A stretch of 64,000 bases of DNA, taken from the NCBI GenBank assembly GCA_028281845.1, contig JANQJD010000014.1, positions 124,001-188,000 of the forward strand, in the 5' to 3' direction. Origin of the DNA: Rhodospirillales bacterium. Its GTDB lineage: Bacteria; Pseudomonadota; Alphaproteobacteria; Rhodospirillales; Rhodospirillaceae. The translations under genes were made by a program, and so were the position numbers. Below are positions 1 through 64,000 of this stretch, one piece after another. The notes beneath the pieces are model-generated. The model was not told the origin of the DNA. It saw only the letters and a list, made by a program, of their open reading frames with translations, and did not search any database. How positions within the stretch are numbered: the stretch's first letter is position 1; each line of letters starts with the position of its first letter.

Positions 1-394
1 AAACCCTGGCCCAGGAGGCTGGGGCGCTATACTGCGCTGCCAAGGAATAGAGAAAGAGTTATCTGGAAATGCATTTCATACTACAAATAATCGCATGGAG
101 TTAACGGCGGTGATTGAGTCCTTGAAAGCCTTGCATTGTGCTTGTCAGGTGAACCTCTACACTGACAGCCAATATGTTCAAAAAGGTATTTGTCACTGGA
201 TTCATGGATGGAAGAGAAACAATTGGAAAACGGCAACACATCAACCAGTGAAAAATAGGGACCTATGGGAAAAACTAGAATTCGTCTCAAGACGGCATCA
301 TATTGTCTGGCATTGGATCCGTGGGCATGGTGGTCATTCTGAGAATGAGCGTGCTGACGCCCTTGCGCGTGCAAGTTTAAAACTTGTGCGATAA
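1..394 (+). CDS. rnhA: Ribonuclease HI, N-terminus cut by window edge
   Basis: This enzyme cuts the RNA strand of RNA-DNA hybrids, for example primers and R-loops. The reading frame is already open at base 2, where it encodes [10 protein letters not shown], the conserved motif just after the first catalytic aspartate; that aspartate and the start codon lie outside the window. The second catalytic residue is the Glu in NNRMELTAV (near base 95), the third is the Asp in YTDSQY, and the last is the Asp in NERADALA near the C-terminus. The visible part ends with TAA at 392-394 and matches the usual C-terminal length. Nothing suggests decay. The next gene begins 150 bases downstream on the same strand. 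Confidence 0.95.
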
Positions 395-544
395 ATTGAT
401 ATGACTCTCTAATATGGACATGAATATTATTGCAATATTTCTCTTTTAAAATGCAATATTTTAAGATTTTTTCCCCCTTTACTGGGAAAGATTTTGTAGG
501 AGAATATACAGCGCCAAGCAGGTAAGCAGGAATGGGGGCATCTC

Positions 545-1585
545 GTGTCCGATGACATTTGTCGTACTGATTATAGCACTGATATAGTCGTCATTGGCGC
601 TGGAGCAGTTGGATTGTTTTCCGTTTTCGCCTGTGGCATGTTAAAATTCCACTGTCATGTGATAGACACACTAGAGTCAATTGGCGGTCAACTCACTACA
701 TTGTATCCTGAGAAGCCTATCTTTGACATTCCTGGTCACCCCTATATTTTAGCTGCCGACCTCATTTCCAAGTTGAAAGAACAAACGGTACCGTTTCACC
801 CTACATTTCACCTAGGTCAGCGAGTCGAGCAGCTGCAATCCCAGCCCACTGGGCACTTTCTCGTGACTACTGTCAAAGGAACACGTATTATCTGTCGGGC
901 TGTCATCATCGCCGCTGGTGTTGGCGCTTTTATTCCTAACAAGCCGCCAGTGTCCGGTCTAGAATTTTTTGAGGGGAAGAGTGTCTTCTACGGAATTCGT
1001 CGTCGTGAGGATTTTATCGGAAAAAGAATACTCATTGCCGGCGGTGGTGATTCTGCAGTCGACTGGGCCTTGTCTCTGCTAGACATAGCCTCGCGGGTGA
1101 TTGTAATACATCGCCGGTCTAAATTTCGCGCTGCTCCAAACAATGCTCTCCGTTTGCAGCAATTAGCACAAGCAGGACGCCTAGATCTGGTTGTACCATA
1201 TCATCTGCACAGTCTGGAGGGCCGTGATGGACAGTTGAAAGCTGTTATTGTTACTACGCTGGATGGAAAGCGCAAACGTCTTGAAACAGATGTTCTGGTA
1301 TCATTTTTTGGTTTGGCACAGGAGCTTGGACCAATTCGTAAGTGGGGACTTGTTCTTGATCGTAATAACGTTGTTATTAATCAAGAAACTTGCATGACGA
1401 GTAATAATGGTATCTTTGCAGCTGGAGATATTGCTATTTATCCAGGGAAGCTTAAGCTTCTTCTCACAGGTTTCGCGGAGGCCGCTCGTGCCGCCCATAG
1501 TGCTCACGCATTTATCTATCCGGATCAGGCTCTTCATTTTGAGCACTCGACTACGACTGGAGTGCCCACCCTCAAGAGCGAATAA
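545..1585 (+). CDS. Ferredoxin/flavodoxin-NADP+ reductase, thioredoxin reductase-like type
   Basis: This is a two-domain flavoprotein of 346 residues that moves electrons between NADPH and ferredoxin or flavodoxin. The FAD-binding GAGAVG motif is at residues 18-23, followed by GGQLTTLYPEK and IFDIPGHP, which are typical of the TrxR-like FNR2 family (YumC type). The NADPH-binding GGGDSAVDWA and HRR motifs are in the middle, and an AAGDIA motif is near the C-terminus. The CxxC redox pair of true thioredoxin reductase is absent, which supports the FNR assignment. The start is GTG at 545, preceded by a G-rich stretch acting as ribosome binding site. The 3' end overlaps the convergent deacetylase gene by 14 bases. 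The electron acceptor in this organism cannot be told from the sequence. Confidence 0.88.
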   Translation: MSDDICRTDYSTDIVVIGAGAVGLFSVFACGMLKFHCHVIDTLESIGGQLTTLYPEKPIFDIPGHPYILAADLISKLKEQTVPFHPTFHLGQRVEQLQSQPTGHFLVTTVKGTRIICRAVIIAAGVGAFIPNKPPVSGLEFFEGKSVFYGIRRREDFIGKRILIAGGGDSAVDWALSLLDIASRVIVIHRRSKFRAAPNNALRLQQLAQAGRLDLVVPYHLHSLEGRDGQLKAVIVTTLDGKRKRLETDVLVSFFGLAQELGPIRKWGLVLDRNNVVINQETCMTSNNGIFAAGDIAIYPGKLKLLLTGFAEAARAAHSAHAFIYPDQALHFEHSTTTGVPTLKSE

Positions 1586-2351
1586 CTCTGGCTGATTCTG
1601 GAAGAGCGAAGAGCGTCTGAGCAGAAAGCCAAGAGACATGCGGGTGCAGATGAGTACGCCATAGAAGGTTAGAGAGAAATTTCCATGCGGCTTCGTCATG
1701 GAAGGGATGATGGGTCATGATTCCTGTTGGCTCATCTGAATCGACTTTTCCTAGTCGGCGGTTCTGCAGGTGATGAACCAATTGAGTAAGTGCCTGATCA
1801 AGGCCACAGAAACGCTTTGTTTCCCAGTTCATCACATCCATATGCACATTCACCTGTTGCAACCCAAACACTGGCTGCGCCCATCGACGTGGTCCCCACA
1901 TTGAAAGGCCACGCAGTCCTATGATAGGCAGAGAGCTGAGAAGATCGCTAGGTAAACGATTCCATGGTGGAACTAAAACAGGGAGAAAATTGGGCAAACC
2001 TTCAAGTAGCTCTCGGCCTTTCACAAGTTCGGCTAGTCGCTCTGTAAGTACTCTTTCTGTTCCATATTCGTTTTCTGGTTCTCCATAGAGAGCATGATTA
2101 GCGTGGGCAAAACCATGCTGGAGGCAAAAGACATTGTCTGCATGGGCCAACCGCTCGGCAAGAGAGCCGTTTTTGAAAGATGGAATGACTGCTAAGGCAA
2201 CAGGAAGATTAAATTTGGCTGCTAGCACCAATAAGCGATCGAGTTGATCGTTTCTACAAGAAGCATCATCATCTCGCCACCAAAACGTAACCGTACTGTT
2301 TTGTGCAGCCCAACACGATATTTCGCGATCTAGAGCAGACCAAGATATCAT
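1572..2351 (-). CDS. Polysaccharide deacetylase (NodB-homology) family protein
   Basis: A 259-residue member of carbohydrate esterase family 4, which removes acetyl groups from amino sugars in surface polysaccharides. The metal-binding Asp motif is WWRDDDA near residue 25. The two-histidine motif appears as QHGFAHAN near residue 80, a PPWNR motif follows, and a THHPFH segment near the C-terminus supplies the last His. No signal peptide is visible, as is common for the alphaproteobacterial version with the WWRDDDA start. It is convergent with the upstream reductase and lies 12 bases from an unrecognised ORF read in the same direction. In related bacteria this gene sits beside a glycosyltransferase; I do not see one here. 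The substrate is unknown. Confidence 0.8.
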   Translation of the reverse strand: MISWSALDREISCWAAQNSTVTFWWRDDDASCRNDQLDRLLVLAAKFNLPVALAVIPSFKNGSLAERLAHADNVFCLQHGFAHANHALYGEPENEYGTERVLTERLAELVKGRELLEGLPNFLPVLVPPWNRLPSDLLSSLPIIGLRGLSMWGPRRWAQPVFGLQQVNVHMDVMNWETKRFCGLDQALTQLVHHLQNRRLGKVDSDEPTGIMTHHPFHDEAAWKFLSNLLWRTHLHPHVSWLSAQTLFALPESARVIRS

Positions 2352-2363
2352 TTTTACTTATCT

Positions 2364-2867
2364 TTATTTATTGAAGTCTTGAAAGGTTTTAGGAAAAGTG
2401 CTTTCACACCGTATCTGAAGATGGCCGGCAACTTTGAAATGCGAGCAAAAATGTCCAACAGTTACACAGTTACAAGTCGAGGGCCCTGTAGCGCTGCGCC
2501 AAGCTGATGGATGGATGGAACCACGGTCAACCTTCAACCACCGCACTGAAAAGCACCCGTGATCCTGCCCTCTTGCGGCGATGGGTGGGTGAATAATATA
2601 ATGGGAGCCCGATTCCCGATTAGCAGTCTCACAGACCGCCGCAATACGGCGTAGCGCAGCGTCAATTATCAATGTGCGATCGCGTTCTATGCCGCGTTCT
2701 ATGCCTAGGCGTCCTAACCGCTTCATTCCACTGGAGCCAGTGAAAAACTCATTCATTGTCTTCACTTCATAGCATAGCTTCGGCTTCGTAATTAAAAGTA
2801 TAGCGGGCTTTTGGACTGGTCGCGCACCAGAACAAATTTTCATGAGCATGAGTAAAGCGTGTGCCAT
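2364..2867 (-). CDS. Unrecognised ORF, possibly a decayed gene
   Basis: An open frame of 167 codons read toward the deacetylase gene, 12 bases away. I do not recognise the product. The first 40 residues are hydrophobic then basic, the middle holds a repeated GIERGIER stretch made by an exact 12 bp tandem duplication (2681-2704), and the C-terminal half is rich in Cys, His and Trp with no known motif. No good ribosome binding site is visible before the ATG. It may be a real short gene, the remnant of a larger one (a glycosyltransferase would be expected here in relatives), or chance. The in-frame length of the duplication is weak support for coding. Confidence 0.3.
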   Translation of the reverse strand: MAHALLMLMKICSGARPVQKPAILLITKPKLCYEVKTMNEFFTGSSGMKRLGRLGIERGIERDRTLIIDAALRRIAAVCETANRESGSHYIIHPPIAARGQDHGCFSVRWLKVDRGSIHPSAWRSATGPSTCNCVTVGHFCSHFKVAGHLQIRCESTFPKTFQDFNK

Positions 2868-3229
2868 TTAAATTTGGCATAGATTTTTTTTGATGCCAGA
2901 TGCCATATCGTTCAAAATACAAAACCCTGCGTCCTGTAATATAGCTCCAACCCGATAGATAGATATTCTTTGATGAAAGAGAGGATATATTATATTATGA
3001 AGATACTTACCGTCCGTACTGCCTGAACCGATGCACGTGTGAAGTGATCGTATTCACAAAAAATATTACATCCCATTCAGCATTCATTCATAACAACTAT
3101 ATCGTCACCTTCTAGAAAGACGTTTTTTCCAACGGTGAGCGAAACAATGAAATGAGGAATCAGAAGAATCACTAACCTAGTTATGAAGACTATTATTTCA
3201 GGACTCTTTTCTTTGAAAAAAATAAAATG
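2868..3229. other. Intergenic region without recognised gene
   Basis: About 360 bases between the unrecognised ORF and the end of cbiD. I see no tRNA, no conserved RNA motif and no open frame with a recognisable product. The composition is AT-rich and mixed. No cobalamin riboswitch would be expected here because this is the 3' side of cbiD. Confidence 0.6.
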
Positions 3230-4360
3230 TCAATATTTTACCTTTTCCTCTCTGCCAGGCGTTTCTCCCGTTAACAATGTGCCATCACGGTCAAAAATCA
3301 CGACGTTAACAGAAACAGCAGAACCGACAATTTCTTTAACTTTTTTTCGTGCTTCACGTGCAACAGCGACCGCTAGATTCATATCTTCTTTTCTAGCGAG
3401 GTTCATTGCATGATTTGCACTTTCTGAAGCACAAAGACGAGCCGTCAACGCTGGAGACGCCCCATTATTACGGGCCATCTGCGCAAGAAATGAGGGATCA
3501 AAACTGCAACGACCTGAATGAAGATCTAGCGCACCCCGTGCCAACTTGGCTAGCTTGGCAAAGCCACCAGCAAGAGTCAAGTGGGGAAGGGGATGATTGC
3601 GTAAGTAATGTAATAGTGCACCAACAAAATCACCCATTGCTATCAGAGCAATATCTGGTAAACAAAGTAATCTTTGTACAGCGCGTTCTGATGTTCTCCC
3701 TGTGGCTCCAGCGATGTGAGTTATTCCGGCGGCACGGGCAATATCAATCCCCCGTTGTATAGTTGTCACCCATGCTGAACAGGAATATGGGATCACCACA
3801 CCAGTAGTTCCCAAGACAGACAGGCCACCAATAATACCAAGTCTCTTATTAAAAGTGTATTTTGAAAGTTTCAATCCATTCTTAATACTAACTGTCAGTA
3901 ACAAATCCGATGAAAAAATATGACGCGCGAAAGCAATATTTTGTGCTATCATTGCACGTGGAGAGTAATTAATGGCAGGTTCTCCAACTGCAAGAGCTAA
4001 CCCAGGGCGTGTGACGAGACCGACTCCAGAGCCTGCCTGGAAGACAAGGCCATGCCCGTCTGGAGCTTGTGCGACGTCGACAATAATTTCTGCTCCATGA
4101 GTGATATCCGGATCGTCACCAGCATCTTTAATAACGGAAGCTGTAGCCAGACTTTTGGATAAAAATTTATTTTTAATAGAAAAAATATGTGAGATATTGC
4201 ACGGAAAGTATGCTGTAATATAGTCTGGAATCGTGCCAGAAATAAGACCGACACACGCCGCTTTAGCAGCAGCAGTTGCACAAGCCCCAGTGGTCCAGCC
4301 TCGGCGAAGTATTTTCCTGTCAACACGAGGAGACTCAATACTCGGATTTTTTTGTATCAT
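3230..4360 (-). CDS. cbiD: Cobalt-precorrin-5B C1-methyltransferase
   Basis: CbiD methylates C1 of cobalt-precorrin-5B in cobalamin corrin-ring synthesis, with S-adenosylmethionine as donor. The family signature is the GWTTGACATAAAKAA segment near residue 22, followed by the conserved DAGDDPDITHGA, GSGVGLVTRPGLALAVGEPAIN-type and GGLSVLGTTGVVIPYSCSA regions. Its 376 residues match the family's usual length. It is the only cobalamin gene in the window, so the rest of the pathway must be elsewhere if the route is active. The CDS begins 2 bases from a 26 bp tandem duplication, so its leader has recently changed. I see no cobalamin riboswitch in the short upstream region. Confidence 0.92.
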   Translation of the reverse strand: MIQKNPSIESPRVDRKILRRGWTTGACATAAAKAACVGLISGTIPDYITAYFPCNISHIFSIKNKFLSKSLATASVIKDAGDDPDITHGAEIIVDVAQAPDGHGLVFQAGSGVGLVTRPGLALAVGEPAINYSPRAMIAQNIAFARHIFSSDLLLTVSIKNGLKLSKYTFNKRLGIIGGLSVLGTTGVVIPYSCSAWVTTIQRGIDIARAAGITHIAGATGRTSERAVQRLLCLPDIALIAMGDFVGALLHYLRNHPLPHLTLAGGFAKLAKLARGALDLHSGRCSFDPSFLAQMARNNGASPALTARLCASESANHAMNLARKEDMNLAVAVAREARKKVKEIVGSAVSVNVVIFDRDGTLLTGETPGREEKVKY

Positions 4361-4361
4361 C

Positions 4362-4413
4362 TTAAATGAAGATAAATTCTCATCAATTTAAATGAAGATA
4401 AATTCTCATCAAT
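4362..4413. repeat. 26 bp perfect tandem duplication at the 5' end of cbiD
   Basis: Two adjacent exact copies of a 26-base unit beginning TTAAATGAAG occupy 4362-4387 and 4388-4413. The first copy abuts the cbiD start codon, so the duplication doubled part of the leader. The unit is AT-rich and its length is not a multiple of three. Confidence 0.95.
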
Positions 4414-4425
4414 TGTATATATATT

Positions 4426-4923
4426 TTATGTATGCTTTTTATGCAAGTGCATGTGTATATTTTCAGCTCCATGACGAACGAATACAGCTCTTGCTGCGGC
4501 TTCATGATCAGGTGTTTCTACCACCACCCACAAAATCAAGCTACCAGCCTCTAGAGCCCGCTCAAAGTATTCAGTATGAGGGGCGGCAGTGATTTCAGAA
4601 ATAATCTCTCGTACCGCAACTCCGCCAACACCGGCAGCAACTAATCCCGCTACCAAAGCAGCAGTTGGTCCAGAAGACAAGGCAATAAGACCTGCTGAGA
4701 CAAGAGGACCGTCATATTTTAGTTCAGACAGAAAGGGTAAAAGAATTTCTTTAAAAGTTTTTCCAGCTGGTTCAACTGCCTCAATGGTTTCATGAGAACT
4801 GAGAACACTCATGTCGCTGTGCTCGAATCCCACTGCAATTAAATCCGCGATAGCCTCTTCTAGTCGTATGCGGTTGTGAAATACACCAACGAGCTCTTGT
4901 ATCTTGGTGTTTCCCCTGCTCAC
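4426..4923 (-). CDS. Small hypothetical protein, stress-17M/low-temperature-induced type
   Basis: A 165-residue protein. The N-terminal part (VGVFHNRIRLEEAIADLIAVGF) resembles the start of general-stress 17M-like and low-temperature-induced proteins, where an alpha-beta ferredoxin-like fold precedes a glycine/alanine-rich hydrophobic hairpin. Here the hairpin is at about residues 75-105 (ALVAGLVAAGVGGVAV). The C-terminal part (SLILWVVVETPDHEAAARAV) looks like a second small alpha-beta unit. The start is GTG at 4923 with a strong GGAGGAG ribosome binding site six to eight bases upstream. That site is directly preceded by runs of nine G and seven A in the transcript sense. The function is unknown. 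Confidence 0.65.
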   Translation of the reverse strand: MSRGNTKIQELVGVFHNRIRLEEAIADLIAVGFEHSDMSVLSSHETIEAVEPAGKTFKEILLPFLSELKYDGPLVSAGLIALSSGPTAALVAGLVAAGVGGVAVREIISEITAAPHTEYFERALEAGSLILWVVVETPDHEAAARAVFVRHGAENIHMHLHKKHT

Positions 4924-4929
4924 TGTTTT

Positions 4930-4961
4930 GCTCCTCCCCCCCCCTTTTTTTGCCTATAATA
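4930..4961 (-). promoter_or_regulatory. Ribosome binding site with A7-G9 homopolymer tract and -10-like box
   Basis: Reading toward the 4923 start codon there is a TATTAT -10-like hexamer (4961-4956), then seven A (4951-4945), nine G (4944-4936) and the GGAGG ribosome binding site. If the -10 box is real, transcription would begin in or near the A run, so the homopolymers would sit in the initially transcribed leader. No convincing -35 box is visible. Confidence 0.35.
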
Positions 4962-5067
4962 GGTTCCAGTGTAGTGGACACAGACACAATATTCAGGTGC
5001 AGATTTCATATCTTATACATGGGACTGCCATGACGATAGACTACAGACAGCTTATACGAGATATTTC

Positions 5068-7749
5068 ATGAATACATTCTTCACACGTGACTCTTCCGAA
5101 TCTGCCGTCACGCCCGTCATGAACCAGTATTTAGCCATCAAGCGTGAGCACCCTGATTGCCTGTTGTTTTACCGCATGGGCGATTTCTACGAAATGTTCT
5201 TTGAGGATGCCGTACAAGCGTCCACAGCCCTTGACATTGTGCTAACACAGCGTGGCCGCTACAAAGGAATAGCTGTACCAATGTGTGGTGTACCCGCTCG
5301 CAATTACGAATTACACCTAGCACGTCTGGTGCGCAAAGGATTTCGCGTCGCAATTTGCGAACAATTAGAAAATCCAGTAGAAGCCCGCAAACGTGGAAAA
5401 AAATCAATAGTAAAAAGAGCTATAATACGAATAATTACTGCTGGAACTCTTATAGAAGATGAACTCCTCAACTCAAAAGAGAATAATTATTTAGTTGCGT
5501 TAGCTGACAGTCAAGATACGTTTGGCTTGGCATGGATCGATGTTTCAACGAGTGATTTTTGGGTCCAAACACCTACCCTTTCTGACTTGGGGTCAGTTCT
5601 GACCAGACTAGCACCTGGAGAAATCTTAATCTCTGAGAGACTTTTCCAGCGTGTAGATCTGAAGCTATTGCTTTCCGAATGGAAGGCGGTCCTCAATCCC
5701 CAACAAGCTAGTCGCTTTGATGGGGTTAAGGCTCGCCAGCGCTTGGAAACATTGTACGGCGTCAGGACACTCGATGGATTCGGTCCTTTTAGACAAGCAG
5801 AAATGACTGCAGCAGGTGTCCTTATAGACTATATCGCGCTCACTCAAAAAGGCCGCTTACCACGTTTACCACCGCCCAAAAAGCTGCGGGCTGATTCTGT
5901 CATGATGATTGATAGTGCTACACGCTGCAATCTCGAGCTCTTTCAAAGCAGGCATCACTCAGGACACAAGAGCTTACGTGCCGTTATAGACTGTACAGTG
6001 ACTAGCGGCGGAGCGCGGTTGCTTGCAGAGTATCTGGCTACACCATTGACCAATCCTGGTGCTATTGCTGAACGCCTGGATGCGGTGCAGTTTTTCAAGG
6101 ATAGCTATGAAATCCTGATCTCTGTGCGAGAGAATCTAGACCGTTGCCCTGATATTGAACGGGCCGTGTCGCGGCTGACGATAGGCCGTGGCGTCCCACG
6201 CGATCTGGCTGCTGTCCGTGATGCCTTAACAAAGGGACAGATTATACAATCTCTGATTATTAATAATATGCAAAATACACCATTATTAATATCTAAATCT
6301 ATTAGTATTCTTGGAAAAAATGTAGAATTAGTAACATTAATACGAAAAGCAATCACTGCCATACCTCCTGTGAGCCTCAGAGAAGGCGGTTTTATTGCTG
6401 ACGCGTACGACTCAACCTTGGATGAACTACGTCTCTTAAGAGAGAAGAGCGGGCGTCTGATGACTGCTTTGCAAGTTCGTTATACGAGCCTCACGGGCGT
6501 GCCCGCATTGAAAATCGCTCACAATAACGTATTAGGTTTTTATGTAGAGGTTCCAGCTAGGCAAGCTGAGAAACTCAAAGTGCATTCAGGAATTTTTATC
6601 CGCCGCCAGGAAACGGCTACTGCGATTCGTTTCACCACAGCTGAACTTTCAGCTTTAGAAGAACGGCGTCGTGACGCTATAGAAAAGATATTTTCTTTAG
6701 AATTAAATCTTTTACAAGATCTAATAGACAGAACTTGTCAACAAGCAGAGAGTCTCTCCGCTGCAGGAAAAGAAATTTCAAAAATAGATCTATTCACATC
6801 TCTCGCAAAAATAGCAACAGAACGACAATACTGCCGTCCAATAGTAGATCATTCCACCACTTTTGAGATTCAGGCCGGACGCCATCCTGTTGTAGAAGCA
6901 ACTATGAACCAGGAGACTCCCTTTGTAAACAATGACTGCAGACTAAACGACACGCAGCCCTTATGGCTACTGACGGGAGCTAATATGGCGGGGAAAAGCA
7001 CTTTTCTGCGTCAGAATGCTCTTATTGCCATACTAGCCCAAGCAGGTTCGTTTGTGCCAGCGGAATCTGCCCATATTGGCGTGATCGATCGTCTTTTCAG
7101 CCGTATCGGTGCTGCCGATGATTTAGCGCGTGGTCGTTCCACTTTCATGGTTGAGATGATTGAAACGGCAACTATCCTGAACCAGTCTACCAGACGCTCC
7201 CTGGTGATTCTTGACGAAATTGGCCGTGGTACTGCTATTCTTGATGGCTTAGCTATTGCCTGGGCCAGCATAGAGCACTTGCATAATATGGTGCGTTGTC
7301 GTGGCTTACTTGCCACACATTACTACGAATTGGCCTCTTTGGCTGAGCGACTCCCCGGCCTTGCGTGCTACACCATGCGAATTAAAGAATGGCAAGACCA
7401 GATGGTCTTTCTCTATGAAGTCATAGCGGGTACTGCTAGTCGCTCCTCTGGACTCCATACCGCAAGACTGGCCGGGATTCCGGAACCCGTCTTAGCACGA
7501 GCAACAGAAGCACTGGTCATGTTGGAGAGCAGCTGTTCATACAGCGCCATGATTCCTCTCTTCAAGGGCTTACCCATGACGAAAACGACTACTTTCCAGA
7601 CCCCAAACACAGAGTTGCCTGTGAAAAAGGTACAAAAATCCTCCATTTTAGAACGAATTCTCTCTGACATCAACATAGATGAGATCACGCCTCTTCAAGC
7701 TATAGAAATATTATATTCCTTAAAAGGAAAAATAGAAAAGTCTCCTTAA
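5068..7749 (+). CDS. mutS: DNA mismatch repair protein MutS
   Basis: MutS recognises base mismatches and small loops and starts mismatch repair with MutL. The N-terminal mismatch-binding domain shows the FYRMGDFYEMFFEDA signature with its Phe-x-Glu element near residue 33. The Walker A motif GANMAGKST is near residue 640 and the Walker B/Q-loop region is LDEIGRGTAILDGLAIAWA. The Ala after GRGT is usual in alphaproteobacteria. An HxxHYYE-like ATHYYELA segment follows. The length of 893 residues is normal. The gene stands alone on the plus strand and is convergent with ygfZ. Its presence is notable because many reduced genomes lose it. Confidence 0.97.
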   Translation: MNTFFTRDSSESAVTPVMNQYLAIKREHPDCLLFYRMGDFYEMFFEDAVQASTALDIVLTQRGRYKGIAVPMCGVPARNYELHLARLVRKGFRVAICEQLENPVEARKRGKKSIVKRAIIRIITAGTLIEDELLNSKENNYLVALADSQDTFGLAWIDVSTSDFWVQTPTLSDLGSVLTRLAPGEILISERLFQRVDLKLLLSEWKAVLNPQQASRFDGVKARQRLETLYGVRTLDGFGPFRQAEMTAAGVLIDYIALTQKGRLPRLPPPKKLRADSVMMIDSATRCNLELFQSRHHSGHKSLRAVIDCTVTSGGARLLAEYLATPLTNPGAIAERLDAVQFFKDSYEILISVRENLDRCPDIERAVSRLTIGRGVPRDLAAVRDALTKGQIIQSLIINNMQNTPLLISKSISILGKNVELVTLIRKAITAIPPVSLREGGFIADAYDSTLDELRLLREKSGRLMTALQVRYTSLTGVPALKIAHNNVLGFYVEVPARQAEKLKVHSGIFIRRQETATAIRFTTAELSALEERRRDAIEKIFSLELNLLQDLIDRTCQQAESLSAAGKEISKIDLFTSLAKIATERQYCRPIVDHSTTFEIQAGRHPVVEATMNQETPFVNNDCRLNDTQPLWLLTGANMAGKSTFLRQNALIAILAQAGSFVPAESAHIGVIDRLFSRIGAADDLARGRSTFMVEMIETATILNQSTRRSLVILDEIGRGTAILDGLAIAWASIEHLHNMVRCRGLLATHYYELASLAERLPGLACYTMRIKEWQDQMVFLYEVIAGTASRSSGLHTARLAGIPEPVLARATEALVMLESSCSYSAMIPLFKGLPMTKTTTFQTPNTELPVKKVQKSSILERILSDINIDEITPLQAIEILYSLKGKIEKSP

Positions 7750-7885
7750 TTTTTTTTCTTTAAATTTTAGAATTATTATTTTTTTACTATTATAAATATC
7801 AGAAACAACAATTAAAATATTATTCACATTTCATTAATAACTACAGCAATATCCGCCGAAGTGGGGAAGTTTTAAATGGGAAAAG

Positions 7886-8791
7886 CTATTTTTCTCTTTG
7901 CATGCCGGGTAAAACAAGCCACGCTGGCAAGCGGGGAGTTAGGTGTGTAGTGCCAGCCAAAAATGGCTGACATGTGTTTTTTTTTAAAAAATCTATTTTT
8001 ATCAAGGCCAGTCCAATACTTTCTATTGACGATCGCATCTCCCCAGCTTCTCTGTTTTTCATGAATAGCAGTGTGCCCGGTGTTGGCACAGGACCGTCAA
8101 TCATCACTGGCACTAACCTTTTTTTCACTAAGCCGCGGTATTTGCTACGGTTCATTACCTCCTGTCCTATATAACATCCTTTATTGAAAGCTATCCCGTT
8201 GAGCTCTTCAAAGCCATGCTCTAACAAACTTGCTCGTCCAATGACAAGATCGCGACTTCCGTCTGGAAGGCCAGATTCCAGGCGTAACTTTTCATAAGTT
8301 GCGTGTTGTACCTCATGGCACCCCATTTCTCGTAAAGTTTTGACTAAAACCTCTCGTGCTCCGAGGAAACGAACCCCCCCATCAGACAACCTTGGGTCAA
8401 TATAGGCTACGCCACGTCCGATCAGATCTGTTCTTGTGGCTCCTAAATCTAAAGCCGCTGCTACACCCTCTCCAAAGGCCACAGCCACCGTCATTTCTGG
8501 TTTCAGGGTTAGAGTGACTTGCGCTCGCAACCGCAACCGTGCCAACCTTATGCGAAGGTCGTCTAACCTAGCATATTCTGTTTCCAGAAAAAGATTCTGG
8601 TCTACAGCTGTAATGAAAAATTCATGCAAAAATTTTCCCTGCGGTGTCAGCAAGGCTGCATATACACTACTGCGATCGGATACTTTACGAAGATCATTCG
8701 AAACAATGGATTGTAAAAAATTATAACGGTCATTTCCACTAATTGATATTACACCGCGTTGCGGTAACCAACTGAATAAAAGTTTATGCAC
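7886..8791 (-). CDS. ygfZ: YgfZ/GcvT-domain folate-binding protein
   Basis: YgfZ binds folate and helps repair or assemble certain Fe-S enzymes such as the MiaB radical-SAM protein. The diagnostic motif is FNKGCYIGQEV in the C-terminal half (KGCYxGQE), followed by RGLVKKRLVPV. The length of about 301 residues is normal. I prefer a GTG start at 8791, six bases after a GGAGG site; a TTG one codon further upstream is also possible. The gene is divergent from rpmI across a 220-base spacer that holds a perfect hairpin, and convergent with mutS. Confidence 0.88.
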   Translation of the reverse strand: MHKLLFSWLPQRGVISISGNDRYNFLQSIVSNDLRKVSDRSSVYAALLTPQGKFLHEFFITAVDQNLFLETEYARLDDLRIRLARLRLRAQVTLTLKPEMTVAVAFGEGVAAALDLGATRTDLIGRGVAYIDPRLSDGGVRFLGAREVLVKTLREMGCHEVQHATYEKLRLESGLPDGSRDLVIGRASLLEHGFEELNGIAFNKGCYIGQEVMNRSKYRGLVKKRLVPVMIDGPVPTPGTLLFMKNREAGEMRSSIESIGLALIKIDFLKKNTCQPFLAGTTHLTPRLPAWLVLPGMQREK

Positions 8792-8906
8792 CAATAACCT
8801 CCGATTAGATTAATAGATTTATTATTAAATTTAATTTTTGAATCTCTTATTAATAAAATATTTTTTTAAAATTAAATTGTTAAAATTTGACTTTTCAAGT
8901 GTACAA

Positions 8907-8925
8907 ACACGTCAAAATGACGTGT
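8907..8925. promoter_or_regulatory. Perfect 8 bp hairpin in the rpmI leader
   Basis: The sequence ACACGTCA-AAA-TGACGTGT forms a perfect 8 bp stem with a three-base loop, about 86 bases before the rpmI start. It is followed on the plus strand by a pyrimidine-rich stretch that includes TTTTTT at about 8940. It could be an attenuator or weak terminator in the rpmI-rplT leader, or a palindromic protein-binding site between two divergent genes. Confidence 0.45.
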
Positions 8926-9011
8926 CTCTCCTTCATTATTTTTTCAGGGTAGATTCTGGGGGCATGCGAAAGTGGGTTTCTATGCGATCATCATGATGGA
9001 GACCAGGTCCA

Positions 9012-9209
9012 ATGCCTAAACTGAAAACGAAAAGTGCTGTGAAGAAAAGATTCAGGGTGACCGCTAGCGGTAGAATCAAGGGTAATGTTGCTTGCAAGAG
9101 ACATAACTTACGTAAAAGATCGCAAAAGATGAAACGCCAGACACGTGGTACATTTATTCTGTCTAGTGGGGACAAGGCTCTTATCACACGATATATGCCG
9201 TATGGCTGA
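9012..9209 (+). CDS. rpmI: 50S ribosomal protein L35
   Basis: A 65-residue, strongly basic protein starting MPKLKTKSAVKKRF, the classic L35 start. A GKMRR-like core appears as ASGRIKGNVACKRHNLRKRS, and the C-terminus IDKALITRYMPYG-type ending (DKALITRYMPYG) is also typical. It is followed 12 bases downstream by rplT, the standard gene pair, and then by pheS and pheT. infC, which precedes rpmI in many bacteria, is not next to it here, as is also the case in various alphaproteobacteria. Confidence 0.98.
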   Translation: MPKLKTKSAVKKRFRVTASGRIKGNVACKRHNLRKRSQKMKRQTRGTFILSSGDKALITRYMPYG

Positions 9210-9221
9210 GAGGAGGGTATT

Positions 9222-9584
9222 ATGAGCCGTGTTAAAAGAGGCGTCACCGCCAACGCCCGTCATAAAAAGATACTTGCTATGGCCAAAGGTTATCAAGGCC
9301 GTAACGCCAAGGTCTTTCGTGTTGCAATAGAAAAAGTTGAAAAGGCCCTTCGCTACGCCTACCGTGACAGACGGAACCGTAAACGCGTATTTCGCACCCT
9401 TTGGATTCAACGCATTAATGCAGCTGTTCGTTCGCAGGGGATGACTTACAACAGCTTTATGAATGGTCTCAAGAAGTCTGGTGTAGTATTAGATCGTAAA
9501 GTATTAGCCGACCTTGCTGTTCATGAGCCAGAATCTTTTACAAATCTGGTTAAGCAGGCTGAAGCAGCACATTGTGCTCTTTAG
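9222..9584 (+). CDS. rplT: 50S ribosomal protein L20
   Basis: A 120-residue basic protein that binds 23S rRNA early in large-subunit assembly. The N-terminus [22 protein letters not shown] is highly conserved in L20, and the [24 protein letters not shown] segment is the family signature. A GAGGAGGG ribosome binding site lies directly upstream. In many bacteria L20 represses its own operon by binding the leader, so the hairpin before rpmI is of interest. The frame ends 75 bases before the start of pheS. Confidence 0.98.
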
Positions 9585-9658
9585 TACTCAATAGATCGAT
9601 CAGTCCTGGGTCATTCTATCCATCTTGGCAAACGCACAAAAGATACAGAGAGAAATAT

Positions 9659-10741
9659 ATGGAAGAGATGGAACAATCTCTCAGAGAGCTGGAAATGTGG
9701 CTCCAAGAGGCCCTGGCGGCAGCGGATTCAGTCGCTGCCGTTGAGGCACTGCGTGTTGCAACGCTTGGCAAAAAAGGTCGTCTCACAAGACTTCTGCAAA
9801 ATCTCAGGCACCTGCCTAAGAAAGAACGCGCACGCCAGGGAGCTGCCGCGAACATCCTTAAAAAAACTGCTCTTCACCTCATACAAACGCGGCTCTCCAC
9901 TCTGCAAAAAGCAGAATTAGATGCAAGTCTAGCCGCTGAACGGATAGATACCACCTTACCGGCGCGTCCCGAACAAATGGGCCGCATCCATCCCGTGAGT
10001 CAGACTCTTGACGAGATCATGGCCATTTTTGGCTGGATGGGTTTCACGGCCGTAGAGGGTCCAGAGATAGAAGATGATTTTCATAATTTCACGGCTCTTA
10101 ACATCCCCCCAGAGCACCCGGCCCGTCAGATGCATGACACATTCTATTTACCAGAAAGGGCAGATGGGAAACGATTTTTGCTGCGTACTCACACTTCACC
10201 TGTCCAAATTCGTGTCTTAGAAACAGAGCGACCACCGATTCATATCATTGCGCCTGGCCGTGTTTACCGTCGCGATTCAGATATGACCCATACACCGATG
10301 TTTCATCAGGTGGAAGGGCTTGTTGTTGATAGTACCATTAATTTTAGTAATATGAAAAATTGTATTTTATTATTTATTAATTCTTTTTTTGAGAAATATG
10401 ATATACAAATAAGATTTAGACCATCGTTTTTTCCCTTTACAGTACTTTCAGCAGAAGTGGATATCAACTCCGCAATTGAAAAAAAATTAATGACATGCAC
10501 CTCTTATGAAGGTTGGCTTGAAATCATAGGCTGCGGTATGGTCCATCCCCACGTATTAAACTCCTGTGGTCTTGATCCTGAACACTGGCAAGGATTTGCC
10601 CTTGGTATGGGGGTAGAACGTTTAGCCATGCTTAAATACGGAATTCCCGACCTCCGTACCTTTTATGAGCCAGATATACGTTGGCTACAGCATTATGGCT
10701 TGCTGTTTATGGATGTTCCAAGCGTCTTCGGACGAAGATAA
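9659..10741 (+). CDS. pheS: Phenylalanyl-tRNA synthetase alpha subunit
   Basis: The catalytic subunit of the (alpha-beta)2 enzyme that charges tRNA-Phe. Residues 1-80 form the coiled-coil that grips the tRNA. Class II motifs follow: the HPxxQ-like MGRIHPVSQT entry, motif 2 in RTHTSPVQIR and GRVYRRDSDMTHTPMFHQVEG, and motif 3 in GFALGMGVERLAMLKYGIPDLR. I choose ATG at 9659 (360 residues), because the open frame upstream of it has no family similarity and begins inside rplT. A short AT-rich stretch around 10340-10500 is translated normally and keeps the usual residues. It is followed by pheT after an 84-base spacer with a possible weak terminator. Confidence 0.97.
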   Translation: MEEMEQSLRELEMWLQEALAAADSVAAVEALRVATLGKKGRLTRLLQNLRHLPKKERARQGAAANILKKTALHLIQTRLSTLQKAELDASLAAERIDTTLPARPEQMGRIHPVSQTLDEIMAIFGWMGFTAVEGPEIEDDFHNFTALNIPPEHPARQMHDTFYLPERADGKRFLLRTHTSPVQIRVLETERPPIHIIAPGRVYRRDSDMTHTPMFHQVEGLVVDSTINFSNMKNCILLFINSFFEKYDIQIRFRPSFFPFTVLSAEVDINSAIEKKLMTCTSYEGWLEIIGCGMVHPHVLNSCGLDPEHWQGFALGMGVERLAMLKYGIPDLRTFYEPDIRWLQHYGLLFMDVPSVFGRR

Positions 10742-10764
10742 GACGTTTTTTTACATAGTCTAAT

Positions 10765-10799
10765 GCTCTGTTCGAAGCAGAGTGTTGTTTCTTCTTTTT
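10765..10799 (+). terminator. Possible weak terminator or attenuator between pheS and pheT
   Basis: A short stem, CTCTGTT pairing with AGCAGAG with one G-U pair and a three-base loop, is followed by a T-rich but interrupted run (GTTGTTTCTTCTTTTT). It may reduce read-through into pheT, or have no effect. Confidence 0.3.
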
Positions 10800-10825
10800 A
10801 AGAATCCTTATTCAAAGATTTTTTT

Positions 10826-13219
10826 ATGAAATTCACTCTTTCCTGGCTTAAAGAGCATTTAGAGACATCTGCCTCTATAAAAGAGATTAGTGAATCTCTC
10901 ACTATGAGAGGATTTGAAGTAGAATCTGTAAAGGAAGTTGATTCTTTTCTAGAGAATTTCACTGTTGTAAAAATCATAAAAATAGAACCACATTTAAAAT
11001 CGGATAAACTGATAGTTTGTCACGTAGAAACTGGATCCGGCCTACTCCAAGTGATTTGTGACGATTTGAATGTTCGAATTGGCATGAAAAGCCTATTAGC
11101 GCGACAATCTTCTAAAGAAGAGACTATTCACGGCCTTAAGAGTCATGGTATGTTCTTTTCTGCGCGAGAGCTGCAGCCCGGTGAAGATTCTTTCAGAGTT
11201 CTAGAGCTTCCTGCAGATACCCCCACAGGGGCAACGGCTCTTGAAGTACTCGCACTTGATCCAGTCTTTGAGATAGTCGTGACTCCTAATAGACCTGACT
11301 GCCTTGGTGTGCAGGGTATCGCCCGAGAACTTGCTGCAACAGGTCTTGGTGTGTTCAAGACGGCTCTGTCTGTGCCTGTTCCTGGGGTCTATGTCAGTCC
11401 TCTCACTATCACCCGCACACTAGCCGCTGAAATAGCTTGTCCCATGTTTGTCGGTCGTTTCATTCGTGGTGTTCAGAACGGTCCGAGCCCGCTGTGGCTG
11501 CAACGGCGTCTCATGGCTGTTGGCTTACGCCCGGTTTCTGCTTTAGTGGACATTACAAACCTCCTGAGTCTGGATGCAGCCAGACCTCTACATATCTTTG
11601 ATTCGGATAAATTGAAAGGTTCTCTCACAATACGATTTGCACTAAAAGGAGAAATTTTTCATGCTATAAATGATAAAAAATACATCTTACAAAACGATAT
11701 GCTTGTAATTGCAGATAATATTGGTCCACAATCACTTGCTGGTTTAATTGGTGGGAAAGCTACGGCCTGTTCAGAAACCACAGTGAATGTTTTTTTGGAA
11801 TCTGCTCTTTTTAATCCAACGTGTATTGCACAAACAGGAAGACTTCTTTCAATAGAAAGTGAAGCACGTTATCGCTTTGAGCGTGGCCTCGATCCGGCTG
11901 CTGTGAGAAGGGGAGCGGAAGGGGCGACTCGTCTTATTATAGACCTGTGTGGCGGTGAGGCTTCGACCTTGGTTATCAGTGGGACGGAACCAGCCTGGCG
12001 ACGAACACTTTCTGTGCGTCTGGAGCGTTTTCGTCGCCTCACTGGATTCAATCTGCCAGCTTCTATCATGCGAAAATTTTTGAATGCCGTGGGCTGCACT
12101 GTGATAATAGAAGAAAAAAATGTGTTAACGGTGGTTCCGCCATCATGGCGCCATGACCTTGAGGCGGAGGACAACATTATTGAAGAGATAGTCCGCTTGC
12201 ATGGCTACCATAACGTACCTTCTATTCCACTCTCCTCACCGTGTTTCCCAATTTCTACACGCGTTCTAACACCAAGTCAACAAAGGCAGTCACAAATACG
12301 CAGAACCTTAGCGGCCCGCGGTATGCTAGAGACTATTACATTGTCATTCATGTCCTCAAAAAACGCTGCCTTATTTAAGGGCTGTGGTTTTAAGGGCTGT
12401 GGTATTTCCCTCGCCAATCCTATGAGTGCTGCCTTAGACACATTACGGCCCTCTTTACTGCCTAACCTCATTCTAGCAGCCCGTCGTAACGCGACCTATG
12501 GTATGCCAGATTCTGCGTTATTCGAAATTGGCCCACAGTTTTATGGTGATAAGCCCGGTGAACAACAGCTAATAGCTGCAGGTATACGAACAGGCTATGC
12601 AGGACAACGACATTGGAGCAGACCATCGCCACGATCAGTAGATGTCTTTGATGTCAAAGCGGATGCGATGGCTATACCGGCGATTATTGGTGTGCCGTTA
12701 GAGGAGCTACAGACAGATAGAGTCTCCGTCCCTCCCTGGTACCACCCAGGTCGTTCAGGCGCACTCCAACTCGGCCCTATAATCCTAGGTTGGTTTGGGG
12801 AAATTCATCCTCTCATTATTCGCACATTAGATGCACAGAGCCCACTGGTCGGTTTCGAGATCCTCTTGGAGAATCTGTCTTTTCTCAATGAGAAGTTGAG
12901 TCCTCCTCCTCTGAATCTATCACCTTTTCATCCTGTAGTGCGAGATTTTGCGTTTGTAATGGACAATACTGTTCCCGCTGAAAAGGTGTTGAAAGCCGCA
13001 CGAGACTCCCATAAGAGTTTGATCGTTGCAGTGCATGTTTTTGATCTGTATGAAGGCTTGGAGGAAAACCGCAAATCTCTTGCCATTTCTGTCACTTTAC
13101 AACCAACAAAAAAACCCTTTACAGACAAGGATATTGAATCCCTCTCATCTCACCTGATCGAATCTGTCTTCCAAGCTACTGGTGCTATGCTGCGGAGACC
13201 ACAGCGCAACTCTCTCTAA
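10826..13219 (+). CDS. pheT: Phenylalanyl-tRNA synthetase beta subunit
   Basis: The 797-residue partner of PheS, with tRNA-binding and editing functions. The N-terminal KFTLSWLKEHLET start and the EMAP/OB-fold-like region (ENFTVVKIIKIEPHLKSDKL) are followed by the B3/B4 editing domain (RYRFERGLDP, GKATACSE), the B5 domain, the catalytic-like core, and a C-terminal ferredoxin-like anticodon-binding domain (SPFHPVVRDFAFVMD). An exact 15 bp in-frame tandem duplication at 12374-12403 gives a FKGCGFKGCG repeat in the catalytic-like domain, which is unusual. Otherwise the gene appears intact. Confidence 0.97.
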   Translation: MKFTLSWLKEHLETSASIKEISESLTMRGFEVESVKEVDSFLENFTVVKIIKIEPHLKSDKLIVCHVETGSGLLQVICDDLNVRIGMKSLLARQSSKEETIHGLKSHGMFFSARELQPGEDSFRVLELPADTPTGATALEVLALDPVFEIVVTPNRPDCLGVQGIARELAATGLGVFKTALSVPVPGVYVSPLTITRTLAAEIACPMFVGRFIRGVQNGPSPLWLQRRLMAVGLRPVSALVDITNLLSLDAARPLHIFDSDKLKGSLTIRFALKGEIFHAINDKKYILQNDMLVIADNIGPQSLAGLIGGKATACSETTVNVFLESALFNPTCIAQTGRLLSIESEARYRFERGLDPAAVRRGAEGATRLIIDLCGGEASTLVISGTEPAWRRTLSVRLERFRRLTGFNLPASIMRKFLNAVGCTVIIEEKNVLTVVPPSWRHDLEAEDNIIEEIVRLHGYHNVPSIPLSSPCFPISTRVLTPSQQRQSQIRRTLAARGMLETITLSFMSSKNAALFKGCGFKGCGISLANPMSAALDTLRPSLLPNLILAARRNATYGMPDSALFEIGPQFYGDKPGEQQLIAAGIRTGYAGQRHWSRPSPRSVDVFDVKADAMAIPAIIGVPLEELQTDRVSVPPWYHPGRSGALQLGPIILGWFGEIHPLIIRTLDAQSPLVGFEILLENLSFLNEKLSPPPLNLSPFHPVVRDFAFVMDNTVPAEKVLKAARDSHKSLIVAVHVFDLYEGLEENRKSLAISVTLQPTKKPFTDKDIESLSSHLIESVFQATGAMLRRPQRNSL
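12374..12403. repeat. 15 bp in-frame tandem duplication inside pheT
   Basis: Two exact adjacent copies of TTTAAGGGCTGTGGT (12374-12388 and 12389-12403) duplicate five codons (FKGCG). The frame is kept. Confidence 0.95.
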
Positions 13220-13304
13220 AAAATTCCAAAATAATATCAGTTTTTTATATTTTGATGCCTTTCCCGTGAGGCCATCTTGGAAAATGTGTGCTATGCTATA
13301 TATA

Positions 13305-14063
13305 TCAGACACGAAATCTATATTCTTTGTCGGGATCCCGATCAACATCCGGGGGAAAATTCTTGTGTTTATCTGCGTAGTACTGCTGCATGTGACTACC
13401 CTTTGAAGCAGCATTATAAGTTGCAAAGAAAAGTCGCCTTGTCATCTGAGTCCTGTTTGGCTCAGAGGCATGTGGGGTGTAGCAATCAAAAAAAGCTACA
13501 TCTCCTGGTTTTGTTGGGATTGGAACAAATGTCATGTTCACCACATCTGCTGCTGTCAGCGGTTCCCAACGACGAAACAAACCCCGCCGATGATGACCAC
13601 TAACCATTTGTAAACAGCCATTTTCAACAGTGGCTTCATCAATGCAGACCATTGCACTGATGAAGAAATCAGTGTATTTGTCCCAGCCAGCCTGTTGATC
13701 TTGGTGTGGTTTAAATCCATCACCTCCTGGCATTTTGAAATTAATTTTATCCTTAAACAAGGTCGCTGGCTCGCCTAACAACTGAGCAATAGCCGCCTGC
13801 AGGACCGCGCTTAAAGCCATAAATCCCGAGTGGTGAGAGATAATATTTTCAATCCTGCAAATTATCGTACGCCATGGCTCTAACAGACTCCTTTCCCCGT
13901 AAACCCAGTAACGTCCAGAATCTGCTGGGGTGTTTTCCACCTCGCGTGCCCAGGTCTCTATCTTTGCCATCGCCTGAACATCGAAAACCCGACGGACAAG
14001 AACATATCCAGAAGATATAAACGCCGCAATCTGTTGCTCAGTCAGTTGAAATCCACTCAACAT
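13305..14063 (-). CDS. PhyH-type Fe(II)/2-oxoglutarate dioxygenase, PhnY-like
   Basis: A non-haem iron oxygenase of the phytanoyl-CoA dioxygenase superfamily. The iron facial triad is the His-x-Asp in FKPHQDQQAGW and the distal His in YTPHASEPN; the Arg in TRRLFFATYN would bind 2-oxoglutarate. The overall pattern (KINFKMPGGDGFKPHQDQ, QYYADKHKNFPPDVDRDP, C-terminal KEYRFRV) reminds me most of 2-aminoethylphosphonate hydroxylase (PhnY) and its relatives. I choose the internal Met at 14063 (252 residues, MLSGFQLTEQQIAAF) as start, since family members begin there. It is divergent from a CDP-alcohol phosphotransferase 205 bases away. The substrate is inferred from resemblance only. Confidence 0.78.
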   Translation of the reverse strand: MLSGFQLTEQQIAAFISSGYVLVRRVFDVQAMAKIETWAREVENTPADSGRYWVYGERSLLEPWRTIICRIENIISHHSGFMALSAVLQAAIAQLLGEPATLFKDKINFKMPGGDGFKPHQDQQAGWDKYTDFFISAMVCIDEATVENGCLQMVSGHHRRGLFRRWEPLTAADVVNMTFVPIPTKPGDVAFFDCYTPHASEPNRTQMTRRLFFATYNAASKGSHMQQYYADKHKNFPPDVDRDPDKEYRFRV

Positions 14064-14267
14064 TCCCCTAAAATTCCTTCTATCATGAATAGACAACAAA
14101 GGTTTTCTTCAGCGCTCTCATGCGTGGCAAATAGCCGTCAGATCCTCTGAAGGGCTAGAAATCCCACTGTCTACTTTCAGCTAATACAACGGGATGAAAT
14201 CTTCCATATTTTGTTTTTTTGCACAAGCACTTGCGTGCCCACGCGGACTTTCAGTACGCGGCCCTCA

Positions 14268-14858
14268 ATGAGCCACGACACCTGGATTCACCGGATTGCC
14301 AGAAGCCTTGTGCAGCCTTTAGTCCATTCTATGGTGACGCCTAATCATATTACAACTTTAAGATTAATGATCGGCATAGCAGCAGGCTGTGCTGCTGCGA
14401 TCGGTAGCGAAGGTTGGCGCCGGGGAGCGGCGGGACTTTTTCTCGCATCCCTTTTCCTAGATCGCGCTGATGGCGAACTGGCTCGCCTCTCCAACAGAAA
14501 AAGCACTTTTGGGCACAGATATGATTTAGTCGCAGATGCCATTGTAAATGCTTTAATCTTTATAGGTTTGGGAATCGGCTTGCGCGGAGGGACCGTAGGG
14601 CTGTGGACAGTCCCGATGGGTGTTGTGGCTGGGACGGCTGTTGCAGCCATCCTATGGCTCGTTGTTCGTGCTGAACGGCTCGCCGGTGCACGAGCCGCTG
14701 AGTTAAGCAATCTAGCTGGCTTTGATCTCGATGATGGTATGTTAATAATACCTTTATTAGTAGTATTAGGATTTTCTACACATCTACTGTATACTGCTAC
14801 CGTAGGCGCACCACTTTTTGCTCTCTTTTTCTTTTGGCGATTCCGCTGTTATCTCTGA
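14268..14858 (+). CDS. CDP-alcohol phosphatidyltransferase family membrane protein
   Basis: An integral membrane enzyme that transfers a phosphoalcohol from a CDP-linked donor to an acceptor alcohol. The full catalytic signature DxxDGxxARx8GxxxDxxxD is present: DRADGELARLSNRKSTFG, then a conserved D and a final D in HRYDLVADAI. Hydrophobic segments follow the motif, including one near the C-terminus (MLIIPLLVVLGF). The upstream residues TPNHITTLRLMIG match the usual N-terminal pattern of the family. I start it at ATG 14268 (196 residues). It is not the housekeeping PgsA, which is elsewhere in this window. Its donor and acceptor are unknown; the neighbouring PhnY-like oxygenase makes a phosphonolipid or modified phospholipid role worth considering. 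Confidence 0.85.
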   Translation: MSHDTWIHRIARSLVQPLVHSMVTPNHITTLRLMIGIAAGCAAAIGSEGWRRGAAGLFLASLFLDRADGELARLSNRKSTFGHRYDLVADAIVNALIFIGLGIGLRGGTVGLWTVPMGVVAGTAVAAILWLVVRAERLAGARAAELSNLAGFDLDDGMLIIPLLVVLGFSTHLLYTATVGAPLFALFFFWRFRCYL

Positions 14859-14872
14859 GAGTCACAGCCCCA

Positions 14873-15472
14873 TCATGCTGCGGAAGAGTCTGCGCGACGG
14901 CGACGAATCAAGAGGTACAACGCCCCTTCCCCACCATCACGCGGTTGAGCGTATTTAAAAGACAGCACCTTGGGCCGCAAATCCGGCTCATTAAGCCACA
15001 AGGGAACAGCGGCGCGCAAAACGCCAACACCACCGTTTGCACGGGTGCCCTTGCCAGTGATAACAAGGACTGATCGCAAACCTAATCGCCATGCCCTATC
15101 CACAAAAGAACGCAATACCATATGAGCGCGAGTTCGGCCTAGACCATGTAAATCAATACTACTATCAATTGAAAGACGACCACGTCTCAAACGGCTTACC
15201 GTACGATGGTCAGTCCGCGGATCCTCAAAGCGCTCAGAATCAGCACTGTGACCAAACCTGCTATATTCTCTTTTTAACTCCTCAAGGGCATTATGACCTA
15301 CAGACAGGGTTGATGTTACAGAGACAACATGCCTTTCTCCCCATGAATTCTGAGTCTTCAATGACTTTTGATGTCGTTCTCCTATAGGAACCACTGCTTT
15401 AATGACCTGTGTCCAAACTAAACAATCATCCGCGCTGAGGCACTCGCGCACTTCTCTTAGTATTCGTGTCAA
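14873..15472 (-). CDS. Smr-domain protein
   Basis: A 199-residue protein with a C-terminal Smr (small MutS-related) domain, which often has DNA- or RNA-nicking activity. The family motif IDLHGLGRTRAHMVL is near residue 106, followed by LVITGKGTRANGGVGVLR, the conserved (T/S)GKG loop. The N-terminal MTRILREVRECLSADDCLVWTQV helix pattern is typical of the short alphaproteobacterial Smr proteins. It is convergent with the preceding phosphotransferase, only 14 bases apart. Its role in the cell is not known. Confidence 0.85.
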   Translation of the reverse strand: MTRILREVRECLSADDCLVWTQVIKAVVPIGERHQKSLKTQNSWGERHVVSVTSTLSVGHNALEELKREYSRFGHSADSERFEDPRTDHRTVSRLRRGRLSIDSSIDLHGLGRTRAHMVLRSFVDRAWRLGLRSVLVITGKGTRANGGVGVLRAAVPLWLNEPDLRPKVLSFKYAQPRDGGEGALYLLIRRRRADSSAA

Positions 15473-15587
15473 TATGCGATTCCTCAGTCTGCTTCACGAC
15501 TGCAAATATCCCACTCTTTACACTCAGCATGAGAGTGGCGAAAAGGGGACACAACAGAATATTTTTATATTGCCCTTCCATCGCCAT

Positions 15588-16661
15588 TCAGCCGCACTGT
15601 GCCCGGTGACGCAACATATGATCTGCCAATGTACAAGCTATCATAGCTTCAGCTACAGGAACTGCTCGTAATCCAACACATGGATCATGGCGACCACGCG
15701 TCACTATTTCTTTCTCTTTGTAATCAATATCTATAGTGCGGCGTGGAATAAGAATAGAACTTGTTGGTTTAACTGCTAGGCGTACAATTATGGGTTGACC
15801 AGAAGAAATGCCTCCGAGGATACCACCAGCATTATTCGATAAAAAAAATTCTTTCCCTTTTTGGGAGATCCGCATTTCATCAGCATTCTCCTCTCCAGAT
15901 AATTTTGCGGCGCTAAAACCAGCCCCTATTTCTACCCCCTTGACAGCGTTGATACTCATCAAGGCCTTCGCAATATCAGCATCCAGCTTGTCATAAACTG
16001 GTGTACCGAGACCAGGAGGCACCCCTTCAGCTGTGACTTCTATAACCGCGCCAATGCTGGAACCACGTTTGCGTGCTGAATCCAGACATCTTTCCCATGC
16101 ATGAACTGCCAGAGGATCCGGACAAAAAAATGGATTCCGCGTAACTTCTGTCCAATTCCATCGATTCCTGTCTATTGTCTGCGTCCCCAGCTGTATCATC
16201 GCACCCCTGATAGTTACAGCTGATCCCAGCACAATTCGGGCAATAGCACCAGCTGCTACCCGCATAGCAGTCTCTCGTGCCGACGACCTACCCCCTCCTC
16301 GTGGATCTCTTACCCCATATTTCTTCCAATAAGTATAATCTGCATGTCCAGGACGGAAAGCAGTGAGTAGCTCTGCATAGTCCTTTGCTCTCCAATCAAC
16401 ATTAGCAATCAACAAACCAATAGGGGTTCCAGTAGTCCTTCCTTCGTAAACGCCTGAAAGTATTTGGACACGATCTGGTTCTTGCCTTTGCGTAGTAAAA
16501 GGCGATAGCCCTGGACGGCGCTTGTCTAGCCACCTCTGTATATCTGCCTCTGTTAAAGAAAGACGTGGTGGCACACCATCTACTATTGCACCAATTGCTC
16601 GTCCGTGACTCTCTCCAAAAGTTGTAAACCGAAAAATGACTCCAAAAGAATTACCAGACAT
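15588..16661 (-). CDS. aroC: Chorismate synthase
   Basis: AroC makes chorismate from EPSP, the last shared step of aromatic amino acid and folate synthesis, using reduced FMN. All three signatures are present: [19 protein letters not shown] near the N-terminus, [26 protein letters not shown]-type in the middle, and [17 protein letters not shown] near the C-terminus. I choose ATG at 16661 (MSGNSFGV, 357 residues) because an AGAAGAGA ribosome binding site lies about nine bases before it. It is in the same orientation as fabI, 42 bases downstream of it, and both are probably co-transcribed. Confidence 0.96.
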
Positions 16662-16703
16662 TGCACATTCTCTTCTACCAAAAGGCATTAAAAGCCATCG
16701 GCT

Positions 16704-17543
16704 TTATTCTCTAATCTTCAGCTGATGTAGGAGTTTAGCCACTTGATCTGCTGCGTCAACTGCCACCATACCAACAGTATGGTAGCCAGCATCAACATGA
16801 TGAATCTCACCAGTCACTCCTGCACTGAGCTCTGATAGCAGATATAAGCCTGCCCCACCAACCTCTTCTATGGCAATATTCCTTTTTAAGGGCGCATTGA
16901 GTTCATTCCAACGCAATATATAACGGAAATCACTAATACCAGCCGCTGCCATGGTCTTGACAGGCCCGGCTGAAATAGCATTGACACGGATTCCAGACGC
17001 ACCAAGGTCTGTGGCGAGGTAGCGTACACTGGCCTCCAGAGCCGCCTTGGCTACCCCCATAACGTTGTAATGAGGCATGACACGTTCAGCGCCATAATAT
17101 GTCAACGTCAGGAGTGCACCACCCCTGGTCATCAGGGGTTGCGCACGCCGGCAAACGTCAGTAAAGGAATAGCAAGAAATTACCATAGTCTGAATGAAAT
17201 TCTTGAGCGTAGTTTCAAGGTAACGACCCTTCAACTCGTCCTTACCAGAATAAGCAATAGCATGTACGACAAAGTCCAACCTTCCCCAGCGCTCTTCGAG
17301 GATAGCAAAGACGGCATCCATATCTGCTGGATGACCGACATCGCATGGTACAAGAAAATGGCTTCCAATGCTTTCCGCTAAAGGGCGGACCCGTTTTTCT
17401 AACGCTATCCCCTGATAGGTAAATGCCAGTTCCGCTCCCTGTGCACGCACAGCTTTCGCAATTCCCCACGCGATGGAACGATCATTAGCAACACCCATGA
17501 TGAGGCCTTTCTTCTCAGCCATCAGAGGAGCAAAAGCGTTCAT
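16704..17543 (-). CDS. fabI: Enoyl-[acyl-carrier-protein] reductase (NADH)
   Basis: FabI catalyses the final reduction of each cycle of type II fatty acid synthesis. The short-chain dehydrogenase fold shows the unusual FabI cofactor motif GLIMGVANDRSIAWGIA, and the catalytic Tyr-Lys pair is in the segment AERVMPHYNVMGVAKAALEA. The RVNAISAGPVKTMAA segment is also typical. ATG at 17543 is supported by a GGAGAGG site five bases upstream, giving 279 residues. In alphaproteobacteria fabI commonly lies next to aroC, as here. pdxH, another frequent neighbour, is not present. Confidence 0.96.
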   Translation of the reverse strand: MNAFAPLMAEKKGLIMGVANDRSIAWGIAKAVRAQGAELAFTYQGIALEKRVRPLAESIGSHFLVPCDVGHPADMDAVFAILEERWGRLDFVVHAIAYSGKDELKGRYLETTLKNFIQTMVISCYSFTDVCRRAQPLMTRGGALLTLTYYGAERVMPHYNVMGVAKAALEASVRYLATDLGASGIRVNAISAGPVKTMAAAGISDFRYILRWNELNAPLKRNIAIEEVGGAGLYLLSELSAGVTGEIHHVDAGYHTVGMVAVDAADQVAKLLHQLKIRE

Positions 17544-17932
17544 AAAACCTCTCCGGTTGACATGCAACATCAGGTACTACGGAGACATGATACCTTGAAA
17601 ACAGGTCATAGGCGCGATGAGAAGATCTCACAAGAGACGAGCCAACATAGATTTGCAAATGAGAAGTGCTTCTTCATTTTGCCAATCGTATCATCAATAT
17701 CTGCGTTATTTCTAGCGCAATTGTACCATCACATCGGCCACCTTCCCAGAAGGCGGATAGGCTCCTGCCTTGTCATTCCTTCTCCTGACCGCAGTTCACA
17801 GAGGCTCTTAAGCCACACCATTAACTCAACCTCTTTTATAAAGATCAAATGTTAAAATATTCTCTCTGATGAGATGTTCCATGCTATACTCCCATCTTTA
17901 ATAAGTAGTTTAATCCTTCATTCACTTGTCCT
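17544..17932. other. Intergenic region without recognised gene
   Basis: About 390 bases between fabI and the DUF1150 gene. I see no RNA gene motif and no frame with a recognisable product. The fabI promoter should lie within it, but I cannot place it with confidence. Confidence 0.55.
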
Positions 17933-18166
17933 TTAGTGCACACTAAATGGCTCCATGTCATGTTGGCGAATAGCGGCAAATGCAAGATCGCGACGTGGGG
18001 CCATACCCATTTCCACACCGTTAGCAGCATGGATAGCCCATGCTTCTTCATCGTTAATCACTACGCGCTTGACAAAAGCCACGTCTTGCAAGCCCCAGCT
18101 TGCTAATTCCTGCAATGTCATAGTTCGCCTTTTCGGGGCAATACTTCTGTCTGACGTCTCGTTCAT
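17933..18166 (-). CDS. DUF1150 family small protein
   Basis: A 77-residue protein of the alphaproteobacteria-restricted DUF1150 family. The pattern MTLQELASWGLQDVAFVKR, then WAIHAANGVEMGM, then DLAFAAIRQHDMEPFSVH, matches the family over nearly its whole length; the C-terminal DxxPxSVH is the clearest part. Its function is unknown. In relatives it often follows a small heat-shock (Hsp20) gene; here the upstream side is a 2 kb stretch without genes, so that partner appears lost or moved. This gene is good evidence for the taxonomic class. Confidence 0.85.
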   Translation of the reverse strand: MNETSDRSIAPKRRTMTLQELASWGLQDVAFVKRVVINDEEAWAIHAANGVEMGMAPRRDLAFAAIRQHDMEPFSVH

Positions 18167-18246
18167 GGCCTCAACCTTCCCGTCTTGGGGTGTTACTGCT
18201 CTGCATGATTAGTGCCTTCTGCGAGCGGAATCATTTTTTCACACAG

Positions 18247-18255
18247 TTATCCACA
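18247..18255 (+). promoter_or_regulatory. Perfect consensus DnaA box
   Basis: TTATCCACA matches the consensus DnaA-binding 9-mer exactly. It is the only perfect copy I noticed in the window, and it lies about 160 bases from a strongly AT-rich block. A single 9-mer can occur by chance, so function is not shown. Confidence 0.35.
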
Positions 18256-18409
18256 CCGTTACTCCGCGACATCTATTCATACTCATTACCACGGATATTA
18301 ACAGACCGTGAATTTTCACCGACCGTCCTCTTGGCTCGACCTGTGAACGCTCTAGAGCAATAACCAGTAACCCATTTTGCAGAGACGCACCTTCTACGTT
18401 GGTCAAGAA

Positions 18410-18520
18410 AGATAAAACTAAAATAATTATAGAATATTTTATAATATAATATATTTATAATAAAAATTATTATGTAACAATAAATTTTTAGGTAAGTTAA
18501 AAATTTTTTTTTAAAAATGA
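18410..18520. other. AT-rich block
   Basis: About 110 bases made almost only of A and T, including long stretches such as ATAATATAATATATTTATAA. Such blocks occur as easily melted DNA at origins, in promoters, or simply as decayed sequence. Confidence 0.5.
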
Positions 18521-19820
18521 TATCTCTTTTTCTAAAACAAAAATCGCTGAAATTATGCAAAATAGACGTCTGCCAATCCGCTTTTTCTTCTCTGGAGAAG
18601 AACATTTTGCATATTTTTTTCTGTCTCCTACAGAAGAGGACCTCTTCGAAGGGACAAAAACCTTGGAAAAAGGGACTGCGAAAGACTGCCATATGTGTCA
18701 TAACATGTTCTCCCACTCAACAGCAGGGATAACACCTGGGCCCAGACACTGGGCACTTGGGCTGGGCACTGGGGCATTGAGAGAGTCCGTTGTGTTCAGT
18801 AAGTCAGCAACACCCCTCGCTCACCTCACAAGTTTCCTCTGGCATCCCTTTTGCGTCAAGGCATGTGGTTGCGGCACCGAAAAGTCCTCCGATTTCGTTC
18901 TGTTCTAGAAACCTAAGAGATCATCCTGGTCCAAATGAGAAAAATCTTCGCGAAGATAGGAAGATAGGCATTTCTCTGAGAGAGAGAATCACGCGTTTGC
19001 AGTTGAACCTCATGATAAAAAAGAACCCAACCCACCTTGTGACTGTCAATATAATGGCGGTAGCAAAAGCCGACAAGGCCGTTACAGCATGTCATATGTA
19101 GAGGATCGTGCGCTTGTGAGTCTTGGCGTTCTACATTAGATCTTTAGAAGAAATTATCTTTTGATGTGCAATAGAGAGGTCTCTGTTTCAGATCTCTGAA
19201 AAATAATTTCCTTTTTAGGAAGACACCGCATACGCTACTGCAGTAACAATTAACCTTAAAAATAGTGAACAGTCTTACTTACTTACTTAGTATCATCAGC
19301 GTCTCGCGATGAGAGTGCATGTGGGATTATAGAATATATTTTTCCAATGGGGGGGGAGAATCTCACTTATTAAAAAGTGGTAATGACTTAAGAAGATCGT
19401 CATACTCCTTTAAGATTCTCTTAAAGAGAAAAAAAGTGTATGTCAGAGAATTCATGGGGTTCATTCTGGCGTTACACTCCCTAAATTACCGATCGTGATG
19501 TATCTTATTTTTATTAATAATTGAATATCAAACTTTTTTTCCTTTAAAAGGAGTGAATTCTGAGTAATTCTCTTAATAGAAAATATTGTATTTCAGTTTA
19601 TTAAAAATTACTTCTCTCTCTTAAATGTAAGAACAAATTTTGTGGTCATTATTGCTAGCAAAAATATAAAATCAATAAAAATATACAATTTATCAGAAAT
19701 TTATTTTCTAATAATCTACTTATAATTGAAATACAGATGAAGTGCAGATTCTCTCTGCTTGGTTAGCGTACTCAATGAACACAATAACAGTACAATCACA
19801 GTTAAGAAGAATGTTTCCTG

Positions 19821-19840
19821 AATATCGAAATTCGATATTT
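19821..19840 (+). terminator. Possible terminator-like hairpin
   Basis: AATATCGA and TCGATATT form a perfect 8 bp stem with a three-base loop, followed on the plus strand by TTTTTTC. The stem is AT-rich and weak. No gene lies upstream on this strand, so it may be the relic of a lost transcription unit. Confidence 0.25.
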
Positions 19841-20245
19841 TTTCAGGCTCGCATTGGCTTGGCCTCTAAGAGAGCTCGGACTGGTCGCCGATCCTTTGAA
19901 TGAAACGGCAGTACCAAGTACCATTGACGAGCATATGTCTTTTCTCGTACAGGACCGGGAGTTCATGTTGTTTTTTTCTCTTTTTTTAAGAGGATCCTTC
20001 TATCTGTCATCTGGCCAAAGATAGTGTTGAAAAGCGGCGGCGTTGATTTTATGGCTGACGGCTTTAGAATGAAGCCTTGAGATTTTATGATCTAAACTGT
20101 GCATATACTGTGCATATAGTGGGTGTTCTTTTTTTGAGAATTAATCATATAATTTTTCATTATATTAATTTTCATTTTTATGACAAGAGCGCCAAAAGAC
20201 AGAGGTTGGAACTCTTTTTTTTATGTTTTTTTTATGCTTTTGTTT

Positions 20246-20896
20246 TATCATGGTTCTATAGACCAGAACCACAGGCAACGTGGTCGCCGCGCCAGAAAGC
20301 CAGCGTTTGGGAAGGCGACCGATGCTAGTAGTAATAAACGCCACTGGCACTTCAGACGTTCTCTCCCCGAGACTTGGTCAGTCTACATTGATGGGATACC
20401 GGTAGCCTGTCTGTTCAACACTTTTCCCCACATACGTTTTTTCCAGAAAAAAGTAATTAGAAGTAAAAAATTAATTCAATTACTGAAAATATTGCCTGGG
20501 GCCGTTTGAATCAATCCATCGCCGGCCTGCAAACAGCACAAATTTGGTGGATACTCGATCATGCGAGAAAGTTCACTGCACGTGAGGTCCGTCGGGAGCA
20601 AAGGGACCATTGTGTATTGCTAGATCCGCCAAAGTTCCGTCGTTGGTCCTGGGGGGGGGGAAACATGGGATCTTTTTCAAGACTTGCCTGCACTCTTACA
20701 GAACTGTGAAAATCAAAAGAAAGAGGCTTTCCTGCTCTGCCCACTACTGATGCTATGCGCGCCTCTCGATTGCCTCCTCATGACACGGGGAGGACATTTT
20801 GAGAGTGGTGAATTACTCCTGCAAGAGGCTGGAGCCGGGCGTGTACTCCCCACTTCTCTTTTGACACGCTGGAGGAGCAATGAACTGCGCTTGTGA
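20246..20896 (+). pseudogene. Decayed class I SAM-dependent rRNA methyltransferase (RlmI-like)
   Basis: Pieces of one protein appear in order but in different frames. Frame 1 from about 20262 gives RPEPQATW...SVWEG; frame 2 continues from about 20320 with HWHFRRSLPETWSVYIDGI and FNTFPHIRFF; frame 1 resumes near 20494 with AWGRLNQSIAGL, WWILDHARKFTAREVRR and the LLDPPKF catalytic-type motif; after a ten-G run (20651-20660) the match moves to frame 2 (ETWDLFQDLPALL ... GGHFESGELLLQEAG, LLPTSL-like ending). These match my memory of the family found next to RNA methyltransferases in Rhodospirillales. The 5' part is missing, and about 45 codons of the SAM-binding core are deleted near 20490. Its end overlaps the next gene's start by 17 bases, the old translational coupling. 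Confidence 0.8.
20651..20660 (+). repeat. Ten-G homopolymer at a frameshift in the methyltransferase pseudogene
   Basis: The run is one G too long to keep the frame: with nine G the frame would read WGGETWDLF, as expected for the family. It is the longest G:C run I noticed in the window. Confidence 0.9.
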
Positions 20897-21704
20897 ATCG
20901 CATTTTATGGATTACATAGAAAGTGTACACAATGAAAAAATTAAGCTGATACGTGCACTTAATAGAAGAAAAAATCGCCGAAAGAAAAATCTCTTTATAG
21001 CAGAAGGTATGAGTGTTGTTGCAACAGCAATTCGTTATGATTGGGTCCCGCAATTTATTCTGATGAGTGGGAAAACAAAGAAAATAAGCCCAATCAGAAC
21101 TGAGCTTATCCAATGGGCAAGAACACACCACGTTGCGTGTTTTCAATTGTCTGAATCAGTCTTTGAGAAAATTGCCACTCGCGGTAATCCGCAGGATCTT
21201 ATTGCGGTTTTCGTTCAGCGCTGGTGTCTACCCCCCCGAATCATTACACAATCATGGATTGTTCTAGAAAATGTCAGAGATCCCGGAAATCTTGGTACCA
21301 TCGTACGCACTGTTGATGCCACAGGTATCGGTGGAATTATTTTAGTTGGGAGCTGTTGCGACCCCTACGCACGGGAATCAGTACGGGCAAGTATGGGGTC
21401 TATTTTTCACGTGCCTCTTGTCCGGATGGCAATGACTGACTTTCTACAGTGGTATCGCAGATGGCCAGGCGATGTCATTGGAACGCATTTGTCTGCACGT
21501 GAAGATTTTAGGCGCCGCTATAAGGCCCCTGTCTTACTCTTGCTGGGGAGTGAAGGCTCTGGTCTCTCACCCAATATGGTTGAGGCCTGTGTGCAGTTGG
21601 TCAGAATTCCTATGCTAGGGCACATTGATTCTCTGAATATCGCAATTGCCGCAGCTCTTATGATATATGAAATGCAACGAGAAGTAATTTTTACTAGACA
21701 ATGA
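20880..21704 (+). CDS. SpoU-type (TrmH/RlmB) RNA 2'-O-methyltransferase
   Basis: A 274-residue member of the SPOUT superfamily that methylates ribose 2'-OH groups in rRNA or tRNA. Motif 1 is LENVRDPGNLGTIVRT near residue 128, motif 2 is LLLGSEGSGLSP, and motif 3 is VRIPMLGHIDSLNIAIAAALMIYE-like, together forming the knotted SAM-binding fold. The N-terminal LFIAEGMSVVATAI segment is the usual substrate-binding domain start. A GGAGGAG site four bases upstream fixes ATG at 20880. It overlaps the preceding methyltransferase pseudogene, and the two were presumably an operon of RNA-modification genes. The exact nucleotide modified is not known. Confidence 0.9.
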   Translation: MNCACESHFMDYIESVHNEKIKLIRALNRRKNRRKKNLFIAEGMSVVATAIRYDWVPQFILMSGKTKKISPIRTELIQWARTHHVACFQLSESVFEKIATRGNPQDLIAVFVQRWCLPPRIITQSWIVLENVRDPGNLGTIVRTVDATGIGGIILVGSCCDPYARESVRASMGSIFHVPLVRMAMTDFLQWYRRWPGDVIGTHLSAREDFRRRYKAPVLLLLGSEGSGLSPNMVEACVQLVRIPMLGHIDSLNIAIAAALMIYEMQREVIFTRQ

Positions 21705-21922
21705 GCCTCTTTCTGAGAGGAAGAATAACTTTTTCTTTCTAAACGGTTAAAATCAGAAGAGCTCTTGAAAATTAGATATCTTGAAAATTATATATTACGG
21801 CAACTCATTCAGATGGTTTTTATACGCGGAAAATAGATATGCGCACTTACTCTCTATATGAAAATAATCCAAATTATGCTCTATTTTAGAGAGTTCTTCT
21901 CCAAAGATCTTGATTCTTTTAA

Positions 21923-22501
21923 ATGAGAAATGTAAAGGAGATTACTCTTATAAAAAGATATGTATTTCTCGATCGTGACGGCACTCTCAACGTAGACACT
22001 CATTATCTTTCTCACCCTGATCAGGTTGTACTTTTACCTGGTGTCGTGCAAGGTTTGCATTACTTGCAAGCAATGGGTTTTAGGTTGATTGTACTGACAA
22101 ACCAGTCAGGAGTGGCCCGCGGTTATTTTAACGAGACCCAGGTTACCGCCGTGCATGCTCGCCTGCGAGGGATGCTGATGGCTGAAGGCGTGATCTTGGA
22201 TGCCTTTTATTTCTGCCCGCATGCTCCTGATGATCACTGTGCCTGTCGTAAACCACGACCAGGTTTGCTTGATCAGGTACGCCGTGACCACAACTTTAAT
22301 CCTGAACAGGCTTATATAATTGGAGACAAAGACTCTGATATCGTTATGGGCAAAGTAGCTGGCATAAGAACCATTCTAGTGTGTCCTGACTTACCGGCCG
22401 ACTCTTCTCAAAGAGGCTCAGACACGGCGAATTGTGTCACACCTGATTTTCTTGTTAAGAATCTTGTAGAAGCAGCAATGCTGATCATTTCTACAGGCTG
22501 A
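21923..22501 (+). CDS. gmhB: D-glycero-D-manno-heptose-1,7-bisphosphate 7-phosphatase-type HAD hydrolase
   Basis: A HAD-superfamily phosphatase of the histidinol-phosphatase/GmhB subfamily. The nucleophile motif is FLDRDGTLN (residues 14-22), motif II is LTNQSGVARGY, and motif IV is IIGDKDSD. The zinc-binding loop characteristic of GmhB is CPHAPDDHCACRKPRPG. In LPS-bearing bacteria it acts in the ADP-heptose pathway; no other heptose gene is in the window. The only in-frame start is ATG at 21923, which lacks a ribosome binding site, while a clear AAGGAG sits inside the frame at 21935-21940 with no ATG, GTG or TTG at the right distance. The stop codon lies within a 17 bp tandem duplication. 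Confidence 0.87.
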   Translation: MRNVKEITLIKRYVFLDRDGTLNVDTHYLSHPDQVVLLPGVVQGLHYLQAMGFRLIVLTNQSGVARGYFNETQVTAVHARLRGMLMAEGVILDAFYFCPHAPDDHCACRKPRPGLLDQVRRDHNFNPEQAYIIGDKDSDIVMGKVAGIRTILVCPDLPADSSQRGSDTANCVTPDFLVKNLVEAAMLIISTG

Positions 22502-22513
22502 TCATTTCTACAG
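22480..22513. repeat. 17 bp tandem duplication spanning the gmhB stop codon
   Basis: Two exact copies of GCTGATCATTTCTACAG occupy 22480-22496 and 22497-22513; the TGA stop lies in the second copy. A further partial copy follows. Confidence 0.95.
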
Positions 22514-22590
22514 TTCTACAGTGTGTCTAGCAGTTTTTCATAAAAATTGAAAAAAATTAGAAGAAGGGTCTGGTAGAAGGATATCTGAAC

Positions 22591-23709
22591 ATGTCGGTTC
22601 TTCGTGCTCAGGAGTTTCCTATTGATCTCGTGGGACTCTTACCAGCCGACCTGCTTGTCCTCACAAAAAGTCTTGATGCGGAGCATTTCCGTGCGAGCCA
22701 GCTCTGGCACTGGATTTATCATCGTGGTGTTACAGATTTTTCGGCCATGACCAATCTCCCAGAGAAGTTCCGAAAAAAATTAAGTGAACGGTGTGTTGTT
22801 GGGCGTCCGCAAATCTCCCAGACTATCACAGCAGAATCAGATTTGACTCATAAATGGCTTATGCGTTTTGCTGACGGACAAGCAGCAGAGACGGTTTATA
22901 TCCCAAAGGATGATCGTGGCACACTTTGTCTTTCCAGTCAGGTAGGCTGCACACTCACGTGTCGTTTTTGTTATACAGGTACACAAGAATTTACAAGAAA
23001 TCTTAGCACTGCTGAAATAGTAGGACAGTTATTAAAAGTAAAGGACATCTATAATCTTTGGGATGATTCCAGATACAAAAATATACTTTCAAATGTTGTC
23101 ATGATGGGTATGGGTGAGCCATTATTTAATTACAATAATGTAATAACAGCCTTGAAGATTATGATGAACATTGAAGGCCTTGCAGTGTCACATAGGCGTA
23201 TCACTGTGTCAACAGCAGGGGTCGTCCCGATGATCTTACGTTTAGGAGAAGAAGTATCATGTAATCTCTCTATAAGTTTACACTCTGCAACAGATGCAGT
23301 ACGCGATGTCCTCATGCCTATCAATAAACGATACCCCCTGGCTGCACTCATGGCTGCCTGTAGAGCCTACCAGGCAGTCCGGAATACTCGTCGTATCACA
23401 TTTGAATATATTATGCTTCGGGGAATCAATGACAGTGAATCTGATGCTCGTGCCGTTATACGACTAGTCAACGGTGTCCAGTGCAAATTCAATCTTATTC
23501 CCTTGAACCAATGGCCAGGGGTCTCGTACACTGGCTCAACGGCGGATGCTACTTATCGTTTCGCCACCATTCTGCAAGATTCTGGTTATGCCGCGCCGAT
23601 ACGTGCCGCGCGTGGTCGAGATATCCATGCTGCCTGCGGGCAGCTCTGCTCATCTTTCTACAATCTTAAAAAGAGAAAAAGTGAACATCTCCCCTTATAT
23701 ATCCAATAA
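22591..23709 (+). CDS. rlmN: Dual-specificity RNA methyltransferase RlmN
   Basis: A radical-SAM enzyme that methylates C2 of an adenosine in 23S rRNA and in some tRNAs. The [4Fe-4S] cluster ligands are the three Cys in [13 protein letters not shown]. The methyl-carrying Cys is in AACGQL near the C-terminus, and the other catalytic Cys is in the [13 protein letters not shown] region. The [13 protein letters not shown] and [10 protein letters not shown] segments are family hallmarks. The length of 372 residues is normal. A GAAGGATAT site precedes ATG at 22591. The last 15 bases overlap the convergent odhB gene. Confidence 0.96.
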
Positions 23710-24900
23710 TAGACGAATTGGGTCTTCTATACACTCTTTGATACTTACAAGAAAAGATACCGCTTCACGGCCGTCTATGATTCGATGATCATAAGACAGT
23801 GCAACATACATCATTTGCCGTTTTTGAATCGAGCCATCCGCCCCAACGACAGGTCGTTGTTGAATTTTATGCATGCCAAGAATTCCAGATTGTGGGGCAT
23901 TTAGAATCGGCGTACTCATCAATGAGCCATAAATTCCCCCGTTCGTAATGGTAAATGTACCATCTGTCAAATCTGCGACTGATAATTGACCATTCCGGGC
24001 ACGACTAACTAAATCAGCAACTTCTTTTTCTATTGCAGAAAAGCACTTAATATCAGCATCTCGTATAACAGGAACTACTAAACCTTGTGCCGTGTTCACG
24101 GCTATACCAATGTGACAGTAGTCCTTATAGAGGATCTCATGACCATCAATTTCAGCATTCACAACAGGGAATGCTTTCAGAGCAGCTACACAGGCTTGAA
24201 TGAAGAACGTCATGAATCCGAGACGCGCCTTGTATTTCTTTTCAAATGCCTCACGGTGACGCTGCCGGAGCGATATGATTGCTGTCATATCCACTTCGTT
24301 GAAGGTTGTGAGAATCGCCGCAGTATTTTGAGCTTCCTTCAGACGTGTAGCAATGCGCTGGCGTAATCTACTCATGCGCACTCGCCTTTCAGCACGTTCA
24401 GCACGTTGAGGCAATTGAGATTGAGGAGATTCAACAGAAAATTGTGACTGATTGCCAGCACTCTGGAAGTTTATAATATCCTCTTTTGTCAGTCGTCCTC
24501 CTCTCCCTGTTGCTGGGATAATAGACGGTGTCAGAGTCTGTTCTGTTACTATTCGTCGTACAGACGGAGAAAAATTCTCTTTTGATGAATGATTGAGTGA
24601 AGATGTAGTAGAAAAAGTCGCTGGAGGAGATTTTGTAGATGGAGATTTTATAGTTTCATTTTTTACTTCAGCAATGATACCAAGGATACTCCCAACGGTC
24701 ACACTATCACCAATCACTACGATACATTTTTCTAATACACCCGTTGCAGGTGAAGGAACCTCAATAGTAATTTTATCTGTTTCTATCTCAACGAGAGGTT
24801 CATCAATTTCAACGTGTTCACCAACTTTTTTAAACCACTGCGTTACAGTTGCCTCTATAACAGACTCGCCTAGCGGGGGGACTTTGACTTCGGTGGACAT
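23695..24900 (-). CDS. sucB: Dihydrolipoamide succinyltransferase (E2 of 2-oxoglutarate dehydrogenase)
   Basis: Transfers the succinyl group to CoA in the 2-oxoglutarate dehydrogenase complex. Residues 1-77 are one lipoyl domain with the acceptor Lys in [14 protein letters not shown] serine/threonine-rich linker follows, then the E1/E3-binding domain ([30 protein letters not shown]), then the catalytic domain ending with the [14 protein letters not shown] active-site motif. A 9 bp tandem duplication (24388-24405) gives an RAERAER repeat in the second linker. ATG at 24900 has an AGAGG site. It follows sucA by 32 bases. The lpd gene that often completes this operon is absent here. Confidence 0.96.
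24388..24405. repeat. 9 bp in-frame tandem duplication in sucB
   Basis: TTCAGCACG is repeated exactly (24388-24396, 24397-24405), encoding a doubled tripeptide in the linker before the catalytic domain. Confidence 0.85.
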
Positions 24901-24932
24901 GATAACCTCTAAGATCTCAGTGAGACCGTAGA

Positions 24933-27839
24933 TCAGATCGGGATTCTCTCAGATCGGGATATCTCTACCGACTCTGTCTTTTCTGTCTTTTCTGTCTGTC
25001 TCTGAAACGGCTGAACAAGTACTCCGGCATCCCAGCGCAACGCCTGATCAATCAGTAGTGCTTGCTCTTCCAGATGACGACGCAAGAGGCCAGTGGCTGG
25101 AGATGCAGATGCCTTACGACCAACGTAAAGCAGCCGTCTCTGTGGTGAATATCCTAGCTCATCAAGCAAGTACTGTAGACGGCGATCAACATGAAGAAAA
25201 GCCCCTTGATTAGCGGGCTCCTCCTGGCACCATACTAGTTCAGCGCTAGTATATCTAGAAAGCTGCGCCTTGAGATTTTCATGAGGCCATGGATATAACT
25301 GTTCAACGCGAATAACTGCAACATTCTTCAAGCAGAGTTCCAGCGATCTTTGGACGAGGTCGTAATATACTTTGCCGCTGCATAACACAACACGGCTTAC
25401 TTGCTCAGGGGGTACGATAGCCGTCGTGTCCTGCAATACCCGATGAAAACGGGATGTAGGACCAAATGCTTGTAATGGCGAGACACACCCCTTGTGACGT
25501 AACAGTGATTTTGGTGTAAACACAATCAGCGGCTTGCGAAAATTGCGTCGGACTTGTCGTCGCAAAAGATGGAAGAAGTTAGCCGGTGTTGTCGGAAGAC
25601 AGATCTGAATATTTTCATCTGCTGTGAGTTGTAAATAACGTTCTGGCCTGCCAGAAGAATGCTCCGGTCCTTGCCCTTCAAAACCATGTGGCAGAAAGAT
25701 GGTTAGACCTGACAGACGTAACCACTTCGACTCACCTGAAGCAATGAACTGATCAAAAACCACTTGTGCGCCATTAGCAAAATCACCAAACTGTGCTTCC
25801 CAGATGACTAAAGCCTTTGGCATCGCAAGAGAATAACCATATTCAAAGCCTAACACTGATTCCTCAGATAAAGGACTATCAACCACCTCAAAAAGAGATT
25901 GTCCATCACGGATGTGATTAAGTGGTATGTAAACGGATTCGTTCTCTTGATCTATCAAAACGGCGTGACGCTGTGAAAAAGTCCCACGCCCACTGTCCTG
26001 GCCCGAGAGACGTACTGGTGTGCCTTCGAGTAAAAGAGTCCCAAACGCCAGTGCCTCTGCCGTTGCCCAGTCAATATCCTGACCTGTTTGGAACATGTCC
26101 CGTTTATTTTCAAGTTGGCGGAGGATTTTAGGATGAATTCTCAAACCAGTGGGTGGAGTTGAGAGAGCAGCCCCTACTTCCCTGAGCAGGGTCATGGACA
26201 CATCCGTAGATTCCTGACGTAACTCGTCCTCACCTTTTGCTGGCACTAGACCACTCCAGATCCCTTCTAACCAGTCTGCTTTGTTAGGTTTATAGCTCTC
26301 AGAATCTTCGTACTCTTCTTTTAGGCGATTACGATATCGTATATCCATAAAACTGATTTCATCAGTCTTTACAAGATTATTCTGCAATAATTTATCAGAA
26401 TAAATTTTTTTAGTTGTAGGATGAGTAGCAATACGTCCGTACATGATGGGCTGTGTAAAGCTAGGTTCATCTGTTTCATTATGACCATGACGGCGGTAGC
26501 AGAGCATGTCAACGACCACATCTGCCATGAACTGCTGTCGAAATTCTGTTGCTATACGAGCAATATGTACGACTGCTTCTGGATCGTCACCATTAACATG
26601 GAAGATAGGAGCCTGGACTCCCTTTGCCACATCTGACGGATAAGTACTAGAACGACTATGTTGTGGCAGTGTGGTGAAGCCAATTTGATTGTTAATAATC
26701 ACATGAATTGTCCCGCCACTGCAGTATCCTTTCAATTGGGAAAGACCAAAACATTCAGCGACCATGCCCTGCCCAGAGAAGGCGGCGTCGCCATGCAAAA
26801 TCACTCCCATGACTTCATCACGGGCCACCATACCACCACGCAGGGCCTGATTCGCCCGTACTTTGCCAAGCAAAACGGGATCAGCCGCTTCTAGGTGTGA
26901 GGGATTAGCAATTAATGAAACATGCATCCTCCTATCGTCAAACACGCGATCAGTGGATGTACCTAAATGGTACTTCACATCACCAGCACCCTGCACATCT
27001 TCAGGATGAGCTGGATTCCCCTGAAACTCAGAGAAAATAGCGCGATAGGGCTTTTTTAATACATGAGCAAGCACGTTCAGCCTGCCGCGGTGAGCCATAC
27101 TGAATACGATATTATTAAGGCCCAGCTGACTACCACGTTTGAGAATCTGTTCTAGTAAGGGAATGAGAGACTCCCCACCCTCTAAGCCAAAACGCTTTGT
27201 CCCAAGATATTTAGTATGCAAGAATTTTTCAAACTCTTCAGCCTCAGTCAGTTGTTCAAGAATAGCGCGCCTGTCTGCGGCAGAAAATTCTGTCTGATTA
27301 CGGACACTTTCAATACGTCTTTGAATCCATGCCTTCTGTTCAGGATCTTGTATATGCATAAACTCAACACCAATGTGACCACAATAAGTCGTCCGCACAG
27401 CGTCGAGAATCTGCTGTAAAGTAGCCGTTTGCATCCCAAGTACATTGTCGATGAAAATTTCTCGATCAAGGTCACGTTCCGTGAAACCATACTCATGGTA
27501 GTCAAGTTCTGGGTGATAGCGCTCTCCATGGAGGCCAAGAGGATCTAGACTGGCAATCAGATGCCCGCGGACACGATAAACTCGAATCATCATTAAGGCA
27601 CGAATGGAATCGAGAGTATGTCGGTCGGCTAGCGTCTTTCCGTGGACAACCCGGACGACCTCAGCAGCATCGGCCTCAGCAGCATCGGCCAAAATAGCTA
27701 AGTCTCGATTCTCCAAAAGATCAAAAAACTGCACCCAACTCCGATCAATAGCGGCTCTGTCCTGGAGATATCTGCGATACAGTGCCGCGATAAACGTCGC
27801 GTTAGGTCCGAAGAGAAACGTTTCAATACTGCGCCCCAT
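24933..27839 (-). CDS. sucA: 2-Oxoglutarate dehydrogenase E1 component
   Basis: The thiamine-diphosphate decarboxylase that opens the 2-oxoglutarate dehydrogenase reaction, 968 residues. The N-terminal arm ([20 protein letters not shown]) is the usual OdhA start. Conserved blocks include [19 protein letters not shown], the ThDP-binding [13 protein letters not shown] and NNQIGFTT, the [16 protein letters not shown] segment, and [15 protein letters not shown] in the transketolase-like C-terminal part. Two in-frame tandem duplications are present: 15 bp at 27661-27690 in the N-terminal arm and 9 bp at 24974-24991 near the C-terminus. No clear ribosome binding site precedes 27839. It is separated from sucD by a 256-base spacer with a strong hairpin. 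Confidence 0.97.
24974..24991. repeat. 9 bp in-frame tandem duplication near the sucA C-terminus
   Basis: CTGTCTTTT occurs twice in tandem (24974-24982, 24983-24991), giving a TEKTEK repeat in the extra C-terminal tail, which looks longer than usual for the family. Confidence 0.85.
27661..27690. repeat. 15 bp in-frame tandem duplication near the sucA N-terminus
   Basis: TCAGCAGCATCGGCC is repeated exactly (27661-27675, 27676-27690) and encodes a doubled ADAAE unit in a surface-type Ala/Glu-rich stretch. Confidence 0.95.
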
Positions 27840-27881
27840 TTATTATGGTCGGTACGGTTTACACCGCATCGCCTTCCTCAT

Positions 27882-27913
27882 CTAGGCTAGGACACTAGCT
27901 AGGCTAGGACACT
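27882..27913. repeat. CTAG-rich 15 bp direct repeat upstream of sucA
   Basis: Two exact copies of CTAGGCTAGGACACT (27882-27896, 27899-27913) separated by two bases, about 45 bases before the sucA start codon. Confidence 0.9.
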
Positions 27914-28046
27914 CTCATCTTTAAGATAATGATGTGAATTCAGTCTAAAACACACTAAAACACCATCATAAACACAATCATAAAAAGCGTCCTCGGCACT
28001 CACCTCACTCTGCACTCTCTTCCCCCCCCTCCATCTCAAAGCGAGC

Positions 28047-28082
28047 CCTAGGCCCTAGCTAGCCTCTAGCCTAGGGCCTAGG
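28047..28082. repeat. Long CTAG-dense hairpin between sucD and sucA
   Basis: CCTAGGCCCTAGCTAG (28047-28062) pairs with CTAGCCTAGGGCCTAGG (28066-28082) around a three-base loop with a single bulged base. Nine CTAG tetramers fall between 28048 and 28099, the last overlapping the sucD stop codon. In the transcript it lies just after sucD and is not followed by a T run, so it is more like an mRNA-processing, stabilising or REP-like element than an intrinsic terminator. Confidence 0.9.
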
Positions 28083-28095
28083 CCTAGCTAGAGAG

Positions 28096-28974
28096 CTAGG
28101 AGCTCATAGCTTTTAACATCGCACTCCCAAGGGATGCCGGTGACTCTGTGATATGAATACCAGCCTGACGCAGAGCTTCGTATTTCTCAGCAGCTGTCCC
28201 TTGACCGCCAGAGATAATTGCTCCAGCATGCCCCATTCGCCGTCCTGGTGGTGCCGTCGCCCCAGCAATAAAGCCTACTATAGGTTTTTTTCTCTTATTG
28301 TGTTTGATGAAATCAGCTGCCTCCTCTTCAGCGGTACCACCAATTTCACCGATCATGACAATCCCTTCTGTTTCTGAATCAGCAAGAAAGGCTTCCAAGC
28401 AGTCTATGAAATTAGTCCCATTCAGAGGATCACCTCCGATCCCTATACAGGTAGACTGTCCCAATCCGGCCATAGTGGTTTGCGCCACCGCTTCATAGGT
28501 TAGGGTACCAGATCGAGAGATGACACCAATCTTCCCCTGCTGGTGGATGTGACCAGGCATAATACCAATCTTACACTCACCCGGTGTAATGATTCCTGGA
28601 CAATTGGGACCTATCAGACGGCTTTTACTCTGTGCAGTCAAGACACGTTTCACACGTAACATATCGATAACAGGAACACCCTCTGTAATACAAACAATAA
28701 GAGGGACCTCAGCATCAACAGATTCCAGAATGGCATCTGCTGCAAAAGGTGGTGGAACATAAATAACCGTAGCATCAGCACCCGTCACTTCCCGAGCGGC
28801 AGCTACCGTATCAAATACCGGTAGATCTAGATGCATAGTGCCCCCCTTACCAGGAGTCACACCACCAACCATCCTTGTGCCATAAGCAATAGCCTGTTCT
28901 GTATGAAATGTTCCTTGGGCCCCAGTAATCCCTTGACAGAGGACTGCTGTGTCCTTGTTAATAAAAATAGCCAT
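28096..28974 (-). CDS. sucD: Succinyl-CoA synthetase alpha subunit
   Basis: The nucleotide/CoA-binding alpha subunit, 292 residues, of the enzyme that interconverts succinyl-CoA and succinate with substrate-level phosphorylation. The CoA-binding Rossmann domain is N-terminal ([20 protein letters not shown]), the ligase domain follows ([19 protein letters not shown]), and the phosphorylated His is in [20 protein letters not shown] at 28974 has a GGAGG site and begins one base after the sucC stop, so the two subunits are translationally linked. Its stop codon lies in a CTAG-rich repeat. Confidence 0.97.
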
Positions 28975-28975
28975 C

Positions 28976-30175
28976 TTACACAGCCTCCTTCACAGCCTTG
29001 ACGACCTTTTCGGCTGCGTCGGCTAAGTTTTCAGCAGTAATGATAGGCAGTCCAGATTCATGAATGATTTTCTTCCCAGACTCAACATTTGTGCCTTCTA
29101 ATCGGACAACCAAAGGCACATGCAGGTTGACCTCGCGCGCCGCCGCAACAACACCCTCGGCGATTATATCACAGCGCATGATACCCCCGAAGATATTCAC
29201 CAAAATACCCTTAACATTAGAATCTGAAAGGATAAGCTTAAACGCTATTGTTACACGCTCCTTAGTCGCACCACCACCAACATCTAAAAAATTTGCTGGT
29301 GAAGCACCATAGAGTTTAATGATATCCATGGTTGCCATAGCAAGTCCTGCTCCATTAACCATGCAACCTATGGTACCATCAAGAGTGATATAGTTCAGAG
29401 AGTGACGAGCTGCCTCTAGCTCACGTGCATCTTCTTCATCCTCGTCACGCATTTCGCTCACTTCTTTGTGGCGAAACAAAGCGTTATCGTCAAAAGTCAT
29501 CTTCGCATCGAGTGCGATGAGATCACCGGCCGGAGTCACAACAAGTGGGTTTATTTCTATAAGAGAAGCATCCAGTTCCATGAATGCATTATACATGGAC
29601 ATCACAAAGTCTGTACAAGCGCGGACTTGCTTGCCTTCAAGTCTCAAACCAAAGGAAATCTTTCGAGCATGAAAAAGTTGAATACCTGAAATAGTATCAA
29701 TCTGAACTTTAATAATTTTCTCAGGGGTTTCCGCGGCTACTTTTTCTATTTCCATCCCGCCTTCAAGAGAAGCAATGATAGTCAGACAGGAGGCAGATCG
29801 ATCAATCAACATAGACAAGTATAGCTCTCGCGCGACATCGCATCCGGCCTCAATGTACAATCTTTTCACTGTCCGACCCACTACTCCGGTCTGATGGGTA
29901 ACAAGTGTCTTGCCAAGCATCTGCGTGGCATGAGCACGTACCTCTGCAGGCGTCTGGACTAGGCGAACACCGCCCTTTTCCCCAGCTCCATGCTCTTTAA
30001 ACTTTCCCTTACCCCGCCCTCCCGCATGAATCTGAGCTTTAACAACAAAAAGGGAGCCACCGAGTGTGCGCGACACAGTCTCTGCTTCTTCAGGCGTATG
30101 AGCAACCATACCATTGTTAACTGCAACACCATATCTTTTCAAAAGTTGTTTTGCCTGATATTCATGAATATTCAT
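28976..30175 (-). CDS. sucC: Succinyl-CoA synthetase beta subunit
   Basis: The 399-residue beta subunit with an ATP-grasp domain ([17 protein letters not shown], then [16 protein letters not shown]) and a C-terminal ligase-CoA domain ([32 protein letters not shown]). The start is placed at ATG 30175, supported by a GAGGAGG site eight bases upstream; an earlier ATG at 30199 overlaps mdh and adds residues foreign to the family. It lies 20 bases downstream of mdh in a typical alphaproteobacterial mdh-sucC-sucD order. Confidence 0.97.
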
Positions 30176-30195
30176 CGAGTCGGCCTCCTCTTGGG

Positions 30196-31176
<981 letters not shown>

Positions 31177-31385
31177 TTATACACCCTCTAAAAGCCCCAC
31201 TGCCAATCCTATGAGGGTTCACCTTGAGCGAACACACACAACCACGGGGCTTGGCGCTAGCGCTAACCCCAATGGGTTGGCCAAAGAACGGTCTTCAGCT
31301 TGCCGTGATTTCTCCTCAATGGCAAGACCTGTGGAACAGGTTCTGTTGTCTTCAACAGAAAAAGGGCTTGGTTATGTCTCAACCT

Positions 31386-32288
31386 CTAATATTGTAACGT
31401 TTCTTTGCGATCTTTTTTAATGAGAGTACCAGCACCATGAATTGTAAAAAGTTCCAGAAGGATGACATGCGGAACGCGGCCATCTAAGATAACGGCAGCT
31501 TCTACTCCTCGCCCCACAGCATCAAGACATGTATGAATCTTAGGAATCATACCTCCTGTAACAGTCAGTGTTGATATTGCCATTTTAGCTTGTGTTTCTG
31601 TCATCTCTACTATTAAACGTCCATTTTTATCTAGCACTCCTTCCACATCAGTCAACATCAACAAACGCTGTGCCTCCAGGGCACCAGCAATAGCACCAGC
31701 AACAGTATCGGCGTTTATGTTATAACTCTCACCAGCTGGTCCTACGCCAACAGGCGCAATGACAGGAATCATGTCTGAGTCTCGCAGGGTATCAAGAATA
31801 TGGGGCGTGATCGTGGCGGGTTCTCCAACGTATCCCAAATCTGTTGTATGGTGCAGCTTCGTTGCCTGAATTAATTTGCCATCCTTCCCTGATAGGCCAA
31901 CGGCTAAACCACCCTGTTGATTAATAGCAGAAACAATCTGCTTGTTGAGAAGACCGGAAAGGACCATCTCGACCACACTCATTGTTTCTGCATTTGTCAC
32001 TCGCAATCCATGCACAAAATGACTTTTGATATGCAGCTTTTCCAACATTACTTCAATTTGTGGTCCACCACCATGAACTACTATTGGATGAATACCAATC
32101 TGCTTTAACAACACAACATCGCGAGCAAAATCTGCAGCGAGATGTTCCTCGCCCATCGCATGTCCACCGTACTTGACTACGAACGTGCTGCCGGAAAATG
32201 CACGCATGTATGGCAAAGCTTCTACTAAAACCTGAGTTTTAGAAAGTAAAACCTCTCTTTCAAGAGTTTTTACTGTGGAAGTACCCAT
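31386..32288 (-). CDS. argB: N-acetylglutamate kinase
   Basis: ArgB phosphorylates N-acetylglutamate in arginine (or ornithine) synthesis. The amino acid kinase fold shows [10 protein letters not shown], the VVHGGGPQI glycine loop and [15 protein letters not shown] near the C-terminal half, with [14 protein letters not shown] as the nucleotide-binding region. I start it at ATG 32288 ([12 protein letters not shown], 300 residues), because a GGAGGG site lies eight bases before it; the longer open frame upstream runs into engB. It follows engB by 20 bases, the conserved alphaproteobacterial arrangement. Confidence 0.95.
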
Positions 32289-32307
32289 ATACACTGTCCC
32301 TCCGTAC

Positions 32308-33021
32308 CTAAACAGACGGCACAAGTCTTTCCAACAGAGCACGCAACCCAGGAACTCCAATCTGCCTTTCAGCGCTTATGGTAGGCACACCAGGACAGGC
32401 CGCTGCGTGAGAGGCTACTTCTGCACTGACAGCTAATAATTGTGTAGTCCTTTCCTGAAGGCCTACTTTATCTGCCTTACTCAGAATCACTTGATAGCTA
32501 ACGGCAGCTTTGTCCAAAAGCCGCATCATCACACGATCATTCTCCTTTATGCCATGTCGGCTATCGATCAGAAGCAGGGTGTTGCGCAAAGATTGACGAC
32601 AGCGCAGATAGCTACATACTAACCCTGTCCATTGTTGGACTATGCTCTTTGGGGCTGCGGCATAGCCATATCCCGGCAAATCAACGAGCATCAGGCGATT
32701 GGAGACTTGAAAAAAAAATATTTTTTGCGTGCAACCTGGTTTTTTTGAAACACGCGCTAAAGCCCGGCGACCGGTTAAGGCATTGATCAGACTTGATTTA
32801 CCGACATTAGAACGACCCGCGAAAGCAATCTCAGGCAGGTGGCACAGAGGAATCTGGCTAGTGTCAGCCGCGGCTGTTACAAAAATGCAGGGACCAGAAA
32901 ATAAATGCCGCCCCGCTTTGACACTCAATTCTTCTTCTCTACCTCTCTCACTTCTGCCAGACTCCGATGGTAAAGACTGACACGTCAAAGCCTTACACCC
33001 ATTTTTTTCATGATCACCCAC
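32308..33021 (-). CDS. engB: Ribosome biogenesis GTP-binding protein EngB (YihA/YsxC)
   Basis: A TRAFAC-class GTPase, 237 residues, needed for late 50S subunit assembly. G1 is [14 protein letters not shown]3 is [10 protein letters not shown], and G4 is SKADK where TKxDK is usual. The [13 protein letters not shown] segment supplies G2. The N-terminal 60 residues, before [13 protein letters not shown], are a little longer than in many relatives and overlap yidC by 37 bases, so the true start may be further in. It sits between yidC and argB, as usual. Confidence 0.94.
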
Positions 33022-34682
33022 TGCTGAATAATAGACAAAATATTATTCCACGCCCAATAGATAACCAAACCAGCGGAAAATTGAGCAAGCATAACTGTAA
33101 ATACTATGGGCAGTAAGGAAAAAACACGCGCCTGTATGGGATCAGCGGGTTGTGGATTCATTTTTTGTTGTAGCCACATTGTTACACCCATTACAAGTGG
33201 CCATACACCAATTTGCAGGAGTGCAGGTGGCGTCCATGGAATCATACCAAAAAGATTAAAAATACTTGTTGGATCTGGGGCAGATAAATCATGAATCCAT
33301 CCAAAAAATTTTGCGTGTCTCATCTCTATTGTTATAAATAAAACCTTATAAAGAGCAAAGAAAACAGGTACTTGCACAAGAATAGGGAGACAACCTGCGG
33401 CAGGGTTTATTTTCTCTCTTTTATATAGAGACATCATCTCCTGATTGAGCCGTATCCTGTCACTACCAAATCTGTCTTGTAATCTTTTTAGATCAGGCTG
33501 CAGACTCTTCATTTTGCTCATAGCCTGATAGGATTTGTTAGCAAGTGGAAACACTAAAGCCTTAATGATGACAGTGAACAGTAAAATCGCCACACCGAAG
33601 TTACCAACAAGTCCACGCAGGAATGTCAGGGCGTGAAAGAATGGCCTCGTCAGAAAAGAAAACCAACCGAAGTCAATAGCAAGATCGAACTTTTTTATTC
33701 CTAAAGTTGTAGAATAATGATGGAGTACTTGAGCCTCCTTGGCACCGGCAAAGACCCAACCAACAGCCTCTGCTGAAGAGCCTGGCGCTATCGTTTGTGC
33801 TGGCCCCACATGGTCCACTTGATAAACATCAATCCCCCTTATCATCTGGTGCAAAAAACGTATGGTGGCTTTCTGATACTGCGGGGGCACGAGTGCTACT
33901 AACCAGTACTTATCTGTAATTCCAGCCCATCCTCCCTCAGAATCTTCTCTAAAGACTTTGCTGCTTTCCTTAAGATCCTGATAATCTTTTTCCCTTAATG
34001 TGCTGTTAAGGAGGCCAAGCGGTCCTTCATGGAGAATATACATACCGGCCGTCTGAGGCGTACCATATCGGTAAACAGCTTGATAAGGGGCCAAACTTAA
34101 CGGCATTTCGCTGCGATTCTCCACTTTCTGATGAACTGTAAACATATAATCACTATCAATGGAAAATGTACGCCGAAAAATAACTCCATTTTTGCTCGTC
34201 CAAGTAAGGGTTACTGGTTTATTAACACTTAAATTCAAGGAATCTGCTGTCCACCTAGTCGCAGTATTCGGGACATCTAAACCAGAAATGATTGGTGCCC
34301 AACCAAAATCGACATAGTAAGGAATACTTCCACTTGGCGGGGCCAAAAGACTAATTTCTGGTGCCTCAGGGTCAGGAGTCAGATGATACCTCACCATAGT
34401 CAGTGTATCAAGGCGTCCACCAATCAAGGAAACGGAGCCATGTAAACTAGGCGTGCGAATAGTAATCCGCGCTGTTGGATCATCAGAAATTATTCTTTTT
34501 GGTTGTGGAGAAGCTCTTCTAACAGCCTCCCCCTCTAGAGGGCTGGATTGGCTTTCTGCTTGGGAAGGCATGGTCTCCGATGGAGACGGCGGTAAATCAG
34601 CAGGCATCAGAAAAAGCTGGAACACTAGTATGATCACTAGGGAAAGGCCCACAGCTAGGATCACGTTGCGCTGTTCCGACAT
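32985..34682 (-). CDS. yidC: Membrane protein insertase YidC
   Basis: YidC inserts proteins into the inner membrane, alone or with SecYEG. It has an N-terminal transmembrane anchor (residues 6-26, NVILAVGLSLVIILVFQLFL-like), a large periplasmic beta-sandwich domain (about residues 60-340), and the C-terminal conserved 60KD_IMP region with five predicted membrane segments including GNFGVAILLFTVIIKALVFPL and the INPAAGCLPILVQVPVFFALYKVL signature. The length of 565 residues is typical of the Gram-negative type. Overlap with engB and closeness to yidD indicate one transcription unit. Confidence 0.97.
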   Translation of the reverse strand: MSEQRNVILAVGLSLVIILVFQLFLMPADLPPSPSETMPSQAESQSSPLEGEAVRRASPQPKRIISDDPTARITIRTPSLHGSVSLIGGRLDTLTMVRYHLTPDPEAPEISLLAPPSGSIPYYVDFGWAPIISGLDVPNTATRWTADSLNLSVNKPVTLTWTSKNGVIFRRTFSIDSDYMFTVHQKVENRSEMPLSLAPYQAVYRYGTPQTAGMYILHEGPLGLLNSTLREKDYQDLKESSKVFREDSEGGWAGITDKYWLVALVPPQYQKATIRFLHQMIRGIDVYQVDHVGPAQTIAPGSSAEAVGWVFAGAKEAQVLHHYSTTLGIKKFDLAIDFGWFSFLTRPFFHALTFLRGLVGNFGVAILLFTVIIKALVFPLANKSYQAMSKMKSLQPDLKRLQDRFGSDRIRLNQEMMSLYKREKINPAAGCLPILVQVPVFFALYKVLFITIEMRHAKFFGWIHDLSAPDPTSIFNLFGMIPWTPPALLQIGVWPLVMGVTMWLQQKMNPQPADPIQARVFSLLPIVFTVMLAQFSAGLVIYWAWNNILSIIQQWVIMKKMGVRL

Positions 34683-34730
34683 AGTTTGGCAATCCGTTGC
34701 AACCCCGCGATTCTCTAGGAAATAACCTTC

Positions 34731-34777
34731 CCACCAGAGGAAACTGGTTAACTCACCAGAGAAAACTACTGGTTAAC
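34731..34777. repeat. Imperfect tandem duplication spanning the yidD stop codon
   Basis: A unit of about 23-24 bases beginning CACCAGAG and ending TGGTTAACT is present twice (about 34731-34753 and 34754-34777) with a few differences. The yidD TAA stop lies in the higher-coordinate copy. Confidence 0.75.
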
Positions 34778-35000
34778 TGTCTGGAACGGGGTCGTAGCCG
34801 TGCCCTCCCCAAGGATGACACCTTGCGAGTCGTCGTACTGTTAGCCACCCACCCCGTAACGCCCCAAAACGTTTTACGGATTCTACCATATATGTGGAAC
34901 ATGTTGGCACATAACGACAGTGCATTGGTAACATTGGAGATATCAACCATTGATAAGAATAGCCTAAAAACACAATTATCTTTGTAAGAAAATATATCAT
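34773..35000 (-). CDS. yidD: Membrane protein insertion efficiency factor YidD
   Basis: A 75-residue protein that assists YidC-dependent insertion. The complete signature is present: [19 protein letters not shown] and then [20 protein letters not shown], with the three conserved Cys. An N-terminal amphipathic or hydrophobic helix ([19 protein letters not shown]) fits the family. It lies between rnpA and yidC in the standard order. Its stop codon is within a tandem duplication. Confidence 0.93.
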
Positions 35001-35022
35001 TCTAAAACACTCTTTAATTTTA

Positions 35023-35436
35023 TTAAGAATCTGTACTTTTCTTTAAAAAATGACTGCTCTTCTTGATTGATTTTTTCTTAATCCTACCGTCCATCCAAGA
35101 AACGCCCAGAGAGTACAAAGCCGTCTTCAAATCGGCCAGTAGATCTGTATAAGGACGTCCTAGAGTTTTGGTACGGCCAATAAGAACCAAATCGTAGCCT
35201 ACTCTCACTACACCGGGCAAAACCGCTGCTGCCACTGCTCGCAACCGCCGCCGTATTCTGTTACGCTTAACAGCATTACCTGTTCTACGACTTGCAGTAA
35301 ATCCTACACGCACTAATGATTGTTCATTAATAGATTGGGCAACCTGCAGAATTAGACCTGGCATCACCCTTTTGCGTTGTGCTCTCGCAACACGAAGAAA
35401 ATCTGCCCTCCGCTTGAGGCGAATCAATGCGGACAT
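35023..35436 (-). CDS. rnpA: Ribonuclease P protein component
   Basis: The protein cofactor of RNase P, which matures tRNA 5' ends. The family signature is the basic RNR helix, here [19 protein letters not shown], preceded by [11 protein letters not shown] and by the N-terminal [18 protein letters not shown]. The C-terminus ([27 protein letters not shown]) also matches. A lysine/serine-rich tail of some 25 residues follows. It starts 15 bases after the rpmH stop. The RNA partner gene rnpB is not in the window. Confidence 0.95.
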
Positions 35437-35451
35437 CGCGTCTACCGCCTT

Positions 35452-35586
35452 TCATGCAGACAGGCGCTTACGACCTTTGGCCCGGCGATTTTTGATCACA
35501 CGGCGTCCCCCCACCGTAGCCATCCGGGCACGAAAACCATGTCGCCGGGCTCGGACGAGCCTACTCGGCTGATAAGTACGTTTCAC
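35452..35586 (-). CDS. rpmH: 50S ribosomal protein L34
   Basis: A 44-residue ribosomal protein too short for routine ORF cut-offs. Translation of the minus strand from GTG at 35586 gives [20 protein letters not shown], then [21 protein letters not shown] and SA before TGA at 35452-35454. This is the full L34 sequence pattern, including the invariant KRTYQPS start and the GR.V...[11 protein letters not shown] end. It heads the rpmH-rnpA-yidD-yidC-engB-argB block. dnaA, its neighbour in many other bacteria, is not adjacent. Confidence 0.97.
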
Positions 35587-35718
35587 GTGACACCCCGTGT
35601 TTGCAATAGCCCAGCTTTCTTACGGCTAGAGCCGATACGAAGTCAATAAACTATAGACTACTTATTACATTTTTCCAGAGCACTTACTGCGATAGACTAC
35701 TCTTCTATAAATCACTGG

Positions 35719-36333
35719 CTATAGATCACGAATCCTTAATGGTAAGTTGTCTTCAATGAGACCAATAAAAGCTGTACGACCCCAAATCCAGCTGTAAGAT
35801 ACCGTTGAAAGAACAACAGTTACAGTAATAATTCCAAGCATGGGATCCAAAATTGGTTCTACATCCATTCCAAGACCATAACCACCAAGTACCATTCCTG
35901 CAAGAAGTATTTGACTAAACGTGTTTAGCTTACTGATTAAGAGTGGCCGCATGCTTACGTTGCCAATTACTAGCTCATAGAAGATAGCACCGCCTACAAT
36001 CAGGCAATCGCGCAATGCGACCAAAATCACGACCCACTGTGGCAGATAGCCAGTGCAGGCCATAGCAACATAAACTCCCACTAACAAGGATTTATCCGCG
36101 AGGGGATCCAGATAACTTCCAATGCGCGTGCAAGCATTGAGCATCTTAGCCATAGCCCCATCAGCTGCATCTGTAATGGCAGCAATTGCAAACAGCCAGA
36201 AAGCCACTGCTAACATACCCTCGCCAATCAGCCATACCGCCACAGGTGCGACTAGTAAGCGGATGAGAGTGAGGCCGTTTGGAATAGCCTTGACACTCAT
36301 GTAAACGCTAATATTCTGTATGCGTACTGACAT
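35719..36333 (-). CDS. pgsA: CDP-diacylglycerol-glycerol-3-phosphate 3-phosphatidyltransferase-type protein
   Basis: A membrane enzyme of the CDP-alcohol phosphatidyltransferase family; by resemblance it makes phosphatidylglycerol phosphate. The signature appears as DAADGAMAKMLN followed by GSYLDPLADK, so the first Arg of DxxDGxxAR is replaced by Lys. About five hydrophobic segments are visible, and the IPNGLTLIRLLVAPVAV start is typical of PgsA-like proteins. Two starts are possible: ATG at 36333, or ATG at 36300, which gives MSVKAIPNGLTLIR and fits the family better. In Rhodospirillales such a gene often lies near purM, as here. A role as a different phospholipid synthase is not excluded. 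Confidence 0.78.
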   Translation of the reverse strand: MSVRIQNISVYMSVKAIPNGLTLIRLLVAPVAVWLIGEGMLAVAFWLFAIAAITDAADGAMAKMLNACTRIGSYLDPLADKSLLVGVYVAMACTGYLPQWVVILVALRDCLIVGGAIFYELVIGNVSMRPLLISKLNTFSQILLAGMVLGGYGLGMDVEPILDPMLGIITVTVVLSTVSYSWIWGRTAFIGLIEDNLPLRIRDL

Positions 36334-36595
36334 TCCTTCGCTCTGTCCCTCTCATGGTCAACCTTAGCATGTTGTTGGTTGGGTCCATGGTCTCTCTGAT
36401 CTTTCTGATCTTTTCTTTCTGATCTTTCTTCTTTCTTCTTTTTAGAAAATCTAGAAGGCAGAGGAGTGCTTTGACGCGAATCAGTCTCCACAGCGCCCCA
36501 TGACCATCTAACGCCAGTCCCTACTGAGTTAAAGCGCAACACGTTGAGACATGCCGCTCACATCGGCACTAGAGACAGAGACTAAGCAGAGTCTC
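36334..36595. other. Spacer with pyrimidine-rich repeats
   Basis: No recognisable gene. The stretch 36391-36443 is a low-complexity pyrimidine-rich tract with several copies of TTTCTGATC and TTTCTTC, another sign of local slippage duplication. Confidence 0.55.
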
Positions 36596-36865
36596 TTATC
36601 GAACACGGCGCAGATGATCATGGATAGACACCCCGGACCACGCTTTATCCATTATCCATGCCGCCGGGGAATAAACCACTAGGAGCAGAGGGCCTAACCT
36701 CTCGCCCAGCCAGTACCCATGTGCTCTGCCGGCGCCAGTTTGTTTTTCTCGACGATTCATCACAGTCTGGGCGGTCCTGTCAAGGATGCCTGCTAGAGAT
36801 TCAGCGGGATGCTCGATAAAGAGCTGTCCAATGTCTTTGAAAGAGATTAAGACAAATATATTCAA
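36596..36865 (-). CDS. Unrecognised small ORF, possibly a gene remnant
   Basis: An 89-codon open frame (MNIFVLISFKDIGQLFIEHP, then ILDRTAQTVMNRREK and ERLGPLLLVVYSPAAWIMDK). I do not recognise it. In relatives the space between the pgsA-type gene and the divergent purM holds a longer protein of unknown function (DUF2066), and this may be what is left of it, but I cannot show similarity. No good ribosome binding site is visible. Confidence 0.25.
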   Translation of the reverse strand: MNIFVLISFKDIGQLFIEHPAESLAGILDRTAQTVMNRREKQTGAGRAHGYWLGERLGPLLLVVYSPAAWIMDKAWSGVSIHDHLRRVR

Positions 36866-37108
36866 TATTGTTAGATATAATAAATATTATACTCGTATTT
36901 CAGAATGGTATTTTTTAGTATTGCTATATAGCAAAATTTTAAAAAAGTAATTATTAGTATCTCTAGTAAAATTTTTCTGATATCTAAGTAAAATATTTTT
37001 AGAGGGGACGTTAAACAGAGTAGGCATTGCAAACCTTTTTTTTTCAAGTATGCTCTTTCAAGTCTGCTCTTGTAGGATTGCGTGTGTTTTTTCTGAGGTT
37101 TCCTACAT

Positions 37109-38176
37109 ATGTCTGTAAGTGAATACAATTACCGTGATGTTGGTGTGGATATTGATGTCGGCAATACTTTTGTCCATGCTGTCCAGCCATTTGCCAAGAG
37201 TACAGCGCGCGCCGGGACTCTTGCCCAGCTAGGTGGGTTTGGCGCTTTTTTTGATTTGCAAAAAGCCGGTTATCATGATCCGATTTTGGTGTCAGCAGCA
37301 GATGGTGTTGGCACTAAAATCAAAATCGCAACAGCTGTTGATAATTTAGACTCAATTGGAATTGATTTAGTGGCAATGTTAGTGAATGACTTAGTAGTGC
37401 ATGGTGCTGAGCCACTCTTTTTTCTCGATTATATTGCCACTGAGAATTTAAATATAAAAAATGCCACTCGGATAGTGGCCGGCATTGCTAAGGCCTGTCG
37501 CCAGGCGGGATGTGCCTTGGTTGGTGGAGAGACTGCTGAAATGCCCGGAACATATGCCAAGGGAGAGTATGACTTAGCTGGCTTTGCGGTTGGGGCTGTC
37601 GAACGTGACTCTTTAATGACTGGTCAAGCGGTGGTACCAGGGGACATCGTACTCGGACTAGCCTCTGATGGCTTACACGCAAACGGCTATTCCATGGTAA
37701 GACATGTTGTGAGAGCACAAGGGTTGTCCTATAAGGATCCGGCGCCCTTTGCATCCTGTTTCACTCTCGGGGAAGCATTGCTCGTGCCGACTCGTATTTA
37801 TGTCCAACCTTGTCTGACTCTCATTCGGGCTGGTTTTGTCAAGGCACTGGCTCACATTACAGGCGGTGGTCTGTTAGAGAATATTCCCCGGGTGATACCG
37901 AATTCCTGTGCAGCGAGTCTTGATGCGACTACTTGGTCACTACCGCCAGTGTTCTACTGGCTCGCGCGTAATGGTCCTATTGCCCTCTTGGAAATGGTAA
38001 GAATATTTAATTGTGGTATCGGAATGATAGCAGTTGTACCTCCCATTGCAGTTGAACGTGCTATTGAGTTGTTGGCTGAGAATGGTATACCTTCCTTTTC
38101 CATTGGGGTCATTACTCCTCGCAACGGTGAGGTGGCCATCACCATTTCTGGTATGGAGGTAGCGTGGCACGTTTGA
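37109..38176 (+). CDS. purM: Phosphoribosylformylglycinamidine cyclo-ligase (AIR synthetase)
   Basis: PurM closes the imidazole ring in purine synthesis. Conserved blocks are YRDVGVDIDVGN at the N-terminus, the LVSAADGVGTKIKIA phosphate-binding loop, NDLVVHGAEPLFFLDYIA, and GGETAEMPGTYAKGEYDLAGF. The C-terminal domain shows LAHITGGGLLENIPRV. The length of 355 residues is normal. It overlaps purN by 13 bases, and both are probably translated in a coupled way. The gene is divergent from the pgsA-type gene. Confidence 0.97.
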   Translation: MSVSEYNYRDVGVDIDVGNTFVHAVQPFAKSTARAGTLAQLGGFGAFFDLQKAGYHDPILVSAADGVGTKIKIATAVDNLDSIGIDLVAMLVNDLVVHGAEPLFFLDYIATENLNIKNATRIVAGIAKACRQAGCALVGGETAEMPGTYAKGEYDLAGFAVGAVERDSLMTGQAVVPGDIVLGLASDGLHANGYSMVRHVVRAQGLSYKDPAPFASCFTLGEALLVPTRIYVQPCLTLIRAGFVKALAHITGGGLLENIPRVIPNSCAASLDATTWSLPPVFYWLARNGPIALLEMVRIFNCGIGMIAVVPPIAVERAIELLAENGIPSFSIGVITPRNGEVAITISGMEVAWHV

Positions 38177-38826
38177 AGGTCGCAGTTCTCATTTCCGGTA
38201 GAGGATCTAACCTGCAAGCTCTCATTCAGGCGGCAGCTGCACCAAACTTTCCAACAGAGGTCATTCATGTTATTTCTAGTTTTTCTAGTGCTGACGGTTT
38301 AACGTATGCTATTAAAGCTGGCATTCCCGCAACAGTTATCGATCATCGGGATCATACGGATCGTTCGTCTTTTGAGTCCGCCCTCAATCTCTGTCTGCAT
38401 ACTGCGGGTGCAGAGTTAGTATGCCTTGCCGGATTTATACGATTATTAACAGCTGAATTTATCGCAGCCTGGCCGGACAAAATCCTGAATATTCATCCTT
38501 CATTGTTACCAGCTTTTAAGGGCTTGCATACTCACAAGAGAGTACTAGAATCTGGTGTACGTTTTACAGGTTGTACTGTTCATTTTGTTCGTTCTGGAAC
38601 AGATGACGGGCCTATCATCGCTCAAGCAGTGGTCCCTGTTTTACCGGAAGACACGATCGATCTTTTGGCCGCACGAGTTCTTGAGGCCGAACATCACCTC
38701 TATCCGCTGGCTTTATCATTAGTTGCAACAGGCCGGGCCCGTGTCAGGGAAGACGTGGTGGAGATAAGTGGTAATCTGTGGCCAACTTCTTTCCCACAGA
38801 CATTATTTAACCCGGGATTAATTTAA
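38164..38826 (+). CDS. purN: Phosphoribosylglycinamide formyltransferase
   Basis: PurN transfers a formyl group from 10-formyl-THF to GAR in purine synthesis. The N-terminal VAVLISGRGSNLQALIQAA binds the substrate phosphate, and the catalytic Asn-His-Asp set is in ILNIHPSLLPAFKGLHTH and the following TVHFVRSGTDDGPIIAQAVVPV region. It starts with GTG at 38164 inside the purM end. The 220-residue length includes a slightly longer C-terminus. The stop codon lies in a 16 bp tandem duplication. Confidence 0.96.
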   Translation: MARLKVAVLISGRGSNLQALIQAAAAPNFPTEVIHVISSFSSADGLTYAIKAGIPATVIDHRDHTDRSSFESALNLCLHTAGAELVCLAGFIRLLTAEFIAAWPDKILNIHPSLLPAFKGLHTHKRVLESGVRFTGCTVHFVRSGTDDGPIIAQAVVPVLPEDTIDLLAARVLEAEHHLYPLALSLVATGRARVREDVVEISGNLWPTSFPQTLFNPGLI

Positions 38827-38836
38827 CCCAGGATAG
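38805..38836. repeat. 16 bp imperfect tandem duplication spanning the purN stop codon
   Basis: ATTTAACCCGGGATTA (38805-38820) is followed by ATTTAACCCAGGATAG (38821-38836). The TAA stop used by purN is in the second copy. Confidence 0.85.
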
Positions 38837-38843
38837 GATTACC

Positions 38844-38860
38844 GGATCCGGATCGGATCC
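38844..38860. terminator. Perfect 7 bp hairpin between convergent purN and gpsA
   Basis: GGATCCG-GAT-CGGATCC forms a perfect stem with a three-base loop in the short spacer between two convergent genes. No T run follows on either strand, so classical intrinsic termination is doubtful. Confidence 0.3.
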
Positions 38861-38907
38861 TAACAGCGTCACATGTCACATATAGCCACTATGACACACA
38901 CCCTTGC

Positions 38908-39924
38908 TTAAGCTTCATAAGCAAGCCCACTTTCGGTGCGGAAGGGACGAGTGAGCAAGTTATGAATCACTCCGTCAATAGGTTCACCTTGATCAAGAAC
39001 GCTGCATACAGCTTGACAGACTGGCATCTCGACTGCCAGTGCCTCGGCACGTGCGACTACAGCCGCAGCGCTGTAAACGCCTTCTGTCACAGACAAGCTC
39101 CTTGCTAGCAGTTGAGTCAGACTCCCCCCCTGGCCAAGGGCCACTCCGAATGAAAAGTTGCGCGATTGTACGCTGTTGGCTGTGAGAACTAAATCTCCTA
39201 AGCCTGAGAGACCCATCAGCGTTTCTGCCTGCGCACCGGCAGCGACTGCTAAACGAACAATTTCAGCCAGGCCACGTGTCGTTAGCGCTGCGCGCGCGTT
39301 ATTTCCTAAGGATCGACCTTCGACAATGCCGCAGCCGATGGCCAGTACATTCTTGACTGCTCCTCCAATCTCCGCACCTCGAATATCATTCGATAAGTAG
39401 AGCCGAAGTGCTGGTGTTCCGAGTGTCATGAGGAGAACTTGGCCCAGTCCTGTATCCTGGCAGGCGAGTGTCAATGCCGTTGGTAATCCACGAGCAACTT
39501 CTGCAGCAAAACTTGGTCCTGATAAAACGGCTATTTTTGCGGTCGGTAAAGTCTCCCCAAGGATTTCGTGCATCAGAGCATTGGTATGGCGTTCAATTCC
39601 CTTAGCACAGATGATAGCCGGTATGCCTGATCGCCAATGTGGAGCAAATTGGGTGGAAACAGCACGTAGGTACTGTGCTGGTACTGCCAATAAAATAGCG
39701 TCGCATGTCCCTGTAACTGCCGTTGGGTCTGTCGTCAGATGCAAAGTCCCATGATCGAGTGGTAATAGTACACCGGGTAGATAAGGGCTCTCATGATGAG
39801 CGACCAACAGAGCTGCTGTAGTGGGGTTATGGACCCATAACACAACCTGCAGTCCTGTGCGGCAAGCAGTAAGAGCAAGCGCAGTTCCCCAAGCACCAGC
39901 ACCGACAACACCAATTCGATTCAT
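38908..39924 (-). CDS. gpsA: Glycerol-3-phosphate dehydrogenase [NAD(P)+]
   Basis: GpsA makes sn-glycerol-3-phosphate from dihydroxyacetone phosphate for phospholipid synthesis. The dinucleotide-binding motif GVVGAGAWGTALAL is at the N-terminus, LAVPAQYLRAV and CAKGIE follow, and the catalytic Lys is in GGAVKNVLAIGCGIVEG. GLSGLGDLVLT is also characteristic. I start it at ATG 39924 (MNRIGVVG, 338 residues); the upstream extension runs toward dnaQ and is not family-like. The gene is in the same orientation as dnaQ, coaE and aroE. Confidence 0.96.
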   Translation of the reverse strand: MNRIGVVGAGAWGTALALTACRTGLQVVLWVHNPTTAALLVAHHESPYLPGVLLPLDHGTLHLTTDPTAVTGTCDAILLAVPAQYLRAVSTQFAPHWRSGIPAIICAKGIERHTNALMHEILGETLPTAKIAVLSGPSFAAEVARGLPTALTLACQDTGLGQVLLMTLGTPALRLYLSNDIRGAEIGGAVKNVLAIGCGIVEGRSLGNNARAALTTRGLAEIVRLAVAAGAQAETLMGLSGLGDLVLTANSVQSRNFSFGVALGQGGSLTQLLARSLSVTEGVYSAAAVVARAEALAVEMPVCQAVCSVLDQGEPIDGVIHNLLTRPFRTESGLAYEA

Positions 39925-39962
39925 TACTTTCAGAATCCGTCCCTTCCTGCAGAGGCCATTTC

Positions 39963-40631
39963 TCATTGCCTCCATATGGGGTTTTTTATCAAAGAAATAA
40001 GTGCAGCGTGTGCTTTGAGTTCGTCAGGGGAAGCCATATGCGAACGGGCGGGACGATAGGGACGAGCGACAGTTGTCATTCCCGCAGTAGCTTTGGGAAG
40101 GCCTAATGATAATTGAGGTTCTTTACTACCAATAAGAGCAATATAAATTTCTGTTAATAATTGTGAATCCAGCAAAGCACCATGAACTGTTCGTCTGGAA
40201 TTGTCTATGGAAAATCGTCGGCACAGGCTATCCAAACTAACCTGTGCTCCGGGGAATCGCCGCTTTGCCATAGCGACCGTATCAATAACTCGATTCATAG
40301 AGAGGGGTGGCAGGCAACAACGTTCTAATTCTGCATTGAGAAATTTTATATCAAAAGTAGCATTGTGAATAATCAGCATTGCATCATTGAGAAACGCGAG
40401 GAATAACTTGGCAATGTCAGCGAATAAGGGCTTCCTGGCCAGGAATGTGGAAGACAGACCGTGAATCGCCTCTGCATCCGCAGGCATGTCTCGTTCTGGG
40501 TTGAGATACCACTGACGGCTCTTGCCCGTTGGGAGGTGATTCATAAGCTCAATACAGCCAATTTCGACAACACGATGGCCATCCGCTGGATTCAACCCAG
40601 TCGTTTCTGTATCGAGGACAATTTCACGCAT
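39963..40631 (-). CDS. dnaQ: DNA polymerase III epsilon subunit (proofreading exonuclease)
   Basis: The 3'-5' exonuclease of the replicase. The DEDDh catalytic residues are visible: Asp7 and Glu9 in REIVLDTETTGL, Asp in HNATFDIKFLN, His in the SRRTVHGALLDSQLL segment, and its final Asp. The start at ATG 40631 has an AGAGGTG site and overlaps the coaE stop by 8 bases, which rules out the much longer upstream extension. The C-terminal 40 residues should hold the alpha-subunit binding tail. Length about 222 residues. Confidence 0.95.
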   Translation of the reverse strand: MREIVLDTETTGLNPADGHRVVEIGCIELMNHLPTGKSRQWYLNPERDMPADAEAIHGLSSTFLARKPLFADIAKLFLAFLNDAMLIIHNATFDIKFLNAELERCCLPPLSMNRVIDTVAMAKRRFPGAQVSLDSLCRRFSIDNSRRTVHGALLDSQLLTEIYIALIGSKEPQLSLGLPKATAGMTTVARPYRPARSHMASPDELKAHAALISLIKNPIWRQ

Positions 40632-41271
40632 GATCACCTCTTTGCAGCAAAAAGTCATGTAGTGGACGAGGAGGCCAGTGGTGGGATGGATGCATACACA
40701 TGGTTTTGGTAATTTGGATGAGGCTGCGTAGAGTTGAACGATATCCGAGTCCAGTCGGTACAACAAATGTTGCACGGCGTCGTTTCTCACTTTCTGAAAT
40801 CTGACGACTCTTGATAAACTCTAACTTTTTGAGAGTCATCCCCACTCGACGCATGGCCCTTTGCGTCTGTAAAAACGGTGGCGCGGTGACAACGGCTACT
40901 GCATCACAACGCCGCTCGCTGTGTGTTTCAAATAGCAATGGAATATCCAGTACAACTAGGTATTTATGACTGCTTGCCGCACACTGTAAAAAACGCCTTT
41001 CAGCTTGGAGAACAAGGGGGTGCAGAATACTTTCAAGCTGTTGGAGTCGAACAGAATCGCCAAAAACCTTGGCACCAAGAGCTAATCTATCTACCGCACC
41101 ATGTACAATGACATCAGGAAAAACAGCCGCAATGGTCTGCACAGCTGTACTACTGAGTAAAGAATGAACGACTGCATCAGAATCATACACAGGAATGCCA
41201 AGACTTCTAAAAATAGCTGATGCTGTACTCTTTCCCATAGCAATAGAACCAGTGAGGCCAAGGACACGCAT
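40624..41271 (-). CDS. coaE: Dephospho-CoA kinase
   Basis: CoaE carries out the last step of coenzyme A synthesis. The P-loop GLTGSIAMGKST starts at residue 5, followed by IPVYDSDAVVHSLL with the catalytic Asp, and VLDIPLLFE, another family block. The RMRRVGMT-type region and FVVPTGLG (FVIDNSG in most relatives) follow; the latter differs from the usual pattern. ATG at 41271 gives 215 residues, with an AGGA site close before it. It is linked to dnaQ by an 8-base overlap in the conserved aroE-coaE-dnaQ order. Confidence 0.94.
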   Translation of the reverse strand: MRVLGLTGSIAMGKSTASAIFRSLGIPVYDSDAVVHSLLSSTAVQTIAAVFPDVIVHGAVDRLALGAKVFGDSVRLQQLESILHPLVLQAERRFLQCAASSHKYLVVLDIPLLFETHSERRCDAVAVVTAPPFLQTQRAMRRVGMTLKKLEFIKSRQISESEKRRRATFVVPTGLGYRSTLRSLIQITKTMCMHPSHHWPPRPLHDFLLQRGDHA

Positions 41272-41482
41272 GTTCCTATCTCGTTCTTTTTTTATAACTA
41301 TTACATTATGGCATGAGAGCAATGAGTAAGTAATACTAAGTATTACTATTGTAGCATATAGACTATGATAGAATCTAGTATGCCTTATAGTGGGAGAGGG
41401 ATAGTTCTTCAAAGGATCATGCGCCCGTATCAGGCTTTTCCTTTTATCGAAAAATTGAAAATTTATTCAATTAAAAGTTATA

Positions 41483-42328
41483 TTACCTCAGCATAAAGTC
41501 CCTTAACTCTGATGTTATTTCAGGCTCAATACCATACCACGCTGCGAACCCAGGCCGAGCCTGATGCAAGAGCATGCCTAAACCATCAACCACTGGATTT
41601 CCCCGTGCAGAGGCCTGCGCGAGTAAAGGTGTTACGTATGGTACGTAAACAGTATCTATGACTACCGCTTGTTTTGGCAAAGCGCAAAGGTCTATCGCGA
41701 GCGGCTCTACACCTATCATGCCTAAAATTGTGGCATTCACAAGCAAAGCAGCTCCTTCAAGAATTCTTTCTCTTTCTGACCAGTTGATCACCTCGAGAGG
41801 CCCACCAACGTTAGAAACTAGTGCTATGGCACGTTCATAAGAACGACTCACGATGAAAATTTGTTCAACACCACTCTCTAAAAGAGCTACTATAACGGCC
41901 CGCGCGACTCCTCCTGCGCCAAGAATAACTGCTGGTCCGTTTGAAGCGTGCCAATCTGGTATTCTATCACGCAGGTTCTCTGTAAAGCCGAAGCTGTCAG
42001 TATTTGAACCAAGTAGTCGGCCATTCTCAGTATACAGAATAGTATTGACAGCACCTATACGTTGGGCTAGTGGTGTGACTTCGTCCACGACAGCAAGCGC
42101 TGATTCCTTGTGCGGCGCCGTAACATTCGTCCCTTGAAATCCAGCTTTTCCTAAGATCCTTGTAACTTCAGAAAAATGTACAGGCTGCACTGCAAGCGGG
42201 ATATAAGCGCCATAGACGCCATATCTTTGCAGCCACCAGCCGTGCAAACGAGGGGATAAAGAATGGCAGACAGGCCACCCAATAACACCGGCGAGCTTTA
42301 TGCTGCCTTTCGCCTTATGAATTTGCAC
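41483..42328 (-). CDS. aroE: Shikimate 5-dehydrogenase
   Basis: AroE reduces 3-dehydroshikimate in the aromatic pathway. Substrate-binding Ser residues are in WPVCHSLSPRLH, the catalytic Lys is in NVTAPHKESA, and the catalytic Asp is in SNTDSFGF. The NADP-binding motif is ILGAGGVARAV. GTG at 42328 is chosen because AGGAGGG lies eight bases upstream; an ATG at 42394 would add 22 residues unlike the family. Length about 281 residues. It borders the candidate origin region; the usual neighbour maf is missing. Confidence 0.95.
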   Translation of the reverse strand: MQIHKAKGSIKLAGVIGWPVCHSLSPRLHGWWLQRYGVYGAYIPLAVQPVHFSEVTRILGKAGFQGTNVTAPHKESALAVVDEVTPLAQRIGAVNTILYTENGRLLGSNTDSFGFTENLRDRIPDWHASNGPAVILGAGGVARAVIVALLESGVEQIFIVSRSYERAIALVSNVGGPLEVINWSERERILEGAALLVNATILGMIGVEPLAIDLCALPKQAVVIDTVYVPYVTPLLAQASARGNPVVDGLGMLLHQARPGFAAWYGIEPEITSELRDFMLR

Positions 42329-43263
42329 GTATAGGACCCTCCTGACTCTCCTCGCCAGTCTCCCAGACTCTTTGTGCAAAAGATGATACTGCATACTGCA
42401 AATACAAAAAATCTTTGAGGAAACGCCCTGCCATATCCGCTGTTATATCAACGTCCTGCCATGAAGCAGTGTCCATTAACTTTCACTGCTTCATCGTTCG
42501 TACAGGTTTTTCCCTGCATGGAACTCTGAACGCTATAGCAAAGAAAAGACTTTCTACAAAAAAATTAGATTCTAACAATCATTTTTAAATATAAAAAATG
42601 ATTGTTACATTTAAATATTACTATATAAGTATGTCAAAAATAATAACAATAATCTCAGCGAAATGCGCAGATAACACTGCCCATTATCGTCCAGTCCAGG
42701 GAGAGCATCTATCGCTGCTGCCCTAAAAGCACAGAAATGCAGGACATGCAAATGTGACAATAAGATTTTTTGCTGCTATTCCGTGAATCAGTGCGATTCT
42801 CTCAAGAACCGTGCTGACCTGTTCTATGGCAAGGATGAGCGATCAGTAGGTATCGCCAATGGCTTATGCGTTTCAATCTTTACTAGATAAAGTATTGCGA
42901 CGTCTCCGCCGGTTTCCCCAGCGAAGTCAGAGAATGGGCGAAAATGGAACTTCTCTCACATACTCAAGCATATCGATTATAGACGCCTTGGCTTTGCTGT
43001 GAAACATTAGAGATGTTCCAGAAAATAAGAGCACCAGACCACCCTCTCCCAGGAAGGACCCCTCTCCGCAATGAAGGCCATGGCCCCTCGCTTCAGCACT
43101 CTCTTGAATTGAATAATGCGAATGAATCAGAATAAGACGAGACGTTCTTGACAACTGTAGTAACAGCGCATGAACGTGTGATACATAGAAACCTGCTATC
43201 CTTAGCCTTGTAGGATAAGAATCATATAGTGTGTTGCTAATTAAAGAATGTTGTTCTCAAAAA
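42329..43263. other. Candidate chromosomal origin region between aroE and hemE
   Basis: A spacer of about 935 bases between divergent aroE and hemE. In Caulobacter and Rickettsia, and many other alphaproteobacteria, the replication origin lies beside hemE, with a DUF299 gene, maf and aroE on the other side. Here those two genes are gone and only this spacer is left. It has an AT-rich core (about 42555-42660) with a perfect 13 bp inverted repeat. I found no perfect DnaA box in it. No tRNA or recognisable protein is visible; a 75-codon ORF on the minus strand (42927-43154) was not identifiable. Confidence 0.45.
42574..42606. repeat. Perfect 13 bp inverted repeat in the AT-rich core
   Basis: AACAATCATTTTT (42574-42586) and AAAAATGATTGTT (42594-42606) are perfect inverted copies around a seven-base AT loop. 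It lies in the middle of the candidate origin spacer. Confidence 0.9.
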
Positions 43264-44322
43264 ATGTCCTTACAGAGTCCCTTCATCAGCACGGCCAAAC
43301 CCTTTCTAAGGGCCCTACGGGGTGAGACCATTATACCACCACCGTTATGGTTGATGAGACAGGCAGGCCGTTATCTTCCAGAGTATCGACAGGTCCGCGC
43401 CAGGGTACATAGCTTTCTTGAATTATGTTATTCACCGGAACTAGCCGCTGAGGTGACATTGCAGCCTATACGCCGTTACGGCTTTGATGCGGCAATTTTG
43501 TTCTCTGATATTTTAGTTGTTCCAGATGCACTAGGGCAGCCTGTCACCTTTCATGAAGGCAGAGGACCAACCTTAGAAAGGTTAAAAAACAAAGCAGATG
43601 TCACTCGTCTCTCGTTAGAAAAATTCATAAGCTCCCTTGCTCCTGTCTACAAAACAGTGCAATTCCTAGCACAGACACTTTCGCCAACTGTGGCACTTAT
43701 TGGATTTGCTGGTGCGCCATGGACGGTTGCTGCCTACATGATAGAAGGAGGTGGGAGTAAAGATTTTGCTCATGCAAAACTCTGGTCCCTTGGACAAGGA
43801 CCGATGGAGCAACTCATGGAGCTTTTGACAGAAGCGACGATACGGCACTTGTTGGCACAGATTGCTGCAGGTGCAGAGGCTGTTCAAGTCTTTGATTCCT
43901 GGGCTGGTGTGTTGCCGGAGAATGAATTTCTCCAATTCGTAGTAAATCCAACAAAAAAAATAGTAGAAAGAATACATAAAACATACCCTACTATACCGAT
44001 AATAGCTTTTCCTCGAGGGGCTGGCATACAGTATAAAATCTTCGTGAAGGAAACAGGAGTTCAGGCTGTCAGTCTCGATTCTTCTGTTCCACTTATGTGG
44101 GCGGCTAAGTATTTACAACCATACGCAACAATACAGGGTAATCTCGATCCTATTGCTCTATTTGCTGGTGGAAATAATATGCTAAAAAGAGTACAGCGTA
44201 TCATTGATGTCCTGAGTCACGGTCCTTTTGTCTTTAATCTCGGTCATGGCATCGTCCCAGAGACTCCTCTAGAGCATGTCGCTGAACTCGTTAAATATAT
44301 CCGTCTTTGTGGCGTTCGTTAA
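43264..44322 (+). CDS. hemE: Uroporphyrinogen decarboxylase
   Basis: HemE decarboxylates uroporphyrinogen III to coproporphyrinogen III in haem synthesis. The signature PLWLMRQAGRYLPEYR near residue 30 is complete, and ILFSDILVVPDALG and IGFAGAPWTVAAYMIEGGGSK are further family blocks. ATG at 43264 (352 residues) is preferred over GTG at 43231. It is followed by hemH, hemJ and rho on the same strand. Its 3' end carries repeated TTAAATATAT segments on both sides of the stop codon. Confidence 0.97.
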   Translation: MSLQSPFISTAKPFLRALRGETIIPPPLWLMRQAGRYLPEYRQVRARVHSFLELCYSPELAAEVTLQPIRRYGFDAAILFSDILVVPDALGQPVTFHEGRGPTLERLKNKADVTRLSLEKFISSLAPVYKTVQFLAQTLSPTVALIGFAGAPWTVAAYMIEGGGSKDFAHAKLWSLGQGPMEQLMELLTEATIRHLLAQIAAGAEAVQVFDSWAGVLPENEFLQFVVNPTKKIVERIHKTYPTIPIIAFPRGAGIQYKIFVKETGVQAVSLDSSVPLMWAAKYLQPYATIQGNLDPIALFAGGNNMLKRVQRIIDVLSHGPFVFNLGHGIVPETPLEHVAELVKYIRLCGVR

Positions 44323-44347
44323 ATATATTCTTTAAATATATCCGTCT
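44291..44347. repeat. Repeated segment around the hemE stop codon
   Basis: TTAAATATATCCGTCT occurs inside the hemE C-terminus (44291-44306) and again after the stop (44332-44347), with a third partial copy (TTAAATATAT) at 44319 that overlaps the stop codon. Confidence 0.9.
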
Positions 44348-44432
44348 CATATTTCTTTGAAAAAAAGAAAATATTCTGTTTTCATTTTAAAACAAGAGTG
44401 ATGCAAATCTCTCTGACAGGAATAAAGGACTC

Positions 44433-45428
44433 ATGTCCAGAGTAGCGGTTGTATTATTTAATGTTGGTGGGCCGGATTCCCCAGAGTCTGCACGGGCATT
44501 TCTCTTGAATCTTTTCAATGATCCGGCCATTCTTCCGATTCCTTGGCCGATCCGCTGGCTCGCTGCACGCCTCCTTGCAAGATCTCGTGCAGCTGCCACA
44601 CGGGCCCTCTATAACCAGATTGGTGGTTGCTCCCCACTTCTTTTCGAAACTGACGCGCAAGCTCGGGCTTTAGAAAGGGCAATACAAGATTCAAGCTTAG
44701 AGGTTCGGGCTTTCCCCGCCATGCGGTATTGGCATCCCTTTATCAAGGAGACCGCAAAAAACATAGAAAAGTGGCATCCAGATCATATTGTTCTTTTACC
44801 ACTATATCCACAATTTTCTAATATCACCACTGGTTCTTCACTAAAAGAATGGAAACGTGTCTCAGGAAGACTGGAGAATCTGACAACAGCCGTATGCTGC
44901 TGGCCTACAGAGCCTGGCTTTGTGGCAGCATTAGCACAGCTCACCAGACAAGGGGTAGAGATGATTCGTTCTACTAATAATAGAAAAAAAAGTCAGATTC
45001 CACGAATCCTATTCTCTGCTCATGGATTACCGAAAGCTGTTATTGCTAGGGGTGATCCCTATCAATATCAAGTACAACAAACAGTTTCTGCTATTGTAAC
45101 CACTTTACAGGAACACAGTCTAGATTACCAAATTTGCTATCAAAGCAGAGTAGGACCACAACAATGGATAGGTCCAGATATAGGTGATGCGATTTGTCGT
45201 GCTGGTGCTCTGAAGATTCCTGTGGTAATTGTTCCTGTAACATTTGTATCAGAACATGTAGAAACTCTGGTAGAGCTTGACATTAAATACCGGGACATGG
45301 CTAGAGCAGTTGGTGTGCCACACTACATACGTGTTCCAACAGTTAGAACGCACGTGTGGTTCGTGGCCGGGTTAGCAAGGTTAGTGCAGGAAGTTCTTCT
45401 CAAAGAGCCCCCTTTAATGAGAGAGTAA
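44433..45428 (+). CDS. hemH: Ferrochelatase
   Basis: HemH inserts iron into protoporphyrin IX, the last step of haem synthesis. The N-terminal VAVVLFNVGGPDSPESARAF is typical, the catalytic His is in RILFSAHGLPKAVI, and the metal-binding Glu/His set is in IVPVTFVSEHVETLVELD. The length of 331 residues is normal. AAAGGA lies before ATG at 44433. It is separated from hemE by 110 bases and from hemJ by 22. Confidence 0.97.
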   Translation: MSRVAVVLFNVGGPDSPESARAFLLNLFNDPAILPIPWPIRWLAARLLARSRAAATRALYNQIGGCSPLLFETDAQARALERAIQDSSLEVRAFPAMRYWHPFIKETAKNIEKWHPDHIVLLPLYPQFSNITTGSSLKEWKRVSGRLENLTTAVCCWPTEPGFVAALAQLTRQGVEMIRSTNNRKKSQIPRILFSAHGLPKAVIARGDPYQYQVQQTVSAIVTTLQEHSLDYQICYQSRVGPQQWIGPDIGDAICRAGALKIPVVIVPVTFVSEHVETLVELDIKYRDMARAVGVPHYIRVPTVRTHVWFVAGLARLVQEVLLKEPPLMRE

Positions 45429-45450
45429 TTTGTGAGAGAATGCTAAAAAA

Positions 45451-45879
45451 ATGACGGATGATACTTATCTATGGTGGAAAGCTGCTCATATTATCAGCAT
45501 AGTAACCTGGATGGCCGGGTTATTTTATATGCCACGCTTGTTTGTCTACCATGCTTTATCCCTGCCTGATTCCACAGAATATCAGCTTTTAAAGGTCATG
45601 GAGCGTCGCCTGTTGTTCGCTATTATGCATCCGTCAATTGTGATGGTGTTCATAACAGGGATTGTAATTTTACCCCCATGGATAGAACATCGATGGATGC
45701 TGGCTAAGCTTGGCCTGGTAGGACTCCTTGTTGTCTGTCATCTGCTCTGCATGCATTGGCGAATTGCCTTTGTACATGACCGCAATAGTCATTCACACAT
45801 TTTCTACAGGGTTGTGAATGAGATTCCTACGGTCGTTCTTATTGGCATTGTGATTCTTGTCGTTCAAAAACCCTCTTGA
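45451..45879 (+). CDS. hemJ: Protoporphyrinogen oxidase HemJ
   Basis: A 142-residue membrane protein that oxidises protoporphyrinogen IX, binding haem b. It has four hydrophobic segments, with the conserved His and Trp in WWKAAHIISIVTWMAGLFYMPRLFVYH at the N-terminus. The order hemE-hemH-hemJ-rho is characteristic of alphaproteobacteria, which supports the assignment over other CopD-like proteins. With hemE and hemH it covers three of the last four steps of haem synthesis; hemN/hemF is not in this window. Confidence 0.93.
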   Translation: MTDDTYLWWKAAHIISIVTWMAGLFYMPRLFVYHALSLPDSTEYQLLKVMERRLLFAIMHPSIVMVFITGIVILPPWIEHRWMLAKLGLVGLLVVCHLLCMHWRIAFVHDRNSHSHIFYRVVNEIPTVVLIGIVILVVQKPS

Positions 45880-46219
45880 ACTGGCTGCGAGCGATGCGTT
45901 TCACAGGACTTTTTATTTGACGTAGACCTTCCCTTCAAGGGACCTAGATCACAGAGCAATCTTTCTGTAGCAACTCTACAAATCAGTATTTGACTTTATA
46001 GCCTGTTTCAGCTATTTTCAATGGAGTTGACCGCCTTGGCTGACAGCCTGTCATGCTGTACATGATAGACGCGCATCGCATGCTTGTAGCAGGAAAGCTG
46101 GGAGAGACGGAGGTGCGGTCATTTCGCCTGGGTGGATTTTTTTTTATTTTGGAAGTCTCTTTATCGCTCTCTTCCAATAACTTCTCTAATCACTCCCTAC
46201 TGCAGGGCCTGAAAGCGTC
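45880..46219. other. Leader region upstream of rho
   Basis: About 340 bases without a recognised gene. It includes a small TCATG/CATGA inverted repeat near 46050 and a TTTTTTTTT run near 46137. Rho genes are commonly autoregulated in their leader, so a regulatory function is plausible but not shown. Confidence 0.4.
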
Positions 46220-47476
46220 ATGCATCTTCAAGAGTTGAAAAAGAAGGCTCCAGCTGAGCTGCTTGCCTTTGCTGAAGAACTGGAAATTGAGAACGCAAGT
46301 AACCTCCGTAAGCAAGACATGCTGTTCGCTATTCTTAAACAACTCGCTGAACGGGATACTCCCATTCACGGTGATGGTGTACTTGAAATCTTGCAGGACG
46401 GATTCGGATTTCTGCGGTCGCCAGAAGCTAATTACTTACCAGGTCCTGATGACATCTATGTTTCGCCGAGTCAGGTACGCCGATTCAGCTTACGAACAGG
46501 TGACACTGTAGAAGGGCAAATTCGTGCGCCAAAGGACGGAGAACGTTATTTCGCACTCCTCAAAGTTAACCAAATTAACTTCGCGCCACCTGAGGAAGTC
46601 CGTCATAGGATTAACTTCGACAACCTGACGCCGCTGTATCCTGATCGAAAGATCACTCTGGAATTTCATGAACAGATGCGTAAGGATTATACAACACGTG
46701 TGATAGACCTCATTGCTCCCCTGGGTAAGGGACAGCGTGCTCTTATTGTAGCTCCACCACGCACCGGTAAGACAGTCATGTTGCAAAATATTGCTCATGC
46801 CGTTGCCGCTAATCACCAAGAGTGTTACTTAATCGTGCTCCTGATCGATGAGCGCCCAGAGGAAGTAACGGACATGGCTCGTTCAGTCAAAGGAGAGGTG
46901 ATCAGTTCGACATTTGACGAACCGGCGTCGCGCCATGTTCAGGTTGCTGAGATGGTTCTTGAAAAGGCCAAGCGCTTGATCGAGCACAAACGTGATGTCG
47001 TCATCCTGCTCGATTCTATTACTCGCTTGGCCAGGGCCTACAATACTGTTGTTCCGAGTTCTGGAAAAGTTTTAACCGGTGGTGTTGACGCCAATGCTCT
47101 ACAACGACCTAAGAGATTCTTCGGTGCGGCCCGCAATATCGAGGAAGGTGGATCCTTGACTGTTATCGCGACGGCGCTTATTGATACGGGCTCACGCATG
47201 GATGAAGTGATCTTTGAGGAGTTCAAGGGAACCGGTAATGCTGAGATTATTCTCGACCGTAAGCTTACGGACAAACGGACATTCCCTGGAATTGACATTA
47301 CAAAATCTGGGACCCGTAAGGAAGAGTTGCTTGTTGATAAGGGCGTATTGTCAAAAATGTGGGTATTGCGCCGTATCCTCGTGCCCATGGGGGTTGTAGA
47401 TGCGATGGAGTTTCTCCTTGAAAAACTAAAGGAGACACGAAACAATATGGCCTTCTTTGAAGCAATGAACAGCTGA
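46220..47476 (+). CDS. rho: Transcription termination factor Rho
   Basis: The hexameric RNA helicase that ends transcription. The N-terminal helix bundle ([20 protein letters not shown]) is followed by the cold-shock RNA-binding domain ([20 protein letters not shown]), the Walker A motif [15 protein letters not shown], Walker [17 protein letters not shown], and the R-loop segment [27 protein letters not shown]-like. The length of 418 residues is standard. No clear ribosome binding site is seen before the ATG. In relatives mnmE, rsmG and parA-parB follow; here they are absent. Confidence 0.98.
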
Positions 47477-47552
47477 CCTGCTGGAGAAGAGGGAGGAGGT
47501 GTTGGTTTTCCCTCGGAAAATGCTCCTCACTCAAAGCAAGCTAAGAGGGCAA

Positions 47553-47598
47553 CGCCGCACGGAATTCAAATTTCCGCGGCGCTGGAGGGTTTTTTTTT
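47553..47598 (+). terminator. Probable terminator after rho
   Basis: CGCCGC...GGAA pairs with TTTCC...GCGGCG with a two-base bulge, ending at 47581, and nine T follow after eight bases (47590-47598). It lies 76 bases after the rho stop codon. Confidence 0.5.
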
Positions 47599-48416
47599 GA
47601 AAGACAAGACAAATACAAATTATAAGGTAGCACAAGAGCCCATTAGCACCTTCTGTCTTCCCTAACCAGGCCTCTGGCGCGAAATCAATTTTCAGCACTT
47701 TTCAGCACTTTTACCCTTTTTAGGAGTAGTCAGTTTTTGAGCTCCAGCATATCTACATATCTACCGCGCTGATGATATCCTTTCAGGAAATTTCCGCCGG
47801 TCGCTCTTCATGAGAAGAGAGGGTGTGGGAGGGTATTATTGTCCATTGTCCTATGGCGTGTGGCGATGTATCTTCAAGAGCCCACAAAGCGCCGCAAGCG
47901 CATGATTTTCCCCAGACTTACAGGCACAGGCAATCGCTTTATCCCCATCCCCGTCTTCCTGTGGCCGGTTCTTCATGAGCGCCTGATGAAAACATAAGAT
48001 TTCAGGCGTCTTCTCCACCTGTTTTTAGTGCCTGCGCGGCTTGGACAGACAGGATTGTGACGGATTTTCCCCCTTAACTTCTTCACTTCTGTCCAGTTTC
48101 TTGGAAACTTATATGGGAGGTAGAAAATGATCCTTTAAGGAGGATCTTTTAAGACAAAGACATTCCCTATGATCGAACTTGAAAGGGTCGTGTACCCGTA
48201 CCCTATCAGGGTGCAAAACCGCTGTAACGCTCTGGGCGATTTATCAGCCTTGACAGGGTACAGGAACTGATGCTCCCCTCCTCAGCATGAGGAGGCGTAA
48301 TACATGTACTGATAAAGTATAATAATTTTTAACAAGAATATACAGAAAAATGATATACTTCTATAGTATACATATTAAAATTCTTAATACAATTGGTGAG
48401 ACTCTTTTCCACTCAC
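47599..48416. other. Intergenic region with RNA-like folding in its right part
   Basis: About 820 bases between rho and the end of pal. No gene is recognisable. A 10 bp exact tandem duplication (TTTTCAGCAC, 47691-47710) is present. The right part (48190-48300) can form several stems and is listed separately. Confidence 0.5.
48190..48300. ncRNA. Possible structured RNA of unknown type
   Basis: GTACCCTATC (48198-48207) can pair with GACAGGGTAC (48252-48261) in nine of ten positions, while part of it can instead form a local hairpin ACCCT-ATC-AGGGT (48200-48212). A separate perfect stem CCTCCTCA-GCA-TGAGGAGG (48277-48295) follows. The arrangement resembles a small structured RNA or leader, but no known family motif is visible and neither strand is favoured. 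Confidence 0.25.
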
Positions 48417-48935
48417 TTAGAGTGCAGATCCCATGTTGACAACAGCGACGGTGCGTCTGTTTTGCGCCCAAGCTGTCTCGCCTGCACCAGTTACGGCAGG
48501 ACGTTCTTTGCCGTAAGAGAGAGTTGTAATCTGGTCCGGAGAGACACCTTGAGCAACAAGAAATTCCTTCACGGCATTAGCCCGTTTCTCTCCAAGGGCT
48601 AAGTTGTACTCACGAGTGCCGCGTTCATCCGCGTGCCCTTCAAGAGTTATGAGATGTTGTGGATGCTGTTTGATCCAGTCTACCCATCTTGTGAGCACAA
48701 GTTTTGCATCAGGACGCACAACATACTTGTCAAAGTCGAAAAAGATGCGATCCTGGCTCACGGCTGAATCAAATTCTCCCTGAGGCACTCCGGCAAGTGC
48801 AGGGACGTTTAGGGGTCCACTGTTGCTACTCATGTTATTCACTGTGTCTGTCACGCCAGTGGTCTTCCGAGGCGGAAACTCACACGCGGTTATCAATGTG
48901 ACAGTTACTAAGACACTCAATAGACGCAGTCTCAT
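48417..48935 (-). CDS. pal: Peptidoglycan-associated lipoprotein Pal
   Basis: An outer-membrane lipoprotein of the Tol-Pal envelope system. The signal peptide MRLRLLSVLVTVTLITAC ends in a lipobox, so the Cys would be acylated. The C-terminal OmpA-like domain has the peptidoglycan-binding motif LEGHADERGTREYNLALGEKRA. I choose ATG at 48935, with an AGGAG site upstream, giving 172 residues. It lies downstream of tolB in the usual order. tolQ, tolR and tolA are missing from their usual place. Confidence 0.95.
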   Translation of the reverse strand: MRLRLLSVLVTVTLITACEFPPRKTTGVTDTVNNMSSNSGPLNVPALAGVPQGEFDSAVSQDRIFFDFDKYVVRPDAKLVLTRWVDWIKQHPQHLITLEGHADERGTREYNLALGEKRANAVKEFLVAQGVSPDQITTLSYGKERPAVTGAGETAWAQNRRTVAVVNMGSAL

Positions 48936-49059
48936 TACTTGTGCTCCTGACTGAAACGCAGAGCTCGAATGCTGTTTCCAAGGATACAACACCCATCTAA
49001 TGCCGGCAATCCACTAATTGACAATTGACCAGAACTGACCAGGCTATAATTTTGAGTGG

Positions 49060-50418
49060 CTAAGGGTGCTGCAAAAGTAGCGGAGACCAAGAGGGGTCAG
49101 ATGCATCTTGCGGCGTTGCAACTAATCTTTCGTTGTATCCGGTGAGATCAACGCTGTACAAACGGGTAGATCCACCGCGTCCCTGAGCATCGGGCGATAT
49201 CTCACGAAAAAACAGTAGCATCTGGCCGTTAGGCGCCCACGTAGGAGATTCTACTAGAAATCCCTCAGCCAGCTGGCGTTCACCGGAACCGTCTGGCCTC
49301 ATAACGCCAATATAAAAGCGTCCACTTTTGAACTTCGTGAAAGCAATCAAATCTCCACGGGGAGACCAGACAGATGTCGCATAACGACCATCACCAAAAC
49401 TAATTCTCTGAACATCAGAACCATTTTTGTTCATCACATAAATCTGCTGTGTCCCACTACGATCGGAGTTAAAAGTAATCCGCAAACCATCTGCAGAGTA
49501 TGAGGGCGATGTATCAATGGCTGGATGGTGAGTCAGCTGTCGCAGATTGCGCGTCCGTAAATCCATTTCATAGATATCACTGTTACCCCGTTGCGTCATG
49601 CTCATTATAATTTTACTATTATCAGGTGAAAAACTTGGTGCGAATGTCATACCTGGGAAAGACCCCAGTAAATTCTGCTGATTCTTTTGAAGGTCTAATA
49701 AATAGACCTGCGGCACGTTGCGGAAATAGGACATGTAAACAATTTCATTTATTCTGGGAGAAAAGCGTGGCGTGAGTACTAACCAAGACCCGTCGCTAAG
49801 ATAACGGTGGTTTGCGCCATCCTGATCCATAATGGCGAGACGTTTAATGCGATGTGTAAGCGGTCCACTTTCAGCAATGTAAGCAACACGAGTATTAAAA
49901 TAGCTGCCCTCACCTGTAATATGTACATAGATAGAATCAGCAATCACATGCGCGATTCTACGCCAGTGTTCTGTGGGTGCAAAAAGAACATCTTGTACTA
50001 ATTTCTTTCTGGATGAGACATCCCAAAGAAAGAATTTTAATTGAATGTCTCCTTTTCCTCCAATATTTATTTCGCCACCGAGCAGTGCTTGAATTTTTAT
50101 CGCCTTCATGTCGGAAAACATGGCTTTTAGAGAGTCAATTTTTTGCAAAGATGTTGTGAGTAGAATCGGTCTGAAAAAACCTGAGCGTTCTAAATCTGCA
50201 GAAATGACATTAGCAATGCTATGGCCAAACTGGCTTTCTATCTTTGATGTGCCTACCAGATTGGTAATAGCGATTGGCATCGGCCGCGTGTAGCCACGAC
50301 TCACGTTAAGTGCCGGCTTGGCAGTGACTGTGTCTTGTGTACCCCAGACAAGAATGGTAGCCAGTCCAAGAGTCCTGAAAAGGAGGATCCACATGGACGT
50401 GATTAACAAACGGTGCAA
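49060..50418 (-). CDS. tolB: Tol-Pal system protein TolB
   Basis: A periplasmic beta-propeller that binds Pal and TolA. The N-terminus carries a signal-peptide-like hydrophobic stretch ([16 protein letters not shown]) ending near VTAKP, then the alpha-beta domain with [12 protein letters not shown], and the propeller with WD40-like repeats such as [33 protein letters not shown] and [13 protein letters not shown]. The start is either TTG at 50418, four bases after a G-rich site, or ATG at 50394. Length is close to 450 residues, normal for the family. It is left next to a gap where its partner genes should be. Confidence 0.94.
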
Positions 50419-51307
50419 CGGCCCCCCTTCTGATTGAAAAAATTCATTTTAATTTTATTATCAAAAATAATTTGAAAAATTACGCCCAAGAAATCACCAT
50501 TCATTTAATGATGCCTTTGAATAAAGAAGAATTTTTTAAAATTTAGTGCATTGCCAATATCACTTTATCACTTTACCGTGTGAGGACATTCACTGCATCG
50601 ATTGCTAAGCGATGGATCTAGAATAGGGCGTCATGCTGTTCTCAGCGCTTCAGAAGAACGCCTAAATCACCAAAAAATCATCCATCGATCGGCGGGATGT
50701 CAGACACTAATGCACTTCGCTGCCTCTGACAGAAGCACATGCGGTGCATACACGCTGAAGAAAAAATATCACAAGATTCGTGCACACGGGTTTCTGCCTA
50801 ATTCTTCGCAGAGAGATATTTAAAAAGCGCCCCATTCTCCTCTCTGAACTGAAAGCCCTCACCCATACACGGGCCATAGATTTTACATCATACACTTACC
50901 ATTTTATTCCTATAATTTCCTTTCATACTAAAATCTGGCGACTCCTGTGGAGCTTTACGTTTCAGAGGAGGCGCTACCATGTTTACCAATTTTTTTTAAC
51001 AGCATCGGCGGCTACTGTTGTCAGAAGCGCAACGTTGTCATTTGCATTCTCGGTACAACGGTACCTACATCCCTGCATAGTCGTCAGAAAACGGACGTCA
51101 GATGTGATGGAGTTTTTTTACGAAAATCAGTTGTGCTGAAAAAGATTGTCTCTTGCCCTGCACTGCACAGGCAATCATAACAAGATTTATCTTGGAATGA
51201 TGGACATGCCGAGAACCTGGACAATATCCTATCCTGGACACTACAGGACATCGAGAATAGCGAGCGATCACAAGTCTGGCTCTCCTGCAGCAGGAGCTCC
51301 CTCCGAA
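50419..51307. other. Gap replacing ruvA-ruvB-ybgC-tolQ-tolR-tolA
   Basis: About 890 bases with no recognisable gene. In alphaproteobacteria the run is yebC-ruvC-ruvA-ruvB-ybgC-tolQ-tolR-tolA-tolB-pal; here yebC-ruvC and tolB-pal face each other across this spacer in the right orientation. I could not see clear remnants of the six missing genes in any frame. Confidence 0.7.
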
Positions 51308-51829
51308 TTAATGGGACCTTTGTCTTTTTTCTGGAAGCCGAAGAGGAGTTGTGCGATAATGGGCGTGACAAATTGCTACGGCCAGGGCATCTGCTGCATC
51401 ATTGGTGTCATGATGACGTGGTCCGTATTCATGCACATGCAAAAGCCTATATACCATTAGTGCCACATGAACTTTTTTTGCATGGCCTGTCCCCACAACA
51501 GTCTTTTTGATCAGAGTAGGCTCATACTCGCTGACAGATAAACCAACCCTCGCTGGGACAAGAAGAATAACTCCACGTGCATGACAAAGCTTGACGGTGG
51601 TAATGGGATTGTTGTTCACAAACACTGTCTCAACCGCTGCTTCGTCTGGACAATAGTGAGAAATGGTTTCAGCTACGCCGTCATGAATCTGGACTAACCG
51701 TTCTGCCAGAGATAAACTGTTTTGGGAAGAGATCACCCCAGCGGCTATGTAGTGCAGCCGATCGCCATCCGCCTCTATGAGACCCCAGCCTGTTCTCCGC
51801 AAACCTGGATCCAACCCTAATAGTTTCAT
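51308..51829 (-). CDS. ruvC: Crossover junction endodeoxyribonuclease RuvC
   Basis: RuvC resolves Holliday junctions. The catalytic acids are visible: Asp7 in LLGLDPGLRRTGWG, Glu in DEAAVETVFVNNNP, and the last pair in HDTNDAADALAVAICHA. The length of 173 residues is standard. It follows yebC by 86 bases. Its usual partners RuvA and RuvB, which load and drive branch migration, are not next to it, so resolution must rely on copies elsewhere or on other helicases. The sequence itself looks intact. Confidence 0.96.
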   Translation of the reverse strand: MKLLGLDPGLRRTGWGLIEADGDRLHYIAAGVISSQNSLSLAERLVQIHDGVAETISHYCPDEAAVETVFVNNNPITTVKLCHARGVILLVPARVGLSVSEYEPTLIKKTVVGTGHAKKVHVALMVYRLLHVHEYGPRHHDTNDAADALAVAICHAHYRTTPLRLPEKRQRSH

Positions 51830-51915
51830 CTACACCCCTTGAATGAACAGAGAGAATCTACCATTTCTGACGTCAGTAGAGGAGTATCGCTCGTAATAAT
51901 TTTGCGCTCGCTACT

Positions 51916-52701
51916 CTAAACTCCGAGGGAGTGCCCCTCTCTTGTGAGAGACAAGCGCGTTGTGAGAGGCTTGGGAATATTATAATTAGCTGCAACATAC
52001 TGCACGTCTTCGTTGTTTTCTAAACTTTCAAAAAATCTGAGTAGGTTCAGGGCTGTGCTTTCGTCTGTCACTGCAACAGTCATAGTCATTAAAGGCTGCC
52101 ACTCTAGCCGCGTCAAATCAGGCGCACACAAACGACGTTCTAGAGCCTCTCGGATAAGGCTGAGCTTCTCGGGAGCACAAGCAATCCTGTGGCCTGTTTC
52201 CCCAGAGCTCACATCGCTAGCACCAACATCAATGGCAATGTTTAAGATGGCATCGGCTGAAGCAACAGATGTTGAATAGTGAAATGTACAAATCCGTTCA
52301 AAGTAAAAAGCCACACTGTTAGTTTCCCCTAGCGAACCTCCGTTTTTGCTAAAGACAGCACGAATTTCACTGGCAGTGCGGTTACGATTATCAGTTAGTG
52401 TTTCGACTATCACTGCGACATTACCAGGACCATATCCTTCGTAGCGAATATACTCATATGGTAATCCATCACTCATTGCACGGACTCTTCCGAGCAAACG
52501 TTCAATTCTGTCTTTCGGCATATTCTGACTACGAGCTGTCTGAATAGCAGCACGCAAACGTGGATTTGACTCTGGGTGTGGCGGTCCTATCTTACACGCA
52601 ATCATAATCTCTCGTGCCAGTTTAGCAAACGCTCGTGCCCGCTTTGTGTCTATGGCCTCTTTACGAGACATGATATTCTTGAACTGCGAATGACCTGCCA
52701 T
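51916..52701 (-). CDS. yebC: YebC/PmpR family protein (TACO1 type)
   Basis: A cytosolic protein of the YebC family, linked to translation of difficult proline stretches and to gene control. The N-terminal MAGHSQFKNIMSRK signature is clear, as are MPKDRIERLLGR, YEGYGPGNVAVIVETLTDNRNRTAS-type and FSKNGGSLGETNSVAFYFER. ATG at 52701 gives 261 residues; the frame's earlier ATG would add five residues before the signature. It heads the yebC-ruvC pair and follows the ymdB gene in the typical order. Confidence 0.95.
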   Translation of the reverse strand: MAGHSQFKNIMSRKEAIDTKRARAFAKLAREIMIACKIGPPHPESNPRLRAAIQTARSQNMPKDRIERLLGRVRAMSDGLPYEYIRYEGYGPGNVAVIVETLTDNRNRTASEIRAVFSKNGGSLGETNSVAFYFERICTFHYSTSVASADAILNIAIDVGASDVSSGETGHRIACAPEKLSLIREALERRLCAPDLTRLEWQPLMTMTVAVTDESTALNLLRFFESLENNEDVQYVAANYNIPKPLTTRLSLTREGHSLGV

Positions 52702-52791
52702 GATGTTAAAATCCAATCTCTATGTTAACCCAGCCTAATATACAGCGTGGCATACAGAAAGAATTACCTGGCATTAATTGCCAGCGGCGTC

Positions 52792-53613
52792 TCATGTCTC
52801 CCACGGGAGAGAAGCAGGCTGTAAACGACCGCCAATCCGCAAGGGATAAATGACTCTTGCATGTCCACTACATTCATCAGTCTCTACATAGACTCCACAT
52901 AAGGTCCCTTCGCCTCTTGCTGGCTGCAAGCGTTCCGTTGGCATTTTACGAGTAAAACGAAGTAAAGGCTGCTCTTTTATAAGCCCAATCACTGAATTGT
53001 AATCACCACACATGCCAGCATCCGTTTGATAGGCAGTGCCATGCGGTAAAATCTGAGCATCAGCGGTTGGGACATGGGTATGGCTACCAACTACCAGGGA
53101 AGCACGCCCGTCGGCAAAATGGCCCAGAGCCATTTTCTCACTAGTGGCCTCACCGTGGACATCGACAATGATCACATTGACTTTCTGGCCTAGAGAATAC
53201 TGTTTAAGCAAGGCATCTAAGGCCGCAAACGGATCATCAAGCGTGTCCATAAACAATCTTCCCATCACTTGAGTAACAAGGATCTTGCGATTGCCTGAGG
53301 CGGGATAGACAACGGCACCACGCCCAGGCGTTCCCGCAGGGTAATTTAAAGGTCGCAGAAGGCGGACTTCTTTATCTATATAAGAAATGATTTCGCGCTG
53401 ATCCCAGGCGTGATTACCAAGCGTAATGGCATCTACACCGGCCTTGTAAAAAGAATCACATGTTTTAGAAGTGATTCCAAATCCATGAGTTGCATTTTCT
53501 CCATTAATAATCACAAAATCGAGTTTCAGGCGAACACGTAAAACAGGTATATGTTCTAGAATTACCTGCCGACCAGAAGCGCCGACAACGTCACCACAGT
53601 AGAGAATCCTCAT
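52792..53613 (-). CDS. ymdB: YmdB-type metallophosphoesterase (TIGR00282 family)
   Basis: A calcineurin-like phosphoesterase; the Bacillus relative YmdB hydrolyses 2',3'-cyclic nucleotides. The metal-binding sites are GDVVGASGR, VIINGENATHGFG, LGNHAWDQREII, IIVDVHGEATSEK and VVGSHTHVPTADAQI. ATG at 53613 (MRILYCGD, 273 residues) is chosen because the upstream extension runs into the preceding gene. It starts 5 bases after that gene's stop, so the two are co-transcribed. The cellular substrate here is unknown. Confidence 0.92.
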   Translation of the reverse strand: MRILYCGDVVGASGRQVILEHIPVLRVRLKLDFVIINGENATHGFGITSKTCDSFYKAGVDAITLGNHAWDQREIISYIDKEVRLLRPLNYPAGTPGRGAVVYPASGNRKILVTQVMGRLFMDTLDDPFAALDALLKQYSLGQKVNVIIVDVHGEATSEKMALGHFADGRASLVVGSHTHVPTADAQILPHGTAYQTDAGMCGDYNSVIGLIKEQPLLRFTRKMPTERLQPARGEGTLCGVYVETDECSGHARVIYPLRIGGRLQPASLPWET

Positions 53614-53618
53614 CGTCT

Positions 53619-54344
53619 TTATCGTCTTTTTGCAATTTTCTTTTTTCCTAGTCTCGTGTACCACCGGTGCCACCCACACCACACCAGATCAAGGGCAATA
53701 TCATGGCGATGACGTGGTACATGGGGAATCTCCTGATCAGGAAAGGCAATACCGATAGCAACGATTTTCCGTCTCTGTCGCAGACGCAACCAGGCTAAAG
53801 TACGATCATAATACCCTGCTCCGAAACCAAGACGAAAACCCGCAGAATCAAAGGCGAGTAATGGTACCAGGATGACATTTGGTATCACTTGCGGTCTTCC
53901 AGCTGGCGGATGCTGAGTTCCGTGCGGTCCTCTTTCTAGTTTAAGACGAGTATTACAAATTCTAAACGCGAGTACTGATTTTGATATTATAACAGGTAGT
54001 GCTATTCTGCAACCAACACACGAGAGACGTGACAAAAGTGGTCGTATATCAACTTCACCAGCCATAGGCCAATAACCAGCAACAACTATACCTTTATAAT
54101 AACCATAAGTGTATCGAATTTTTCTTAAAAGGAGTGTACTTGATTGTGGCAAACACCGGGCAAAAACAGGACCATGGATAGCCGCTAATCTCTGACGGCG
54201 CGCCAGCATGTAGTGGCGTAATGATTCTTTAGTAAGATTATATTTTTTCAAATTATATAGTCCGTATGATAAAATTATGAGAAAATTTTCAGAAACGATA
54301 TTACACCGCCAAAAAGCGGATATGTATTCATTGTACATCCCCAT
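53619..54344 (-). CDS. 5-Formyltetrahydrofolate cyclo-ligase
   Basis: Converts 5-formyl-THF to 5,10-methenyl-THF with ATP, returning folate to one-carbon metabolism. The decisive motif is FRLGFGAGYYDRTLAWL, and the basic LARRQRLAAIHGP near the N-terminus is also typical. The frame is open for 241 codons, but the first 35-40 residues are AT-rich, hydrophobic and not family-like; the real start may be TTG near 54251. It is upstream of ymdB. The zapA gene and the 6S RNA often found before it are absent, since dapD begins just 59 bases away on the other strand. Confidence 0.88.
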   Translation of the reverse strand: MGMYNEYISAFWRCNIVSENFLIILSYGLYNLKKYNLTKESLRHYMLARRQRLAAIHGPVFARCLPQSSTLLLRKIRYTYGYYKGIVVAGYWPMAGEVDIRPLLSRLSCVGCRIALPVIISKSVLAFRICNTRLKLERGPHGTQHPPAGRPQVIPNVILVPLLAFDSAGFRLGFGAGYYDRTLAWLRLRQRRKIVAIGIAFPDQEIPHVPRHRHDIALDLVWCGWHRWYTRLGKKKIAKRR

Positions 54345-54403
54345 GAGCTATGGTATGAGGAAAATTTGACAATTTATCAAAAGATATATTAGAAGAGGTG
54401 TTG

Positions 54404-55261
54404 ATGAATACTGAGCATTTGCGAAATCTCATCAACATGGCATGGGAGAGACGTGAGCAGATCTCTTCTGCTACTAGTGGTGAAATCCGCTCAGGAGTAG
54501 AAGTGGTTTTGCAAAGACTCGACTCTGGTGTCTTCCGTCTCGCTGAGAAGCATGGTAACACCTGGATAGTGCAAGAGTGGCTAAAAAAAGCTGTGCTGCT
54601 GTCCTTTCGTCTTAATGATAGCGTCCCTTTCCCAGGAGGTCCCAGAGATCCGATCAAAGGGGAGTATAGCTGGTACGATAAGATCGTGCCTAAGTTTGCT
54701 GGCTGGGATGCCACTCGTTTTCAGAAAGCAGGGATTCGCGCTGTACCGGGATCTTTTGTACGACGATCGGCTTATGTGGCACCAGGTGTCATTCTCATGC
54801 CATGTTTCATTAATGTGGGAGCACGTGTGGAAAGCGGGAGCATGATAGATACTTGGGCAACTGTAGGGAGCTGTGCCCAACTTGGCCAAAATGTCCATCT
54901 TTCAGGAGGGGCAGGAATAGGCGGTGTGCTCGAGCCGTTGCAAGCGAGACCGGTGATTATTGAGGATGACTGTTTTATTGGGGCTCGAGCAGAAGTGGCT
55001 GAAGGCGTAATTGTTGAACGTGGGGCAGTATTATCTATGGGTGTTTGTATTGGATCTTCTACTCCTATAATAGATAGAGAAAATGGTAAAATTCTTTATG
55101 GGAGGGTCCCCGCTGGGGCGGTTGTGGTGCCAGGTGCGCTGCCAGGCAAGCCCCTACCAGATAGTAACACAGGACCTGGCTTATACTGTGTTGTCATTGT
55201 GAAAAGGGTAGATGAAAAAACTCGTGCAAAAGTATCAATAAATGAATTATTACGCATATGA
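54404..55261 (+). CDS. dapD: 2,3,4,5-Tetrahydropyridine-2,6-dicarboxylate N-succinyltransferase
   Basis: DapD succinylates tetrahydrodipicolinate in lysine and diaminopimelate synthesis. It is a left-handed beta-helix acyltransferase: hexapeptide repeats run through [33 protein letters not shown] and [19 protein letters not shown] at 54404 with an AAGAGG site is preferred over the GTG six bases upstream, giving 285 residues. Its stop overlaps the dapE start (ATGA), so both are translated together. Confidence 0.97.
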
Positions 55262-56427
55262 ATGGTAATCATTACAGTAATCCATTACCGTTGGCCCAGG
55301 CTTTAATTCGTTGTCACAGTGTGACGCCTGCTAGTAGCAGCAGCGCTCTTGACGTGCTAGAAAGAGTTCTGCAGACACTAGGCTTCCTGACATGGCGAGT
55401 CCCCTTCCCAAGGGCTGGTCCGCCGGAGGTAGATAATCTCTATGCTCGCTTAGGCACAAAGGGGCGGAACTTTTGTTTTGCTGGTCATGTTGATGTCGTC
55501 CCACCTGGTCAAGGATGGACGGTGGATCCTTTTGCTGCCACAGTCGTTAATTCACATCTCTTCGGACGTGGTGCTGTCGATATGAAAGGGGCAGTTGCTT
55601 GTTTTGTGGCAGCAGTGTCTCGGATTCTGGGCCGTCAGAAAAAAATTCCTGGCTCAGTGAGCTTCTTGATCACCGGTGATGAAGAAGGAGTCGCTCTTCA
55701 CGGCACGCGCATGGTTTTGTCTTGGTTATACGAGCGTAAAGAGCAATTAGACGCCTGCTTGGTGGGGGAACCAAGTAACCCACACTTTGTAGGTGAAATG
55801 ATTAAGATAGGGCGTCGTGGGAGTCTCAATGCTCAGCTAAAGGTGTTCGGGCTACAGGGACATGTTGCCTATCCGGATCTTGCTGATAACCCCATTGACC
55901 GCTTGCTAAGCATGCTGATGGCACTGCGTTCTTCTCCTATAGATAGCGGCTCAACACATTTCCAGCCTTCCACTCTTACTCTCAGCAATATCGACGTAGG
56001 AAACTCTTCACCTAATATTATCCCGGCCGAGGCGCAAGCAGCCTTCAACATACGATTCAACGACAGACAGACAGGAGAGAGACTTGAGCGTTGGATTCAG
56101 TCGTGCTGTGATTCTATAGGTGGAAGATACTCATTGAAATATATTATTAGTGGAGAACCATTTTTGACGGCACCAGGACCGTTGACGCACATTGTACACC
56201 AAGCCGTTCATCGGGTCACCGGTCATACCCCTGTGCTCTCTACTTCGGGCGGGACGTCTGATGCCCGTTTTATTCAGACAGTCTGTCCAGTTGTTGAGTT
56301 TGGTTTAGTTGGGCAGACTATGCACAAGAAAGACGAATCAACATCTCTTACTGATCTTGAGGCGCTCACGGAAATTTACCAGCATGTACTGGAGGGCTAT
56401 TTTGCCAATCCCCCCGCACTTCCCTAG
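55258..56427 (+). CDS. dapE: Succinyl-diaminopimelate desuccinylase
   Basis: DapE removes the succinyl group in the same pathway. It is an M20 zinc peptidase: the metal ligands are in [12 protein letters not shown] and [12 protein letters not shown], the catalytic Glu is in [13 protein letters not shown], and the dimerisation domain with [11 protein letters not shown] follows. The [11 protein letters not shown] segment near the C-terminus is also diagnostic. Length 389 residues. It is coupled to dapD by a 4-base overlap and convergent with holC, overlapping it by 4 bases. Confidence 0.97.
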
Positions 56428-56882
56428 GAGCGCTTTCTGAGCCGCCAGCCACCTTGTTGTTCAGCCTGCTGCCAGTAGAATAGAATAAAACCGGAATCCT
56501 TACAGACCTGCCAACGTCTGCAGGCACTTGCCACAGCCACCGGGTCATTACCGTCAAACAGATCAAGACAACGCAAATACTGACCTTTATGAGAGGAATC
56601 CATACCATCGATGAGAATAAGAACGTCTGCCTTATTGGGATTCTCATCGACAGTCGTGAGCCAAATGGGTTGCAGTGCAGGATGACCGTCAGCAATGTTA
56701 CCATGTGGTAACCAGGAATCCGGGGTATACGTCCACAAAAGTGCGGTCAGCGTTTCGACGCGCGCGGAAGACCCTGATAGGAGCACAGCACGATGCCTGG
56801 CGCTGTGTACCTTTTCGAGAAGGGATGGTAAAGCCCTTTCTAGAGACCACCGTTTTAGTTGGTAAAAATCAACGCGCGTCAT
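56424..56882 (-). CDS. holC: DNA polymerase III chi subunit
   Basis: A 152-residue clamp-loader accessory protein that links the replicase to single-strand binding protein. The pattern [59 protein letters not shown] and the [10 protein letters not shown]-type C-terminus match alphaproteobacterial HolC well. Retention of this small accessory subunit is notable in a reduced genome. It reads away from ppdK in the same strand direction and ends in the dapE stop. Confidence 0.9.
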
Positions 56883-56968
56883 TCCTTAAAACACCATTAT
56901 GAACGCATACAAAAAGACTGGCGGACTTTTTCTCCGGGCAAGTGATTCCCTACCTTTCTACTTCTGAT

Positions 56969-59680
56969 CTATTTCTGACTTTCATCCCTTACACCAAGGG
57001 CTGCTTGAGCAGCAGCGAGCCGAGCAATGGGTACGCGGAATGGCGAACAGGACACATAATCCAAACCAGCCTTCTGAAAGAACATTATAGAATCCGGATC
57101 GCCTCCATGCTCACCGCAAATACCAAGCTTAAGGTCAGCACGTGTCTGACGGCCACGTTCAGAAGCGATTCTGAGCAACTCCCCCACACCATCTGTATCT
57201 AGGGTAGCAAACGGGTCCTTCTCGTAAATATTTTTAGTCCTATAAATCTCCAAAAATGGGGCTGAATCATCTCGTGACATACCAAGGGTAGTCTGTGTGA
57301 GATCATTTGTACCGAAGCTGAAGAACTCTGCACCGTTTGCAATTTCATCAGCACGCAGGGCTGCCCTAGGCAGTTCTATCATAGTGCCAACTTGATATTG
57401 CAGGGTTGTGCCGGCCGCCGTGCAGACCGCATCTGCTGTTTTGACAATAATGTCTTTTGTCAGTTCTAATTCTTTGCGTGTCCCAACAAGTGGGATCATA
57501 ATTTCTGGAATCACCGGCTGGCCGCCTTTCTCTGTAACTGTGATAGCCCCCTCAAAAATAGCCCGGGCCTGTATCTCATATATTTCAGGATATGTAATAC
57601 CCAAGCGACAACCACGATGTCCCAACATCGGGTTGGATTCACGTAAATGAGCATTACGTTCCCTCACTATAGAAGGCTCAAGGCCAGCCGCTTTGGCGAC
57701 TTCTACAATTTCCGCATCAGTATGTGGCAGGAATTCATGGAGTGGTGGATCCAACAAGCGAATTGTCACCGGCAGGCCTTGCATAATTGTGAATAAGTCA
57801 ATAAAATCCTTCCGCTGGAAAGGTAAAAGCTTCAAAAGAGCGGCGCGTCTTCCATCTTCATCTTTCGCTAGAATCATCTCGCGCACTGCAATGATTCTGC
57901 CTGGTTCAAAAAACATATGTTCTGTCCGGCATAGCCCAATACCTTCAGCACCGAACTTACGGGCTGTTGCAGCATCTGCTGGCGTTTCTGCATTGGCACG
58001 TACTTTCATCGTCCGGAGAGAATCAGCCCACTCCATCAGCGTACCAAAATCACCCGTCATCTTAGGTTGGATCATTGACACAGCCCCAAGAATCACCTCT
58101 CCCGTTGAACCGTCGATAGTAACGATATCGCCTTCCTTGACCATAAGATTCTTCTTTGTAAGAAAGATGTGAGCTTTATAATTGACAGCAATCTCACCAG
58201 CACCCGCTACACATGGCGTTCCCATACCGCGAGCAACAACAGCGGCATGGCTTGTCATGCCACCCCTAGTAGTAAGAATACCTTCAGAGACATGCATGCC
58301 ACTAATATCCTCTGGACTTGTCTCCACACGCACGAGAATGACCTTTTTACCAGCTTTGACCCATGATTCAGCATCTTCAGCACTAAATACAACCTGTCCA
58401 GAAGCTGCTCCTGGAGAAGCGGGTAACCCATGAGCAATAACACTTTTCTGAGCCTGAGGATCAATAGTCGGATGCAAAAGTTGATCAAGAGTCATTGGAT
58501 CAACACGCTGGACCGCTTCTTCTCTCGTGATCAGTCCTTCCTTGGCCATATCAACGGCAATTTTCAAGGCTGCTCTTGCCGTGCGCTTGCCAACACGAGT
58601 TTGTAACATCCACAACCGACCCTGCTGTATTGTAAATTCCATATCTTGCAAATCGCGGTAATGGCCTTCTAACTTACTGCGGATATCGTACAATTTCCCA
58701 TAGAGCTCCGGCATCATCTCTTCCATTGAAAGAAGAGAAGAATTCTGCTTATTACGACCAGAAATAGTAATTTGTTGTGGCGTACGAATACCCGCTACGA
58801 CATCCTCACCCTGAGCATTGGCTAAGTATTCACCATAAAAAGTATTTTCTCCTGTTGCGGGATCACGGCTGAAGCAGACACCTGTGGCACTCTCTTGCCC
58901 CATGTTACCAAATACCATGCACTGCACATTGACAGCTGTTCCCCAACTTTCTGGAATTTCATTCAACCGGCGATATGTTATTGCCCTCTGATTCATCCAG
59001 CTACCGAACACTGCACTAATTGCACCCCAAAGTTGCTTTGTCACTTCCTGCGGAAAAGGAACCCCAAGCTCCTCTTGCACTCTTTTTTTATACAGTTCGA
59101 CAATGAGCTGCCAATCATTAGCGACAAGATCTGTATCAAGCTTATAACCTTTTTCATCCTTCAAATGTTGAAGAATTAATTCAAAATTGTGCTGACTAAT
59201 ATTCAGAACAACATTAGAGTACATTTGAATAAAACGCCGATAACTATCCCAGGCAAACCGCTCATCATTAGAGCGCCTGACAAGCCCATGAATCGTTGTA
59301 TCATTGAGTCCCAAGTTCAGGATAGTATCCATCATTCCTGGCATAGATGCTCGTGCGCCAGAGCGAACGGAGACAAGCAGCGGATTGTCCGCATCGCCAA
59401 ATTGCATGTCCATGATTTTTTCAAGACCAGATAAAGCAGCTTTCAACTGTCTCTCAAGATCTTCAGGGTACGTTCTCCCATGCGCATAGTAATACGTACA
59501 GACACCTGTAGTGATAGTAAACCCTGGTGGCACAGGTAACCCCAAACCAGCCATCTCTGCTAAGTTAGCGCCCTTACCACCCAGCAGATTCTTCATTTTT
59601 GCCGTTCCTTCGGCGCTGCCGCCACCAAAGGTATATACCCACTTCGTTATGGCCCCGTCGTCCTTCATAGCCACTGTCAC
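56969..59680 (-). CDS. ppdK: Pyruvate, phosphate dikinase
   Basis: Interconverts pyruvate and phosphoenolpyruvate using ATP and phosphate. The ATP-grasp domain comes first (VYTFGGGSAEGTAKMKNLLGGKGANLAEM), the phosphohistidine domain has TTRGGMTSHAAVVARGMGTPCV with the catalytic His, and the PEP-binding TIM barrel has GIGLCRTEHMFF and FFSFGTNDLTQTTLGMSRDD. The length of 903 residues is standard. It begins with GTG overlapping the glyS stop (GTGA). The glyQ-glyS-ppdK order is common in Rhodospirillales. It would let the cell make PEP from pyruvate. Confidence 0.97.
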   Translation of the reverse strand: MTVAMKDDGAITKWVYTFGGGSAEGTAKMKNLLGGKGANLAEMAGLGLPVPPGFTITTGVCTYYYAHGRTYPEDLERQLKAALSGLEKIMDMQFGDADNPLLVSVRSGARASMPGMMDTILNLGLNDTTIHGLVRRSNDERFAWDSYRRFIQMYSNVVLNISQHNFELILQHLKDEKGYKLDTDLVANDWQLIVELYKKRVQEELGVPFPQEVTKQLWGAISAVFGSWMNQRAITYRRLNEIPESWGTAVNVQCMVFGNMGQESATGVCFSRDPATGENTFYGEYLANAQGEDVVAGIRTPQQITISGRNKQNSSLLSMEEMMPELYGKLYDIRSKLEGHYRDLQDMEFTIQQGRLWMLQTRVGKRTARAALKIAVDMAKEGLITREEAVQRVDPMTLDQLLHPTIDPQAQKSVIAHGLPASPGAASGQVVFSAEDAESWVKAGKKVILVRVETSPEDISGMHVSEGILTTRGGMTSHAAVVARGMGTPCVAGAGEIAVNYKAHIFLTKKNLMVKEGDIVTIDGSTGEVILGAVSMIQPKMTGDFGTLMEWADSLRTMKVRANAETPADAATARKFGAEGIGLCRTEHMFFEPGRIIAVREMILAKDEDGRRAALLKLLPFQRKDFIDLFTIMQGLPVTIRLLDPPLHEFLPHTDAEIVEVAKAAGLEPSIVRERNAHLRESNPMLGHRGCRLGITYPEIYEIQARAIFEGAITVTEKGGQPVIPEIMIPLVGTRKELELTKDIIVKTADAVCTAAGTTLQYQVGTMIELPRAALRADEIANGAEFFSFGTNDLTQTTLGMSRDDSAPFLEIYRTKNIYEKDPFATLDTDGVGELLRIASERGRQTRADLKLGICGEHGGDPDSIMFFQKAGLDYVSCSPFRVPIARLAAAQAALGVRDESQK

Positions 59681-61740
59681 CCCTTGATTTTTGCAAAATC
59701 TGCTACTGTTCCCATCACAGTCCCAACACGAGATAACAACTTGAGGCGGTTTTCTTTCAGTCTTTTATTGTCACAGTTAATCTTTACACACTCAAAAAAG
59801 TTATCTATTGGCACACGTAGTTGTGACAAAATGCGCAACGCGTCACAAAACCGTTCTTTCTTTATTGCATCGTTACAGTTTTTTCTAACAATCACTAACT
59901 GTGACTCTAGCGCACACTCCACGCTCTCACCCAGAAGATTCACATCCACAGGTTCTCTGTTATAGGCAACCCGGTTTTTCTGTTGTTCTCTACGAACAAT
60001 ACTCATTGCTCTACGATGAGCTCTCAGAAGATTTATGCCATCTTGAGTATCTATAAAATGTGCCAATGCATCCACTCTGGATGACAAACGCACCAGATCA
60101 TCATCCTGTCCAGATTCCAACACTGCCGCAATAATGTCATGTCGCACACCCTTCTCCTGTAAGTGTGCCTTTAAACGGGCAGTAAAAAAAACAAACAAAG
60201 AGTGAACATTTAAAGACTCAGTGCTATGATACAGCGCAGCCGCTTTTTTAAAAACTATTATAAGTGGTATACGCAATTTATTTTCTATAATTATTCGTAT
60301 TCCAGTTAGCACTGCCCGTCTTAGGGCTAATGGATCCTTAGAGCCTGTCGGTTTCTCACTGAGAGTCCAGAAGCCGATAAGAGTGTCAATCCTATCAACT
60401 AAAGCCACGCAGACACTTACAGGTGCTGATGGACAAAAATCACTCTGTCCAAGAGGACGATAATGCTCGGCAATGGCATTGTACACCTCTGATCTTTCCC
60501 CATCCCTCAAAGCGTAGCAACGCCCCATAACACCTTGCAATTCGGGAAACTCGCCTACCATGCCAGTAGCCAGATCCGCTTTGGCCAACAACACAGCCCT
60601 GTCCACAAGAGCAAGATTCGCTGTGGGCATATACTCCGCTACAACAGCTGCCAGCTTGCGCATTCGTTCTACCTTGTCAGCTACAGTACCAAGCCTAGCA
60701 TGGAAAACGCGTTCTGTCAGCTTGCTACCCCAATGTTGAAGAGGCTGACAACGGTCCTGCTCCCAGAAAAACTGAGCATCTGCTAATCGCGCCTGCAGCA
60801 CCCTTTCGTTGCCAGAAATGATAGATCTACCGTTATCAGCAGTTTCCGTATTGGAAACAACTAAAAAATTTGGTGCAAGGGTATCATCGGCTTCTAGCAA
60901 AGCTAAAGTTTTCTGATAAACACGCATAACAGTGATAATTACTTCTTTTGGTAAAGACATAAACTTTTTTTCTATTTTTCCGATCAATATCATTGGCCAT
61001 TCAACTAAACCAGATATCTCCGCAAAGAGAGATTCATCTTTTCTGACTGTCAGTCCTTCAGCAGCGGCTATCCACTCGGCTTGCTGGCGAATACGGTGAA
61101 CTCTTTCAGCCGGGTCCAGAATGACATAGGCGTTGCGGAGATTCTGTTGATAGCAACGAAAATCGCGTACTGAAAATACCGCGGGTGCCAGAAAACGATG
61201 TCCCTCACTCACATTGCTGGCTTCCACTCCAGCGAATCGTACTGGCACGATCCTTTCCTCAAAGAGGCAGAGAATACGCCGTATTGGGCGAATCCAACGC
61301 TCGTGTGTTGGGCCCCAACGCATTGATCTAGACCAAGGAAAGTCCGCGAGTGTTGACTCGACCACCTGCTTGAGGAGCGTGGCCATCATAGTCCCCTTCT
61401 GCTCCATGAGCGCGAAGTAGAATGCGCCTTTCGGCGTTTGACGAATCTCAGCCTGTGCACGTGTAATCCCGTTGGCCTTTAAAAATCCCTCAAGAGACTC
61501 TCCAGAAGAGTTAACATGCGGCCCACGCCGTTCTTTGCATATGAAAGGAGAAAAAATAGGTAAATCGGTAATCATTAGAACAAGTCGACGCGGAGTCACG
61601 AAAGCGCAGGCACGATCAGCAACAATCAGTCCACTGAGGGCAAGACCTGAGCAAATGAGACGTTTGAGAGCATCAGCCGCACGTTTCTGAGAGCAAGAAG
61701 GGATTTCTTCTGAAAGGATCTCCAACATAAATTCTGGCAT
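59677..61740 (-). CDS. glyS: Glycyl-tRNA synthetase beta subunit
   Basis: The tRNA-binding subunit of the bacterial alpha2beta2 glycyl-tRNA synthetase. The N-terminal MPEFMLEILSEEIPS signature supports ATG at 61740 (687 residues); the longer upstream frame overlaps glyQ and is not family-like. Conserved segments include TPRRLVLMITDLP, VVESTLADFPWSRSMRWG, VEWPMILIGKIEKKF and DKVERMRKLA, with a DALR-like anticodon-binding domain at the end. It starts 7 bases from the glyQ stop. The C-terminal lysine-rich part is slightly divergent but complete. Confidence 0.96.
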   Translation of the reverse strand: MPEFMLEILSEEIPSCSQKRAADALKRLICSGLALSGLIVADRACAFVTPRRLVLMITDLPIFSPFICKERRGPHVNSSGESLEGFLKANGITRAQAEIRQTPKGAFYFALMEQKGTMMATLLKQVVESTLADFPWSRSMRWGPTHERWIRPIRRILCLFEERIVPVRFAGVEASNVSEGHRFLAPAVFSVRDFRCYQQNLRNAYVILDPAERVHRIRQQAEWIAAAEGLTVRKDESLFAEISGLVEWPMILIGKIEKKFMSLPKEVIITVMRVYQKTLALLEADDTLAPNFLVVSNTETADNGRSIISGNERVLQARLADAQFFWEQDRCQPLQHWGSKLTERVFHARLGTVADKVERMRKLAAVVAEYMPTANLALVDRAVLLAKADLATGMVGEFPELQGVMGRCYALRDGERSEVYNAIAEHYRPLGQSDFCPSAPVSVCVALVDRIDTLIGFWTLSEKPTGSKDPLALRRAVLTGIRIIIENKLRIPLIIVFKKAAALYHSTESLNVHSLFVFFTARLKAHLQEKGVRHDIIAAVLESGQDDDLVRLSSRVDALAHFIDTQDGINLLRAHRRAMSIVRREQQKNRVAYNREPVDVNLLGESVECALESQLVIVRKNCNDAIKKERFCDALRILSQLRVPIDNFFECVKINCDNKRLKENRLKLLSRVGTVMGTVADFAKIKG

Positions 61741-61747
61741 AATCCTA

Positions 61748-62632
61748 CTACGCTCTCTGACTTGGTGTCGGACAGGTAAGCCAAGCCTCACAGCAGGCCC
61801 GGACCATGCCACGCACACGGCTGATATAGGCAGCACGTTCAGGAACAGAAAGAATTCCGCGTGCATCAAGTAAGTTAAAGCAGTGCGAAGCCTTCATGCA
61901 CTGATCGTAGGCGGGAAAGAGCAAACTCCCTCTCAAGAGGGCTCTGCACTCCTGCTCAGCATCCTCAAAATGTCGAGAGAGAGTCTTGACATTACTGTAC
62001 TCAAAATTAAAAATTGAAAATTCAACTTCTGAACGATGGAAAATATCCCCATACAAAAGACCAGACCCGTTAAAGTCAATTTTAAAAATATCATTTACAC
62101 CTTGAATATACATCGCAAGACGTTCTAAACCATAAGTTAATTCAAGAGAAACTGGAGCACAGTCTATGCCACCAATCTGTTGAAAATAGGTGAACTGTGT
62201 GATTTCCATACCATCGCACCATACCTCCCACCCCAGGCCCCATGCTCCAAGAGTAGGACTTTCCCAGTCATCCTCGACAAAGCGGAGATCATGAAAATTC
62301 GGATGAATTCCGATATCAGCAAGGCTTTCTATGTACAAATTCTGAGCTTCTTTTGGAGATGGCTTGAGTAGCACTTGAAACTGGTAGTAATGCTGAAGGC
62401 GATTGGGATTATCACCGTAGCGCCCATCCGCGGGCCGACGCGACGGTTGCACATAGGCACAGGCCCAAGGCTCTGGCCCTAAAGCACGTAAAAGAGTTGC
62501 AGGGTGAAAGGTACCAGCCCCAACCTCCATGTCATAGGGCTGCAGAATCGTACAACCCCGCTTCGCCCAAAACACCTGAAGAGCGAGAATGATAGACTGA
62601 AAACTGGGCCTAGGATGGACAACGTCAGCCAT
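61748..62632 (-). CDS. glyQ: Glycyl-tRNA synthetase alpha subunit
   Basis: The catalytic class II subunit. [36 protein letters not shown]-like blocks at the N-terminus, [27 protein letters not shown] (motif 2 region) and [17 protein letters not shown] (motif 3) are all present. The length of 294 residues is normal. It heads the glyQ-glyS-ppdK unit. The 208-base region upstream contains no recognisable gene and should hold the promoter. Confidence 0.97.
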
Positions 62633-62840
62633 TTTTACCTTTCTTCACTCAACCCGCCAGCCTAGCGTAGCAACGGACAGACGGTCAAGGAAAGAACTCA
62701 TCATAATGAGAGAAGTTTAGAATCTATATTAAAATCTCGAGGCGTAACGCGGGCTAGCTCATCGGCCATTTAGGCTTTTATAGACGTCTCTCCTCTCTCT
62801 TATGCCCAAGAGAAAATTTTCTGAGTTTACTATATGTTTT

Positions 62841-64000
62841 CTAGTGCAATGGCAAAGATAATAAACCGTCAACTAGCTTAGGTTCAAACCATGTAGATTT
62901 AGGTGGCATGATTCGACCTGCGTCGGTGATGGCAATGAGCTCCTCAATGCTGGGCGGGTATGTTACGAAGGCCACAGCCATTTCACCACTGTTCACTCGT
63001 TGCTCCAGTACCCTGAGTCCATGAATGCCCCCCACAAAATCAATTCGCTGATCCTGACGCAGATCATGAAGGCCTAAAATTGGGGAGAGAATACGGTTTG
63101 CCAATTGTGTCACGGCTAACTGAGCTACTGGATCTCCCGTTGCTAAGATAGGGTTCAAGACGAGACAATACCACTGTCCTGGTAAATATAATCCCACCTC
63201 TCTCCACGTAGACGGATGTACTTCTTGAGAACAAGGGACAACAGTGCAGGACTCCGCTACACGAGCAAGGAAGGCATTCCGATCAAGCCCATTCAGATCA
63301 CAGACAACTCGATTATAGCTTAAGATTTTCATCTCATTGGTAGGAAATGACACAATAAGAAACGAACTATACATCTCATCCCCACGATGGTATAGGTTGC
63401 GTGCTCGACGAGCGGCAGCAACTTGTGCCGCTGCGGCTGAGCGGTGGTGACCGTCAGCAATATAAAGCGCTGGCATCACAGTAAATGCGGCCTTAAGCAC
63501 AGCAATATCAGACTCTTGAGCCACACGCCAGAGGATGTGGTCAACGCCACCATGGGAAGTTTCTAATAAAGGTGGTAATTTTGTAATTTTCTCTATTAAC
63601 TCCGTAATTATTGCTACCGGACGGTAGGTTGCTAGTACTGGACCTGTATGGGCATGAACTGCTTCTATCTGGTGGACCCTGTCCCTTTCTTTTTCTGGAC
63701 GAGTAAGTTCGTGACGGCGGATTCGACCTGTTTCATACGCTTCTATCGCTGCAGCACCAGAGATCCCCGTTTGGATGTGCTCACTAGTTCTCATACGGTA
63801 AATGTAAAAGCAAGGTTTATATTCTCGCACCAGTACACCACTTTTTAGGAAGTGCTTTAGATTCTCCGCGGCTTTGGCGTAAACGGCAGGTGCAGAGGGC
63901 TCTGTCCCATGAGGCAAGTCTATCTCAGCTTTTGAGACATGCAGAAAACTGTATGGTCTGCCAATTACTTGGTGCCGCGCTTCCTCAGAAGTCAGCACGT
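62841..64000 (-). CDS. DUF1015 family protein, N-terminus cut by window edge
   Basis: A protein of the DUF1015 family, possibly a kinase-related enzyme of unknown substrate. The visible part starts DVLTSEEARHQV-like at the window edge, then GRPYSFLHVSKAEIDLP, YIYRMRTSEHIQTGI, RRHELTRPEKERDRVHQI and ALYIADGHHRSAAAAQVAA, which are the family's conserved blocks. The GTG at 63998 is an internal Val codon, not a start; about 25 N-terminal residues lie outside. The gene is on its own in the minus direction, 208 bases from glyQ. Confidence 0.88.
   Translation of the reverse strand, partial: VLTSEEARHQVIGRPYSFLHVSKAEIDLPHGTEPSAPAVYAKAAENLKHFLKSGVLVREYKPCFYIYRMRTSEHIQTGISGAAAIEAYETGRIRRHELTRPEKERDRVHQIEAVHAHTGPVLATYRPVAIITELIEKITKLPPLLETSHGGVDHILWRVAQESDIAVLKAAFTVMPALYIADGHHRSAAAAQVAAARRARNLYHRGDEMYSSFLIVSFPTNEMKILSYNRVVCDLNGLDRNAFLARVAESCTVVPCSQEVHPSTWREVGLYLPGQWYCLVLNPILATGDPVAQLAVTQLANRILSPILGLHDLRQDQRIDFVGGIHGLRVLEQRVNSGEMAVAFVTYPPSIEELIAITDAGRIMPPKSTWFEPKLVDGLLSLPLH

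Follow-up and report, generated by a model that had tools for sequence, protein, structure and literature searches.

Loss of ruvAB and tolQRA beside a retained ruvC and tolB–pal in a small-genome Rhodospirillales bacterium

How a bacterium might use the Holliday-junction resolvase RuvC without RuvA and RuvB, and the TolB–Pal pair without the TolQ/TolR proton motor, is the question raised by a single locus of a Rhodospirillales bacterium. In the window analysed here, a stretch of 64 000 nt, yebC and ruvC stand on one side of an 890-base interval and tolB and pal on the other, and an earlier note had described a six-gene block, ruvAB-ybgC-tolQRA, as missing between them. We consider it likely that these genes were lost in two steps of reductive evolution in a small-genome lineage, leaving a recombination pathway that would consist of RecA, RadA and RuvC, and a TolB–Pal module that would persist under selection without power; the functional part of this reading is drawn from gene content and divergence.

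The interval between ruvC and tolB

The four flanking genes are intact, lie on the minus strand and were identified by NCBIfam models above the TIGRFAM cut-offs. The left anchor yebC (51916–52716; NF001030/TIGR01033) is followed by ruvC (51308–51829; TIGR00228, 132.6 bits), whose 173 aa product keeps all four acidic residues, D7, E67, D144 and D147, in alignment. On the other side lie tolB (49060–50418; TIGR02800, 408 bits), whose true start is probably an ATG a few codons inside this ORF, and pal (48417–48992; TIGR02802), which encodes a lipobox (LITAC) and an OmpA-like peptidoglycan-binding domain. The order and strand of both pairs are those of relatives, as had been noted before, and yebC stands in the same order in the sister species and in relatives.

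No gene for RuvA, RuvB, YbgC, TolQ, TolR or TolA is present in the interval between ruvC and tolB, and a Pfam search of the ORFs in this interval, which reach 119 aa and overlap the relics described below, gave no match. The earlier description of non-coding bases replacing the genes was correct as to the absence of the genes, but most of the interval consists of what is left of a decayed ruvA and of the front half of a decayed ruvB. Translated comparison of positions 50419–51307 recovered relics of these two genes and none of tolQRA. The interval aligns collinearly along the sister species' ruvA–ruvB pair, and is broken by in-frame stops, frame breaks and deletions; the gapped local alignment score was 152.5, against a mean of 27.0 (sd 3.2, maximum 42.5) for shuffled sequence, 32 on the wrong strand and 26.5–36.5 against other stretches of the sister genome. 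The ruvA relic (50894–51307, minus strand) corresponds to about 9887–10551 of the sister locus, L014, and the ruvB relic (50584–50908, minus strand) to 9487–9910. Pieces of RuvB are still legible by tblastn among the stops and frame breaks (KSMARVW..VCTNLVIF and GDLGVLLKR*EQHDALF--*IHRLAID). The second half of ruvB, together with the spacer that separates it from tolB in the sister, is deleted here, and the AT-rich stretch at 50437–50583 (24% GC, no strand assigned) has no convincing counterpart in the sister and contains no recognizable TolQRA relic. A promoter and terminator scan of the gap gave no signal above chance, and a search for RNA families and tRNAs found none within the window.

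At the corresponding locus, the sister species of the same genus (G009, 1.4 Mb) has the order rho-cpoB-pal-tolB-ruvB-ruvA-ruvC-yebC, and both its ruvA (a 240 aa ORF) and its ruvB (362 aa) are intact. Its ruvB and tolB are separated by only about 110 bp, and ybgC and tolQRA are missing from its locus. In the nearest relative found (G011, locus L132), as in most members of the family, yebC-ruvCAB and tolB-pal are kept, and in relatives of this type ruvB and tolB lie about 3 kb apart, the gap including TolQ. The loss in the window species is wider than first described, because cpoB (ybgF), downstream of pal, is also a pseudogene relic (47500–48416, minus strand; alignment score to the sister gene 144.5, shuffled mean 25.6, sd 3.1). 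At this position the sister has an intact 321 aa ORF with TPR matches.

In the ruvAB relic the three codon positions show a flat profile of identity to the sister (0.72/0.79/0.73), but the profile is coding-like in ruvC (0.89/0.93/0.73) and tolB (0.91/0.92/0.78). The near-equal divergence of the three relic positions suggests that ruvAB was set free from constraint early after the species split, although aligning a relic tends to favour matching blocks.

A proposed recombination pathway with RuvC and RadA

Across the window genome (1.334 Mb in 18 contigs, 97.4% complete, so that about 2.6% may be missing), the RuvABC resolvasome is represented by RuvC, with RuvA and RuvB surviving only as pseudogene relics. 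Neither RuvA nor the C-terminal domain of RuvB (RuvB_C) had a profile match anywhere in this genome, and matches to RuvB models were all partial and scored at most 28.7 bits (25.6 bits for the full RuvB model); they fall in long frames that belong to other genes, and these frames give such weak matches in the sister too. Among the two congeners, RuvA and RuvB are absent only from the window genome.

A search with the RecG model found no RecG at the curated level in either congener. The same model detects an intact PriA in the sister (L141, 5361–7442) and has no match in the window genome, from which PriA may also have been lost. The long frames (about 1170 aa) that the RecG model picks up in relatives probably encode Mfd, and neither congener shows one. 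RecA is intact in the window genome. RadA/Sms is full length (TIGR00416, 532 bits) and carries a C4 zinc finger (CQSCG..CSLCG), the Walker A motif GDPGIGKST within a RecA-like ATPase domain, and the KNRFG motif.

Three bacterial routes of branch migration have been described, through RuvAB, RecG and RadA (PMC9129000); with RuvAB and RecG gone, RadA is therefore the sole known route left. The proposal that RuvC lacks a branch-migration motor thus holds for RuvAB, and extends to RecG, but RadA/Sms and RecA are both intact. In the pathway that we suggest, RecA would perform strand exchange, branch migration would fall to RadA/Sms, the one helicase known for this task in the genome, and RuvC would resolve the junctions. 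The genes are all observed; that RuvC works with RadA is probable.

Partial parallels to this arrangement have been reported. In a survey of 117 genomes, two had RecA without RuvAB, and both had kept RecG (PMC1193525); Wigglesworthia and Aquifex resemble the window genome in having RecA and no RuvAB, and differ from it in having RecG. In Wolbachia of isopods, ruvA has been neutralized and RuvAB migration impaired, with RuvC and RecA still in place, but RecG is under purifying selection there (PMC4224334), whereas the window genome has no RecG and RadA alone is left. Plant mitochondria also lack RuvAB, and in them RadA is the main branch-migration factor, although plant organelles still have RecG1 (PMC9129000).

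It could be argued instead that RuvC acts by itself, on reversed forks for instance, and that branch migration is spontaneous. In favour of such an arrangement, PriA is present in the sister but the window genome has no RecG-model match, so that replication restart may also be reduced there. However, the genome retains RecA and RadA, each intact and of full length, and we regard a RuvC that works without RadA as rather doubtful.

TolB and Pal without a motor

Of the energised Tol-Pal system, the TolB propeller and the Pal lipoprotein are present and the TolQ/TolR proton motor is absent. The window genome has no match to TolQ/ExbB/MotA (PF01618, TIGR02796) or to TolR/ExbD (PF02472), and no ExbB/MotA-type protein is left to stand in for TolQ. 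TolA is absent at the locus; the best match to the TonB_2 model in the window genome had an E value of 0.33, this model being weak for TolA even in relatives. Profile searches showed that the TolQ (MotA/ExbB/TolQ) and TolR (ExbD/TolR) families are absent from both congeners. As both lack TolQRA, all of the tolB-pal divergence between them postdates the loss of these genes.

This divergence indicates that tolB and pal are under purifying selection, and have been since TolQRA was lost. Pairwise dN/dS against the sister was 0.27 (0.19–0.35) for tolB, 0.21 (0.11–0.35) for pal and 0.18 (0.11–0.29) for ruvC, all far under 1, with no upper bound exceeding 0.35, and neighbouring genes ranged from 0.02 (rho) to 0.25. 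Constraint is distributed unevenly within the two envelope proteins, with dN/dS of 0.16 in the propeller and 0.41 in the N-domain of TolB, and of 0.07 in the OmpA domain and 0.57 in the N-terminal region of Pal.

The high values in the N-terminal parts of both proteins would be expected if tolB, pal and ruvC were functionless leftovers that have not yet decayed, as the adjoining cpoB and ruvAB already have. The window species also has 2.7 times as many private changes in TolB as the sister (30 vs 11, chi2 8.8), an excess possibly linked to the loss of cpoB, so that decay of TolB may have begun there; the counts were more balanced for Pal (7 vs 5), YebC (14 vs 14) and RuvC (9 vs 4, not significant). 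Against the idea of leftovers stand the low dN/dS values of all three genes, which for tolB and pal accumulated entirely after the loss of TolQRA, the retention by ruvC of a codon-position signal that ruvAB lost over the same interval, and the conservation of the RuvC catalytic residues and the TolB switch residues. We judge it improbable that the three genes are without function.

In Escherichia coli TolB, the N-terminus is the binding site for TolA and the propeller that for Pal (PMC7066135), so the split in rates between the two domains is the pattern expected if the constraint from TolA were lifted and that from Pal kept. On the stem branch of the genus, the N-domain changed 3.2-fold its expected share relative to the propeller (bootstrap 1.9–5.9), and, among TolB columns conserved in 36 relatives, 13 of 43 in the N-domain had changed compared with 15 of 143 in the propeller (Fisher p 0.003). 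The full tree gave an N-domain/propeller ratio of 6.1 for the stem, but two shorter internal branches were higher still, and more weight rests on the reduced-set bootstrap and the conserved-column test. When relatives were left out one at a time in the column test, four had higher odds ratios, but on the strength of only one to three changed N-domain columns each. The rate pattern is thus observed, and relaxation of the TolA constraint on the N-domain, with conservation of the Pal-binding propeller, is the cause that we infer. The force-switch residues of TolB (H146, D150 and T165 in E. coli) are all kept; the inter-domain switch is not visibly eroded, which counts against a simple story of relaxation.

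TolB and Pal, then, probably persist as an unpowered module of the outer membrane and cell wall. Pal would still tether the outer membrane to peptidoglycan, and TolB would cap Pal reversibly and keep it mobile. Release of Pal would occur by spontaneous dissociation of TolB instead of a pull by TolA, and Pal would not be directed to accumulate at the division site. Expectation from E. coli counts against such a module, since TolB in the absence of TolA would be predicted to hold Pal back from peptidoglycan. The half-life cited for spontaneous dissociation in vitro is about 2 min (PMC7066135).

Losses of Tol genes during genome reduction are known from Buchnera, Anaplasma and other intracellular bacteria, but there the tol-pal locus has been described as completely missing (PMC12204202), whereas here TolB and Pal are under selection without TolQRA. 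Blochmannia has likewise lost ybgC from its tol-pal operons, but retains tolQRA, tolB, pal and ybgF (PMC4389277).

Order and rarity of the losses

Since RuvA, RuvB, TolQ, TolR and RecG were not found elsewhere in a 97%-complete genome, we interpret their absence as loss rather than rearrangement, in agreement with the earlier note. The fragmentation of the assembly into 18 contigs, 97.4% complete, leaves some room for intact ruvAB and tolQRA elsewhere in the organism, but the lack of any RuvA, RuvB_C, TolQ, TolR or full RuvB match, the ruvAB relics in situ, which a moved gene would not leave, and the independent absence of TolQ and TolR from both congeners make a rearrangement or assembly gap very improbable.

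The sister has intact ruvAB directly beside tolB, and so ybgC-tolQRA left the locus before the species split, with ruvAB and cpoB decaying later. None of the six genes is intact at the locus, but the sister locus and the relics show that they did not go as one piece. The simplest reading of these loci would be a single loss of ybgC-tolQRA before the split, followed by that of ruvAB and cpoB. In the first step, a deletion of ybgC-tolQRA would have joined ruvB to tolB; RecG would have been gone by then, and probably Mfd too. In the second, confined to the window lineage, ruvAB and cpoB would have become pseudogenes, the remains of which are still visible.

The rarity of the two losses was assessed in 192 alphaproteobacterial genomes of at least 90% completeness, 184 of which have TolB. 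A TolQ-model match is missing entirely from just one of these 184, the window genome; in a second (G257, 450 contigs) TolB is present and the TolQ match is only marginal, and its tolQ may fall in an assembly gap. TolB without TolQ thus occurs in one, or at most two, of about 184 TolB-bearing genomes, consistent with the earlier statement that Tol-Pal usually goes or stays as a unit. RuvB is missing from 16 of the 192, including single-contig genomes of 1.2–1.4 Mb that keep TolQ and TolB. Loss of ruvAB is therefore uncommon, not rare, and what stands out is the retention of TolB–Pal without TolQ.

Two other arrangements were seen. Pelagibacteraceae loci (among L064–L106) have no ruvABC between yebC and tolB and, with the RuvB-less single-contig genomes that keep TolQ and TolB, form a mirror image of the window locus. 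In two 1.4 Mb genomes of the same class (G107 and G213), TolB and RuvB are both absent and the only TolQ-like match is a weak one (about 1e-18); their family may follow a different pattern of Tol loss.

Overall, we see roughly even chances that this genome holds a natural, selected TolB–Pal module without any proton motor of the TolQRA/ExbBD type, and that its homologous recombination has no known branch-migration helicase other than RadA to accompany RecA and RuvC. Current models give TolB the role of being pulled off Pal by TolA. A lineage in which the motor was lost before the species split, and in which TolB and Pal are still selected, represents a natural test of an unpowered TolB–Pal, and the rate split between the two domains of TolB gives a hint of which constraint TolA had imposed. 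The window genome also tests whether RuvC can make do with RadA as its one source of branch migration, and the two congeners represent a before-and-after pair for the loss of ruvAB.
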